IMG/VR virus record: IMGVR_UViG_3300033149_004356
Location: 1-41,608 of that record
Direction: 5' to 3' (one strand)
DNA from: a virus
Length of the DNA stretch: 41,608 nucleotides
Shown here: in pieces, positions 1 to 41,608 of the stretch
How positions within the stretch are numbered: position 1 is the stretch's first letter
Layout of the letters: each line of letters starts with the position of its first letter
Program-made: the position numbers and the translations under genes
The notes under the pieces: model-generated
Seen by the model: the letters and a program-made list of their open reading frames with translations, nothing else
Told to the model about the DNA's origin: nothing
Database searches by the model: none

Positions 1-114
1 CAATAATTGAATATCTATCCAAATAATTCATAACAGGAAAATGCCCTTTATAATCTTTTATTACTCTATCTGAAAAAATTCCAATAAATAAAACATCACA
101 TTGCTTACTTGCTG
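1..114. repeat. Left copy of the 114-bp terminal redundancy
   Basis: Bases 1-114 are identical to bases 41495-41608. A reading frame continues unbroken from 41608 back into base 115 onward, so the two ends belong together. The repeat means either a circular map (circularly permuted or circular genome whose assembly closed on itself) or a short direct terminal repeat. The sequence alone does not separate these. The unit genome is 41,494 bp. Confidence 0.95.
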
Positions 115-181
115 CAAGGAGTGCTTTAAGATGTCCGACATGAAATAAATCCCAGCATCCAAATATAATTCCTCTTATCAT
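1..181 (-). CDS. Cytidylyltransferase, N-terminal part (gene crosses the junction)
   Basis: This is the first 60 codons of a 130-residue protein whose remainder lies at 41283-41494 (repeated copy to 41608). The start ATG (181-179) overlaps the TGA of the LicD-like gene upstream as ATGA. Residues 4-18 carry the nucleotidyltransferase signature FGCWDLFHVGHLKAL with the HxGH motif that binds the nucleotide phosphates. Length and motif match TagD-type glycerol-3-phosphate cytidylyltransferases and the related RfaE/HldE C-terminal domain, which make CDP- or ADP-activated alcohols or sugars from CTP or ATP. It should be cytosolic. Its substrate cannot be read from sequence. The LicD-like neighbour would be a natural user of a CDP-activated group (inference). 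The 3' end is cut only by the window edge. Confidence 0.88.
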   Translation of the reverse strand, partial: MIRGIIFGCWDLFHVGHLKALLAASKQCDVLFIGIFSDRVIKDYKGHFPVMNYLDRYSII

Positions 182-768
182 AGGTCCTCCAATTTTTTAT
201 GATGTGTTCTACCCATTTGATTAAGCTGCTTATCAGTTGGCTTACCAAACATTATCTGAATACTTGGTTTTTTAATAGCAGTTTTCCATTCTTCCCCATA
301 TACAAATTCAAGAGCTTCTATAGCCATCCAAGGAATAAAAAATATCTCACCTAAAAAATATATTGTTTTTAATTTTTCATAATATTTAAATGGAGACCTC
401 ACATCAAATTCTTTTCCGTTCTCAATTCTTACCAGCCACTTTTTTCCTTTATGTTCTTTCACAGTAAAAGTATAAACATCTACAGTTGCCAACCATTCCC
501 TATCATTAATTTTATAATTAATAAAAATATGGTTTGGTTGATACGCCATCATTATTCTTTCAACTTCAAAATCATCTTTTAAACCTTTCATTTTCTCAAC
601 AGAACTGAGCATGACACCTATATCTCCATCATTATCATGAGGGATAATTCTACCTTCTCTAACTGCCCCAAGCTGCGTACCATATTCTAACCAAAATGGT
701 ATCTTATGCTTCTTCATTACTTTAGCAAATGCTTTTAATGATACTTCTATCCATTTATGTTTTACCAT
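178..768 (-). CDS. LicD-like nucleotidyltransferase-fold protein
   Basis: The protein is about 196 residues. Near residue 30 it carries the LicD/fukutin-type core: YGTQLGAVREG followed by IIPHDNDGDIGV, where the D-x-D-G-D acidic cluster should bind metal and the phosphate donor. LicD proteins transfer phosphocholine or similar groups from a CDP carrier to cell-surface glycans. An in-frame ATG four codons upstream (780) exists, but the ATG at 768 has GAGG at the right spacing, so 768 was chosen. Its TGA overlaps the cytidylyltransferase start, which argues for joint expression. A role in modifying host envelope or virion glycans is inference. The acceptor is unknown, and a tRNA-nucleotidyltransferase-fold protein of other function is possible. 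Confidence 0.72.
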   Translation of the reverse strand: MVKHKWIEVSLKAFAKVMKKHKIPFWLEYGTQLGAVREGRIIPHDNDGDIGVMLSSVEKMKGLKDDFEVERIMMAYQPNHIFINYKINDREWLATVDVYTFTVKEHKGKKWLVRIENGKEFDVRSPFKYYEKLKTIYFLGEIFFIPWMAIEALEFVYGEEWKTAIKKPSIQIMFGKPTDKQLNQMGRTHHKKLEDL

Positions 769-815
769 TTTAATCCTCATATACTCATAAATTTACCACA
801 TTTAGGGCAGTTCAT

Positions 816-1064
816 TTATTCAACGTCTCCATTCTCTTTTATCTTTTGGTTTTCATAAGGTATACACTGTCTTCTATAGATTTCTTGCTTTACCATTTCA
901 AGCTCACCTATAAAATTTCTGTATTGTTTATAGTTATAACAAGACAATTTTGCTAATCTGAATATAAAATAATTTAAAGCTCCAGGTATTATAAGTTTAT
1001 CAGCACCGGTATTTAACATCATGTCTAAAAATGTTCTTAATAATTTATCTTTTAAATATGGCAT
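816..1064 (-). CDS. Conserved small phage protein (MPY...NGDV type)
   Basis: An 82-residue protein that begins MPYLKDK, has a central GALNYFIFRL segment, then LEMVKQEIYRR and ends PYENQKIKENGDVE. This arrangement matches a widespread uncharacterised phage family with GxLNY, LExxKxExYRR and NGDV signatures (I believe DUF6899, but cannot check). No catalytic motif is obvious. The ATG is preceded by AAGGAGAATTAAA, which also holds the stop of the zinc-ribbon gene upstream. The function is unknown. Its position next to nucleotide and surface-chemistry genes gives no clear hint. Confidence 0.7.
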   Translation of the reverse strand: MPYLKDKLLRTFLDMMLNTGADKLIIPGALNYFIFRLAKLSCYNYKQYRNFIGELEMVKQEIYRRQCIPYENQKIKENGDVE

Positions 1065-1065
1065 T

Positions 1066-1206
1066 TTAATTCTCCTTTATAATACAATAACACTTATCAC
1101 AAAAATGTAAAAGCCATTTAACGCCAAGAATCTTATAATCTTTGTTGTTATATATGTATTCTATGACACTAATGACTTTCCCACATCTTGCACAGGTTTT
1201 TTTCAT
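1066..1206 (-). CDS. Zinc-ribbon microprotein (46 aa)
   Basis: This short frame encodes an N-terminal CARCG knuckle and a second CDKC knuckle near residue 38, a four-cysteine zinc ribbon. Its ATG overlaps the TGA of the 57-residue gene upstream (ATGA), and its stop lies just before the next gene's ATG, so it sits in a tightly coupled chain. It is one of many CxxC microproteins in this genome. Function unknown. Confidence 0.65.
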   Translation of the reverse strand: MKKTCARCGKVISVIEYIYNNKDYKILGVKWLLHFCDKCYCIIKEN

Positions 1207-1376
1207 TTCAATATCCTTAATTTAAATATATTCCATTCCATTGGAGACACATTTATTTTTTTAATCACTAACTCATTCCCTGCTATTTTTCTAACTGTAA
1301 TTATTTCAAAGTATCTTGAATAAACAGCTTTATATAATTCGCCACTTTCAGACCAAATAATTACATCTCGTTTCAT
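1203..1376 (-). CDS. Hypothetical protein (57 aa)
   Basis: The frame is linked at both ends by ATGA overlaps: its ATG overlaps the stop of the deoxyribosyltransferase-like gene and its TGA overlaps the next ATG. The coupling is the best evidence that it is translated. The sequence is beta-rich with alternating hydrophobics (DVIIWSESGELYKAVYSRYF) and no recognised motif. Confidence 0.6.
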   Translation of the reverse strand: MKRDVIIWSESGELYKAVYSRYFEIITVRKIAGNELVIKKINVSPMEWNIFKLRILK

Positions 1377-1840
1377 AATCCATGTCTCAATCCAAATTCT
1401 TTTTTGATAAATAATTCAAATTCTGTCCTAGTACTGAATATTCTTGTAGCAAATTTTCGAATCCATGGGTGATAAGAAAATCTTTTAGTAATAACATACA
1501 CAGGAATTCTAAGTATTCTTGCAGCAAAAAAGATTTCCATAGACGTTCCAAAACTCGGAGAATCTAATACTGTAATAATCCCATCACTTTTACGAATCAT
1601 ATCTAAATCGTCCTCAACTATTTCAGTAGTATTTCGTTTCTTAAAGTATTCTTTTTGCTCTTTACTTCTATCTTTAAGTTTGTCTAAAATTCGAATATCA
1701 TTTCTATCATTATCATAAAATGGATTATCAAAATTAATATTATATTTGGCCTCAATCCTTAACTCCCATTTTCTGAATCTTTTTCTATCATAAAAATTAT
1801 GGGCTAAGTAAAATGTTTTCATTTCAACAATTTTCTCCAT
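1373..1840 (-). CDS. Nucleoside 2-deoxyribosyltransferase-like protein
   Basis: The 155-residue protein has the flavodoxin-like layout of this family: an N-terminal FYLAHNFYDR strand-loop, a central DLDMIRKSDGIITVLDSP segment where the Asp-rich strand end normally sits, and SFGTSMEIFFAAR, which resembles the (G)T..E(I/L) helix carrying the catalytic Glu. Known enzymes swap bases between deoxynucleosides or hydrolyse dNMPs (DNPH1 type). Close relatives include sensors and TIR-like NAD-binding folds, so the exact reaction is open. The start at 1840 has GGGGAGG six bases upstream. A second ATG (1822) overlaps the upstream stop as ATGA but has a poor SD. Confidence 0.6.
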   Translation of the reverse strand: MEKIVEMKTFYLAHNFYDRKRFRKWELRIEAKYNINFDNPFYDNDRNDIRILDKLKDRSKEQKEYFKKRNTTEIVEDDLDMIRKSDGIITVLDSPSFGTSMEIFFAARILRIPVYVITKRFSYHPWIRKFATRIFSTRTEFELFIKKEFGLRHGL

Positions 1841-2115
1841 TTAAAGCCTCCCCACCTATACTTACATATTCTTTCAATTGAGATAAGCGTAATACTGAGT
1901 TCAATAGCACTTACTCCTAATGATATAAAAAGATTAGAAAGCATATACCCAATCATCATACATAAGATTGCAATTGTTTTAATGTAATAATGTGTGAGAG
2001 AAATCCCATCTGTCTGTTTTATCCTGAGTATCTTTTGTAACTGTCTAACACAAGACCACAAAAAACTTGTAATACCAATAGTAAAGAGTAAATCTATTAG
2101 TAAATTTAACTGCAT
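1819..2115 (-). CDS. SemiSWEET / PQ-loop-like membrane protein
   Basis: The 98-residue protein has three predicted membrane helices (about residues 5-22, 42-62 and 66-84). The stretch RQLQKILRIKQTDGISLT after helix 1 closely resembles the PQ-loop signature of SemiSWEET/MtN3 proteins, with R-Q in place of P-Q. Three helices in under 100 residues is exactly the SemiSWEET size. SemiSWEETs dimerise to pass sugars across the membrane. The basic C-terminus is expected to be cytosolic. The start overlaps the end of the polymerase gene by 10 bases. Sugar transport is inference from family resemblance. The altered PQ motif leaves room for another role such as membrane disturbance. Confidence 0.6.
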   Translation of the reverse strand: MQLNLLIDLLFTIGITSFLWSCVRQLQKILRIKQTDGISLTHYYIKTIAILCMMIGYMLSNLFISLGVSAIELSITLISIERICKYRWGGFKWRKLLK

Positions 2116-3920
2116 ACTATTTCCTCTAATTCTTTTTTAACTTTTTTATCTTGATTACCATGAGCCTCAGCCCAAGTTCTACCAAATTTTATATCAATTT
2201 CGATTGGAACTTTTAAGTCTTTTCCAGCCTTCAGCATTGATGACTTTATTATATCATAACAAGATTTGGAATACTTAATTGGACATGATACTAATACTTC
2301 ATCGTGAACAGTCAAAATCATCTTAGCTCCAAATGATTTTAGTTTTTTGTGCATTTTAATCATAGCATATTTTATAATATCAGCTGATGAGCCTTGTATA
2401 ATACTATTTATAGCACTTCGTATCTCAGCTCCTTGCTCATAGTCGTCTTTATGATAAAAGTGCTTAGAACATCTCCGTTTGCGTCCTGAAAGCGTTTGTA
2501 CATATCCAAGATTTCTAAATTGTTTCTCAGCATCTTCCCAAAATTGCTTAATTCCTGGATATGTTTCAAAATATTTATCAATATATCTTTGAGCATCTTC
2601 TTCTGAAACTTTAATTTGTTTTGCAAGTGTTTTATTTCTCATACCATATACGAGACCAAAATTAATAGTTTTTGCTTTCTGTCTCTCTATTCCAAGAGCA
2701 TTAGCTGTTTGTTGATGAATGTCTTTATTATTTATATAAGCATCGACAAGATTTAAGTCTTGACTGAAATGTGCCAATACTCTAAGTTCAATTTGCGAAT
2801 AGTCAGCACCAATTAAAATATGTCCATCTTCAGGTATAATCACTTTTCTTATTTCAAGGTCTTTGTCGTCTCGTGGAATATTTTGCATATTAGGCCTACT
2901 ACTGGAAAATCTTCCACTTACTGTTCCTGCTTGATTAAAAGCAGCAAAAATCTTACCCTTACGTTTTCCCGTTTTTTCACAAATTTCCCAATTTGTAGGG
3001 GTGAGAGCTGGAATAAATGTTGTAAGAATTTTATTATATTTTCTATATTCTAATAATAATTTAGCAGCTCCATTTATTACGGCATACTTTTCTAATACTT
3101 CTTTGTCAACTGAAGGAGCTCCAGTCTTTTCAGACTTTTTAATAATAGGCATATTTTGTTTTTCAATAAAATATTCTTTTAATTGTTTTGAACTATTAAA
3201 ATTAATATCACCCATTAATATTTTTAATCTTGAATTTGCACTATTTACTTTATCAGAACAAAGTTTACTTATTTTAAATACTTCATCTACATCGATAGTA
3301 ATTCCATTGATGTGCATATCAGCTACTACTTGCAACAATGGTCTTTCCATTTCAATATAAACTTTGTGACTTGGAAAATCTTTATGTAGCTCGCTACAAA
3401 GAAGATTATAAAGTTTTAAAGTATATTTAGCATCATCACAAGCATATTTTACTTTATCTTCTGACTCAAGGTCTGCAAAGTCAATTCTTTTCTTACCAGA
3501 ACCAAGTAACTCTTTGAGTTCAGTCATATTATAATTAAAATATTGTTTAGTTAATTTTTTAAGACCATGCATCATGTTTTCGTTTACAAGATTTGCTATG
3601 ATTACTGTGTCTTCACAACAAAAGTCTTCTGGAAATTCTACTCCATATTGTTTTAATACAGGAATATCAAAAGAAGAATTATGAAAAATTACATTACTGC
3701 ACTCAAACATAATCCAGTTTAAAAGGTTAAGTGCTTTATTTCTTGTCATATTTTTTAAAAAATTATCTTTTACAGGAATATAAAAAACGTTTTTATCAAA
3801 AGCAAAACTAAAACCTACCATAGTTTTGTCGGTCAAAGATACCGTTTCAGTATCTACAGCAACTGTTCTCGCTTTTTTCAAGTTATCGAGTAACTTATTT
3901 TCATAATCTATTATATACAT
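2106..3920 (-). CDS. polA: Family A DNA polymerase with 3'-5' exonuclease
   Basis: The 604-residue protein begins with a DEDD proofreading domain (D23-T-E25 in AVDTETVSL; NSSFDIPVL; YACDDAKYTLKLY) and continues with the family A palm and fingers. Motif A is ADYSQIELRVLAHFS, motif B RQKAKTINFGLVYGM and motif C LTVHDEVLVSC. There is no 5' nuclease domain, as is usual for phage enzymes. All catalytic acidic residues are present, so it should be active. It is the main replicative polymerase, and the SSB-like protein lies just upstream. The ATG at 3920 has AAAGAGG upstream. A hairpin separates it from the SSB gene. Confidence 0.97.
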   Translation of the reverse strand: MYIIDYENKLLDNLKKARTVAVDTETVSLTDKTMVGFSFAFDKNVFYIPVKDNFLKNMTRNKALNLLNWIMFECSNVIFHNSSFDIPVLKQYGVEFPEDFCCEDTVIIANLVNENMMHGLKKLTKQYFNYNMTELKELLGSGKKRIDFADLESEDKVKYACDDAKYTLKLYNLLCSELHKDFPSHKVYIEMERPLLQVVADMHINGITIDVDEVFKISKLCSDKVNSANSRLKILMGDINFNSSKQLKEYFIEKQNMPIIKKSEKTGAPSVDKEVLEKYAVINGAAKLLLEYRKYNKILTTFIPALTPTNWEICEKTGKRKGKIFAAFNQAGTVSGRFSSSRPNMQNIPRDDKDLEIRKVIIPEDGHILIGADYSQIELRVLAHFSQDLNLVDAYINNKDIHQQTANALGIERQKAKTINFGLVYGMRNKTLAKQIKVSEEDAQRYIDKYFETYPGIKQFWEDAEKQFRNLGYVQTLSGRKRRCSKHFYHKDDYEQGAEIRSAINSIIQGSSADIIKYAMIKMHKKLKSFGAKMILTVHDEVLVSCPIKYSKSCYDIIKSSMLKAGKDLKVPIEIDIKFGRTWAEAHGNQDKKVKKELEEIVCS

Positions 3921-3945
3921 ACTATACCTCTTTATAAAATAATGC

Positions 3946-3964
3946 AGTGGGAATTATACCCACT
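3946..3964 (-). terminator. Hairpin between SSB-like and polymerase genes
   Basis: On the minus strand AGTGGG and CCCACT form a perfect six-pair stem around a seven-base AT loop, followed by an AT-rich ATTATTTTAT tract. It lies in the 82-base gap between the two genes. It may attenuate transcription or mark processing. The tail is not a clean T run, so full termination is uncertain. Confidence 0.5.
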
Positions 3965-4002
3965 TAGAACTTTATATTATTTACTATGGAAAAAAAGCAT
4001 TA

Positions 4003-4371
4003 CTATTTAGCAATACCTACTTCAAATTGATAATATGAGCGACCTTTCCCGGTTTTCTTTTTACCAAGAAAAGTTATCTGTATTAAGTCGTTAATTTTTG
4101 CGACTTGTGATACTTTTTTTTCTCCATATCCCATTTTATTATTAAGGTCAGTAGTGCCAAGAATAAGAATAGTTTTCTCTTGACCCTCAACCTTAAGCCG
4201 ATAAATTTTTTTATACACACTGGAATCATTAATAGCAGTAACAACTCCAGTAAGACTCTCTCCTTCTTTAATGAGGAATGATTTTTTAGGGTCTTGTGAT
4301 TTTTTTACTTCGCCAAAAGCGGCAAAGAGAATTTCCTCATCCTTAATTTCATTTGTTATAAATGTTGGCAT
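4003..4371 (-). CDS. OB-fold single-stranded DNA-binding protein (putative)
   Basis: A 122-residue protein. After a polar N-terminus, residues 33-122 look like one OB fold: GESLTGVVTAI, then IYRLKVEGQEKTILILGTTDL, and at the end INDLIQITFLGKKKTGKG with YYQFEV. The closing IxIxFLGKxxxGKGxSYYxFEV pattern is common in small phage ssDNA-binding proteins. It lies directly upstream of the polymerase. It should coat replicating DNA. No acidic C-terminal tail is present, unlike bacterial SSB. Confidence 0.7.
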   Translation of the reverse strand: MPTFITNEIKDEEILFAAFGEVKKSQDPKKSFLIKEGESLTGVVTAINDSSVYKKIYRLKVEGQEKTILILGTTDLNNKMGYGEKKVSQVAKINDLIQITFLGKKKTGKGRSYYQFEVGIAK

Positions 4372-4377
4372 ATTTTA

Positions 4378-4839
4378 TTACCTCTCATTTTTTATATTTG
4401 TTATAGAATTCATATATCTGGCTTCAAGCCAATCTAAAGCCTTACTTTGTCTAAAAGCCGTTCTTAAAAATGTAGTATTATATCCAAGTGCTCTTGGAAT
4501 TATATCAGAGTTACAACCTAATGTTGATAAATGAACAAATGTCGCTCTATCTGAAGTTAAATATGTACAATCATCAAGAATTTCAGGTAACTCATCTTTG
4601 CTAAGTTCTATTATATTATGAGTGAAAATCATAAGCTGTACTTTTTTTATATATGGTTTTAAAATAAAATTCCAAACTTGTAGAACTTGGTCATGCGACA
4701 TTACTTTTGGAGCGCCAGTTATACATAAATATATTAAATTATATTTATGAAAATTAGATAATAATTGCATTAATTCTCCAAGATGAGGTGGCTGACTTTC
4801 AATAAGTAATACTGCTTTATTTAGTTTTTTTGCTGACAC
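4378..4839 (-). CDS. Nucleotidyltransferase-superfamily protein (NMNAT-like?)
   Basis: The 153-residue protein opens VLLIESQPPHLGELMQLL, which resembles the HxGH region of adenylyl/cytidylyltransferases, with HLGE in place of HxGH. A Rossmann-like alternation follows (NLIYLCITGAPKVM, VQLMIFTH). GYNTTFLRTAFR near residue 130 could stand for the ISxTxxR signature, though weakly. Candidates are nicotinamide-mononucleotide adenylyltransferase or a cytidylyltransferase. The missing second His makes catalysis uncertain. It overlaps the next gene upstream by 23 bases. Confidence 0.5.
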   Translation of the reverse strand: MSAKKLNKAVLLIESQPPHLGELMQLLSNFHKYNLIYLCITGAPKVMSHDQVLQVWNFILKPYIKKVQLMIFTHNIIELSKDELPEILDDCTYLTSDRATFVHLSTLGCNSDIIPRALGYNTTFLRTAFRQSKALDWLEARYMNSITNIKNER

Positions 4840-5011
4840 TAATAAACGCCTCTTTATAAATTTTAATAATTTCTACTGTTAAAGAAAGACTCTTTGCAAC
4901 TAATGGCATTTGTGTTTCAAGATTTGTTGAAATATTTTCAAGGTCTTGTATTATTTTATTAAAATTTTTATTAATATTTTTAATTTCTTGTACTTTAATT
5001 TTTTTTGACAT
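4817..5011 (-). CDS. Small helical protein (64 aa)
   Basis: A Lys/Asn/Ile-rich, mostly helical protein with heptad-like spacing over residues 8-45, which suggests a coiled coil. It overlaps genes on both sides by 17-23 bases, typical of a translationally coupled chain. No family recognised. Confidence 0.6.
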   Translation of the reverse strand: MSKKIKVQEIKNINKNFNKIIQDLENISTNLETQMPLVAKSLSLTVEIIKIYKEAFISVSKKTK

Positions 5012-5183
5012 TAAACACCTTCTTAATTTCTGCTACATTTAGTTCTTTTATTTCTGGCATCTTATCAAGTTCTTCCATAAGTAATTTATTTGCTTCTTCA
5101 AAATTATCGCACTCTGTTACCATTAATGTTATAGTTTTATAAGGTGCGATTGAAAGTGTAACTCCTTTATTTACTTTTACCAT
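4995..5183 (-). CDS. Small protein (62 aa)
   Basis: The first 25 residues are beta-prone (VTLSIAPYKTITLMVTEC). The rest is an acidic/basic helix (FEEANKLLMEELDKM). It overlaps both neighbours by 17 bases and has GAGG upstream of its ATG. Function not recognised. Confidence 0.6.
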   Translation of the reverse strand: MVKVNKGVTLSIAPYKTITLMVTECDNFEEANKLLMEELDKMPEIKELNVAEIKKVFNVKKN

Positions 5184-5544
5184 AATAATACCTCTCTTTT
5201 AATAATCCTTTTAAAAGTATTAAATAATTAATTGCATCGCCAATTTTTTCATTAACTATCTCTTCTGGAATATTTATATTTTTTGGATTTATAATAAACA
5301 TTAATCCAGATTTTTTATTTTCAATTGTAATTTTATCAATAATATCAAAAATAGATATAAGATGTTTTAGCCAATATCCAAGTAAAACGTCTTCAGGTGT
5401 AGTTCCTTTTACTTTTGCTCCTCTCTTAAAATTGATAAAACGGTCATCATTTTCCATAACATATTCTTTACCTTTAGATTTAAGAGTTTTTTTAATAGTC
5501 TCAATAACTTCATTAATTATTTTATCAAATTCCTTATTTTTCAT
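5167..5544 (-). CDS. DUF1599 / Nmad1-like all-alpha protein
   Basis: The ATG at 5544 follows the stop of the upstream gene by four bases. A longer frame back to a TTG at 5583 would overlap that gene and lacks support, so the 125-residue form is preferred. The features are KGKEY, NDDRFINFKRGA, GTTPEDVLLGYWLKHLISI and a C-terminal EKIGDAINYLILLKGLL. This is the signature of the DUF1599 / nucleotide-modification-associated domain 1 group, which is all-helical like MazG pyrophosphatases. Family members sit near phage nucleotide-metabolism genes, and here ThyX lies nearby. A role in handling modified or surplus nucleotides is inference. Confidence 0.7.
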   Translation of the reverse strand: MKNKEFDKIINEVIETIKKTLKSKGKEYVMENDDRFINFKRGAKVKGTTPEDVLLGYWLKHLISIFDIIDKITIENKKSGLMFIINPKNINIPEEIVNEKIGDAINYLILLKGLLKERYYYGKSK

Positions 5545-5548
5545 AAAT

Positions 5549-5806
5549 TTACCATTCTTCTTGTTTATTATTAATATCAGCAATATTTATTGGTACAACA
5601 TCACCAAGTACTTCTCTATCTATATTTTTGAGATTTGGATATAAATGTTTATCTCTGCTTGGATATTTCTTAAGGTTTGTACCACACCTTTTACAACAAC
5701 CATATTTATCTAAAATATTTTTGCCATTAAGTCTACAATACCAACAAGTAATTTTTTTATTTCCACTTATAACTATGTTTTTAGTCTTATTTAAAGTTTT
5801 CTGCAT
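5549..5806 (-). CDS. Zinc-ribbon protein (85 aa)
   Basis: CWYC near residue 22 and CCKRC near residue 38 form a four-cysteine ribbon. A polar tail ends in NKQEEW. An alternative GTG start lies three codons upstream (5815). The ATG at 5806 was chosen. Likely DNA-, RNA- or protein-binding. Family not recognised. Confidence 0.6.
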   Translation of the reverse strand: MQKTLNKTKNIVISGNKKITCWYCRLNGKNILDKYGCCKRCGTNLKKYPSRDKHLYPNLKNIDREVLGDVVPINIADINNKQEEW

Positions 5807-5818
5807 ATTAATCACGTA

Positions 5819-6136
5819 TTATTTATTATATATTATATGTTTAATACTTTCAAGGATTTTAATTTCAAGTTGTTTATCCTGAAAATAAGTATTCTTTTTT
5901 CTGCCTCTAGTTTTATTGTTTTCTTTTGCCTTTTGTTGTTCTAAAAACTGAGTTGCATTTATAGTCTTAAAACTATAGCAATGAGCACATCTATAATTCC
6001 AATTAGGGTTAAATCTACTATCTTGTCGTGATTTGCTGCATGGTTTAGTATCTTTATGTACAAATATCGGCTTTGGCGAATCATCGAATGAGATTTTGCC
6101 GCAAGTCTTACAATATATTTTATCTCCTTTTGTCAT
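5819..6136 (-). CDS. Zinc-finger protein (105 aa)
   Basis: Cysteine pairs CKTC (residues 9-12) and CAHC (about 50-53) would bind one zinc. The middle KPCSKSRQDSRFN and the later KTRGRKKN stretches are strongly basic, consistent with nucleic-acid binding. It follows the 97-residue gene with a one-base gap. Unknown family. Confidence 0.6.
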   Translation of the reverse strand: MTKGDKIYCKTCGKISFDDSPKPIFVHKDTKPCSKSRQDSRFNPNWNYRCAHCYSFKTINATQFLEQQKAKENNKTRGRKKNTYFQDKQLEIKILESIKHIIYNK

Positions 6137-6137
6137 T

Positions 6138-6431
6138 TTATAACCTCAATATTCCATTTTTTCTATTCTTTTTAATTGCTTTATACATTTGATGGCTAAC
6201 CCTTATTTTACCCATTAGAACAAACTTTTCCCAACTTGGACATGATATTACATTTACAAGGTCGTTGCATTTATTACATCTATAAAGATTCTTTATAAGT
6301 TTTCGTACTTTTTTAGGCGCCCCAAATTTCTTTACCTCATATTTGTTAAGAATTATTTCTTTTATTTGTGTTTTTTCAAAAGTAAGGTTCCCGCCACAAC
6401 CTATATGTGGTATTATTTCATAGTTTGTCAT
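6138..6431 (-). CDS. Zinc-finger protein (97 aa)
   Basis: It has one clear knuckle, CNKC (about residue 53), plus Cys12 and a later Cys in ISCPSWEKF, enough for one zinc site. The C-terminal half is basic and helical. Its start overlaps the ThyX stop by 14 bases, so it is probably coupled to ThyX. No named family. Confidence 0.6.
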   Translation of the reverse strand: MTNYEIIPHIGCGGNLTFEKTQIKEIILNKYEVKKFGAPKKVRKLIKNLYRCNKCNDLVNVISCPSWEKFVLMGKIRVSHQMYKAIKKNRKNGILRL

Positions 6432-7044
6432 TCTTTATCTCCTCTGTTATTTGATTATATAAATCTTCAAAAAGTTCAGGCATTAAATTATATAATTCTA
6501 GTAATAATGTTCTTGCCCAGTCTCTTATCTCTGGTGTATTATTATTTGTCATCCTTAAACCTATAATAAGTCTCCATTCTCTTATATTTGTTGTAATATA
6601 TATATCTGTAAGACAAGCATTTGGAAGTATCTCTCTAGCTATATAATGAGGTATACCATTTTTTACAAAATTAATAAATATTTTATTTATTTGTTTCATT
6701 AATCTTTCATATTTTTCTTCATTGTCTTCCCAGGCATCTCCATAAATTTCCAAATCTTTATATTTGAAGTTCTTATGATTAACGAAATGCTGTGATTTAA
6801 CTGAATAAGATACAAGTCTATGCCTTGTTAATTGTGCTAAAAATGAACGACTTACATCTTTAACATAGATAGATACACAAATATGTTCTAAAACAGACCC
6901 ATGTCCTTTTTTAATTAAAAATTTAACTAATTTAGTCATCTGCTTTTTAGTATCAAGAGCATCACGGACACCATAACAATTTCTTGCTGCTTTATAAATC
7001 ATCTCAAGATACTTTTTTGGATAGTGTTCAATACTTATTTCCAT
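6418..7044 (-). CDS. thyX: Flavin-dependent thymidylate synthase
   Basis: A 208-residue protein with the ThyX signature RHR-x7-S at residues 74-84 (RHRLVSYSVKS), preceded by the conserved HGSVLEH (48-54), in which HxSxxEH contributes to FAD and dUMP binding. A C-terminal ITTNIREWRLIIGLRM matches the usual NxREWRxxxxLR block. ThyX makes dTMP from dUMP with methylene-tetrahydrofolate, FAD and NADPH. Length is typical (200-250). The common NxxSxRY ending is SVKSQHF here, a mild variant. It supplies thymidine for a very AT-rich genome. Confidence 0.95.
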   Translation of the reverse strand: MEISIEHYPKKYLEMIYKAARNCYGVRDALDTKKQMTKLVKFLIKKGHGSVLEHICVSIYVKDVSRSFLAQLTRHRLVSYSVKSQHFVNHKNFKYKDLEIYGDAWEDNEEKYERLMKQINKIFINFVKNGIPHYIAREILPNACLTDIYITTNIREWRLIIGLRMTNNNTPEIRDWARTLLLELYNLMPELFEDLYNQITEEIKNDKL

Positions 7045-7123
7045 TTTTTTACCTCATATTTAATTTATAAATATTATATTTTATCTTTAGTTCCTTTTTA
7101 CTTACCTTATCTACTATTTTTTA

Positions 7124-7354
7124 TTAACTTTTTACTCTAATACCGAGTTGCCCTAATTTAACTACAAATATAAAAATTCGTATATCATTAGATAACGTAC
7201 TCAAAGTTAATAAATGTGGCATATCATATTGGGTAATAAATGTATTTTCTGCTAAATGCACTTCTATTTCGTTTTTTCTACATAATTCATATACTATATT
7301 ATCAAAAATTGCGTTTAAATCATGTAATATTTGCTGTTTCATTTTTTCATTCAT
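7124..7354 (-). CDS. Hypothetical protein (76 aa)
   Basis: The frame is open from 7441, but the ATG at 7354 is preceded by GGAGATAAAAAT, while the upstream stretch overlaps another well-supported small gene in a different frame. I therefore start at 7354. It encodes MNEKMKQQILHDL and then alternating hydrophobics ending IFIFVVKLGQLGIRVKS. No known family. Confidence 0.55.
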   Translation of the reverse strand: MNEKMKQQILHDLNAIFDNIVYELCRKNEIEVHLAENTFITQYDMPHLLTLSTLSNDIRIFIFVVKLGQLGIRVKS

Positions 7355-7358
7355 ATTT

Positions 7359-7523
7359 TTATCTCCATTTATCTGCGATATCAAAACCACGTTGAATTTG
7401 TCGTTGATTTCTAAGCCATTTTGGTTTTCTTTTTTTGCCATTTGGAATTAATCTATAAACCTCTTTTATTATATTAATAAGTTTTTGTTCTTGTTTTTTT
7501 CTTTCAATTTTAATTTTTTTCAT
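7359..7523 (-). CDS. Basic small protein (54 aa)
   Basis: The ATG has GAGGAGATTTAA upstream. The protein is extremely Lys/Arg/Gln-rich (KKIKIERKKQEQK, then GKKRKPKWLRNQRQIQ), which suggests nucleic-acid binding. Its stop codon overlaps the SD of the next gene (GGAGATAA), a clean coupling that decides the start of that gene. Confidence 0.6.
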   Translation of the reverse strand: MKKIKIERKKQEQKLINIIKEVYRLIPNGKKRKPKWLRNQRQIQRGFDIADKWR

Positions 7524-7745
7524 TTAAATCTCCTCTATTGTTATCCTATATTTTTTATTTGGTTTGAGTTTCCAGCGTAAATGAGTTGCATCTTTACGCC
7601 CCCAGTCATCATAACCATAACCAAGTGCAATAATTACATCAGTTATCCATAATGCAGGGACATCATGGTCATCAGAATACATGCTTTTATCAAATTCACA
7701 TTCTTTTACAAAACCTTCTCTTTTGAGAATTATTTTTTTAGTCAT
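7524..7745 (-). CDS. Hypothetical protein (73 aa)
   Basis: It has AAAGAGG upstream of the ATG. Residues 24-60 are acidic and aromatic (DDHDVPALWITDVIIALGYGYDDW). The end is basic. The ALWITDVIIALGYG stretch resembles short BRO-N-like or regulator fragments, but too little is present to assign it. Confidence 0.55.
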   Translation of the reverse strand: MTKKIILKREGFVKECEFDKSMYSDDHDVPALWITDVIIALGYGYDDWGRKDATHLRWKLKPNKKYRITIEEI

Positions 7746-7747
7746 TT

Positions 7748-8668
7748 TTACACCTCTTTTACAGCATGTCGTTTACATATATCATTTTTATATTTTTTTG
7801 GTATTTTATCTATCCATTTTTGTATCTGTTTATCAGTACATTTTATCCTTGCAATATGCCCCAAGAGTTGTTTAACTAGTCTCCCATTGTCTATAATGTT
7901 GAAACTTCCACACCATAAAGGGAATACTGAAAAATCTAAATCAGTTCCTTGTAAATCAGCTTTTCGAAAATCAGCTTTTGGTAAATTAGCTTCTCGTAAA
8001 TCAGCTTCTCGTAAATCAGCTTCTCGTAAATCAGCTCTTCGTAAATCAGCTTTTCGTAAATCAGCTCCCTGTAAATCAGCTCTTCGTAAATCAGCTCCCT
8101 GTAAATCAACTCTCTGTAAATTGACCCTTTGTAAATTAGCTTCTCGTAAATTGACTTTTTGTAAATTAGCTTCTCGTAAATTGACTTTTTGTAAATTAGC
8201 CTCCTGTAAATCAGCTCCCTGTAAATCAGCTTTTCGTAAATCAGCTCTTCGTAAATTAGTTTCCTGTAAATTAGCTTCCCATAAATCAACTCTCTGTAAA
8301 TTGACCCTTTGTAAATTAGCTTCTCGTAAATTGACTTTTTGTAAATTAGCTCCCTGTAAACCAGCTCCCTGTAAATCAGCTTCTCGTAAATCAGCTCTTC
8401 GTAAATTAGTTTCCTGTAAATTAGCTTCTCGTAAATTAGCTTTTCGTAAATTAATTTCTCGTAAATTAGCTCTCTGTAAATTAACTTCTCGTAAATTAGC
8501 TTCTTGTAAATCAGCTCCCCATAAATCAGCTTTTTGTAAATCAGCTCCCTGTAAATTGGCTTCTCGTAAATCAGCTCCCCATAAATTAGCTTCTCGTAAA
8601 TCAGCTCCCTGTAAATCAGCTCCTCGTAAATCAGCTTTAGGTTTTATTATATAATTATTAACTTTCAT
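7748..8668 (-). CDS. Long pentapeptide-repeat protein
   Basis: A 306-residue protein. Residues 12 to about 240 consist of roughly 45 A(D/N)Lxx repeats (ADLRGADLQGADLRE...), which fold as a right-handed quadrilateral beta-helix shaped like a DNA rod. The last 60 residues form a separate domain (PLWCGSFNIIDNG and later DKQIQKWIDKIPKKY). Some members of the family (Qnr, MfpA) mimic DNA and bind gyrase. Most phage members are unexplained. The 15-bp DNA period makes the gene prone to slip, so repeat number may vary between strains. It overlaps the SWIM gene by 11 bases. Confidence 0.9.
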   Translation of the reverse strand: MKVNNYIIKPKADLRGADLQGADLREANLWGADLREANLQGADLQKADLWGADLQEANLREVNLQRANLREINLRKANLREANLQETNLRRADLREADLQGAGLQGANLQKVNLREANLQRVNLQRVDLWEANLQETNLRRADLRKADLQGADLQEANLQKVNLREANLQKVNLREANLQRVNLQRVDLQGADLRRADLQGADLRKADLRRADLREADLREADLREANLPKADFRKADLQGTDLDFSVFPLWCGSFNIIDNGRLVKQLLGHIARIKCTDKQIQKWIDKIPKKYKNDICKRHAVKEV

Positions 8669-8843
8669 TTGTCATCACTTTAACAGCCTCAATATGCTTA
8701 CATTCGCCTTCATTGTATTTAAAAGAGGGGCAGCTACAAAATAAACTTTCGCCATCTCGCCGCTTAATTACTTCATAATACTTGCGTTTATTTTTTGCTC
8801 TAACTTTAAAATTCCATTCTTTTATTTCTATTATTTCTATCAT
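8658..8843 (-). CDS. SWIM-type zinc-finger protein (61 aa)
   Basis: Residues 36-50 read FCSCPSFKYNEGECKH, the CxCx(n)CxH pattern of SWIM zinc fingers, which bind DNA or proteins. The N-terminal beta segment (EWNFKVRAKNKRKYYEV) is also common in SWIM domains. It is a stand-alone domain here. Partner unknown. Confidence 0.75.
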   Translation of the reverse strand: MIEIIEIKEWNFKVRAKNKRKYYEVIKRRDGESLFCSCPSFKYNEGECKHIEAVKVMTNES

Positions 8844-8870
8844 TTTTCCACCTATTTTTTATATAAAGTT

Positions 8871-9053
8871 TTAACTTACTTCAAAATATTTTATTATAGT
8901 TTGAAGTAAATGGTCATAGTCTCCACTTGTCGCCTCTTTTAGGATTTTATTCCAATTGAGGCCATTTGCTTTTGCGACTTTTGCCGCTTTGCTAAGTATG
9001 GCAAACGCATTTCCATCGTCGCCAACTAGCATCAATTTAGGTTTATTTTTCAT
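8871..9053 (-). CDS. Conserved phage/bacterial hypothetical (GDDGNAF...SGDYDHLL)
   Basis: A 60-residue protein with the strongly conserved blocks LVGDDGNAFAIL and EATSGDYDHLLQTIIKYF, which I recognise as a widespread small protein of phages and plasmids with no known function. It has GGAGGACAAAAAT upstream of the ATG. It is the first gene after a 394-base stretch without a gene, and a TATA-like box lies about 40 bases upstream. Confidence 0.75.
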   Translation of the reverse strand: MKNKPKLMLVGDDGNAFAILSKAAKVAKANGLNWNKILKEATSGDYDHLLQTIIKYFEVS

Positions 9054-9090
9054 ATTTTTGTCCTCCTTTTATTATATATACCTCACACAT

Positions 9091-9099
9091 TATTTAAAG
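9091..9099 (-). promoter_or_regulatory. Possible TATA-like promoter
   Basis: The minus strand reads GAAAGCTTTAAATAATG here, the same purine-plus-CTTTAAATA arrangement as the rightward promoter at 20906. It lies 38-46 bases before the 60-aa gene's ATG, at a distance that allows a short leader. In AT-rich DNA such boxes also arise by chance. Confidence 0.4.
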
Positions 9100-9134
9100 C
9101 TTTCTATTAATTTTTATGAAATTAGACCTTTTTT

Positions 9135-9245
9135 GCCTCTTTTTTAGTCTATTTTTAGTCTTTTTAAACATTTTTTTGCCTCTTTTTTAGTCTATTTTTA
9201 GTCTTTTTAAGCATTTTTTTGCCTCTTTTTTAGTCTATTTTAATG
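9135..9245. repeat. 43-bp tandem repeats (about 2.6 copies)
   Basis: GCCTC-T6-AGTC units recur exactly 43 bases apart at 9135, 9178 and 9221. On the minus strand each unit contains AGAGGC, seven A, then ATG, i.e. a well-spaced SD and start codon followed by a Lys-rich run. The gene-free stretch 9054-9447 holds this array, a T-rich tract and the inverted repeat at 9337-9443. I see no longer gene in it. Confidence 0.85.
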
Positions 9246-9336
9246 TAAAATTGAAATTTTAAGCTCCAAAATTGTTTATTTTTTAACTTTTTTTAAGCAT
9301 TTTTACCCCTTTCTTTTTACCTATTTCTCGATAGAA

Positions 9337-9443
9337 ATACAGTAATGTAATTAAGTAAGAGGACCATACCCCTATACCTATACTACAATTTATATTAAGT
9401 AGGGGGGGGTCTATGACAGTAAAACCAAATTACATTACTGTAT
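9337..9443. repeat. Perfect 16-bp inverted repeat enclosing C4/G8 tracts
   Basis: ATACAGTAATGTAATT at 9337-9352 is exactly complementary to 9428-9443. Inside, CATACCCC pairs with GGGG..TATG across a bulge, and a run of eight G stands at about 9403-9410 in otherwise GC-poor DNA. As DNA this could extrude a cruciform or be a protein site. As RNA it would form a long stem with an inner stem. It ends just before the stop of the 64-aa gene. Confidence 0.8.
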
Positions 9444-9447
9444 AAAA

Positions 9448-9642
9448 TTACTTATAATATTTTTTCCACCATGGCTTTGGAGTTATGATTTTGGAGAGTT
9501 CTTTACCTATCTTCTTATACATATTTTTATCTAAAGAAGGGGTAATATCATATCCATAAATTTTATTTCCTTCTATTTCGTAGTCAGACCAATCCCAAAT
9601 GAGGTCTAAAATGTCGTTTATTTGTTGCTTAGTTAATTTCAT
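9448..9642 (-). CDS. Hypothetical protein (64 aa)
   Basis: Its start shares one base with the stop of the gene upstream (TAATG). It begins MKLTKQQINDILDLIWDW, is acidic in the middle and ends in the basic PKPWWKKYYK. No family recognised. Confidence 0.6.
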   Translation of the reverse strand: MKLTKQQINDILDLIWDWSDYEIEGNKIYGYDITPSLDKNMYKKIGKELSKIITPKPWWKKYYK

Positions 9643-10019
9643 TACATCACCCCGGTATAGATACTCATCTCATTTGACATAGTTGCCTCTTTTCTTAATG
9701 TTTCAAATGAATATAAGGTTGGGGTAATAGTATCAACGAATTTATAGGATAAATTTATATATTTCCCATTAAATGGGATTACCCAAATACATGCTATATT
9801 AAAATACACAGATATACCCACTTGTAGCAATTGATTTTCAAGTAAAACTTTATCTTCATTATTCAACCACTTTTTACTTGGTTCTAAAGAAGGGAATTTA
9901 TTTGTAAATTTTGATATAATAGATTCTATTAAATCAGTATAACTATATGGGTTGTTTGAATCTATTTCAGTATATACCCAAATAATAGCCTGTTGTGGTC
10001 TACTTACACTTCTACCCAT
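9642..10019 (-). CDS. Hypothetical protein (125 aa)
   Basis: A protein with N-terminal GRSVSRPQQAIIWVYTEID and several aromatic strands (GISVYFNIACIWVIPFNGKYINLSYKF written in parts: GISVYFNIACIW, then FNGKYINLSYKF). It has AAGGAGGAC upstream. Its ATG follows the stop of the 49-aa gene directly. Function unknown. Confidence 0.6.
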   Translation of the reverse strand: MGRSVSRPQQAIIWVYTEIDSNNPYSYTDLIESIISKFTNKFPSLEPSKKWLNNEDKVLLENQLLQVGISVYFNIACIWVIPFNGKYINLSYKFVDTITPTLYSFETLRKEATMSNEMSIYTGVM

Positions 10020-10169
10020 CTATTTGTCCTCCTTATATAAATCTTCAACCCATACTAGAAACCCTAAGTCTTTTGCTCTTTGTCCTATTAAATGTACTTT
10101 TGCTATTTGTTGTATTTCTTCAGCCTCAACTTTGGAGTCTATAAGACCCGTTATTTTGAAATTTTCCAT
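10020..10169 (-). CDS. Small helical protein (49 aa)
   Basis: It encodes MENFKITGLIDSKVEAEEI and then KVHLIGQRAKDLGFLVW, which gives one or two amphipathic helices. GGTG lies upstream of the ATG. Its TAG abuts the next ATG. Unknown function. Confidence 0.55.
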   Translation of the reverse strand: MENFKITGLIDSKVEAEEIQQIAKVHLIGQRAKDLGFLVWVEDLYKEDK

Positions 10170-10173
10170 ATTT

Positions 10174-10269
10174 TCACCATTCCTGAAACCCTACAATTAT
10201 TTCTATTTTGTTGGGAATTTTTTTATATTTTTTATTTATTATTTCAAATTTTTGATTTTTATTTTTCAT
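10174..10269 (-). CDS. Microprotein (31 aa)
   Basis: It has AAGGAGTTG upstream of the ATG. The protein begins MKNKNQKFEII and is strongly basic. The RBS and first nine codons are nearly the same as those of the microgene at 10923-11024 (MENKNQKFE), while the rest differs, so the two are chimeras sharing a 5' module. Confidence 0.5.
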   Translation of the reverse strand: MKNKNQKFEIINKKYKKIPNKIEIIVGFQEW

Positions 10270-10282
10270 ATTTTTCAACTCC

Positions 10283-10348
10283 TTATTTCTTAGATTTATA
10301 TAAATGTATATAATTTATTTGAATATATGTTAATCTTTTATCCTTCAT
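10283..10348 (-). CDS. Possible microprotein (21 aa)
   Basis: AGAGG stands eight bases before an ATG that overlaps the stop region of the metalloprotease-like gene. The peptide is MKDKRLTYIQINYIHLYKSKK. Only the SD and the coupled position support it. Confidence 0.3.
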   Translation of the reverse strand: MKDKRLTYIQINYIHLYKSKK

Positions 10349-10802
10349 TTTTTAACCTCTGATTAATTATAATAAAAGCTTGATTAACTATGTTTGTATC
10401 AATTCCACTATTGGTTAACCAATTTTTTATCCCTATTGTTTTAATTTCATTTTTATAACTTTTTATTATTTTCCCGTTGATTTTTTTATTGATTAAATTA
10501 AAAAATTCAAATATTTCTCTTTCATTATAAAAATAGTGACTTATACTATCGAATAATTTAGATATAATAAAAGCTTCATGTTCCCCATCATTTTTAAACA
10601 TATCAAATAAGACTTGGTGTATGCATTCATGTGTTAAGATGTCACTAATTGTTTTTTCTGGATTTTCCATAAATTCGGGATTCAAATTTTTACCTACAAA
10701 GATAATTTTTTTTGTCGGGCAACATGCACATATAGAAGTTTCATGAGTTGTTAATTGTAATTGTATTTTAGTATTACCTTTTTTAATTCCTTTATTATCC
10801 AT
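10338..10802 (-). CDS. HExxH zinc-metalloprotease-like protein
   Basis: A 154-residue protein with ILTHECIHQVLFDMF at about residues 55-69. HECIH fits the zincin HExxH motif (two His ligands and the catalytic Glu), and the later GEHEAFI could hold a third ligand. No signal peptide is present, so it should act in the cytosol. Target unknown. Small phage zincins include regulators and virion proteases. The C-terminal half is helical and basic. Confidence 0.6.
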   Translation of the reverse strand: MDNKGIKKGNTKIQLQLTTHETSICACCPTKKIIFVGKNLNPEFMENPEKTISDILTHECIHQVLFDMFKNDGEHEAFIISKLFDSISHYFYNEREIFEFFNLINKKINGKIIKSYKNEIKTIGIKNWLTNSGIDTNIVNQAFIIINQRLKNEG

Positions 10803-10822
10803 TTATTTCACCAATCTGATAT

Positions 10823-10915
10823 TTACTCTTTAAATCTATAATATGCTCTTTGTTTTCCAAAATAAAATATTGCCATTGCAAAACTTAAATCTTTTATATC
10901 TATATTTTTATTCAT
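10823..10915 (-). CDS. Microprotein of a repeated family (30 aa)
   Basis: The peptide MNKNIDIKDLSFAMAIFYFG, then KQRAYYRFKE, is a close relative of the 26-aa microgene at 12394-12474 and of the fragment at 11477-11545. Substitutions are conservative, which suggests the peptide itself is selected. The centre is hydrophobic and aromatic and could enter a membrane. Confidence 0.55.
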   Translation of the reverse strand: MNKNIDIKDLSFAMAIFYFGKQRAYYRFKE

Positions 10916-10922
10916 TTTCAAT

Positions 10923-11024
10923 TTATATTACCCCATAATTAAACAATATTACTATTATTTTATCAATATTTAATTCGTTTCCTATATAGATAGGAGATTC
11001 AAATTTTTGGTTTTTATTTTCCAT
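10923..11024 (-). CDS. Microprotein (33 aa)
   Basis: It has AAGGAGTTGGAAAAT upstream of the ATG and begins MENKNQKFES, matching the start of the gene at 10174-10269, but the second half (PIYIGNELNIDKIIVILF) is unrelated. A TATA-like TATTTAAAG lies about 40 bases upstream (11061-11069). Confidence 0.5.
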   Translation of the reverse strand: MENKNQKFESPIYIGNELNIDKIIVILFNYGVI

Positions 11025-11060
11025 ATTTTCCAACTCCTTATATATATGTATGTATTTAAG

Positions 11061-11069
11061 CTTTAAATA
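11061..11069 (-). promoter_or_regulatory. Possible TATA-like promoter
   Basis: The minus strand reads CGAAAAGTATTTAAAG, a purine-rich element followed by a TATA-like box, at a position allowing a leader of about 12-15 bases before the SD of the gene at 11024. The stretch 11025-11476 has no gene. It holds this box, AT-rich sequence, the structured RNA element and a terminator hairpin. Confidence 0.3.
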
Positions 11070-11286
11070 CTTTTCGGTTCATTTTGTCGATTTGTCATTT
11101 TGTCGGACTTATTATTTTATTGTTATAGTATTGTTTTTAACCCAGTGGCTGTTAGTTTTGTTATATATGCTAATTTATCAGTTTTTTTGTTAATATATTT
11201 CCAACTATTATTATTTGCTTAATTCCTTTAAATTTATATTTATTTAATAAATTATATATAGATTATATATTTAAACCTCCATAAAT

Positions 11287-11378
11287 TGCATAAAACGACT
11301 CTTAAAAGCAAAATAACAAGTTAAGATATATAATATCTAGTTTAAAGCAGTTTGTGCTTTTAAAGGCTATTTTATGCA
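11287..11378 (-). ncRNA. Structured RNA element, copy 1 (92 nt)
   Basis: The ends are inverted repeats: TGCATAAAA pairs with TTTTATGCA, and after a few mismatches TTAAAAGCA pairs with TGCTTTTAA, giving an almost continuous 24-pair stem. The 44-base loop contains the core AACTTGTTATTTTG, which is shared with the 92-nt copy at 15472-15563 although the stem bases differ. Stem kept, bases changed and loop kept is the mark of a selected RNA. The strand is inferred from the surrounding transcription unit. Confidence 0.6.
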
Positions 11379-11456
11379 TTTTTAAATTATATATTTCTAT
11401 TTCTTTTATAAGTATATTTTTACATTTTTTTTATAATTTATTATCTTAAAATAAAA

Positions 11457-11474
11457 TTGGGGAATGACCCCCAA
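11457..11474 (-). terminator. Repeated hairpin terminator A
   Basis: TTGGGGG and CCCCAA flank a TCATT loop and are followed on the minus strand by ATTTTATTTT. This is a Rho-independent-like terminator. Near-identical hairpins stand at 11972, 12374 and 12499, each after a small gene. Confidence 0.7.
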
Positions 11475-11476
11475 AA

Positions 11477-11545
11477 TTATTCTTTAAATCTATGATATAC
11501 TTTTTGTCTCCCAAAATAAAATATTGCCATTCCAAAGTTTAAGTT
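11477..11545 (-). pseudogene. Truncated copy of the DIKDLSF microgene
   Basis: On the minus strand the frame NLNFGMAIFYFG, then RQKVYHRFKE, ends in TAA exactly as in the gene at 12394-12474. About 90 bases from here through the hairpin are identical to 12364-12453. The start and SD are missing, because the sequence is fused to the end of the 80-aa gene, which reads through it in another frame. Confidence 0.7.
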
Positions 11546-11732
11546 TTTTATTAGTTATATAGTAGCATTTATTATAAGTGTTATATTTTAAACCTATTAG
11601 TTGTTTTTCTTTAATAAAGTTTATTACATCTTTAGTTAATTTAATATCATCGCTTGAAATATCGTAATTGAATTTAACAGCCTTTAAATATCTATTTTTT
11701 AATTTTTGTAAACTAATTGATTCTTTTTTCAT
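11490..11732 (-). CDS. Small basic protein with an acquired C-terminus (80 aa)
   Basis: Residues 1-62 (MKKESISLQKLKNRYLKAV onward) look like an ordinary basic helical protein. The last 18 residues come from the repeated microgene sequence read out of frame, so the original C-terminus was probably replaced by recombination. The start lies three bases after the stop of the 62-aa gene. Confidence 0.5.
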   Translation of the reverse strand: MKKESISLQKLKNRYLKAVKFNYDISSDDIKLTKDVINFIKEKQLIGLKYNTYNKCYYITNKKLKLWNGNILFWETKSIS

Positions 11733-11735
11733 TTT

Positions 11736-11924
11736 TTAAGCCACCTCTCTAATGTTGAATTCGTAATCAGTCGTGACAGCACTTCGTTTTGCTAGCCACT
11801 TTTCAAGGTATATTTTGGCACTTTTAAGACTTGTTGCAGTAATTTTGACTTCTGTTTCATAGTCATCTCCACCTTTTAATGGGTGAACCCATACATCAAA
11901 TACATATTTATATAGTTTTTTCAT
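11736..11924 (-). CDS. Hypothetical protein (62 aa)
   Basis: It has GGAGGAAAAAAT upstream. The pattern FDVWVHPLKGGDDYETEVKI, then SLKSAKIYLEKWLAKR, is beta-beta-helix, similar to many small phage proteins with a DUF-type beta hairpin. No named family. Confidence 0.6.
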   Translation of the reverse strand: MKKLYKYVFDVWVHPLKGGDDYETEVKITATSLKSAKIYLEKWLAKRSAVTTDYEFNIREVA

Positions 11925-11971
11925 ATTTTTTCCTCCATAATATATAAGGTCATAAATGACCTAAAATAAAA

Positions 11972-11989
11972 TTAGGGAATGACCCCTAA
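11972..11989 (-). terminator. Repeated hairpin terminator B
   Basis: TTAGGGG and CCCTAA pair around TCATT. Relative to copies A and C, the A-T to G-C changes at the stem base keep the pairing. ATTTTATTTT follows on the minus strand. It lies six bases after the 56-aa gene. Confidence 0.65.
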
Positions 11990-11994
11990 GATTA

Positions 11995-12165
11995 TTATTT
12001 TTTCTTTTTATAATATTTATAACCCTTGTAACAACCATAAACAATTAATGCACCAATTATAATTAAGATTTGGATAAATATTCCGAATCCTTGAGTAGAT
12101 TCAGGACATTTTAATCTTAATAAATCATTATTATATTGTTTTCTATCATTGTTATATCGTGACAT
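11995..12165 (-). CDS. Single-pass membrane microprotein (56 aa)
   Basis: A polar N-terminus (MSRYNNDRKQYNNDLLRL) is followed by one membrane helix (GIFIQILIIIGALIVYG) and a very basic tail (YKYYKKKK), so the tail should face the cytosol. The start lies directly after the stop of the gene upstream (TAAATG). Holin-like action is possible but unproven. Confidence 0.55.
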   Translation of the reverse strand: MSRYNNDRKQYNNDLLRLKCPESTQGFGIFIQILIIIGALIVYGCYKGYKYYKKKK

Positions 12166-12267
12166 TTAATTAAACCTCATAATTGTAAATTCACTGTTTA
12201 GTATGTTTTTTAAATAGTTATATTGGATTGTTAACGTTATTATATTTTGGCTCATTATTGTGAACAT
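12166..12267 (-). CDS. Microprotein (33 aa)
   Basis: The start directly follows the stop of the 27-aa frame (TAAATG), and its own stop directly precedes the next ATG. Only this tight chain supports it. No motif is seen. Confidence 0.4.
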   Translation of the reverse strand: MFTIMSQNIITLTIQYNYLKNILNSEFTIMRFN

Positions 12268-12351
12268 TTATAACCAGACCTCCGTAACTTTTTGCCGTGC
12301 ATCTTGTAGGGTTACTATGTGTTTTTCTAAAATCCATTCTATTTTTTCCAT
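12268..12351 (-). CDS. Microprotein (27 aa)
   Basis: It has AAGGTGATAAAAA upstream of the ATG, a good SD. The peptide is helical (MEKIEWILEKHIVTLQDARQ). The SD follows directly after terminator-like hairpin C. Confidence 0.5.
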   Translation of the reverse strand: MEKIEWILEKHIVTLQDARQKVTEVWL

Positions 12352-12373
12352 TTTTTATCACCTTAAAATAAAA

Positions 12374-12391
12374 TTGGGGAATGACCCCCAA
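12374..12391 (-). terminator. Repeated hairpin terminator C
   Basis: Identical to copy A including the following ATTTTATTTT. It stands two bases after the stop of the 26-aa microgene. Confidence 0.7.
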
Positions 12392-12393
12392 AA

Positions 12394-12474
12394 TTATTCT
12401 TTAAATCTATGATATACTTTTTGTCTCCCAAAATAAAATATTGCCATTCCAAAACTTAAATCTTTTATATCCAT
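12394..12474 (-). CDS. Microprotein of the repeated DIKDLSF family (26 aa)
   Basis: It has AAGGAGATAAAAAT upstream. The peptide MDIKDLSFGMAIFYFG, then RQKVYHRFKE, is the best-formed member of a family with further members at 10823 and, truncated, at 11477. It is bounded on both sides by terminator-like hairpins, so it forms a compact self-contained unit. Confidence 0.6.
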   Translation of the reverse strand: MDIKDLSFGMAIFYFGRQKVYHRFKE

Positions 12475-12498
12475 ATTTTTATCTCCTTAAAAGAATAA

Positions 12499-12514
12499 TG
12501 GGGAATGACCCCCA
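12499..12514 (-). terminator. Repeated hairpin terminator D
   Basis: TGGGGG and CCCCA pair around TCATT, followed by TTATTCTTTT on the minus strand. It lies just after the stop of the 32-aa membrane microgene. Confidence 0.6.
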
Positions 12515-12520
12515 GGATTC

Positions 12521-12619
12521 CTAAAGAGTTATAATACCAAAGTAAATAAATAATCCAATTGGATATATAACTCCATATATTAAACTAAATATTAATCCAA
12601 TAATATTTCCTTTTTGCAT
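12521..12619 (-). CDS. Hydrophobic microprotein (32 aa)
   Basis: It has GAGGTATATAAA upstream of the ATG. Apart from MQKGN almost the whole chain is hydrophobic (IIGLIFSLIYGVIYPIGLF), one membrane helix or hairpin. A small holin, toxin or membrane-stress peptide would look like this. The function is unknown. Confidence 0.5.
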   Translation of the reverse strand: MQKGNIIGLIFSLIYGVIYPIGLFIYFGIITL

Positions 12620-12640
12620 TTTATATACCTCTATATTAAT

Positions 12641-12838
12641 TTAAATAAATTTTAAGATTTGACTCTTAAAATCCGTAAAAGGTTTATTGTGGGATATTTT
12701 AGATAATAAAAATTTTTCGTTAACTAGAATTGAAAAATTGAAATTAGAATTATTGAAATTAAAGTTATAAAAGTTAATATTGTGAATTTTTAGTAAATTC
12801 AAACTTTGGCATTTGATATTTAAGGATTTGAACATCAT
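12641..12838 (-). CDS. Doubtful low-complexity frame (65 aa)
   Basis: The frame is open for 65 codons but has no SD, and its product is a low-complexity Asn/Phe run (NFYNFNFNNSNFNFS). It may be an eroded gene or chance in AT-rich DNA. Confidence 0.25.
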   Translation of the reverse strand: MMFKSLNIKCQSLNLLKIHNINFYNFNFNNSNFNFSILVNEKFLLSKISHNKPFTDFKSQILKFI

Positions 12839-12874
12839 GGGATTCTAGTAATCCAGGTTACAGAGCGGTTCAAA
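12827..12874. repeat. Hairpin with nested stems in AT-rich DNA
   Basis: TTTGAAC and GTTCAAA pair at the outside, and GGATT and AATCC pair around CTAGT inside. It is the only GC-rich island near the edge of the gene-free stretch 12839-13902. It resembles no complete tRNA. It could be a binding or attachment site. Confidence 0.4.
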
Positions 12875-13124
12875 CAATCTTATTATGATAATATGTATGT
12901 AATCCACCCTTTATATAATTTTCTGTTTAAAATAACATTTGGACTTTTAGTCATATTGAAAATTTGTTAATTAATTTGAATTTATATTTTTGAAATTTTA
13001 TATTAATTTTATATATCATTATTATTTTTAATCAAAAATATATATGCCAATATTATTATTTCTTTATTTAATATTAATATTGTGATATAAATCATTATTA
13101 TTTAAATCGTCAATAAAAATTTTT

Positions 13125-13202
13125 AAGGCTTCATATAAGCAATAACTATAAAACTAAGTTTTTAATATTAACTCAACATAGTTTTAGCCATATTAGTGCC
13201 TT
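13125..13202 (-). ncRNA. Possible divergent third copy of the structured RNA
   Basis: AAGGC and GCCTT close a hairpin whose inside contains AAGCAATAAC, TTAATATTAACT and ATAGTTTTAGCC, in the same order as similar blocks of the 92-nt elements. Identity is low and the region is AT-rich, so this is tentative. Otherwise 12875-13477 shows only AT-rich sequence with no gene. Confidence 0.25.
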
Positions 13203-13477
13203 ATACACAATAATATATATTTTCTTTTGGAAAAGATTAATATATTACTTAAAGGTCAAAAACTACAATCATTAGAATTATATATTAATTTTAAATAAAA
13301 ATAATTTTCAATTAAAAGTTTTTATATGACATATAATATATAATTATTATTATAATATCATATGAAATAATAATCTATTAATATATATTTAGTGCTAAAT
13401 ATGTAAATAACAATATATTAATATTAATATATTAATTAATAAATTAAAAAAATGGTTCTTCTATCCTCTCTCGTCTA

Positions 13478-13767
13478 TAATAATATTTTTATATTTACAC
13501 TTTCATAATAATATTTTTATATTTATTCTTTCATAATAATATTTTTATAAATATAAAAAGATAAAAGGTCTTTCATAGCAGTATTTTTATATTTACAGGA
13601 GAATAAAAATGAGGCCCTTTATAATAATAGTAGTATTTTTATATTCATCCTGGATAATAATATTTTTATATTTATCCTGGTAATTAATATATTTGTAAAA
13701 AAATAAAAGGCCTTTTATAATAATATTTTTATATTTACGCTTTCATAATAAAATTTTTATTCATAAC
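13478..13767. repeat. Iteron-like array of 28-bp AT-rich units
   Basis: The unit TAATAATATTTTTATATTTA plus a short tail ending CTTTCA starts at 13478, 13506 and 13534, and recurs in altered form to about 13767 (some nine units, several joined to AAAAGGCCTTT-like spacers). Direct repeats in the most AT-rich, gene-free part of the genome, beside replication genes, suggest an origin or a protein-loading site. The array is not CRISPR-like, because spacers are not of uniform length or unique. Confidence 0.65.
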
Positions 13768-13902
13768 TTTTAATTAAAATGATTAATATAGAATAATTAA
13801 AATATATTTCAGATTTATAAAAAAACCCGCATAAAAAGGAAAACTCTCGACCATTTGCTTACTTAAAACTGTATAATTTTACGTTTAATCTTAATTTTAA
13901 CG

Positions 13903-14382
13903 CTAATTTAAATAAAGTGTATAATTTTTAGATTTTAAGTCAGAATTGATTGTGTTGTGATTGACATGAAAGTCGTAGATATATGCTAAAAGTTTTTGAA
14001 TCTTGCGGCAAGAGAGAAGTCCATACTGGCTAATAATCTTTGCTTCTGCTTTCCATCTTGCATCTCTATTGCTCCAATTATAATGAGATTTTTTCCAGTC
14101 TATCGCTATTCTTTTTTCTAAAATATTGTAGAGTGGCTTATATTTAAAAATGTATTCATGCTCTAAATCAATTCTTTTTTTAATATTTGGTTCTTCAATA
14201 TATTCACACGCAAACCACGGTATTTGACTATGTTGTCTTGTTCTACGTTTTATATCATCAGATTGACCTACATATAGAATTGTTTTTAAGTCTTTTTTTA
14301 ATAATAAATATACACCAGAAATAGGTTCTGGATTTCTAAAAAATATTGTATGTGAGTAATGTGTTTTTATTTTCTTCTCCAT
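13903..14382 (-). CDS. GIY-YIG endonuclease with a terminase-like DNA-binding domain
   Basis: Residues 22-90 form a GIY-YIG nuclease: SGVYLLL, then ILYVGQSDDIKRRTRQH with Tyr, Gly and Arg in place, an E in DLEHEY and PLYNI. The C-terminal 45 residues form a second domain, AEAKIISQYG, SCRKIQKLL and NHNTINSDLK, nearly the same as residues 10-50 of the putative small terminase at 20343-20810. Free-standing GIY-YIG proteins are often homing endonucleases. It is stand-alone here, with no intron evident. The ATG shares a base with the previous stop (TAATG). The shared domain suggests it cuts near the terminase target or arose by fusion with it. Confidence 0.88.
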   Translation of the reverse strand: MEKKIKTHYSHTIFFRNPEPISGVYLLLKKDLKTILYVGQSDDIKRRTRQHSQIPWFACEYIEEPNIKKRIDLEHEYIFKYKPLYNILEKRIAIDWKKSHYNWSNRDARWKAEAKIISQYGLLSCRKIQKLLAYIYDFHVNHNTINSDLKSKNYTLYLN

Positions 14383-14645
14383 TATTTAGCCTCTTTGGTT
14401 CCTACAATTGTAATTACTACATTTTTCAGTTCAGGTATCGGTTCAGCTTCTTGTAGCACAGGGAAACTTTTATGATGAAGTATTATACCAAAACAGTTTC
14501 TTAGCGGGTCATAAAATACATTCACATATTCAGCAGTTTTTGGTACCCCTTTTACATTAAACTTTTTATCTTTCATACAATTCTGAAAAAAGTTTAATAA
14601 GCACTCTGGAGTAACCCAAAATAATTTAAGTTTTCTTTTTTTCAT
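14382..14645 (-). CDS. Hypothetical protein (87 aa)
   Basis: It begins MKKRKLKLFWVTPECLLNFF and ends PELKNVVITIVGTKEAK. The beta-rich middle has CFGIILHHKSFPVL. The C-terminal ELKNVVITIVGTKEA is duplicated in a decayed copy at 14758-14812. SD GGGG/GAGGGG upstream. No known family. Confidence 0.6.
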   Translation of the reverse strand: MKKRKLKLFWVTPECLLNFFQNCMKDKKFNVKGVPKTAEYVNVFYDPLRNCFGIILHHKSFPVLQEAEPIPELKNVVITIVGTKEAK

Positions 14646-14680
14646 TTTCCAACCCCTCTTCTACAATTATAATCATAAAT

Positions 14681-14755
14681 TTAATATTTAATCTTTTCTT
14701 TAAATACTTTTTGTTTTAGATTATCCAAAATTTTTGACAATTTGAAATGAATCAT
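14681..14755 (-). CDS. Microprotein (24 aa)
   Basis: It has a strong AAGGAGG upstream of the ATG, and that SD sits inside the duplicated gene end at 14758-14812. The peptide is MIHFKLSKILDNLKQKVF followed by KEKIKY, an amphipathic basic helix. Confidence 0.45.
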   Translation of the reverse strand: MIHFKLSKILDNLKQKVFKEKIKY

Positions 14756-14757
14756 TT

Positions 14758-14812
14758 ATATAGCCTCCTTGGTTCCTACAATTATAATTATTATATTCTT
14801 TAATTCATTTTT
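14758..14812 (-). pseudogene. Decayed copy of the end of the 87-aa gene
   Basis: The minus strand encodes NELKNIIIIIVGTKEAI and then stop, matching the ELKNVVITIVGTKEAK end of the 87-aa gene, including the stretch that holds the SD of the next gene. It has no start of its own in this frame. Confidence 0.7.
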
Positions 14813-14915
14813 TGTAATTTTTAAATTTATTTATAATATATAATTTATAAGCATAAAAAGCATCAAAGAATCTTTCAAATAATAATTCTACTCTCATAAT
14901 ATCAACCTCAGTCAT
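14805..14915 (-). CDS. Small protein (36 aa)
   Basis: Its ATG overlaps the stop of the 27-aa gene (ATGA). The peptide MTEVDIMRVELLFERFFDAF is a helix with an acidic start and a basic end. Supported mainly by coupling. Confidence 0.45.
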   Translation of the reverse strand: MTEVDIMRVELLFERFFDAFYAYKLYIINKFKNYKK

Positions 14916-14995
14916 ATTTGACTCATTGTCCAAATTACCAATATCAGTATTACTAATATTCCTATCTCTATCTTTATATCAAAGTTACTAATCAT
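14912..14995 (-). CDS. Membrane microprotein (27 aa)
   Basis: The frame overlaps the end of the zinc-ribbon gene and couples by ATGA to the next. A charged N-terminus precedes one membrane helix (IGILVILILVIW). Confidence 0.45.
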   Translation of the reverse strand: MISNFDIKIEIGILVILILVIWTMSQI

Positions 14996-15113
14996 TTATT
15001 ACAGCACACTCCATTAATTGTTTCTCTTTGCACTTTGGACACTTTTTCTTACAACAAAGTGATGATTTGAAGGTGTGTTTGCATGCATTACATTTATAGA
15101 TATAAGTTACCAT
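14988..15113 (-). CDS. Zinc-ribbon microprotein (41 aa)
   Basis: It has CNAC near residue 8, CCKKKC near 20 and CPKC near 25. With Cys36 there are enough ligands for one or two zincs. Length and pattern resemble small ribosomal-type zinc ribbons. The start is one base after the previous stop. Confidence 0.6.
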   Translation of the reverse strand: MVTYIYKCNACKHTFKSSLCCKKKCPKCKEKQLMECAVIND

Positions 15114-15114
15114 T

Positions 15115-15291
15115 CTATTCTTCCTCTATTGTTAATGAATCTATTAATACTAATGTAGAGCCCCCTCTATGAAGACTATTTTTTACTGAAACTAGTGTCA
15201 TGAATAATAGACTTCCTTTTACTTGGAGCACGTCTATCATTACTTTTGTCTTTTTATTTATTTTTATTTTAATATCATTTAGCCATCTCAT
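15115..15291 (-). CDS. Hypothetical protein (58 aa)
   Basis: It has AGGTGGGATA before the ATG and overlaps the membrane gene upstream by 17 bases. The sequence is beta-rich (VMIDVLQVKGSLLFMTLVSV, then GGSTLVLIDSLTIEEE). No motif recognised. Confidence 0.5.
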   Translation of the reverse strand: MRWLNDIKIKINKKTKVMIDVLQVKGSLLFMTLVSVKNSLHRGGSTLVLIDSLTIEEE

Positions 15292-15433
15292 TATCCCACC
15301 TATTTTTTAATAGTACAATATATAAAATATATAGTGCAAGTCCTATACATAGTGTCTTCCTACATATAGCTGTTAGGACTATATTCAGTAGTAACAAGAT
15401 TAAAATAATAGCTAAAATATTATTTTTTATCAT
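15275..15433 (-). CDS. Two-helix membrane microprotein (52 aa)
   Basis: The ATG at 15433 has AGAAGATATATT upstream. An ATG eleven codons earlier (15466) has no SD. It has two hydrophobic segments (ILAIILILLLLNIVLTAI and IGLALYILYIVLL) joined by CRKTLC, so a hairpin in the membrane. A small holin is one possibility. Confidence 0.55.
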   Translation of the reverse strand: MIKNNILAIILILLLLNIVLTAICRKTLCIGLALYILYIVLLKNRWDNEMAK

Positions 15434-15471
15434 AATATATCTTCTTATTTTGATTATTTCTTCCATATATC

Positions 15472-15563
15472 GTCAGAAATGGCCCGTAAAGACAAAATAA
15501 CAAGTTGAGATATATGACAAGCCTACTTTGATATAGTTTATGCTTCTACAAGCCGTTTCTGAC
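15472..15563 (-). ncRNA. Structured RNA element, copy 2 (92 nt)
   Basis: The arms GTCAGAAA and TTTCTGAC pair, followed by GGCTTGTA with TACGGGCC using G-T pairs. The core CAAAATAACAAGTT (plus strand) matches copy 1 at 11287. The arm sequences are unrelated to copy 1 but still complementary, so pairing is conserved by compensating changes. It fills the gap between cysteine synthase and the 52-aa membrane gene. Confidence 0.6.
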
Positions 15564-15601
15564 TATTTTTAGCCTTTAAATTTAAATCATTTATTGTTTT
15601 A

Positions 15602-16528
15602 TTAAAATATTCCTTCACTGATATATCTATATCCATTGTCAGGTAATATTACTACAATCCAGCCATAGTCCATTTTCTTAGCCTCTTTTATAGCTGAACA
15701 CATTGCTGCACCACTAGACATACCACAGAAAATACCCTCTTTTTGTGCTAAACGCTTTGCCATTAAAAAAGAATTGTCATCATCAGCTATATCTCGTTGA
15801 TTTATAAAAGATTTGTCGTATATTTTAGGAATCTTGCTAAATCTAAGGTTTTTTAGTCCTTGTATTTTGCTATTTTTTCTAGGAAACACTGCTATAGTTT
15901 TTGTCTTTATTTGCTCTCCTTTATGGCAATCTTTAATTACATTATAGTTATAGTCAAACCAAGTCTTGCAACCACGGATAGTTCCAGTAGTTCCACAAGA
16001 TGCAACAAGTACATTTGGATTTGGTGGTTTAGTAGTATTTAAGTATTGATGAAGTTGTCTACTTATTTCAGGGCCAGTATGCAAAAAGTGTGTTTTCCAG
16101 TTACTTGGATTGTCAAATTGATTAGGTACATAAATATATTTATTAAATTTTAATTTTTCTACATATTTTATAGCATCATCAGTATTTCCATCAACCAAGA
16201 CAATAGAGGCTCCAAATGCTTGACAAAGTTTTACTCTTTCTTCTGACACACTTTTAGGCATAACTAAAAGACACCTATATTTTAAAGCAGCACAAACCAT
16301 TGCAAGACCTATTCCAGTATTACCACTTGTAGCTTCTGTAACCTGCATATTTGGTACAAGTTCACCGTTTTTAATTGCGTCAGTTATCATTTGATAGGCA
16401 ACTCTATCTTTAATACTTCCACCGGGATTTACTCCTTCAACTTTAGCAAATATCTTGACTGACTTTGATTGCCAAATATGTTTTAATTCTACTAATGGAG
16501 TATTTCCTATTGACTTTAGTATTGACAT
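15602..16528 (-). CDS. cysK: Cysteine synthase / O-acetylserine sulfhydrylase
   Basis: A 308-residue fold-type II PLP enzyme of normal family length. IGNTPLVEL lies at residues 7-15, the PLP lysine in GGSIKDR is K40, the phosphate-binding or substrate loop is EATSGNTGIG (65-74), the Gly-rich loop is SCGTTGTIRG, and CGMSSGAA is near the C-terminus. Family members make L-cysteine from O-acetylserine and sulfide, and some use O-phosphoserine (archaeal type), which cannot be decided here. Viral cysteine synthases are uncommon. The many Cys-rich virion and zinc-ribbon proteins here give a plausible reason to carry one. The start couples to the zinc-ribbon gene by TAATG. Confidence 0.95.
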   Translation of the reverse strand: MSILKSIGNTPLVELKHIWQSKSVKIFAKVEGVNPGGSIKDRVAYQMITDAIKNGELVPNMQVTEATSGNTGIGLAMVCAALKYRCLLVMPKSVSEERVKLCQAFGASIVLVDGNTDDAIKYVEKLKFNKYIYVPNQFDNPSNWKTHFLHTGPEISRQLHQYLNTTKPPNPNVLVASCGTTGTIRGCKTWFDYNYNVIKDCHKGEQIKTKTIAVFPRKNSKIQGLKNLRFSKIPKIYDKSFINQRDIADDDNSFLMAKRLAQKEGIFCGMSSGAAMCSAIKEAKKMDYGWIVVILPDNGYRYISEGIF

Positions 16529-16668
16529 TAGTAAAACTCTCTTTTTTTATCTTCTCTATCTTGAGCAAGTTCTCTAATTATAATCCAATCGCATTTTACA
16601 CAGAACAAAGTGTCCTCAAACCAAATCATTGGACTTTTGCACTTAGCACATTTTAGCTTCTTTAGCAT
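16528..16668 (-). CDS. Zinc-ribbon microprotein (46 aa)
   Basis: MLKKLKCAKCKSPMIWFEDT, then CVKC: two CxxC knuckles 17 residues apart, a complete zinc ribbon. The stop overlaps the cysK start, and the start overlaps the 70-aa gene by 26 bases. Confidence 0.65.
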   Translation of the reverse strand: MLKKLKCAKCKSPMIWFEDTLFCVKCDWIIIRELAQDREDKKREFY

Positions 16669-16855
16669 CCTTATAGCTCATTTTTTCAAGTGCCATAATT
16701 GCCTTTCTTATCTGAATATCTTGAACTTCTACAGGTAAGATTATATTTAGGGTCAATGGAACACCATAAGGTTCTTTATTAAATACTGTAGCAAATATAA
16801 GCACTTGTTCAGTTTCATTTATAACTTCAACATAAATTAATGTTACTTCTCTCAT
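16643..16855 (-). CDS. Hypothetical protein (70 aa)
   Basis: Its ATG overlaps the TGA of the gene upstream (ATGA). The first 45 residues are beta-rich (VTLIYVEVINETEQVLIFAT), and the rest is a helix (IRKAIMALEKMSYKDAKEA). No family recognised. Confidence 0.6.
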   Translation of the reverse strand: MREVTLIYVEVINETEQVLIFATVFNKEPYGVPLTLNIILPVEVQDIQIRKAIMALEKMSYKDAKEAKMC

Positions 16856-16989
16856 TGTATTTTTCCTTCTTTTATAAGTTTTTCATAACATTTTTTATGA
16901 AGAATTTCACCTGTCCTGTTATGCTTATAGTATTTTTCGAACGGCTGAATTTCTTTTCCGCATTCAACACATTTCCAATTGTCTGTCAT
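16852..16989 (-). CDS. Zinc-ribbon microprotein (45 aa)
   Basis: The ATG at 16989 has TTGGAGACTAAT upstream. The frame is open 17 codons further, but that part overlaps the previous gene. CVECG and a later HKKC resemble a LIM-like or prokaryotic ubiquitin-like zinc knuckle (C-x2-C...H-x2-C). Confidence 0.6.
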   Translation of the reverse strand: MTDNWKCVECGKEIQPFEKYYKHNRTGEILHKKCYEKLIKEGKIQ

Positions 16990-17002
16990 ATTAGTCTCCA
17001 AA

Positions 17003-17233
17003 TCATTCAATTTGATTCTCAGTAAAAGGGTTATATTCATTATTTGCGAAGTCTTTTTTTAGTTTCTCTACAAATTTCTTCTTATCTTCTTTTACCTTCT
17101 GTTCAGCAGCTTCTTTTTTTACTTTTTTTCGTTCAAGTCTTGTATTATAACAATTATAACATAGTATCTTTCTTCGATACCACTTGAACTTATTATATTC
17201 TATTTTTTTTCCACAATTAGAGCATTTTCCCAT
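17003..17233 (-). CDS. Zinc-ribbon coiled-coil protein (76 aa)
   Basis: MGKCSNCGKK and CYNCYN form a zinc ribbon in the first 30 residues. The rest is a highly charged Lys/Glu helix. It couples to the primase-helicase by TAATG, suggesting a replication accessory role (inference). Confidence 0.65.
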   Translation of the reverse strand: MGKCSNCGKKIEYNKFKWYRRKILCYNCYNTRLERKKVKKEAAEQKVKEDKKKFVEKLKKDFANNEYNPFTENQIE

Positions 17234-19434
17234 TAGTTCACCTTTTTTAATCTATATCTTACATATACTTTTTTATTATTTAATGAAATTAATTGAGGAC
17301 TTGGTAGTCTAAAATATCTGAATGCTCTTGACAGAGCCTCGTTACTATCAACTGGTATATCATTAGCATGACACCATTTTATATATTCTTTTCTTATATC
17401 ATTAACTTTAATATAATTATTTAAATTATTATCTCTTTCATATTTAGTTCTAACAAAGTATTTTGTATTTTCTTGATACATTAAATATTTTTCTTTTTTA
17501 TCTTGTAAATAGGTAAATCTTTTTTTAGTTAACAATCTTTTTAATCCTTCAATTGACCAAACTAATAATCCTTCCATTGATTTTTTAGTTATTAATTTAT
17601 CTATTAAATCAATATCCTGTTCTTTAGTATACCTAAATTTTTTGAGAAATGGAAGTATATATTGTCTATCATACCAACCGTCAGTCTTATCATTTGAAGA
17701 TGGAATTGAATTACAAGCAGTAATTATTTTTGCATAGTTATTAAAATCAAAACCATCCTTTCCTTTAAACTCAGCCTCAATTCTTTCTCCGGCAGTTAAT
17801 CTTTTTAACATATCGGTATTTTCTAATACATATCCAGATAACTCACCACAAGAGTTTAACAGTTTACCATATAATTGGGCAGTTACGAAACGATTACTTA
17901 TTAAAGAATTTATTGATTTATTTGCAATATTATTTGTTCCAAGTAAGTTCTCAAGAATTCTAAGCCAAACCGTTTTACCATTTCCACCTGTACCATATAA
18001 ATAAAACAGTCCATGATAATTATATTTAGTATAAAGACAATAACCAAATAATTCTTGAGTTAAATTAATATATTTTTTTTTATTAAATGTAGTATTAAAA
18101 TATTTAATCATTTCTTTTGTTAATTTTGCTTTAGAATTATAATTCCATGGAATTTTATATAAGAAATAATATTTTGGAGAATGTTTTTCAAGACGTTTAG
18201 TAAATAAATTATAAATACCATTATTAAGATTTATTAAATGTGGTTTTTCTTGAATTTCATCTCTTTTAATAGTTTTTCTTGTTTTGATATAATTAACTAT
18301 TTCATTTTCATAATATGTAGACCAAGGAATATTTTCAGTTTTAAATAATTCTTTAATTAATACTCTTAAAATACTTTCTCCATTTAATTTATAATAACCA
18401 TCTTCATAAGCATAAATATGAGTAGCTCTTCCAGTAGCATCTTCAATTGCAATAAAAGTTTTTTTACTATCTATATAATTTGATATTCCAAATACATTTA
18501 ATTTTTCTTTTTTGCCTTTTTTTATAAATAGTTTAAAGTCATTTGGGGATTCTGGACCTGTAGGTCTTTGTTTATCGCCAGAGTCATAGTTATTATCTGG
18601 ATAACCATATTTTTCTATACCTATTTTTTTTATTGACTTAAATTCTTTTTTTATTTGGTCCTTTGTAGGACAATAATCATCTATTTTTACAATACCTTCT
18701 AGCATTGCTATTAATGAAACAGCATCTCCTCCAACCTCACATCTGAAACAATACCAAGTATTTTTTTCAACATCTATTTCAAAATTTTGACCAGTTTCAC
18801 TTCCATGTATAGGATGAGCACCTCTCCACTTTATATCATCTCTGGATTTAAGACCAGGACAATACTTTATAAGTTTTGATATATCCCAATTCATACCACC
18901 AATAGTATTTATTTTAAATTTAGATATATCTTTTTCTTCGGTAAAACCGTCAAGGATTTCTATAAGGTTTTTTTTAGAAATTGTCTCTATTTCAGTATTA
19001 TTAAGAATTGTATATTTATTTCCAGATGGATGAATACTACCAGGACCTATACATTGATTTCCTTTTGCCTGAATTTCACCATAGTGCCTCCCTTTTTTGG
19101 TCAACCGTATTCTTTTTTTAATCTCTGGACAAAAATAGTAAAGATGCCAACCACCATTTCCAGTCTGTACTGTAAATGTCTTTGGAAATTTAGTAAATAC
19201 CAAATTGGCTACACTTTTATCTTCAATATTTTCGATATCTACTATAATAAGATTTCCATAGCCACAAACAATTCCATAACTCTCGGCTTGTTTAAGATAG
19301 ATTTTAAATTCATTTTCATTATATCTATAATTGTTATCTTCTGCCCAACTTTCTTCTATTGGTCTCTTAGTTCCGCTATCTATTTTAACAAATCTAATCT
19401 TTTTACTTTTAAGTTGATTTGGCAATTCTATCAT
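17233..19434 (-). CDS. Primase-helicase (prim-pol + SF3 helicase, D5-like)
   Basis: A 733-residue protein. Residues 1-150 are a prim-pol (AEP) domain: GNLIIVDIEN carries the catalytic acidic pair and GNGGWHLYYF the sxH-like motif. Around residues 175-240 a zinc-binding primase module has CPG, HPIHG and WYCFRCEVGGDAVSL. The C-terminal half is a superfamily 3 helicase with a D5-type N-domain: Walker A LYGTGGNGKT (about residue 487), then SCGELSGY and the sensor-like ITACNSIPSS. It should prime and unwind DNA at replication forks as a hexamer. The DxE/DxD pair and the Walker lysine are present. Confidence 0.93.
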   Translation of the reverse strand: MIELPNQLKSKKIRFVKIDSGTKRPIEESWAEDNNYRYNENEFKIYLKQAESYGIVCGYGNLIIVDIENIEDKSVANLVFTKFPKTFTVQTGNGGWHLYYFCPEIKKRIRLTKKGRHYGEIQAKGNQCIGPGSIHPSGNKYTILNNTEIETISKKNLIEILDGFTEEKDISKFKINTIGGMNWDISKLIKYCPGLKSRDDIKWRGAHPIHGSETGQNFEIDVEKNTWYCFRCEVGGDAVSLIAMLEGIVKIDDYCPTKDQIKKEFKSIKKIGIEKYGYPDNNYDSGDKQRPTGPESPNDFKLFIKKGKKEKLNVFGISNYIDSKKTFIAIEDATGRATHIYAYEDGYYKLNGESILRVLIKELFKTENIPWSTYYENEIVNYIKTRKTIKRDEIQEKPHLINLNNGIYNLFTKRLEKHSPKYYFLYKIPWNYNSKAKLTKEMIKYFNTTFNKKKYINLTQELFGYCLYTKYNYHGLFYLYGTGGNGKTVWLRILENLLGTNNIANKSINSLISNRFVTAQLYGKLLNSCGELSGYVLENTDMLKRLTAGERIEAEFKGKDGFDFNNYAKIITACNSIPSSNDKTDGWYDRQYILPFLKKFRYTKEQDIDLIDKLITKKSMEGLLVWSIEGLKRLLTKKRFTYLQDKKEKYLMYQENTKYFVRTKYERDNNLNNYIKVNDIRKEYIKWCHANDIPVDSNEALSRAFRYFRLPSPQLISLNNKKVYVRYRLKKVN

Positions 19435-19451
19435 TTATCTCAACCTTAATT

Positions 19452-20126
19452 TTAAATTGATTTGACCATACCTCTATCATAATCTTTTAGTTGGTAATCA
19501 AGGTCTCTCAATATTTTTACATCTTTCCTATTATGGTCTAAAATGTATTTGATAGCTTTTTCTTGTCTTTCATCATCACATAGTAAAGCTTCCATCCATT
19601 GGTCTCCATGAACATGATTCTTTCCAGGAATTTTTAAAAATTTTGTTGCTGTTTCAAGTGAATTGTTATTAAGTTTCAATAATCTTTTTACCATGTAATA
19701 AACATCTTTATGGTCTATTGATTTATAAATAGGAAAATCTAAATTCCATCTAAGACATCTTGAACGAATGTAAGGAATATCAAATCCTGTAGACCAGTAA
19801 CCTTTTAAAACATCAAATTTTAACATGTCTTTAATTAACTGTTTACATAAATTTTTATCAAAGTTTCCTTTTCTTACGTCATTAATGTCTATTACATTTT
19901 CGATTATTTCTTCAGTTTCATCATCTAAAATACAATAAGTTATTATAATACCATAATTAGCATCAAGATTACTTGTTTCAATATCTATATATCCAATACG
20001 AGGTTTTCTTTTTTGTTCTTTCCACCAACATGCTGGATGTTCTGCATAAGTGTGATGGTGTTTACATCTGCCAGTAAGATACTTTAATAATTCAGCTTTT
20101 TTCATTAAATGTGGATTTGGTCTCAA
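19452..20126 (-). CDS. DEDD-family 3'-5' exonuclease (RNase H-like)
   Basis: A 224-residue protein. An N-terminal Cys/His cluster (GRCKHHHTYAEHPACWW) may bind zinc. The nuclease follows with IGYIDIETSNL (DxE), GYWSTGFDIPYIRSRC (second Asp) and HNRKDVKILRDL (DEDD last Asp). This is the predicted 3'-5' exonuclease type seen in archaea, bacteria and phages. The polymerase already proofreads, so this may act in repair, recombination or host DNA breakdown. Confidence 0.8.
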   Translation of the reverse strand: MRPNPHLMKKAELLKYLTGRCKHHHTYAEHPACWWKEQKRKPRIGYIDIETSNLDANYGIIITYCILDDETEEIIENVIDINDVRKGNFDKNLCKQLIKDMLKFDVLKGYWSTGFDIPYIRSRCLRWNLDFPIYKSIDHKDVYYMVKRLLKLNNNSLETATKFLKIPGKNHVHGDQWMEALLCDDERQEKAIKYILDHNRKDVKILRDLDYQLKDYDRGMVKSI

Positions 20127-20134
20127 TTTATCAC

Positions 20135-20356
20135 CTAAGCATAAGAAATATCTTCAGATTCAGTAGAAAGTTTTTCAGTCTTTAGTTTATCGGTAGTCAA
20201 TAATCCAATATTCTTTAGAAGATTCATTTCTATTTGAGCATGTTGAGATTCTGCTTGTGTCAATGCTTTAACAATAGTATAAAGAGCTTTAATATCTTTT
20301 TCATACTCTTTCTTTGATACTGGAAAAAAAGAAGCTATCCATTTAATCAATTTCAT
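20135..20356 (-). CDS. Small helical protein (73 aa)
   Basis: A helix-rich protein with a hydrophobic start (MKLIKWIASFFPVSKKEYE). It overlaps the end of the putative small terminase by 14 bases. Function unknown. Confidence 0.6.
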   Translation of the reverse strand: MKLIKWIASFFPVSKKEYEKDIKALYTIVKALTQAESQHAQIEMNLLKNIGLLTTDKLKTEKLSTESEDISYA

Positions 20357-20810
20357 CTTGTACTACTCCATTTATTTTTTTAAATTTATCCTCTTTTATT
20401 TGTTTAGGCTCTCCAATAAAAATGTTAATTTTTGGTTTTTCTTCTTTGGATAATTGGACTTGAGCCTTTTTAAATTTTGTTAAAATTTCAGATTTAGTCT
20501 TAGAAAGTTTTGATACCGTATTCATAGCTTTTAATTTTACTTCACTATCAGAGTTTGTTATAGCAATATTATGTGCTATATCAATTTCATCATTAATCAT
20601 TTTAAGAATATTTGATTTTTCATTATTATATTCTTCTTTTGTTAATGCTTCAAGATTTAATTTTAAATCTGAATTAATAGTATTATGGTTAGCTATTATA
20701 CCATATTCCTCTTTTAAAAATTTTTGCATTTCTCTACAAGACGGCACTTTTCCAAGCTTTTTAATAATTTCATATTCAGCTTTTCGTCTATTATCTTGAG
20801 CGACTGTCAT
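20343..20810 (-). CDS. terS: Putative terminase small subunit
   Basis: A 155-residue protein. Residues 8-50 form a helix-turn-helix (AEYEIIKKLG, SCREMQKFL, NHNTINSDLK), residues 55-115 a helical coiled coil, and the end is a short beta/acidic tail (INIFIGEPKQIKEDKF): the usual order of DNA-binding, oligomerisation and motor-contact regions in TerS. It is the first gene of the leftward unit, back to back with the large terminase, an unusual arrangement since they normally share an operon. It could instead be a regulator of the divergent promoters. Its HTH recurs in the GIY-YIG nuclease. Confidence 0.62.
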   Translation of the reverse strand: MTVAQDNRRKAEYEIIKKLGKVPSCREMQKFLKEEYGIIANHNTINSDLKLNLEALTKEEYNNEKSNILKMINDEIDIAHNIAITNSDSEVKLKAMNTVSKLSKTKSEILTKFKKAQVQLSKEEKPKINIFIGEPKQIKEDKFKKINGVVQDEID

Positions 20811-20817
20811 TATATCT

Positions 20818-20852
20818 CCACTTATAACTATATTTTTGATGCTATATAAAAC
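20818..20852 (-). promoter_or_regulatory. Leftward promoter, archaeal-like
   Basis: On the minus strand TTTTATATAG (20842-20851) is followed about 24 bases later by TTATAAGTGG (20818-20827), then GGAGATATA and the ATG at 20810. The spacing fits an archaeal TATA box and start site. No bacterial -35/-10 pair is evident. Confidence 0.55.
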
Positions 20853-20905
20853 CTTTCATTTTAATTTTTTATTTTTAATCATTATAAAAATTTTTTTATA
20901 GAAAA

Positions 20906-20939
20906 CTTTAAATATTATTAAAAACATAATTATAAGTGG
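20906..20939 (+). promoter_or_regulatory. Rightward promoter, archaeal-like
   Basis: GAAAA, then CTTTAAATA (20906-20914) look like BRE plus TATA. TTATAAGTGG follows at 20930-20939, the mirror image of the leftward motif. The leader ORF of the terminase begins 30 bases later. The shared motif may be the initiator or an operator that controls both directions. Confidence 0.6.
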
Positions 20940-20968
20940 AATAATATAAAAATAAAAAAGGAGTGGTC

Positions 20969-22283
20969 ATGATAGACCGGGATTTGGTGGGTTAAGATTA
21001 CTAATTTAGTATTATCATTAGCGAGAGAATTTTTACCGCAACAATTAGAAACAATGTGGGCTGTAAAGAAAAATAGATACGTTCTATATTCTGGAGCAGT
21101 TCGTGCTGGTAAAACTCTTCTTGCTGCACATATTGCTATTAGGACTTGTATAGAAAATCCTAATTGTCAGGGCTTTATTGGCTCTTTAACTACACCTCAA
21201 CTTACAGATGTTGTATTTAAAGTATTTCAACAAGAACTTAAATTTTACCAAGATTTGCTTGACAAAAATAATATCTCATTACAAATTGCTAAAATGAAAT
21301 TTAGTAAAGGTGATATGAAAGCTATATTTTACAATGGTTCAGTAATTTACTTTAAATCTTGTGATGATGAAACTAAAATTAGAGGATATACATTAGATTT
21401 CGCAATTTTAGATGAACCAATTGAAATAGATGAAACTATATTTAAACAATTAATGAATCGTATCTCAGGCGGACATATAAATAACCCATTTATATTATTA
21501 ACAACTAATCCTGGAAGTCAGTTACATTGGATTTATAAATATTTCTTTAGAGAAGCGACTGAAGAGCATTATACTGTAGAAACAACTACTTACGATAATG
21601 TGTTACTCCCCCAATATAAAAAATATATTAAAGACTTAGAACAAAATTTAGATGAGGATTGGATAAGGAGATTTCTTAATGGAAAATGGGGAGCTTACTC
21701 TGGACAAATATATAAAAATTTTTCCTTAGACCGTCATACAGGGACTTACGCCAACTTTAACGATGTCAAGTATTTCGTTGCAGGAGTTGATTGGGGTAAT
21801 AGAAATCCATCATGTATCTTGGTGCTTGGAATCACAAAAGATAAAGAAGTAATAGTAGTAAAGGAATGGTATAGAAAGGGTGCAACTACGCCTCAAGTGG
21901 CAAAAAAATTACAGGAATATCATAAAATTTATAGTTTTAAAAAAGTATATATTGATGCTTCTCAACCAGATTTAATATTACAAACTTCAGATTTACAAGT
22001 TCCTGCTGAAAAATCAGAAAGAAAAGTAGAAGCAGGGATTGCCAAAATAAGAGGACTATTTAAACAAAATAAAATTCATATAGATATTAATTGTACAAAT
22101 TTAATAAGAGAACTACAAGCATATAGATATGAAAAAGATAAATTAAATAAAAACCCTACAGAAACACCGGTAAAACAAGATGACCATGCTCCAGATGCTC
22201 TTAGATATGGGCTAACTAACTATCGAGGCTTTAGAAGAGATAATTTACTTGGCTATGTAAAACGGGATTTGTGGGATTTTTAG
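20969..22283 (+). CDS. terL: Terminase large subunit, with recoded or non-AUG start
   Basis: The packaging motor. Walker A is SGAVRAGKT, Walker B FAILDEP, and the C-terminal RNase H-like nuclease has AGVDWG, VYIDAS and DDHAPDALRYG. The main frame is clearly coding upstream of its first ATG (21054): LAREFLPQQLETMWAV carries the usual Q-motif region. That frame has no ATG, GTG or TTG back to its stop at 20973. An ATG at 20969 with AAGGAG starts an 8-codon frame ending GGT TAA. A +1 shift there, or restart at ATT (20997) one base after the TAA, reaches the main frame and gives about 428-437 residues. The same layout occurs at the tail fibre gene. Confidence 0.92.
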
Positions 22284-22292
22284 GTGAAAAAT

Positions 22293-23756
22293 ATGAAAAC
22301 TATAGGTGACAGGCTTATAGAAGTCTATAAAAATTACATTGCTCCAACAAAGGCAGATGTTAAAAAAGGTAAGAAAGAAGAAAAAATAATTGAGGGTGAT
22401 AATAGATATCCTGAACAAAAAGATAAATTATTTTCTAAAAAACTTACTGTTGAAGAATGTATAAAAGCAGGAGAGCAATGCCCACTTTTTATGAAAGGAG
22501 CAAGAAAAAAAGCTAAAGATTCTATACGTGCTTGGCACAAAATAGAACATAAAGATAAAACTAAAAAACCTTTTGCAATTGATTTACTTTATATTGACAA
22601 TTTTGTAAGACGTAATAATTTAAAAAGAATATGGGAACGTCTAAGAGTAGCTTCTTTTTTAACCGGAGATGGATATTTATTAATTACTTACGAAAATGAT
22701 ACTAAAACTAAAATAGATGATGAGCCAACTCCAAATCAGAGTCCATATAAAGTTAGTTTAATACCCAGCCAATATATTAAAGAAATAGGTTATCATCCAG
22801 AAAGACCAGAATTTAAGAAAAAATTTGTAAAACATTTTCATTATCAAAATCAAGATATAGAATATTGGATTCATCCAGATAGAATTATTCAAATGACTTG
22901 TGATGAAATATGGGGGCCATTTGGAAATTCAAAAATTAATCTTTTAAGAAATATAATTAAATCAAGTGTTAATGTAGATATTGCAACTGGAGAAATATTA
23001 GCTTGGTTTGCACATGGATTATTAGATATTAAAGATGAAGACATGCAAAAGGAGGATTTAAAAATATGGAAACAAACAGTCAATGAACATCCAAGTGCAT
23101 ATATACATAAAGATGGTGATATTAAAGCATTGGAGCCTAAAGCTATTGACCCAAAACCTTTTTATGATTATCTAATATTATCTATAGCAGCAGCTTATTA
23201 TATGCCTACTCATATACTTACTGGTATTCAAGTAGGAAGAGTTACCGGTGCAGAAATAGGTACAGGAGATTATTTAAAAGATTGTAAAGATGACCAAGAA
23301 CTTGTTTATACTCCACTTTTAAATAGATTATATGAATTAATATTAAAAGGTAAAGGTAGAAGCTGGAAAAATTATGAAATAGTTTGGAATCCTATCTATA
23401 TTGACGAATTATCTGAAGCTGAAATTTTATACAAAAGAGTTCAGGCAGCAGATTTGGCTTTCAATGGAGCAAGAGGAGCAGGTGGATTTATTAATATGGA
23501 AGAAGCAAGACGCATATTTAGTGAAGGTCAAATAGAAATAGACCCAAAAAAAGAAATAGAAGTGAAAGAACCTCAACAACAAGAACCACAAGAAAAACCC
23601 GAAAACACTGAGAAAAAAAAGAAGGAAGAAATAGATTTACAAAAATACAATCTTGATGCAGCAACAAAGATTATGATTAAAAAGAAAAAAGAACAAGCTG
23701 AAAAAGAAAGAAGGCTTGGTGAAGAAATACTAAGAGAACAAAATGATACAAATTAA
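22293..23756 (+). CDS. Portal protein
   Basis: A protein of about 487 residues with AGGTGA upstream of ATG 22293 (a GTG three codons earlier is less likely). It matches the phage portal family of DUF1073 type: VASFLTGDGYLLITY, then IHPDRIIQM, GNSKINLLRN and MPTHILTGIQVGRVTGAEIG. The last 90 residues are charged and helical. Twelve copies should form the DNA gate at the capsid vertex and dock the terminase encoded just upstream. Confidence 0.9.
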   Translation: MKTIGDRLIEVYKNYIAPTKADVKKGKKEEKIIEGDNRYPEQKDKLFSKKLTVEECIKAGEQCPLFMKGARKKAKDSIRAWHKIEHKDKTKKPFAIDLLYIDNFVRRNNLKRIWERLRVASFLTGDGYLLITYENDTKTKIDDEPTPNQSPYKVSLIPSQYIKEIGYHPERPEFKKKFVKHFHYQNQDIEYWIHPDRIIQMTCDEIWGPFGNSKINLLRNIIKSSVNVDIATGEILAWFAHGLLDIKDEDMQKEDLKIWKQTVNEHPSAYIHKDGDIKALEPKAIDPKPFYDYLILSIAAAYYMPTHILTGIQVGRVTGAEIGTGDYLKDCKDDQELVYTPLLNRLYELILKGKGRSWKNYEIVWNPIYIDELSEAEILYKRVQAADLAFNGARGAGGFINMEEARRIFSEGQIEIDPKKEIEVKEPQQQEPQEKPENTEKKKKEEIDLQKYNLDAATKIMIKKKKEQAEKERRLGEEILREQNDTN

Positions 23757-24165
23757 ATTTGAAACAATAGGATTAACTGAATTTATAAATAAAAATAATA
23801 AATTAATAAATGCTTTAGAAAATGGAGACTTTAATAAAGTACTCGCAGATTACGCAGAAAAAAGGGCTAAATACAGAGCACCAAGGAAAAGGGGAATTCT
23901 GATAAAAGGTATTAAAACTATAGTAGAAGGAGCAGAAGGTTTCATATTAGAGTGCAGAGCTGAAAATAAAAAAGGAGAATCTTATCCTGAATATTTAGAG
24001 GAAGGAACAAAATATATAAAAGTTGGTTCTGCAAAAAACCCAAGAGTTATAAAAAGTGGTGGTGGAAAACTCGCATATTTGCCTTTCTTGAAATGGGCTC
24101 TATGGAGAACTACTAAAGAAGCTAATAAAATATTTAATAAAATGATAAATAAATATTATAAATAA
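23743..24165 (+). CDS. HK97 gp10-like head-tail/tail-completion protein (putative)
   Basis: A 140-residue protein overlapping the portal gene by 14 bases. YAEKRAKYRAPRKRG, YPEYLEEGTKYIKV and AYLPFLKWALWRT follow the gp10/neck protein pattern (basic helix, Y-x-x-Y-x-E-x-G-T, P-F-L-x-x-A-L). Family members close the neck or tail. The 3' end is duplicated, in decayed form, at 24425-24546. Confidence 0.55.
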   Translation: MIQIKFETIGLTEFINKNNKLINALENGDFNKVLADYAEKRAKYRAPRKRGILIKGIKTIVEGAEGFILECRAENKKGESYPEYLEEGTKYIKVGSAKNPRVIKSGGGKLAYLPFLKWALWRTTKEANKIFNKMINKYYK

Positions 24166-24177
24166 AGAGGTATAAAA

Positions 24178-24324
24178 ATGACAAAAATTGTATTGTGTGG
24201 GAAACCAGGAAGATGTTGTCCTGTATTAGATAAAAAAGAAGACGGAGTAACCATAATAGATGATTATGGTGGAAAGGTGGTATTAACAAAAGAACAGGCA
24301 AAAATATTAAAGGAGGAGTTATAA
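24178..24324 (+). CDS. Small protein (48 aa)
   Basis: It has AGAGGTATAAAA upstream. MTKIVLCGKPGRCCPVL, then a beta segment (GVTIIDDYGGKVVLTKEQAK). This resembles small phage proteins that end in a short strand-helix. Cys7, Cys13 and Cys14 may bind metal. It lies in an insertion between two structural genes. Confidence 0.6.
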   Translation: MTKIVLCGKPGRCCPVLDKKEDGVTIIDDYGGKVVLTKEQAKILKEEL

Positions 24325-24325
24325 G

Positions 24326-24499
24326 ATGCCAAGACCGGGTCATGGCAAAAAAGATGGCTCAAGAAAAGGAATTAAGAGTGGTGGAAGAGGAAAGAATAGA
24401 ACTTCTAAATGTAGACATTCAAAAAAGAACTATAAAGAGTGGTGGTGGGAAACTTGTATACGTGCCTTTTTTGAAATGAATTCTATGAAGAACCACTAA
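24326..24499 (+). CDS. Basic small protein with a scrambled C-terminus (57 aa)
   Basis: AAGGAGGAG stands before the ATG. The first 35 residues are very basic with Gly (MPRPGHGKKDGSRKGIKSG), a typical nucleic-acid-binding start. The last 22 residues come from an out-of-frame copy of the gp10-like gene's end, so the original C-terminus is probably lost. Confidence 0.5.
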   Translation: MPRPGHGKKDGSRKGIKSGGRGKNRTSKCRHSKKNYKEWWWETCIRAFFEMNSMKNH

Positions 24500-24546
24500 A
24501 AATTAATAAAATATTTAAAAATGAAAAATAAAGAGGTATAAAAATG
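24425..24546 (+). repeat. Decayed duplicate of the gp10-like gene's 3' end
   Basis: The stretch follows 24050-24183 base by base with substitutions and small deletions, through to an identical AAATAAAGAGGTATAAAAATGACAA junction written here as AGAGGTATAAAAATGACAA. In the original frame it reads IKSGGGKLVYVPFLK and then stop. Original and copy bracket the two small genes 24178-24499. Confidence 0.8.
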
Positions 24547-25158
24547 ACAAGAAAAAGAGCAAATGCTACAAAAAATAAAGATGTAGTAATGAAAAAAAAA
24601 CAAGCACAACCATTGATGCAGAGAGAAGCTCAATACTTTCAAGAATTAGTTGATGTAAATAACAGATATACAGCATTGTTAAAACAAAAAGCTCAATATG
24701 AATTTGTATTAAATAAACTTCAAGAACATAGAACTAAAGTACAAAAAGGGAAAGTAAAATTACCAGTACAAATAACATTAATTCCAAAACTAATGACCTA
24801 TCCAGAAGAAGACAAAAAAGAAATCTTAAAAATTTTTGATGAACAAATTGTTTCCTATAAAAACAGTATTAAATCTATTGAAGGACAATTACAACATAGG
24901 TATGATGAGTATTTGGAATCAGCTACAAGAACTAAAGAGTTTATGGTAAGTCGCTATGGAGATTACAAAGCAAAACAATTAACTCAAAATAGAAAACAAA
25001 TAGATGATGAAGAAAATTTATTTGAAGCAGAATTTAAAAAGCTTATGGAAGACTCAGAAACTATGGCAGAATTTAAAAGACAAAAAGCTGAAGCAATAAA
25101 GAAAAACATAGCAAGAAAAACTAAATATAACTGTAAAACCTGTAGTTGTGGTAAGTAA
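24544..25158 (+). CDS. Coiled-coil protein, possibly scaffold-like (204 aa)
   Basis: A highly charged helical protein (coiled coil about residues 25-65 and 95-195) with a basic N-terminus and a C-terminal CKTCSCGK. It lies between the portal region and the head genes, where scaffold or minor head proteins are usual, but nothing diagnostic was seen. It couples to the next gene by TAATG. Confidence 0.55.
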   Translation: MTRKRANATKNKDVVMKKKQAQPLMQREAQYFQELVDVNNRYTALLKQKAQYEFVLNKLQEHRTKVQKGKVKLPVQITLIPKLMTYPEEDKKEILKIFDEQIVSYKNSIKSIEGQLQHRYDEYLESATRTKEFMVSRYGDYKAKQLTQNRKQIDDEENLFEAEFKKLMEDSETMAEFKRQKAEAIKKNIARKTKYNCKTCSCGK

Positions 25159-25658
25159 TGGCTGATATAATTCTTGGCGAAAGAACTAAAAAGATATTAA
25201 GAATGGTTCTTAAAACCGGGTACAAATTCCTCAAAAAAGATATGAATATGATATCTGAAGATTTAAAATATAGTCAAAATCCGGTTGTAAAAAATTTAAA
25301 TACACTACTACTCTTAACTGGGGAACAGTTAAATAAAGTAAACTACCAAAAAAGAATGGTACTTGGGTATGGACAAGCATTCCTTTGGATAGTATCAAAA
25401 GATACTGCATATAGAGATGCATTCTTTTGGTCGCTAGATAAATTACTAGAACATCCTGAAGAACTCAGAAAAATATTAAAACCTTATGTTAAACCACCTA
25501 ATGAATGGATTCCCAACTTGTGGCAAGATTCAAGACTTAAAACACGAAAAAATCAACAACAAGGGAAACTTCCTAAGTATGCAAAATGTCTTGAGGAAAC
25601 AATATTCACACCAGATATTCAAAATAAAAGACATAAAAAAATATTAAATAAGAAGTGA
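25158..25658 (+). CDS. Hypothetical head-region protein (166 aa)
   Basis: A mainly helical protein (ERTKKILRMVLKTGYKFLKK, then NEWIPNLWQDSRL). The C-terminus is basic. Its position before the protease suggests a virion or head-assembly role (inference). Confidence 0.55.
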   Translation: MADIILGERTKKILRMVLKTGYKFLKKDMNMISEDLKYSQNPVVKNLNTLLLLTGEQLNKVNYQKRMVLGYGQAFLWIVSKDTAYRDAFFWSLDKLLEHPEELRKILKPYVKPPNEWIPNLWQDSRLKTRKNQQQGKLPKYAKCLEETIFTPDIQNKRHKKILNKK

Positions 25659-25662
25659 TTAT

Positions 25663-26568
25663 ATGACTAAAGAAAAAAAATTAGGAAATCCAACACCAAA
25701 ACCTGGGGAATCCCAAAAAGATTTCATTGCACGTTGTATTCCTTACGTTAAAAAAGAAAAGCCAGAATTGGACCATGATGCAGTGGTTGCCAGATGTTAT
25801 GGTATCTGGAGAAGTAAGCATGGAGAATCTTTTAACAAATATATGGAATCTATGGGCTATAAACTATTTACTGATTCTGTACCTTTGCATAGAGAAAAAG
25901 TAAAAGTTACTATTAATATGGAAAAGGCAGAAACAGAAACTAGTATCAGAAATATAATAGCTATTGTTGGTGACAGATTTATGAATGGTGGGTTTTTCCC
26001 AATGTCAACATTGAAAACTTGTTATAAATTATGGGAAAATACTTTACATGATATAAATCATGCTGGTACTCATTCTGGTACCTTTATGAATTTAACAGAT
26101 ATTACCAAATTTATTGGTTATCATAAAAATGTAATTCTAAATGAAGATAACAAAAGTGTCTCTATGGAACTTATCCCATATGAAAAAACAAAAGAATATC
26201 CAGCATGGAAAGCTTTTGTAGAATTATGCGAGATGGCAGGTCTAATACCAAATGTGTCGGTGACATATTATGGTAAAATAGAATATAAAGAAACATCTGA
26301 ACTTCCTGAAGGAACAGACTATAAAAGGGAAGGCTTCAAGGAAGGAGACAAAGTTCCTGTACTCGCAAACGTAATACCAGTCTGCGTATCTACAGTATTA
26401 GAAGGTAGATGCAATGACCAAGACGGTTGTGGAATTAGAGATACTAATTCAAATGTGGCTCAAAAAGATATTTCAGCGAGTGAAAAAAAACTTGATGAAA
26501 AAATCGAAAATAAAAGACAGGAAATTATAGCCTGGCTTAAGAAAAATGATAACAATTTGGAGGATTAA
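25663..26568 (+). CDS. Prohead protease (putative)
   Basis: A 301-residue protein. The N-terminal 50 residues (KPGESQKDFIARCIPYV, HDAVVARCYGIW) match a leader found in many phage capsid proteases. The body has INHAGTHSGTF (possible catalytic His) and PNVSVTYYG (possible catalytic Ser in a strand), the His...Ser order of S78/U9-type prohead proteases. The C-terminus is a helix. It lies directly before the major capsid gene, as is usual. It should cut scaffold or capsid delta domains during maturation. Confidence 0.65.
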   Translation: MTKEKKLGNPTPKPGESQKDFIARCIPYVKKEKPELDHDAVVARCYGIWRSKHGESFNKYMESMGYKLFTDSVPLHREKVKVTINMEKAETETSIRNIIAIVGDRFMNGGFFPMSTLKTCYKLWENTLHDINHAGTHSGTFMNLTDITKFIGYHKNVILNEDNKSVSMELIPYEKTKEYPAWKAFVELCEMAGLIPNVSVTYYGKIEYKETSELPEGTDYKREGFKEGDKVPVLANVIPVCVSTVLEGRCNDQDGCGIRDTNSNVAQKDISASEKKLDEKIENKRQEIIAWLKKNDNNLED

Positions 26569-26569
26569 A

Positions 26570-27889
26570 ATGACCAAAAAATATGACGACATGTCTTTAG
26601 AAGAACTCCAGAAGGAAAAAGAAAAAAGGGAGAAAAAAGCACTTGCAGAAGCTTTAAAAAAGCAAGATGAGGAAGCTAAAGCAAAGGCTGAAGAAGAATA
26701 TAAAGCCAAAATCCGTGAAGAGATTAAAAATGAGCTTATCAAAAATTATCCCGAACTTACTCCAATGGAGAAAATTGAAACTCAAGATATTGTAGCCAAT
26801 GATGTAGGCAATCAAAATAAGATGCAACTTTACTATAACAGCTACAAAAAGAGAAATGATACTTTTGAAAGCAGCTCTCAATACGAGCATAACAGGGATG
26901 AGTTAGATAAAATCCGATTTCAAATCTATGAAAACCAAACTTGGAAAGAATGTGGTTTTGATGGATTATTTGGAAACACAAACGCCGACTCTGGTTGTGA
27001 CGATGACGTTTCAGATTGGAGTCCGGCAGATGTTTACGCAAAAGTTATTTGGGAAACATTTGTTTGTACAGCCGACCTTTTAAAAATTTGTGTTAAAGGA
27101 TTAGCTATCAACCCTGGGGACGGTCTTGGTGTACAAATACGTGCATTCGGCTCTTTTGGAGACCCATCAAGCCTTGGTGCTTGTGAATGTGCTTCCTGTG
27201 CTTCAATATCATTTAGCACTTATTCATTGACCTTGAAACAATATAACTTAGAAGCTATAATCTGTGACAAAGATATATGGGATGTAGGCTCAGTGCTTAT
27301 GGACAGTTATCTTAAATCAATGGCTAACAGTTGGGCTCAATGGTTCGATGCTCAAATCTACGCTCAGTTAGAAACAGCAACACCTGGAACAACTGAAACC
27401 TTGACCACAGCACTTTCATGCTCACCTGCTATTAGTGGAAGCTGTTGTACTGATACTGCTTTATTAGAACTTTACAATGCTATACATAATCTTGTAGCAA
27501 GTATGAGAGAAGGAGCTAATCCATATAACCCTGACTACATAATTGTTTCACCTACTGTTGCTGCAATCTTTAAGAGAATGCAAACACCAACACCTATGCC
27601 TTGGATGGGGGACATCTCATTTGATTCAGATGGTAGAATAAAAAAGATTGGTGGTCTAAAAGCAATTGAGTATTGTGGTGCAAACTCTTGTACTGATACT
27701 GCAAGTGAAGTAGTTGCTGTAGTTATTGATTCAAGACGTGCAGTTGGTTGTGTATTTGGACAAAAACCAAAAACCTACAAGTTTTTCCAAAGTAACTGTA
27801 ACTCTTACAGAATCGACCAATGGGCATATGTCGCGATAGGCGAGTTAGATACTGACGCTATTGGACATGTGGTTAACCCTGCTCAATAA
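26570..27889 (+). CDS. Major capsid protein, HK97 fold
   Basis: A 439-residue protein. GGAGGATTAAA sets the start at 26570 (an in-frame ATG eight codons upstream lies inside the protease gene). The first 60 residues are a charged coiled coil, a typical internal scaffold or delta domain. The body shows the HK97 pattern of an E-loop region, YALYNAIHNLV-type spine helix (LLELYNAIHNLVASM) and a P-domain ending ALGELDTDAIG-like (GELDTDAIGHVV). It has about 15 Cys, with CECASC and SCC clusters, which is unusual and could mean metal binding or disulfides. A hairpin terminator follows. Confidence 0.88.
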   Translation: MTKKYDDMSLEELQKEKEKREKKALAEALKKQDEEAKAKAEEEYKAKIREEIKNELIKNYPELTPMEKIETQDIVANDVGNQNKMQLYYNSYKKRNDTFESSSQYEHNRDELDKIRFQIYENQTWKECGFDGLFGNTNADSGCDDDVSDWSPADVYAKVIWETFVCTADLLKICVKGLAINPGDGLGVQIRAFGSFGDPSSLGACECASCASISFSTYSLTLKQYNLEAIICDKDIWDVGSVLMDSYLKSMANSWAQWFDAQIYAQLETATPGTTETLTTALSCSPAISGSCCTDTALLELYNAIHNLVASMREGANPYNPDYIIVSPTVAAIFKRMQTPTPMPWMGDISFDSDGRIKKIGGLKAIEYCGANSCTDTASEVVAVVIDSRRAVGCVFGQKPKTYKFFQSNCNSYRIDQWAYVAIGELDTDAIGHVVNPAQ

Positions 27890-27893
27890 GATT

Positions 27894-27920
27894 AGGGATT
27901 AAACCCTTTTCTTTTTTCTT
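27894..27920 (+). terminator. Terminator after the major capsid gene
   Basis: AGGG-ATTAAA-CCCT followed by TTTCTTTTTTCTTT. A similar hairpin and T-rich tract follows the tail tube gene, so both highly expressed proteins end this way. Confidence 0.7.
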
Positions 27921-27931
27921 TAGACTATACT

Positions 27932-28004
27932 GCCTGCATAATTCAATAGGAAAGAACGTCTGCCCTGTAAGCAGAGAATCCAAGTTCGAATCTTGGTGCA
28001 GGCT
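27932..28004 (+). tRNA. tRNA-Thr (anticodon TGT)
   Basis: A 73-nt cloverleaf. The acceptor stem GCCTGCA/TGCAGGC is perfect. The D arm has a three-pair stem and GG in the loop. The anticodon stem is TCTGC/GCAGA with loop CCTGTAA. There is a 4-nt variable loop, and the T arm is CCAAG/CTTGG with loop TTCGAAT. A15-U48 and U8 are present. Oddities: position 33 is C instead of U, and no CCA is encoded. The discriminator is U, as in archaeal tRNA-Thr rather than the A usual in bacteria. It decodes ACA, a codon favoured by AT-rich genes. Confidence 0.9.
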
Positions 28005-28005
28005 T

Positions 28006-28134
28006 ATGATAACAAAAAAATATATAAATAAAATTACCGGACAAGAGATAATAGTATATCCATGGTCCAGCAAGGAGATAAAACTCAAAGTTGAACACGG
28101 AGAATGGTATCAATTATTTGAGGAATCCTCATGA
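28006..28134 (+). CDS. Small protein (42 aa) directly after the tRNA
   Basis: The ATG lies two bases after the tRNA's last base, so any SD would have to sit inside the tRNA. MITKKYINKITGQEIIVYPW and LKVEHGEWYQLFEESS. The stop overlaps the nuclease start (ATGA), which supports expression as one unit. Confidence 0.55.
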   Translation: MITKKYINKITGQEIIVYPWSSKEIKLKVEHGEWYQLFEESS

Positions 28135-28868
28135 GCAAATGGGAAATTCAAGTACCTCAAATATTTGTCACTCCAAAAGAATATAAAATAGATGGAAAAT
28201 CTTACTATCGAGTTACGTCTACACTTGGCATAATAGCTAAACACAGTCTAAGAAATTGGATGGGAAAAATAGGATATACAAAAGCAAATAAAATCTTAGA
28301 AACAAGACAAGCCATCGGAACTCATATTCACAAATTAATAGAGAATACATTATATAATAAACCAATAAATCTTGGCACTTACGAAAAAGAAATACAAGAT
28401 GGTCTGTTAATATTTGCTAAATTCAGAGATGCTGCAAAACTTAAACCTGAAGCGTTAGAACAGAATCTTTGGAGTAATAAATACGGATACGCAGGAACTG
28501 CTGACTTCATTGGATACTATAAAACTCCATTAGAATATTTAACATCTCAAACAATAAACCACAAAAGAATCAAAGTGCCAAAATTCGAAAAGAGTTCTCT
28601 TGTCATAGGTGATTGGAAAACCGGAAAAGACATATATCCTGAATATTGGTTACAACTTGCCGCCTATGCTCATGCATTTGAAGAACTTACAGGTATCAAA
28701 GTAAAAGGTGGATTTGTAGCAAGAATACGAAATGGTAAAATACAAGTTAAAGAAAAAACAATAAAAGAATTGGAAATTGGATTTAAATTTTATCTTAATG
28801 CTTTAAATCTTTATAAAGGAAAATATGAATATAAAGATTATTGCATAAAAAGAACTGAGAATGACTAA
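28131..28868 (+). CDS. PD-(D/E)XK nuclease (RecB/Cas4-like)
   Basis: A 245-residue protein. AIGTHIHKLIE is the N-terminal His-containing helix. YAGTADFIGYY gives the first acidic residue (G-x-x-D), VIGDWKTGK the D-x-K pair, and YWLQLAAYAHAFEE the Q-x-x-x-Y motif. This is the full RecB-family nuclease signature. Relatives are exonucleases in replication and recombination. It is placed in the middle of the virion genes rather than with replication genes, which suggests arrival as a cassette with the tRNA. Confidence 0.85.
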   Translation: MSKWEIQVPQIFVTPKEYKIDGKSYYRVTSTLGIIAKHSLRNWMGKIGYTKANKILETRQAIGTHIHKLIENTLYNKPINLGTYEKEIQDGLLIFAKFRDAAKLKPEALEQNLWSNKYGYAGTADFIGYYKTPLEYLTSQTINHKRIKVPKFEKSSLVIGDWKTGKDIYPEYWLQLAAYAHAFEELTGIKVKGGFVARIRNGKIQVKEKTIKELEIGFKFYLNALNLYKGKYEYKDYCIKRTEND

Positions 28869-28871
28869 TAA

Positions 28872-29060
28872 ATATTTGAAACTATTGGATGTGATACAAT
28901 ACTTTGTGGCATAGCATTTAAAGGTGGAGCTTATTTTCCATTACACTTTAATATGAAATTTCCAAACAGTATAGAAATGCCTTTAAAAAGTATAATACAG
29001 AGAGATAAGTACAGAAAAAAGGATGGTAAAAAATATAAATATAAAATTAAAGAAGAGTGA
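28872..29060 (+). pseudogene. Fragment of a tail-tip gene
   Basis: The frame encodes FETIGCDTILCGIAFKGGAY and then PLHFNMKFPN, matching FETAECDTELCGIAFEGGAY in the protein at 37236-38129. It has no start codon, and its N-terminal 210 residues are absent. It marks the right edge of the tRNA-nuclease insertion. Confidence 0.75.
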
Positions 29061-29064
29061 TTAA

Positions 29065-30012
29065 ATGTCAATTTATACAAGAGGAGAAACTTATGTTCAT
29101 AGAATATTAATTATTGATAGAACTGATACTATAGTTTATCCATCAGACTGTACTATGTATATTTATGATTCTTGTGGTAGTCTTGTTAATGCTGGGGGAA
29201 CCTCTATGGCTACAAGTGCTGGAGACAGTTATTTTCAAGGTAAATATGCAATCCCAAATGATATGAAATATGGAGAGTATAATATTCAAGTAATTACTAC
29301 TGATGCTGAAGGAGATAGAGCCATATTTGATGATAAATTGTATATCTTTCCATGGAATATAGTACATGATGTTAGAAAATACTCAGGCATAACCTCAAAA
29401 AAATCTATTAGTGACCATGATATATCAGCTCAAATATGGGAAGCATATCAAGAAGCATTAGATGATGTATTTGAATTTTGGCATGATGATATACCAAATT
29501 GTAATCCAGATACAGGAGAATGGTTTAATGGTAGTAATACAGTCTTTGAAACAGCTCATGGGCCTATTGCAGATAAAGATGGTGATGGAGTAGTTCAAGG
29601 ATGGGGAGAATCCTCATGTGGAACAGATATTTGGGGCTGGTGGAAAGATGAAGATGGAGATTGCCACAAATTGAAAATAACCGTAAATGAGGTCCGTTGT
29701 GGAAAAATTACAATAACGCAAACAAATGGTATGGCAATACCAAGCAGTGCAAAATGGGTAAAAATATCCTATTATACTGAATGGGAAACATATAACGAAA
29801 GAAAATTTAGAATGGCTGTAGCATATCTTGCTGCTTATAAATCTATTCAAGCTTTCAAAGCTTTAGATAAAGCTACAATAGCTGATTTAGATTCAAATAA
29901 ATATGATATAGAAATATTAAAAGACAAATCGAGAATGTGGAAACAATATCAAAGAGCAATAAAGAAAGTAACAAAACCAATAATTGATAGTGGAATGATT
30001 CCAGGAGAATGA
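29065..30012 (+). CDS. Head-tail connector/adaptor protein (putative)
   Basis: A 315-residue protein. Residues 1-100 form an Ig-like beta domain, and residues 105-145 and 250-315 helices. Between them stands DKDGDGVVQGWG, an EF-hand-like calcium loop. The helical part with a beta insertion and the position after the capsid gene fit gp6/gp15-type connectors. It is Cys-containing like its neighbours. No direct family match can be made by eye. Confidence 0.5.
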   Translation: MSIYTRGETYVHRILIIDRTDTIVYPSDCTMYIYDSCGSLVNAGGTSMATSAGDSYFQGKYAIPNDMKYGEYNIQVITTDAEGDRAIFDDKLYIFPWNIVHDVRKYSGITSKKSISDHDISAQIWEAYQEALDDVFEFWHDDIPNCNPDTGEWFNGSNTVFETAHGPIADKDGDGVVQGWGESSCGTDIWGWWKDEDGDCHKLKITVNEVRCGKITITQTNGMAIPSSAKWVKISYYTEWETYNERKFRMAVAYLAAYKSIQAFKALDKATIADLDSNKYDIEILKDKSRMWKQYQRAIKKVTKPIIDSGMIPGE

Positions 30013-30506
30013 ATATGACTTACTCTAGCTTTGACCCACGTAAAGCATTTAGAGAAAACCTTGGTTCATTAAAATATGATGAGGATGCTAACCCTTATTA
30101 TTGTTTTGTAATAAAGGATAAGTATAACTCAGATATAAAAATACCTATCTATCTTAGTGAAGAAATTAAATCTGAAGATGAACCAAACTTCCCATACATT
30201 GTAATGTATATTCCTGAAGGTGGCACCACTTATGAGCCACAAGATATAGGTGCTGCTACAAGGAAAATGGAAACATTCATAGAAGTACACATCTATTTCA
30301 CAGATTTAGATAATATAGATAGGACAGAATTTGCTAAAAAAATCAAAGATGAATTACACGACAAAGTTAGAAGTAATCAATCTACAACTTCAGGTATTGA
30401 TTTCATGAATATAGAAGATGATGGATTGGAAAAAGAAACTGACGGAAGACAAATATACTTTCATTATTTAGCTACTTTATATTGTCTATATTACGACCTT
30501 TGTTAA
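30009..30506 (+). CDS. Tail terminator / neck protein (putative)
   Basis: A 165-residue protein whose ATG overlaps the stop upstream (ATGA). The alternating pattern PYIVMYIPEGG, METFIEVHIYFTD, RTEFAKKIKDELHDKV and IYFHYLATLYC resembles the alpha/beta fold of gpU-type tail terminators. It precedes the tail tube gene, as expected. Confidence 0.5.
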   Translation: MNMTYSSFDPRKAFRENLGSLKYDEDANPYYCFVIKDKYNSDIKIPIYLSEEIKSEDEPNFPYIVMYIPEGGTTYEPQDIGAATRKMETFIEVHIYFTDLDNIDRTEFAKKIKDELHDKVRSNQSTTSGIDFMNIEDDGLEKETDGRQIYFHYLATLYCLYYDLC

Positions 30507-30525
30507 TTATTATATGGAAAAATAA

Positions 30526-30657
30526 AATAATTCGTTTAATATCACAAAGGAAGTAGATTGGCACCATATAAATGATGCATATGTGGTTGCTATTCCAAAA
30601 AATTTGCATCAACTATACTATGTAAATAGTAAAACAAATTTATTTACAGGAGGATAA
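30526..30657 (+). pseudogene. Open frame without a start (43 codons)
   Basis: After the short frame ATG GAA AAA TAA the same frame continues NNSFNITKEVDWHHINDAYV to ...NLFTGG and stop, which overlaps the SD of the tail tube gene. There is no start codon for it. It may be a gene remnant. The stretch AATATCAC also opens the tail fibre frame at 38194. Confidence 0.35.
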
Positions 30658-30660
30658 AAA

Positions 30661-31584
30661 ATGACTTTAAACCGTTTAGGTTTACCTTTTCAAGGGGAGG
30701 CTTGGTATTGGGTAGAAGAATCATATGGTAGTGGCGAAAGCTCTACAACTTTACCAATATCATGTAAAATCCAAAATTTAAGAATTGATACCGGAGACAG
30801 ACATAAAGTACTAAGAGATATAGGGTCACCATTAGCATGTCACTTGTTAAAGCAGACATATGAACCTAAAGTTCACTTAGAGTATATTCCTCAATGTGAT
30901 GACACTTTAATATTCGATGCTATTAATAGGTCTTCAGAATGTACACTTCAATCTCTTACTTTATTTACTCAAACAAATAAAGAAGAAGATGATTCAGATA
31001 ATGTTAGTCAGTATTATATTGTTGGTTTAAAACCTTCAACTGTAAGAATCACTGGCTCTAAGAATACTGAATATCTTGTTGTAATAGATTTTGAAGCTAA
31101 ATCAATTGTAACAACTATTGATAAATCAGATACAAGACCATCACCTTTAACTGGAGATTATCTTGCATTTAATATTGCAGGAGAAATTACAAAAACCGGT
31201 GGACATGTAGTTAATACAGACCATATAGCCTTTTGTACTAACAGCATTGAAATTACAGTATCACACAAACTTACAGGATATACTGACCATGATTCGCTTT
31301 ATAAATCATATTTGATTGAAGGCGAAATGGATGTAGAAGGTTCTGTTGACATAACACTTGATGGTGGTGGAGCTCAGCATATAACTGAAGTTCTTGCAAA
31401 CACCTCTTTTGATTTACAAGTAGATTTAGGAAGCTCAGGTTGTCCTAGAATTACACTACCAAATTGTGAATGGAAGAGTTCTAGTGTAGATGAAAATCTT
31501 AGTGGTGAAGGTTTAATGAACTCACCCGGATTTACTTGCAAACCTTCAAGTTGTACTGACATCGTGTCTTCAGTACCAGCATAG
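30661..31584 (+). CDS. Major tail tube protein (putative)
   Basis: A 307-residue protein with GGAGGATAAAAA upstream, the strongest RBS of the tail genes. It is beta-rich. PISCKIQNLRIDTGDRHKV and KVHLEYIPQCDD at the start and a C-terminal Ig-like half (EGEMDVEGSVDITLDGGG) fit tail tube proteins with an extra domain. It has its own terminator and lies directly before the chaperones and tape measure. Confidence 0.7.
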   Translation: MTLNRLGLPFQGEAWYWVEESYGSGESSTTLPISCKIQNLRIDTGDRHKVLRDIGSPLACHLLKQTYEPKVHLEYIPQCDDTLIFDAINRSSECTLQSLTLFTQTNKEEDDSDNVSQYYIVGLKPSTVRITGSKNTEYLVVIDFEAKSIVTTIDKSDTRPSPLTGDYLAFNIAGEITKTGGHVVNTDHIAFCTNSIEITVSHKLTGYTDHDSLYKSYLIEGEMDVEGSVDITLDGGGAQHITEVLANTSFDLQVDLGSSGCPRITLPNCEWKSSSVDENLSGEGLMNSPGFTCKPSSCTDIVSSVPA

Positions 31585-31610
31585 GGAAATTAATCTTTCC
31601 CTTCTTATTT
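31584..31610 (+). terminator. Terminator after the tail tube gene
   Basis: GGGAAA and TTTCCC pair around TTAATC, followed by TTCTTATTT. It overlaps the last base of the stop codon. Confidence 0.7.
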
Positions 31611-31611
31611 A

Positions 31612-31652
31612 TTTCTACACTATACCGGTAAATAACAAGTATACTGTAGAAA
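31612..31652 (+). other. Strong hairpin before the chaperone genes
   Basis: TTTCTACA-C-TATAC pairs with GTATA-C-TGTAGAAA (13 pairs with one C-C mismatch) around a 13-base loop, CGGTAAATAACAA. It lies between two transcription signals and could be an RNase processing site or a protein-binding leader. Confidence 0.55.
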
Positions 31653-31681
31653 AAATATAAAAAATATAAAGAGGTAAAAAT

Positions 31682-32044
31682 ATGAAATATACCGTAAAAT
31701 GTGTAAATAATGGTGAACCTTTCAATATGCCAGCTTGGACTATAGAAAAACATGAAAAAGCATTAGCTCGACTTGCCGCTGACCAAAAAAGAGAAAAATG
31801 GAGTGAAGAAGAAGCCAGCAAGAAATTTAAATATTATATAATATATGAGACTATGCTTGAACTTGACCCAAATTGTGATTTTGAGGAACTAAAAAATTTT
31901 TTAAAGCACCCTATTACATTAACACAATTATTTAATGCAGTGTATGAAGCTGGAAAAGAAAATATCTACTATGTCGAAAATTTTCGCAAGGGTCGAAAGA
32001 CCCAAAAATGCAGAAAGTCAAAATCTACTGGGAAGAAGAATTAA
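31682..32044 (+). CDS. Tail assembly chaperone, G-type
   Basis: A 120-residue protein ending in the zero frame. Helical (EKHEKALARLAADQKREKWS, then FEELKNFLKHP). Position between tail tube and tape measure, plus the frameshift signal near its end, identify it as the first of the two tail chaperones known from lambda gpG. Confidence 0.8.
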   Translation: MKYTVKCVNNGEPFNMPAWTIEKHEKALARLAADQKREKWSEEEASKKFKYYIIYETMLELDPNCDFEELKNFLKHPITLTQLFNAVYEAGKENIYYVENFRKGRKTQKCRKSKSTGKKN

Positions 32045-32256
32045 AAGCATTTCAAGAATCAATTAATATATTGTATCTTGAAAAAGGTGGACTTAACGAA
32101 ATACTCTCTATGAACTATTGGAGATTCAGGAGTATTCTTGCAACGCTACAAAAAAAGAGAAGAATTGAAAGTGGAAAACCCTATATAGAAAAAGGTTTAC
32201 CTCAATCATCAAAAGATATGATTGAAAAAAGAAAAAAACAGAGACCAAGGAATTAA
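31682..32256 (+). CDS. Tail assembly chaperone G-T fusion by -1 frameshift
   Basis: Ribosomes slipping back one base at A-AAT-TTT (31978-31984) leave the first frame after 101 codons and continue in the second frame to 32256, giving about 191 residues. The second frame (open from 31948) adds FSQGSKDPKMQKVKIYWEEE and a basic C-terminus. An internal ATG at 32008 could also start it. The fusion normally recruits tail tube protein to the tape measure. Confidence 0.85.
31978..32003 (+). promoter_or_regulatory. Programmed -1 frameshift signal
   Basis: Slippery heptamer A-AAT-TTT in the correct register, a 5-base spacer (CGCAA), then a stem GGGTC-GAAA-GACCC (31990-32003) with a GNRA loop. All three parts match the standard rule. 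Confidence 0.88.
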
Positions 32257-32257
32257 C

Positions 32258-34999
32258 ATGGCAAAGAGTAAAATAGAACTTCAGATGTTTACAAATGCTA
32301 AACAAATGCTTGGGGAACTTCAACAAATTAATGGTAGTATAAATGCTATCAATTATTCTGTACAAGATATGAATAGAAAAGGAGTAGCAGGGGCTATAAA
32401 ACACAGCTCTGCAATAAAAAATCTTGCATTAAGATTTGTGGGGTATAACTTAATTTTAAATCAAGTAATGGGAGCTCAACAAAAAGTAGTTGATTATATT
32501 AAAGAAAGTATAACGAAGTTTAGAGAGTTTGAAACAAGATTGGCTGAAGTTTCTACGATTATGACTGGAGATTTTGAACCAGCATTACAATCTATGAAAA
32601 GCGGAATAGTAAATTTAGCATTAACGACCGGTCAAGCCACAAGTGATTTAACTAAAGGTCTTTATGATATTATGTCTGCTGCATTTGATGCTAAAGATTC
32701 TATCAATTTACTAAACACTGCTACTAAGGCTTCTATTGCAGGATTGTCAGACGTAAGAACTTCCGTTGATATTTTTACAACTGTTCTTAATACTTATGGA
32801 ATGTCAGTATATGAAGCTACAAAAGTTTCAGATACCCTATTTCAGTCAGTGGTCAGAGGTAAGTTTCAATTTGCAGATTTAGAATCAGCTCTTGGATATG
32901 TTGTTCCAATTGCTGCTCAAGCTGGTATTGAGTTTGAAGAATTAATGGCTGCATTATCAACGGCTACAAGGCACGGTCTTCATCTTGATATGGCGTCTCG
33001 TGGTTTAGCAATGGCATTACAGAATATTATTAATCCATCAGAGGGTGCTGCAAAAGCTGCAAGAAAGTATGGAGTAGAGATGAGCGGTCTTGCACTTCGT
33101 ATAAAAGGAATTACAGGTGTATTCAGTGATATGCAGGAAAAGACTAAACAATACGGAAAAATAGTTCTTAATGAGCTTATTCCAAATATTAGGTCTTTAA
33201 GAGTTGCAATGGTACTTGCTGGCGAAGAAGGAATGGAAGGTTTATTAGATGATATGGAGAAACTTCAAGTTTCTGCAGAAAGAACTGAAGAAGCTTTTAA
33301 TAGAATTAAAAATACATCACAGTTTGCTTCTAATGTAATTACTCAAGATTGGGAAAAGACACAAAGGGAGGTAGGTGCTGCTTGGGATGAACTTGCATTA
33401 GGAATACAAAAAGGAATTACAGATATTGTTGCAAATTGGAAATCTTTTATACCTATTATTGGTCCTATTTTTACGGCAGAAAAATGGGACAAGTACCAAG
33501 ACAAACTTAAAAGAGTTACTGCTTTAGAAGAAAAATATTTAGGCATTAAAAGGGGTGGAAAATATGGTGCCAAGTATACTTTAATTGAACAATCTGATGT
33601 AGACATAATGAAAAGCTACTTAGCAATTCAAAAAGAAATGGGGAATCTTGGAGAACAAATAACCATAAGAATACGCAGGGGCGAAGAATATGATGACTTA
33701 AAAGAGCAACTACTTGAATGCACTACAATATCACAACAACTAACAGATAATTTTAACAGAGCTTTTGGTGAGTCTATTCTTGGCGGTATTAGAAATTTAG
33801 AATCATTAAAATTAACGTTAGAAGAAATTGAATTTGATATTGAAAGATTAAGAGAGCATTTAGAAAAACCTATAAAATTTGGTTGGGGCGGATTTCAAGA
33901 AAGATTTGAAGCCAGAAAAGAAATAGAGGGTGGAATTAAAGGTACACTTAATTATCAAATGCAATTATTACTTGCAGACCAAGAATTAGCAGATGTAACA
34001 CATGATATATCTTCTGGATTAGCTGACCAAAATTATCAGTTTAAAGTCTTAAACAAAAAGCAACAAGAGGCTGTAAGAATTGTTAGAGAGCATGAAGCAG
34101 CAACAAAATCTGCCAGACAAGAAACTACATTGATGAATATAGAATTAAGAAAATTACAAATTCAAATGTTAGAATTACAATTAGTTGGTATGATAAGGCG
34201 AAGAGGTTTAACTAGAGCTGAAGAAAAGAAAATGAAAGCCCTTCAAATAGCACAGGCTAAACTTAGGCTTAAGAATTTAAAAGAAACTGAGAAAACCACA
34301 AAGGAAATGTATACTAATTACCTTGAGAAAAAAGCTTTATTAGATAATTATGTTAGAGACTTACAAGAATCTCAGTATCAATTAAAGTATTCATATGACC
34401 AACAAGTTGCAGATTTAAATAATACAATTAATTATGAGCGTAATTTATTAAAGGAGAGAGAGATACAATGGGATAATACTATTAATAAAATAACTACAAA
34501 AGAACAAGAGTTATCTGATACTTTAAAAAAGATACTAGAAGATAAAGATTTAACTTCAGCTTTCGACTTTATAAATATTGATATTCAAGAATTACGGGAT
34601 AATGTAATTGAACTTATAGATGATATTGACGAACTAACACAAAAAGTGTGGGGTAAAAAGAAAAAATCATCTACTCCACCAACTATAGAAGAAATACCAG
34701 AACCATTAAGAGAAACAACACTTGCAAAAACTGGTCTCGGTAGGATAATCGCAGGACAATTTTTCCAGAGAGGTGCAGAATATGTTCATGAAACTGGAAT
34801 GGCAATGGTACATAAAGGAGAAGCAATAGTACCTGCTGGAAAAAAGACTGGTGGCGACATTATTATAGAACATGTAACTATTGAGGTTGACCAAATTTCA
34901 GATATAGATGATGTTGAAAAAATTGGTGCTGTACTATCTTCGGCTGCAAATTCTTACATATTGGACAAAAAAGGAAAAACACGCTATAGATTGAGGTAA
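32258..34999 (+). CDS. Tape measure protein
   Basis: A 913-residue protein. The start at 32258 has AAGGA upstream (an in-frame TTG at 32222 lies inside the chaperone gene). Residues 60-330 match the phage tail tape measure core: LALTTGQATSDLTKGLYDIMS, shown in part as TSDLTKGLYDIMS, then ALSTATRHGLHL and ALQNIINPSEGAAKAARKYG. Long coiled coils follow (residues 570-830), then FHxGG-like YVHETGMAMVHKGEAIVPAG, a typical end of these proteins. It sets tail length. By the usual rule of about 0.15 nm per residue the tail would be near 140 nm (inference). Confidence 0.92.
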   Translation: MAKSKIELQMFTNAKQMLGELQQINGSINAINYSVQDMNRKGVAGAIKHSSAIKNLALRFVGYNLILNQVMGAQQKVVDYIKESITKFREFETRLAEVSTIMTGDFEPALQSMKSGIVNLALTTGQATSDLTKGLYDIMSAAFDAKDSINLLNTATKASIAGLSDVRTSVDIFTTVLNTYGMSVYEATKVSDTLFQSVVRGKFQFADLESALGYVVPIAAQAGIEFEELMAALSTATRHGLHLDMASRGLAMALQNIINPSEGAAKAARKYGVEMSGLALRIKGITGVFSDMQEKTKQYGKIVLNELIPNIRSLRVAMVLAGEEGMEGLLDDMEKLQVSAERTEEAFNRIKNTSQFASNVITQDWEKTQREVGAAWDELALGIQKGITDIVANWKSFIPIIGPIFTAEKWDKYQDKLKRVTALEEKYLGIKRGGKYGAKYTLIEQSDVDIMKSYLAIQKEMGNLGEQITIRIRRGEEYDDLKEQLLECTTISQQLTDNFNRAFGESILGGIRNLESLKLTLEEIEFDIERLREHLEKPIKFGWGGFQERFEARKEIEGGIKGTLNYQMQLLLADQELADVTHDISSGLADQNYQFKVLNKKQQEAVRIVREHEAATKSARQETTLMNIELRKLQIQMLELQLVGMIRRRGLTRAEEKKMKALQIAQAKLRLKNLKETEKTTKEMYTNYLEKKALLDNYVRDLQESQYQLKYSYDQQVADLNNTINYERNLLKEREIQWDNTINKITTKEQELSDTLKKILEDKDLTSAFDFINIDIQELRDNVIELIDDIDELTQKVWGKKKKSSTPPTIEEIPEPLRETTLAKTGLGRIIAGQFFQRGAEYVHETGMAMVHKGEAIVPAGKKTGGDIIIEHVTIEVDQISDIDDVEKIGAVLSSAANSYILDKKGKTRYRLR

Positions 35000-35003
35000 T
35001 ATT

Positions 35004-35141
35004 ATGGTAAGTTATGAGGAAGACGTAATTACAATAAATGATGGAGATATAATTGAAATAGGTCCTAAAGACAAAATTTTAGGTATGTATGCAGATGGCT
35101 CTAAATTTGTAATATTACGCTGGATAGCAAAGAGGTTATAA
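35004..35141 (+). CDS. Small beta protein (45 aa)
   Basis: It has TTGAGGTAATATT upstream. MVSYEEDVITINDGDIIEIG and KILGMYADGSKFVILRW are all-beta. Unknown function. Confidence 0.6.
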   Translation: MVSYEEDVITINDGDIIEIGPKDKILGMYADGSKFVILRWIAKRL

Positions 35142-35142
35142 T

Positions 35143-35313
35143 ATGGCGTATATGTGTCCTAAATGTAAAAAATTACAACACTATGCTTCAAGATGCAAAT
35201 ACTGTGGTTACAAAGAAAAAAGAAAAAATAAAAAAGTTACGGCTGAGAAATTAGCAAAACTTAAACAATACAAAGTTCCAGATGAGTATTGGATAAGAAA
35301 AAGGAAGGATTAG
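35143..35313 (+). CDS. Zinc-ribbon protein (56 aa)
   Basis: MCPKCK and CKYCG form a rubredoxin-like knuckle pair in the first 22 residues, and a Lys-rich helix follows (KKVTAEKLAKLKQYKV). It has AAGAGG upstream. A zinc ribbon inside the tail operon is unusual. Confidence 0.65.
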   Translation: MAYMCPKCKKLQHYASRCKYCGYKEKRKNKKVTAEKLAKLKQYKVPDEYWIRKRKD

Positions 35314-35314
35314 A

Positions 35315-35869
35315 ATGGGATTAGATGACCAAAGAGAGCACATAGTATTTTATGGATTCTATACTAATGACTGGTGGGAAAGTTTTGGTGCTTTCTCAAA
35401 TGAAAAGAATTTACTCCATAGAGAATATATTAGTGATGGTTGTTCTACTTTAGATTCATCGGAAGCATCTAATACTCATAAATTTTTATATCCCGACCAT
35501 ATTAAAAAGACTTATTATATAGAAGGAACGATTACAGGTAACATAGTATTGGCTGCAAGTGGTTGCACATCTACTGTTACCGATTTCAGGGTTACCGTCT
35601 GCAAAGTACATGAGGACACAACTGAAACAGAACTTGCTACTACTGGATGGATAACTGTTAATGATACTCTTGCTTGGGATGCTGGATTAAGTATTGGTGA
35701 TGAAGTAGTTTATTGGTTTTCAATAGACGTATGGGAAGAACAAAAGATTACTGATAATGAAAGACTGTATTTAAAAATTGAGGTTAATTGTAATTCATGT
35801 ACACATTTAATGCATTCGAATGACCCACAATGGGAAGATGTGTGGGTAGATATTCCGTTTAGGTTATAA
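35315..35869 (+). CDS. Tail-region beta-sandwich protein (184 aa)
   Basis: A beta-rich protein with six Cys. KKTYYIEGTITGNIVLAAS, VTVCKVHEDTTETELATTG and VVYWFSIDVWEEQ form a sandwich resembling baseplate or tail-tip carbohydrate-binding modules. It lies between tape measure and tail-tip genes. No catalytic motif. Confidence 0.55.
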   Translation: MGLDDQREHIVFYGFYTNDWWESFGAFSNEKNLLHREYISDGCSTLDSSEASNTHKFLYPDHIKKTYYIEGTITGNIVLAASGCTSTVTDFRVTVCKVHEDTTETELATTGWITVNDTLAWDAGLSIGDEVVYWFSIDVWEEQKITDNERLYLKIEVNCNSCTHLMHSNDPQWEDVWVDIPFRL

Positions 35870-35871
35870 AT

Positions 35872-37236
35872 ATGGGAACTTTTACTATTAATCAAATACA
35901 GGTAGGAAAAAATCTCTATCTTTACCCAAATGATGATGGTTGTAATATAGATTTGACACCAGAAGGAGATGCTAAAAATTGCGAGTGTGTTGATGACCTT
36001 CGGCTAAATCCTGATGAAGATTCAACTTATGTATATAGTTCAGCAACAGATTTAAATTATGATTTATATGAATTACCAGACCACACTACAGAAACAGGTA
36101 CTATAAATTATGTACAAATTTATGCAAGAGCCAAATCACATTCATATCCACAATCACCAGATGGGGTATATAAAATAATACTTACAGATAATGCATGTTC
36201 AAATATTTATAAATCAAATGATATAAATTTACTTGCTGATACATATGCGACATATAATAAAGTGTGGACTACAAATCCAAGAACTACCGCAGCGTGGACT
36301 TGGAGCGACATAGATAATCTTGAGATAGGAGTAGAATGCAGTAGTCCTACAATAACTGGAATCTCTAAAACTTTAACCATAAGACCTAATGCAGCAGGTA
36401 CACATACACAATTAGATAAAAGTGGTTGTACTTCTAATTATGAATGTGTCGATGAAACTGTAGCAGATGATGCCACTACACAAGTATATAGAACATCAGG
36501 CGGTGGAGTAAAATATGATGTTTATAATTTAGAAGACCACACAACTGAAACTGGAACAATAACAAAAATAGTGGTTTTTGCAAAAATGAAATATGACTTA
36601 CCCGGAGCAGGTACTGACTTTGCAAAAATACGTATAAGAACTGGTGGTTTAAATTATACGAGTAGTGCGTTTACAGTGGCACATGATTGGACATTATATT
36701 CAAAAACTTGGACAACAAATCCAAACACAGCAGTTGCATGGACTTGGGCCGATATTGATGCACTTCAAGCTGGAATTCAATTTGATGATTTTGCACACGC
36801 AATAAGATGCACACAAGTATATGTGGTAGTTTATTATACTGAAGCTGGTATTAATCCACAAATCAGAACTACACAATGTTATGCAAAAATTAATTACGAT
36901 GAAGAAATAACTTGTACTCTAAATAAACCTAAACAAATATCAGTTGACCACCAGCAAAACATAAAAATGCTTAATTTCTGGAGTGGGAATCGAGCAGTAT
37001 ACGGATTAACTAGAAGCAAACGTACGATGGTTTTAACTGGAACTCAGTATGGAAATGATGCTTGTACTAAAATAGAGTGTGTTAAGAATATGGGTGAGGC
37101 TGGAAACGAGATTACAACAGCCGACTTAGGTAGTAGTGAATTTGATAGTGTATTTAGAATAATAAGTTTTGGCTGGAAAAAAATAAGCGACCAACCATTA
37201 AGAATGGACTGGATATTAGAACTGGAGTATGCATAA
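35872..37236 (+). CDS. Tail-tip protein with duplicated jelly-roll domains (454 aa)
   Basis: Two tandem domains (about residues 15-165 and 170-320) share the blocks ECVDD/ECVDE, DHTTETGTI, KVWTTNPRT/KTWTTNPNT and AWTWSDIDNLEIG/AWTWADIDALQAG, clear evidence of internal duplication. Such domains often bind glycans. The C-terminal 130 residues (LNFWSGNRAVYG, then LDMDWILELEYA-like end) form another domain that recurs in the next protein, as in distal tail proteins. It probably acts in the tail tip or adhesion. Confidence 0.7.
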   Translation: MGTFTINQIQVGKNLYLYPNDDGCNIDLTPEGDAKNCECVDDLRLNPDEDSTYVYSSATDLNYDLYELPDHTTETGTINYVQIYARAKSHSYPQSPDGVYKIILTDNACSNIYKSNDINLLADTYATYNKVWTTNPRTTAAWTWSDIDNLEIGVECSSPTITGISKTLTIRPNAAGTHTQLDKSGCTSNYECVDETVADDATTQVYRTSGGGVKYDVYNLEDHTTETGTITKIVVFAKMKYDLPGAGTDFAKIRIRTGGLNYTSSAFTVAHDWTLYSKTWTTNPNTAVAWTWADIDALQAGIQFDDFAHAIRCTQVYVVVYYTEAGINPQIRTTQCYAKINYDEEITCTLNKPKQISVDHQQNIKMLNFWSGNRAVYGLTRSKRTMVLTGTQYGNDACTKIECVKNMGEAGNEITTADLGSSEFDSVFRIISFGWKKISDQPLRMDWILELEYA

Positions 37237-38129
37237 TGCCAACGATTACATATTATTTTAATAGTTATAAAGATAATAGTGGATGGACTTATCCAGGTAA
37301 AATGGTAGATAATAATTTGAGTAATTTTGCCATAGCTAGTAGTAAGTCAATATTAACTTTAGACTCTAACACATGTACAGTTGCAGCAGGTGGCAGAATA
37401 TATAAAGTCGAATTGCGAATGTATGGAAAAGCAGGTATAGGTAATAAAACTAATAATAAAACCCAACTAAGACCAATATTTGCTGATGGTGAAGGAGATA
37501 ACCATCTTAAACAATGGACTAAAACAGCTGCTTCGTGGTCAGATTGGTATGATATAACATCTGATACTAATGCTCCAAAGCGCTGGTCTTGGGATGATGT
37601 AATTAATTTAAAATGTTATCATGAATCTATAGCACACTCATCATCAGATGATATTGCAAAAGTTGAAATAAGAGTATCTTATTCAGAATGTGACAATTGT
37701 GATACCTTTTTAGTAGAAGGAGAATCATATTCTGTTTATTTAACTGCTCCCATTTGGGGAGGAGAGGATAATAAAATCTCCAAAGATATAGACCGAAAAT
37801 CTTTCTGGTCAGGAAATTATGATGTTAACGATAATGGGATAGTAACTCAGCCATTAGTACTACGAGGATTTGAAACTGCTGAATGTGATACAGAACTTTG
37901 TGGCATAGCATTTGAAGGTGGAGCTTACTTTTCATTATACTTTAATATGGGATTTACAAACAAAATGAGATTCATGATTGAAATGGCTGATAATAATGAA
38001 GAAGTTACCATTTCAGGATTAGGTGATTGTATGGACGGTGTTTACATTATAAAAACTTTCCACTATAATACGGTTATAGGTGCAATCAATACCTATGCAT
38101 GGAATATGACATTAGAAAAAGTGAAATGA
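37236..38129 (+). CDS. Tail-tip protein (297 aa)
   Basis: It couples to the previous gene by TAATG. Residues 1-150 resemble one jelly-roll unit of its neighbour (KRWSWDDVINLKCY), and the last 140 residues the shared C-terminal domain (DRKSFWSGNYDVN, AWNMTLEKV). A partial copy of its FETAECDTELCGIAFEGGAY region is found at 28872-29060. Confidence 0.65.
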   Translation: MPTITYYFNSYKDNSGWTYPGKMVDNNLSNFAIASSKSILTLDSNTCTVAAGGRIYKVELRMYGKAGIGNKTNNKTQLRPIFADGEGDNHLKQWTKTAASWSDWYDITSDTNAPKRWSWDDVINLKCYHESIAHSSSDDIAKVEIRVSYSECDNCDTFLVEGESYSVYLTAPIWGGEDNKISKDIDRKSFWSGNYDVNDNGIVTQPLVLRGFETAECDTELCGIAFEGGAYFSLYFNMGFTNKMRFMIEMADNNEEVTISGLGDCMDGVYIIKTFHYNTVIGAINTYAWNMTLEKVK

Positions 38130-38162
38130 GAAAATGATTAAATATATTTAGAGGAATATTAT

Positions 38163-39093
38163 ATGAAAATAAAAATTTTAAATAGGGGGTGTTAATATCA
38201 CTTGGTATGATACACAGACTGCAACTGACTGTATTACCTTTACTGAATGGAATAATATGGTCACTTATATACAACATAGTGCATGTACTGACTTTACAAT
38301 ATATGGTACATGTCCTAATACAAATCCGGTATTCAAATTTGGTGGCAACAATGACATTGAATTTGATGAAGACCGTGCAATAATGATTGATGATGATGAA
38401 ACTTACATTGGTCATGGAGCTGGAGATTCGATTAATGGCGGAGTTAATAATACTCTTATTGGTCATGATGCTGGAAATGCACTAACTACTGGAGATAATA
38501 ATACTTTTATAGGACAAGGTGCAGGGCAATCATCAGAGCCAACATTGACTGGGTGTGTCCTTATTGGTAAAGAAGCCGGTCTTAATGCAGCAACAAATAA
38601 TACTTTATACATAAATAATAATAATTCAGAATATCCACTAATTTACGGTGAATTTGCTAATGACACAGTTAAATTTGGAAATAACAGTAATGCTTGGTTT
38701 TTTAAATTTACAGTAAATGGTGTTACTTCAGAATTATATGGTGGTCAGGCAAGTGATAAACGCCTTAAACTTAGTGCAAATGACACAGATGGCGCTGACC
38801 AAGCTCATATAGTACTTAAAGGAACTGGTGGCAATTTAGAGTTAATACATGGTAATGGTGACGCTGTAACAATTCATTCACATGATACACAAAATGTAAT
38901 GAAGTTTTGGTATAACGGTGGAATCCCAACAATAGAAACAACTTTATCAAATGGCGACTTACAACTATTGCCAAATGGAAGTGGGAATATAAGATTCGGC
39001 ACATATGCTGCAAAAGGTGCAGAGGCATTCGATGGTTTTATTACTATTAAAGATGCGGCAGGTAATACAAGAAAATTAATGACTTGTGCTTAA
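38163..39093 (+). CDS. Tail fibre / receptor-binding protein, with recoded or non-AUG start
   Basis: About 299-309 residues. The first 60 residues (NITWYDTQTATDCITFTEWN) form a base. Then NNTLIGHDAGNAL and NNTFIGQGAGQSS give the left-handed beta-roll of trimeric fibres and YadA-like heads, and the end GSGNIRFGTYAAKG plus IKDAAGNTRKLMTCA is a common fibre tip. The frame is coding well upstream of its first ATG (38257) but has no ATG, GTG or TTG. A 10-codon leader (ATG 38163, GAGG upstream) ends TGT TAA. A +1 shift there, or restart at ATC (38197) one base after TAA, opens the main frame, as at the terminase. Confidence 0.82.
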
Positions 39094-39112
39094 GGTTAAA
39101 GGTGTAAAAAAG

Positions 39113-39325
39113 ATGGTATCTATAGAAATAAATAATGAAGAAATACAAGCACTTGATATTGTATTAGGAAAAGTAGAAGTAAAACCTATCATAGGTTATA
39201 AATTAGCAACATTACGCATCAAGATTCAAAATGCATTAATGCAAGAACAAAAGAAAACAGTAAAGAAAAAAACTAAAGAAATAACTAATGTGGGTAAAGA
39301 TGACAAAAACAGAAAAACTAAATGA
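39113..39325 (+). CDS. Small protein (70 aa)
   Basis: AAAGGTG stands before ATG 39113 (a GTG at 39086 overlaps the fibre gene). MVSIEINNEEIQALDIVLGK, then a Lys-rich tail. Resembles small phage proteins after the fibre gene. Function unknown. Confidence 0.6.
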   Translation: MVSIEINNEEIQALDIVLGKVEVKPIIGYKLATLRIKIQNALMQEQKKTVKKKTKEITNVGKDDKNRKTK

Positions 39326-39542
39326 AATCATAAAGTGTGAAATAAGAAAGTTGGCTGAAGATTTCAAAAAACAAAACGGAAACTCATCACTTCGTATCCC
39401 AAACAAAGATATGAATCTTTGGATTATAAAAGAAATAATGGAACTTCGTGGTGACATCAATTTAGTAAAACTTAAGACTAAATTGTTAATGTGGTTCTTT
39501 GGTGCGACAATGGCTTTAATGACTATATTTCAAGTGATATAA
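39300..39542 (+). CDS. XhlA-like membrane-anchored helical protein (80 aa)
   Basis: An acidic/basic helix (ELRGDINLVKLKTK) leads to one C-terminal membrane segment (LLMWFFGATMALMTIFQVI). This layout is that of XhlA/holin-partner proteins found after tail genes. An ATG four codons upstream (39288) is possible. It may help lysis, but no lytic enzyme follows. Confidence 0.5.
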   Translation: MTKTEKLNEIIKCEIRKLAEDFKKQNGNSSLRIPNKDMNLWIIKEIMELRGDINLVKLKTKLLMWFFGATMALMTIFQVI

Positions 39543-39555
39543 AGGGAGAATTAAA

Positions 39556-39735
39556 ATGAAAAAATGGTATAAATCAAAAACTTTCTGGGTTAACCTTATA
39601 GCTATTGGGTCTATTATTGCCAGAAGTGAATTTGGTCTTATTTTAACTATTGAAGGAGAAATTGCGTTACTCGCAATCATTAACTTGATATTAAGAAAAA
39701 TTACCAAAGAAGAAATAGAATGGTCATTAGTATGA
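39556..39735 (+). CDS. Small phage membrane protein (59 aa)
   Basis: MKKWYKSKTFWVNLIAIGS, then a second hydrophobic segment (EIALLAIINLILRKITKEE): a two-helix protein typical of phage late regions and often called holin-like. It has AAGGGAGAA upstream. Confidence 0.65.
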   Translation: MKKWYKSKTFWVNLIAIGSIIARSEFGLILTIEGEIALLAIINLILRKITKEEIEWSLV

Positions 39736-39839
39736 ACTATATAACTATTGTTATTTCGGCAGCCTTATTTGGACTAACTTTAACGGCTGCTAGTTATTTT
39801 TTATATTTTGCATATAAAATTCTAATTAAAGAAAAATAA
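39732..39839 (+). CDS. Single-pass membrane microprotein (35 aa)
   Basis: Its ATG overlaps the TGA upstream. One membrane helix (ITIVISAALFGLTLTAASYF) and a basic end (KILIKEK). With the two preceding genes it may form the exit-related membrane set. Confidence 0.55.
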   Translation: MNYITIVISAALFGLTLTAASYFLYFAYKILIKEK

Positions 39840-39890
39840 GAAAAGATTTAATTAAAATTATTTAATTAAAGAAAACATTAATTAGATTAA

Positions 39891-39945
39891 TGAGACTGAG
39901 AAGGGAGAAGGTTTTACCTCTTTTCCTTTCCCTTCTTTTGTCTCA
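39891..39945. terminator. Long hairpin at the convergence of both units
   Basis: TGAGAC, AGAAGGGA and AAGG on the left pair with CCTT, TCCCTTCT and GTCTCA on the right with small bulges. It stands at the only convergent gene boundary and probably ends transcription from both sides. The gap 39840-40038 holds nothing else but TTTAATTAAA palindromes. Confidence 0.7.
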
Positions 39946-40038
39946 ATGCCGGAGGATTAATTTTTAAACTTAATAAAAACGCTTGATTATATAGATAGTG
40001 TACTTTTCCTCCTCAATTCAATATTGTTATATGTACTA

Positions 40039-40269
40039 TCATTTTTTTAACGCACTCCAAATTCCTATAACTAAGAATAATGGTATAATAAATAACTCCA
40101 AATTTGCCTCCCCCAATGAATCAACAGTTACTAAAACCTTATGACCTGGATTGATGTAAGCTAATACCCATAATAAATAAAATAATACACCATAGGCGAT
40201 TAAGGTACCTCTACCAACCCATTTAAAGAAAAATTCAAAATCTGTATCCATATCCATAACCATACCCAT
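40039..40269 (-). CDS. Membrane protein (76 aa)
   Basis: Two membrane helices (LIAYGVLFYLLWVLAYI and ELFIIPLFLVIGIWSAL). The start region overlaps the GY-repeat gene in another frame, which gives the odd MGMVMDMDTD opening. A start at a later Met is possible. It is the last gene of the leftward unit. Confidence 0.55.
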   Translation of the reverse strand: MGMVMDMDTDFEFFFKWVGRGTLIAYGVLFYLLWVLAYINPGHKVLVTVDSLGEANLELFIIPLFLVIGIWSALKK

Positions 40270-40369
40270 AATTTATTCCTGTATCTACTTCTCCACCTAC
40301 CAAAACTGTTAATATTAGAAAAGTTATTATAGCTGCTACAAATATTCCTATCTTAGTTCTTTTATTCAT
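40235..40369 (-). CDS. Secreted or membrane GY-repeat peptide (44 aa)
   Basis: A basic start and a hydrophobic helix (IGIFVAAIITFLILTVLV) are followed by INYGYGYGYGYRF. It has GGTGGATAAAAA upstream. The last 35 bases are read in two frames. Short GY-rich tails occur in secreted peptides. Function unknown. Confidence 0.5.
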   Translation of the reverse strand: MNKRTKIGIFVAAIITFLILTVLVGGEVDTGINYGYGYGYGYRF

Positions 40370-40436
40370 TTTTTATCCACCTACATTTACTCTCATATTT
40401 TAGATTTTACCTCTTTCCCTAATCCCTCTAAGTTCC

Positions 40437-40565
40437 TTATTCACGAAGGATTGCTGTTATTTTATAAAATAGATAACTTATACATAAAAAATTAATAATT
40501 ACACAAATTAAAAGCCCACCATTAATATTGTGTTGACATAATACTTGACTTGTTGTACTATACAT
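40437..40565 (-). CDS. Membrane microprotein (42 aa)
   Basis: Its start overlaps the cupin gene's stop. One membrane helix (GLLICVIINFLCISYLFY) follows a polar N-terminus with two Cys. The coupling supports it. Confidence 0.45.
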   Translation of the reverse strand: MYSTTSQVLCQHNINGGLLICVIINFLCISYLFYKITAILRE

Positions 40566-41034
40566 TTTTTATCACTTTACATTTACTCTCATATGGTTTT
40601 CCATTTCGACTCCAAAAGTCAATCCCTCTTATCGCATCTGTTTTGTCAGAAGGGCATTCAAGTTCTATAACTCGGACATTGCCAAGTGGTGCTCCCATAG
40701 CATGAAATACTTTTTCATCAATTAACACTATTTCACCTGGTTTATAAAATTGCCTCTCATAAAATGTAGTTAACAATAAATTACCACTAATTACCATTAC
40801 AGTAGTTTTCTTTTTTACATGACAATGAACTGATGTACCTGACCCTTTTACAATATGAAGCATCCAACCACAACATTCTTTACTCTTCATAAATAAATAT
40901 TCAAAGCCCCAAGGTTTAAAAACTATAGTTTGGTAATTAAAATCTTTATCTGTAAATTGACTCTTTTGTTGCTTTCCGACTTTATCCATCATTCCTGCAT
41001 CTAAAGCTGTAAATATATAATGTTTTTTAATCAT
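40558..41034 (-). CDS. Cupin-domain protein
   Basis: A 158-residue protein. VKGSGTSVHCHVKKKTTVMV, shown in part as GTSVHCHVKKK, matches cupin motif 1 (HxH), and GEIVLIDEKVFHAMGAP motif 2 with the metal-binding His. PWGFEYLF before and GIDFWSRNGKPYE after the core resemble sugar-nucleotide or hexose-phosphate isomerase-like cupins (for example mannose-6-phosphate isomerase type II). With the cytidylyltransferase and LicD-like genes it probably works in a sugar- or polyol-activation pathway (inference). Confidence 0.7.
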   Translation of the reverse strand: MIKKHYIFTALDAGMMDKVGKQQKSQFTDKDFNYQTIVFKPWGFEYLFMKSKECCGWMLHIVKGSGTSVHCHVKKKTTVMVISGNLLLTTFYERQFYKPGEIVLIDEKVFHAMGAPLGNVRVIELECPSDKTDAIRGIDFWSRNGKPYESKCKVIKNV

Positions 41035-41293
41035 GGTGAAACCTCAATAAAAATGGGTATATTATTCTATCAAATAAAAGTCTTAATGGAGTGCTACTAG
41101 TAATAGAATGCTCAATAATATCGTCTACTACTATAAATATGCCAATACCGATAAATATTTGCCATACTCCAATTGAGCAATCCATCCAATTATCAATAGA
41201 TAACCACCACATAAATACACCATAACCTACTATAGCAAAACCATGATATAGATGATGTGGTCTTTTCCAAATAAAAGGTACTCTAGGATTCAT
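41027..41293 (-). CDS. Membrane protein (88 aa)
   Basis: About three hydrophobic segments (FAIVGYGVFMWWLSI, GVWQIFIGIGIFIVV and PLRLLFDRIIYPFLL). It overlaps the cytidylyltransferase by 11 bases and the cupin by 8. It may be a membrane partner of that pathway. No family recognised. Confidence 0.6.
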   Translation of the reverse strand: MNPRVPFIWKRPHHLYHGFAIVGYGVFMWWLSIDNWMDCSIGVWQIFIGIGIFIVVDDIIEHSITSSTPLRLLFDRIIYPFLLRFHHD

Positions 41294-41608
41294 TTTTAAT
41301 TCTCTCCTTTATTTTTGTTGTAGATATTGATTTATCATAAGGTAACTGTACTATCTCTCCCTCATAATCATCAGGAATTATAGCATATTCTTGTAACTTA
41401 TCAGATACAAATACTTTATGATACTCAGAAAGACTGACTTTACTTCTATGATTCATACCAAATGGAATAATTCTTGAATGTAATGATAAATTAGCAATAA
41501 TTGAATATCTATCCAAATAATTCATAACAGGAAAATGCCCTTTATAATCTTTTATTACTCTATCTGAAAAAATTCCAATAAATAAAACATCACATTGCTT
41601 ACTTGCTG
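41283..41608 (-). CDS. Cytidylyltransferase, C-terminal part (continues at base 115 of the unit)
   Basis: This is the rest of the gene whose start is at 181. Bases 41495-41608 repeat 1-114. NYLDRYSIIANL, then KVFVSDKLQ and the closing STTKIKERIKN, where STTKIKER matches the ISTTxIxxR signature of the family. Full length is 130 residues. The stop overlaps the 88-aa membrane gene by 11 bases. Confidence 0.88.
   Translation of the reverse strand, partial: ASKQCDVLFIGIFSDRVIKDYKGHFPVMNYLDRYSIIANLSLHSRIIPFGMNHRSKVSLSEYHKVFVSDKLQEYAIIPDDYEGEIVQLPYDKSISTTKIKERIKNES
41495..41608. repeat. Right copy of the 114-bp terminal redundancy
   Basis: Identical to bases 1-114. Confidence 0.95.

Follow-up and report, generated by a model that had tools for sequence, protein, structure and literature searches.

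The gene for the large terminase (terL) in the viral DNA analysed here (the window, meaning the whole stretch of 41 608 nt) is preceded by a conserved element, a small hairpin set among G-rich tracts, which is previously undescribed and is most likely a cis-acting leader RNA of the packaging operon. Our overall explanation, to which we assign a probability of roughly 0.6, is that this RNA recruits the ribosome and that terL starts at a non-AUG codon.

Judged by its Pfam domains (Terminase_6N, Terminase_3 and Terminase_6C), TerL is a true large terminase. Its FLPxQ motif is invariant or nearly so among relatives, and in the window the motif (FLPQQ) precedes the first ATG, at 21054; translation must therefore start before 21030. 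Between the upstream in-frame TAG (20973) and FLPQQ there is no ATG, GTG or TTG. The first-pass annotation had correctly described the bases here as AAGGAG (20958-20963), a leader ATG, a TAA, one further base, and ATT in the terL frame. GGTGGG stands at 20986-20991, followed by five bases and then by ATT ACT from 20997. The features of the region are as follows.

20903-20914, plus strand: TATA box of archaeal type, AAACTTTAAATA, the presumed late-operon promoter
20960-20963, plus strand: first conserved G tract, GGAG (GG(A/C)G in relatives), invariant in 23 sequences
20964-20979, plus strand: hairpin UGGUC-AUGAUA-GACCG with the leader ATG in its loop; arms covary across two virus groups
20979-20991, plus strand: second conserved segment, GGG-ATTT-GGTGGG; GG...GGNGG in all members of both groups
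20969-20995, plus strand: leader ORF of the first-pass annotation, eight codons, ATG ATA GAC CGG GAT TTG GTG GGT TAA; not conserved
20997-22283, plus strand: terL, with a proposed ATT start at 20997 that aligns with a GTG in L017

The conserved element reads GG(A/C)G, a hairpin of 4-5 bp, GG, N3-8, and GGNGGG. What had been taken for a Shine-Dalgarno sequence, a leader start codon and a frameshift stimulator are, in the window, its first G tract, its hairpin loop and its second G-rich segment. TATA-like boxes precede it and terL or the terS gene follows, in one locus (L197) at a remote distance.

Searches of viral contigs with TerL gave a graded series of relatives, from 87% down to 44% identity. 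The element stands directly before terL in 15 of 18 TerL-related records, once in each bar one weak extra match. A more distant sister clade has ordinary ATG starts (one TTG) and lacks this element. A DNA pattern scan found it in L102, where neither TerL nor TerS resembles that of the window, and in this second TerL family all nine loci carry it (L190-L198, L190 being the same contig as L102). In most of these loci 8-70 nt separate it from terS, a gene with an ATG of its own; in L197 the distance is 1.6 kb, and the element there occupies noncoding DNA ahead of a second promoter-like sequence. Two further DNA pattern scans gave L251 as the sole new terminase-linked case, with the terS ATG 8 nt after GGTGGG, and the other matches were low-scoring and look like chance. 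ANMV-1 and Methanobacteriales vir249 are without the element. Since it is present also in the second group, L197 included, and in L251, its distribution ties it to the packaging operon rather than to any single gene or start codon.

Several observations were made beside this survey. In L022 (1830-1917) no normal start is available to terL ahead of its N terminus, and a G-rich leader with the hairpin UGGGG-CACAGUG-UCCCC precedes it; the model described below scores it weakly, and it is possibly a diverged variant of the element. The sister TerL clade (L027, L030-L034, L036, L131, L134 and L140) has a different structured leader, about 75 nt before terL, consisting of a GGATA/TATCC hairpin and then a helix enclosing a hairpin whose loop is palindromic (UGCA or UCGA). 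The arms of this helix are CAGAC/GUCUG, CAGUC/GACUG, CAAGC/GCUUG and CGGAC/GUCCG, and the AUG start (UUG in L140) touches the closing helix in most members. In this leader, 11 of 16 pairs are changed on either side. L251 has on its minus strand (1252-3537) a portal gene of 761 aa with an apparent intein, recognized by eye, whose insert runs from ACYDEKTETLTKDGW to VAIQGN.

The covariance model was made from 14 sequences including the window, so that the window's E-value of about 1e-7 (over 0.2 Mb), though far beyond chance, is not independent; the second group, which is outside the model, scores 2e-6 to 7e-3 in the same search. When 23 sequences are aligned to the model, 79.8% of helix cells are paired versus 63.2% after shuffling, and the covariation score is 0.451 versus 0.210 (neither value reached in 500 shuffles), and in 19 cells both sides have changed; when the partner is moved by one base, the share of paired cells falls to about 40%. 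Because this alignment was fitted to the structure, we also ran an alignment-free permutation test on fixed positions beside the G tracts, which, while ignoring the relatedness of the sequences as the shuffles do, found 90 of 115 pairs formed versus 69.9 expected (p = 0.00005), with each group significant alone. Close relatives within the second group have the arms UGAC/GUCG, CAGC/GCUG and CGUC/GACG. A first alignment by MAFFT placed the stem poorly and gave weak covariation, and the result stated here is that of the realignment to the model and the permutation test. L017 and L018 have one mismatch each and their isolated hairpins are not stable, and the best RNAfold structure of most isolated regions does not contain the element's hairpin. 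Rfam searches at gathering and loose thresholds returned nothing relevant, only a tRNA in the window and none in 11 relatives.

A longer hairpin that RNAfold proposes for the window (z -2.7) was rejected as not conserved, four relatives giving z -0.7 to +0.6 and unrelated folds.

The first-pass annotation had offered two ways into the terL frame, and they fared differently. One was a programmed +1 frameshift of the prfB kind on GGT-TAA that would join the leader ORF to terL. The window does have the exact geometry (AAGGAG, ATG, eight codons, GGT TAA and a +1 step into the open terL frame), and +1 frameshifting has a precedent in the haloarchaeal virus HSTV-2, where it has been reported (PMC8211752). 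Among 14 related terL genes, however, the leader ORF is absent or different: in L017 it is ATG TAA, with another stop directly before GTG, and L019, L082, L023 and L029 have no leader ATG. The distance from GGNGGG to terL falls in frame 0, 1 or 2 among relatives (0 in L020), and this spacing in all three frames argues against a shift site, which would have to keep frame. The second group, moreover, carries the element though it has no such start to explain. A conserved upstream frame with its stop at the shift site, a defining feature of the prfB kind, is thus not what we find, and GGU-UAA is not known as a high-efficiency +1 shift site. We regard the frameshift as highly improbable.

The other way, initiation at AUU, has held up, and terL probably starts at AUU 20997. 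The closest relative (L017, TerL 87% identical) has GTG exactly at the window's ATT codon (TAA GTG ACA AAC versus AAG ATT ACT AAT in the window, in each case 11 codons ahead of FLP). At this aligned position L018 likewise has ATT; 10 codons ahead of FLP stand TTG in L082, immediately preceded by TAA, and ATT in L019 and L021. Of the ATT triplets just after GGNGGG, 11 are in the terL frame and four are not (binomial p 0.002), a supporting count to which Ile codons near the start could contribute; in the second group ATT is also common after the element and is there not a start. AUU is not required in several members of the first group (L018, L019, L020, L021, L023 and L083-L086), where an ATG or GTG stands in frame inside the element or ahead of it. 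AUU starts are very rare, with one AUG-to-AUU switch per 61 358 ancestral AUG starts (PMC5622118).

A one-base assembly or sequencing indel would dispense with AUU, since the gene could then start at ATG 20969 and run through the element in frame. One base fewer would indeed give a good start, AAGGAG-5-ATG, and L083-L085 are open from the hairpin-loop ATG through the element. Yet L017 too is unreadable through the element, its leader ATG being followed at once by TAA, and offers GTG where the window has ATT; a second of the window's genes, an independent case, has ATC in place of ATG. We consider such an error unlikely. The second gene is the following.

38185-39093, plus strand: tail-fibre-like gene, with GGGGGTG at 38185-38191 and a proposed ATC start at 38197, where the orthologues L210 and L207 have an aligned ATG GCA TGG

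It had been noted that this gene repeats the geometry of terL. The arithmetic is right (ATG 38163 ... TAA, T, ATC 38197), but an ordinary start position explains it: L210 and L207 have ATG GCA TGG behind GAGGTAATTAAT or AAAGGTGTTTAA, and the window has ATC ACT TGG behind GGGGGTGTTAAT. The G-rich sequence and its spacing before the start are similar in the window and these relatives, and ATC is one substitution from their ATG. The gene thus appears to start at ATC 38197. In a reading of the gene list, with three related genomes compared, terL and the tail-fibre gene are the only ones clearly without a normal start, and AUU/AUC initiation is the reading that suits both best. Starts of this kind are a warning that gene-calling programs will shorten or displace the genes concerned.

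The ends of the window form an exact 114-bp repeat (1-114 and 41495-41608), and the window is therefore probably a complete tailed-virus genome with a circular map, although its database listing gives no completeness value. Its rightward packaging, capsid and tail genes form a long series in which terL is first, and as part of the best explanation we propose that the element's region is the leader of this late operon, on a transcript that would start from the promoter ahead of it. Archaeal-type TATA-like boxes number nine in the window versus 2.6 expected (none of 100 shuffles reaches nine), and such boxes occur upstream of the element in many relatives too. On the evidence of these boxes the host is probably an archaeon. 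No provirus, and so no named host, turned up when reference genomes were scanned with either TerL family, and phage records searched with the capsid, DNA polymerase and primase pointed to no host.

Two further features of the window were seen. A 52-nt stretch with a TATA box occurs at two sites, 5751-5802 (minus strand) and 20900-20953 (plus strand), that are 87% identical, and by this likeness is a duplicated promoter. At 7748-8668 (minus strand) there is a long pentapeptide-repeat protein (ADLxxADL), with other frames open as well.

In the mechanism that we propose, the ribosome would be recruited at the 3′ end of the element, with GGUGGG acting in the window's group as a Shine-Dalgarno-like sequence, and terL would start at the first suitable codon 3-15 bases downstream, AUU in the window and GUG, UUG, AUG or AUU in relatives. 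The hairpin may serve to expose or arrange the G-rich tracts, as a two-layer G-quadruplex or a protein site, and so set how strongly the packaging genes are expressed. Such a quadruplex could form from the four GG tracts, the last loop being a single base. A more specific version, in which hairpin and two-layer G-quadruplex make up a compact ribosome-recruiting RNA of archaeal tailed viruses that replaces the Shine-Dalgarno sequence and AUG and permits AUU or other non-AUG starts of the packaging gene, is offered only tentatively.

A natural swap bears on this function. L086 and L088 are syntenic and their TerL proteins are 93% identical; L086 has the element and no ATG, and L088 lacks the element, with about 30 nt deleted and AAGG...ATG instead (the swap is at L086 2900-2975). 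No match to the element was found anywhere in the 43-kb record of L088. This argues that in the first group the element does the work done elsewhere by an ordinary ribosome-binding site. With the element lost and an ordinary ATG gained in L088, the pair is a ready-made test of element function. Most terS genes of the second group possess an ATG of their own, 20-50 nt further on and in several cases accompanied by a Shine-Dalgarno-like sequence; this and the distance from any start in L197 argue that recruiting the ribosome is not the element's only role. Both groups would be compatible with a role in the elongation or stability of the transcript.

A role in elongation could also be the whole of the matter: a put- or nut-like leader RNA might act on RNA polymerase for the long late operon, the non-AUG terL start being a separate affair. 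In both groups the element stands at the 5′ start of the late operon and combines a hairpin with single-stranded conserved tracts, which agrees with this, as do L197 and the distance to terS, and the HK022 put RNA is a precedent for a leader RNA acting on polymerase (PMC9378689). Set against these points is L088, which manages without the element and has acquired a normal start in that position, and this implicates translation. No put- or nut-like element is known in archaea, as far as a non-exhaustive search shows. We consider this alternative doubtful, though less so than an indel.

An element beside terminase genes could instead mark the start of DNA packaging, a cos or pac site. It is present in one copy per genome, is GC-rich in an AT-rich genome, sits next to terL or ahead of terS in two groups whose terminases differ, and in L197 is apart from any gene start. 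But compensatory changes in the hairpin arms are the mark of an RNA, and the contig circularises through its 114-bp end repeat, away from the element. No virus that uses the same terminase for packaging should lack a cos or pac site, and the element is missing from L088 despite its near-identical TerL and syntenic flanks. A packaging site is thus quite unlikely, slightly more so than the indel.

Two other candidates were rejected. An intron or hop was considered because cutting the insert from L086 would restore ATG GAT, but the others have no conserved upstream ATG; a rolling-circle nick site, TAATATTAC, found after the element in L018 and L026, is not conserved.

Taken as a leader RNA that recruits the ribosome, the element may be compared with several known systems. 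Viral leader RNAs are, to our knowledge, almost unknown in archaeal viruses, and a covarying one common to two groups with different terminases implies a shared control step on the packaging operon. Like the prfB (RF2) +1 frameshift, the window has a short upstream frame ending in a stop with a Shine-Dalgarno-like sequence nearby, but its leader and frame are not conserved and it has no shift site of the CUU-UGA type. In HK022 put and lambda nut, too, a long viral operon begins with a small hairpin element that has conserved single-stranded tracts; their sequence and fold are, as far as compared, unrelated, and they serve early genes, not a late packaging operon. The structured mRNA leaders of Rfam share a covarying helix, backed by compensatory changes, upstream of a gene, although no Rfam family matches. 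Closest in the start codon itself are infC and pcnB of Escherichia coli, which likewise have AUU for AUG behind a G-rich Shine-Dalgarno-like sequence. In infC the AUU codon serves autoregulation by IF3, whereas the window's AUU would open a virus packaging gene, in a probably archaeal system, with a conserved hairpin element before the start.

Follow-up and report, generated by a model that had tools for sequence, protein, structure and literature searches.

A tail-fibre-like gene that may start at AUC, behind a probable scar of an endonuclease gene, in a probably archaeal virus

We propose that the tail-fibre-like gene of a tailed virus is translated from an AUC codon, positioned by an SD sequence within the end of a ten-codon leader ORF, and that this leader is the scar of an internally deleted HNH endonuclease gene. 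Comparison of sequences leads us to a probability of about 0.55 for the two parts holding jointly. The DNA analysed, called the window here, is IMG/VR virus record IMGVR_UViG_3300033149_004356, positions 1-41,608, a single contig (also labelled W or G000), and it carries a tailed-virus gene set that includes terminase, portal and tape measure genes.

The fibre gene (38197..39093, plus strand; PHROG tail spike match weak, E = 7.7e-4) occupies a frame open from 38182 to 39093, in which the first ATG, GTG or TTG is the ATG at 38257; 298 codons of it run uninterrupted. Ahead of it lies a ten-codon ORF, MKIKILNRGC-stop (38163..38195, +), whose ATG at 38163 follows an SD, AGAGG (38150..38154, +), at the good spacing of 8 nt; translation of this leader is putative. 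Its last codons are TGT TAA (TAA at 38193-38195), and a single base, T at 38196, separates the stop from ATC ACT in the fibre frame, where ATC (38197..38199, +) is the predicted start codon. Five bases before ATC stands GGGGGTG (38185..38191, +), the candidate internal SD, and the 6 nt between GGGGGT and ATC equal the spacing of several SD-ATG pairs of the same virus (compared by eye). The first-pass annotation, which had reported this leader with its upstream GAGG and TGT TAA end, and the ATC ACT one base later with GGGGGTG ahead of it, was right base for base. A single-sequence RNA fold of the leader region (z = -1.1) was not used as evidence.

Homologous fibres place the start at the same codon. 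ATG stands at the position of the window's ATC in G003, G005, G017 and L243, in each case behind an ordinary SD and with the leader absent, whereas G006, L238 and L239 have a variant N-terminus with ATG three codons earlier. Residues encoded ahead of 38257 are kept (ITWYDTQTATDCITFTEWNNM in the window, MAWYNIQTASDCITPTEWNNM in G003, with 81% identity over 68 aa). Since the homology reaches exactly the codon at which those four relatives have ATG, we predict with fair confidence that translation starts at AUC 38197, as the first-pass annotation had supposed; because residues before 38257 are conserved, a start at that ATG is very unlikely. Here, then, a non-AUG codon occupies a conserved protein start position, and the AUC itself is not conserved. 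One further relative, L242, in a 73.9-kb contig (G019), has a comparable form: it reads AATCTAATTACATGGTACGAA, with ATT ACA TGG for the window's ATC ACT TGG, and has an in-frame stop a few codons upstream of ATT with no ATG, GTG or TTG between. ATY-ACN-TGG is thus found in two fibres, against ATG-GCA-TGG in four others. The fibre N-terminus had no relative in phage records.

A similar arrangement precedes the terminase large subunit gene, terL (20997..22283, +). Its frame is open from 20976 and has its first ATG at 21054; an eight-codon ORF, MIDRDLVG-stop (20969..20995, +), ends with TAA at 20993-20995, followed by G and then by ATT ACT from 20997. This ORF is not conserved. What is kept is a 5′ element (20959..20991, +) made of AGGAG, a hairpin GGTC/GACC (20965-20968 with 20975-20978) whose loop holds the ATG of the short ORF, GGG and GGTGGG. 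Alignment scans covered 67 and 77 terL relatives, mostly distant, with sequence contexts printed for 25 and 9 loci. The element lies directly before terL in 15 loci (W, G001-G006, G008, G010, G011, L248, L251, L252, L253 and L261), with the consensus AGGAG or close to it, hairpin, GGG (GGT once), 3-6 nt, GGNGG; G009 carries the same element as G008, and further locus labels bearing it are L138-L142, L144, L146, L147 and L150. Among the printed relatives, those lacking it are L254/G007, L262, L264, L273, L148, L149, L151-L155, L157-L159 and the distant L161-L163.

Paired changes in the stem are good evidence that the element forms a hairpin as RNA (or single strand). Pairing holds at 36 of 40 outer stem positions across the first ten elements, compared with 20.6 in shuffles and 25.4 when halves were swapped (0 of 20000 reach the observed value). 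Adding four more elements, with L251 and L252, which share one element, counted once, and allowing trimmed ends gives 50/56, compared with 34.5 and 36.7 (again 0/20000). Because GG runs are kept while loops vary, the element may also be a putative G-quadruplex, possibly two-tier with the hairpin in its first loop. It matched no curated Rfam 15 model. A strict pattern scan of 13 contigs returned seven matches, all upstream of terL and at most one per contig, so that the element is not a repeated module; a looser pattern applied to 236 loci recovered all ten elements then known and single matches in 11 other loci, all of them among loci drawn from a separate and overly loose pattern scan of the collection. 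The single-sequence fold of the terL leader (z = -2.2) covers the AUU, differs from the conserved hairpin and was not used as evidence. A second group of terL genes with plain ATG (L148, L149, L151-L155, L157) has another structured-looking leader, in which GGATA...TATCC is followed by a conserved ACAGACAACA-like stretch and after that by a palindrome, CCTTGCAAGG or CTCGAG, beside the SD.

Behind the element, the codon aligned with the window's ATT is ATT in eight loci (W, G002, G003, G005, G006, G008, L251, L252), ATC in G004, ATA in L261 (placed by eye against the ATG of L262), GTG in G001, TTG in L248 and ATG in G010 and G011; AUU, AUC or AUA thus stands at the aligned start in 10 of 15. 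By eye, it is the 12th residue back from a conserved Phe in W, G001, G002, G004, G006, L251 and L252. The probability of at least one ATT or ATC in five in-frame codons devoid of ordinary starts is 0.20, and finding one in all seven of the first set then has a probability of about 1e-5, a figure computed post hoc. A non-AUG codon at the conserved terL start has exceptions, L253 being the clear one, with ACT ACT ACT at the aligned place and a hairpin loop that holds an in-frame ATG. The loop also holds one in L251 and L252, where a further ATG follows the ATT by three codons; an in-frame ATG or GTG lies within or before the element in G002, G003, G005, G006, G008 and L261, and a GTG farther upstream in G004. 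Because the window alone offers no canonical start anywhere in the open frame ahead of 21054, we regard AUU as the probable terL start there and as plausible across the clade.

Among other explanations of the fibre site, the one that survives best, though we think it improbable, is a programmed frameshift. In prfB, an SD-like AGGGGG precedes the stop codon and the two frames stand in +1 relation. A +1 shift at NGU UAA N would likewise fuse the leader peptide to the product and make AUY an ordinary Ile codon. Both window leaders are indeed +1 to their gene and both end in GT TAA, AGGGGG precedes the fibre stop, and the in-frame loop ATG of L251-L253 would permit an N-terminal extension of terL in those loci. 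The leader frames are not conserved, however, the fibre leader being absent from other homologues and the terL leader ORF not being kept; the overlapping ORF of L242 (described below) would need a -1 shift; and the AUC codon is where homologous fibres begin.

Slightly less probable is an error of sequencing or assembly in the G run, such that the leader is truly in frame with the fibre, or a broken gene with the fibre unexpressed. The record is a single contig, a run of five G adjoins the site and no second copy was found (0 stretches). Relative to ATG GCA TGG, though, the window has substitutions and a net gain of 34 nt from ATG to TGG, which is not one homopolymer indel; the same ATY-ACN-TGG form occurs independently in L242, and the frame stays open for the 298 codons given above.

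It had also been suggested in the first-pass annotation that a single virus-specific start signal for late genes (G-rich, GTTAA, N, ATY, ACT) serves both fibre and terminase. The pattern as described is present at both sites, with stop and start codon 1 nt apart at each. Two copies of the 12-mer GTTAANATYACT are present in the window where 0.13 are expected, and one of 100 shuffles reached this number, for a pattern defined from these very sites; ATY-ACN recurs in terL of G002, G008, L251 and L252 and in the L242 fibre. Taken by itself, the likeness of TAA-N-ATY carries little weight, because an out-of-frame stop at the offsets seen accompanies 1462 of 3209 (45.6%) in-frame ATT, ATC or ATA codons in long open frames of these contigs. 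The window offers two sites only, and homologous fibres use ATG. Close fibre homologues (G003, G005, G017) lack the leader, while relatives of terL such as G002, G003 and L248 have no leader ORF; among the terL relatives TAA-N is not retained, whereas a hairpin missing from the fibre is. For these reasons the two sites appear to have different histories and their resemblance to be mainly coincidence; a shared control is thus not borne out, and we consider it quite improbable.

The origin that we propose for the fibre leader draws on two relatives in which an endonuclease ORF runs into a virion gene. At the L242 fibre, the homologous site, a 49-codon ORF ending NGITLCKKCHRKLH... opens with an ATG overlapping the TGA of the preceding gene and closes with a TAA overlapping the ATT of the fibre. 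It is an HNH remnant: its Pfam match falls just below the cut-off, a longer open stretch matches a PHROGs HNH family (E = 1.3e-4), and an alignment places it on the opening residues and the closing section of a 216-aa HNH ORF that lies on the same contig, at a distance of about 1.6 kb. In G009, the orthologue of the virion gene at window 30009-30506 lacks any canonical start among the first 80 codons of its open frame. It resumes at an ATA, behind AGGGGGT, and this ATA overlaps the stop codon (TAG) of a 170-aa ORF that matches endonuclease VII in PHROGs (E = 1.2e-16). The endonuclease ORF opens immediately after the preceding gene, at the place where one would expect the recipient to have its own start. 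The G009 and window junctions are alike (AGGGGGT, 6 nt and ATA; AGGGGGT, 6 nt and ATC), with an alignment score of 27 against a shuffle mean of 12.9 and 0/2000 shuffles reaching it, for a pair chosen post hoc. Several HNH-type ORFs occur in the contig of L242, including L329 (G019:26000-34000), and in L335 of the same contig the tail of an endonuclease ORF holds an SD and a normal ATG for the next frame, a milder outcome.

Placed in order, a whole endonuclease ORF in G009, half of one in L242 and ten codons in the window, where no HNH family match was found, would fit a single history; insert-free relatives at the same site are G003, G005, G017 and L243. In G003, AGAGG and 8 nt precede the ATG at the homologous place, and the same AGAGG and 8 nt precede the leader ATG of the window, which is why we take AGAGG to be probably the old SD of the fibre gene. 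An HNH homing-endonuclease gene would have inserted behind the old ribosome-binding site and ATG of the fibre and taken both over, the tail of the insert contributing an SD together with a stop codon and an AUH codon for restart; internal deletion of the endonuclease gene would then have left the ten-codon leader. The fibre would be made from AUC 38197, either by direct initiation at the codon positioned by GGGGGTG or by restart of ribosomes that end the leader at the UAA one base before. The leader is thus probably a scar of this kind. Ten codons are too few to prove an endonuclease origin, and the leader could instead be an unrelated insert or a duplication of the ribosome-binding site; a stop as near to such a codon as here is also frequent by chance, as given above, and the genes in L242 and G009 may themselves be in decay. 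Endonuclease ORFs placed at the start of a gene, as in these two loci, are a common mark of mobile introns, but splicing of the leader ATG to the fibre body, which would make a non-AUG start unneeded, is very improbable, as the insert is only about 37 nt and no group I or II intron was found in the window, nor any Rfam intron in the L242 and G009 regions (E up to 1).

An automated screen for further non-AUG genes was noisy, with antisense shadows and modal-start errors. On inspection of its printed lists only the window's terL and fibre, the G004 terL and the G009 gene appeared genuine; L242 was found separately. A candidate at 40149 in G001, with AGGGGGT then ATA, proved spurious.

Coupled restart, a weak start codon and endonuclease insertion are each of a known kind, of which the window would hold a variant. 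Free-standing endonucleases of T4-like phages (HNH and GIY-YIG; mobE, segA-G) are intron-less ORFs between virion or metabolic genes; they overlap a neighbour's stop, as with UAAUGA at mobE, and this suggests that translation is coupled (PMC2988022). The overlap of an intron-less endonuclease ORF with a neighbouring gene is the likeness; the difference is that here the recipient gene behind the endonuclease would restart, at AUU, AUA or AUC, and the window keeps only a ten-codon mini-ORF. Termination-reinitiation, with stop and start within a few bases and the SD inside the upstream ORF, is established in archaea and bacteria (PMC6728339), whereas the restart codon here would not be AUG, GUG or UUG, the recognised archaeal starts (PMC7531240), and the ORF ahead of it is a leader of ten codons. 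Conserved non-canonical start codons have also been found to limit translation, as with GTC in Streptomyces sigR (PMC5472188). The present case resembles this one in having a non-canonical codon and differs in concerning a virus, probably of an archaeon, in which the fibre AUC is not conserved. The same likeness and differences hold for E. coli infC, whose conserved AUU start limits translation. To our knowledge, archaea lack bacterial IF3. Among the matches listed in the openly accessible literature, most subscription journals lying outside it, we found no account of AUU start codons in phages or archaea, of non-AUG starts in bacteriophages, of terminase genes with a non-canonical start, nor of HNH genes with one.

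The host is probably an archaeon, judged from promoter form only. A candidate archaeal-type TATA box, CTTTAAATA (20906..20914, +), lies before terL, and related boxes occur in several contigs. A box of the CTTTAWATA type, the form of archaeal promoters, stands about 20-40 nt ahead of the start of the gene divergent from terL in 7/10 printed upstream regions (by eye), and in several contigs terL itself is preceded by a box of similar form. No cellular relative of TerL or of the PALP protein was found in the collection of genome contigs, and none of the portal or of a 439-aa virion protein in phage records.

A broader reading is more tentative, and we would put the odds somewhat against it: in a clade of probably archaeal tailed viruses, the late operon would begin with a G-rich, structured 5′ element not described before, possibly a G-quadruplex of two tiers; terL would start at AUU, AUC or AUA, keeping packaging-motor translation low or gated; and AUH restarts would be tolerated after endonuclease insertions, pointing to relaxed start selection in the host. 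If these codons do start virion genes, gene callers misplace or miss such 5′ ends, and start selection in archaea would be less strict than the rule of AUG, GUG and UUG. The sites in L242 and G009 suggest a route, open to testing, along which selfish endonuclease genes could seize the start of a gene yet leave it able to restart. The terL element is itself a compact, uncatalogued RNA candidate, at a position from which production of the packaging motor could be regulated.

Elsewhere in the window, early genes on the minus strand are family A DNA polymerase (2106-3920), ThyX (6418-7044), a pentapeptide-repeat protein (7748-8668), a GIY-YIG protein (13903-14382), a PALP enzyme (15602-16528) and a Prim-Pol/D5 primase-helicase (17233-19434). 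The late region includes a tRNA-Thr (TGT) gene (27932-28004, +); a Thr codon, ACN, follows 5/8 of the terL ATT sites and both AUH fibre sites, which is probably coincidence. Ahead of the tape measure gene, overlapping frames at 31670-32041 and 31948-32253 (+), of which both are kept in relatives and the second lacks an early start, have the usual layout of a tail-assembly-chaperone frameshift, as read from the sequence.
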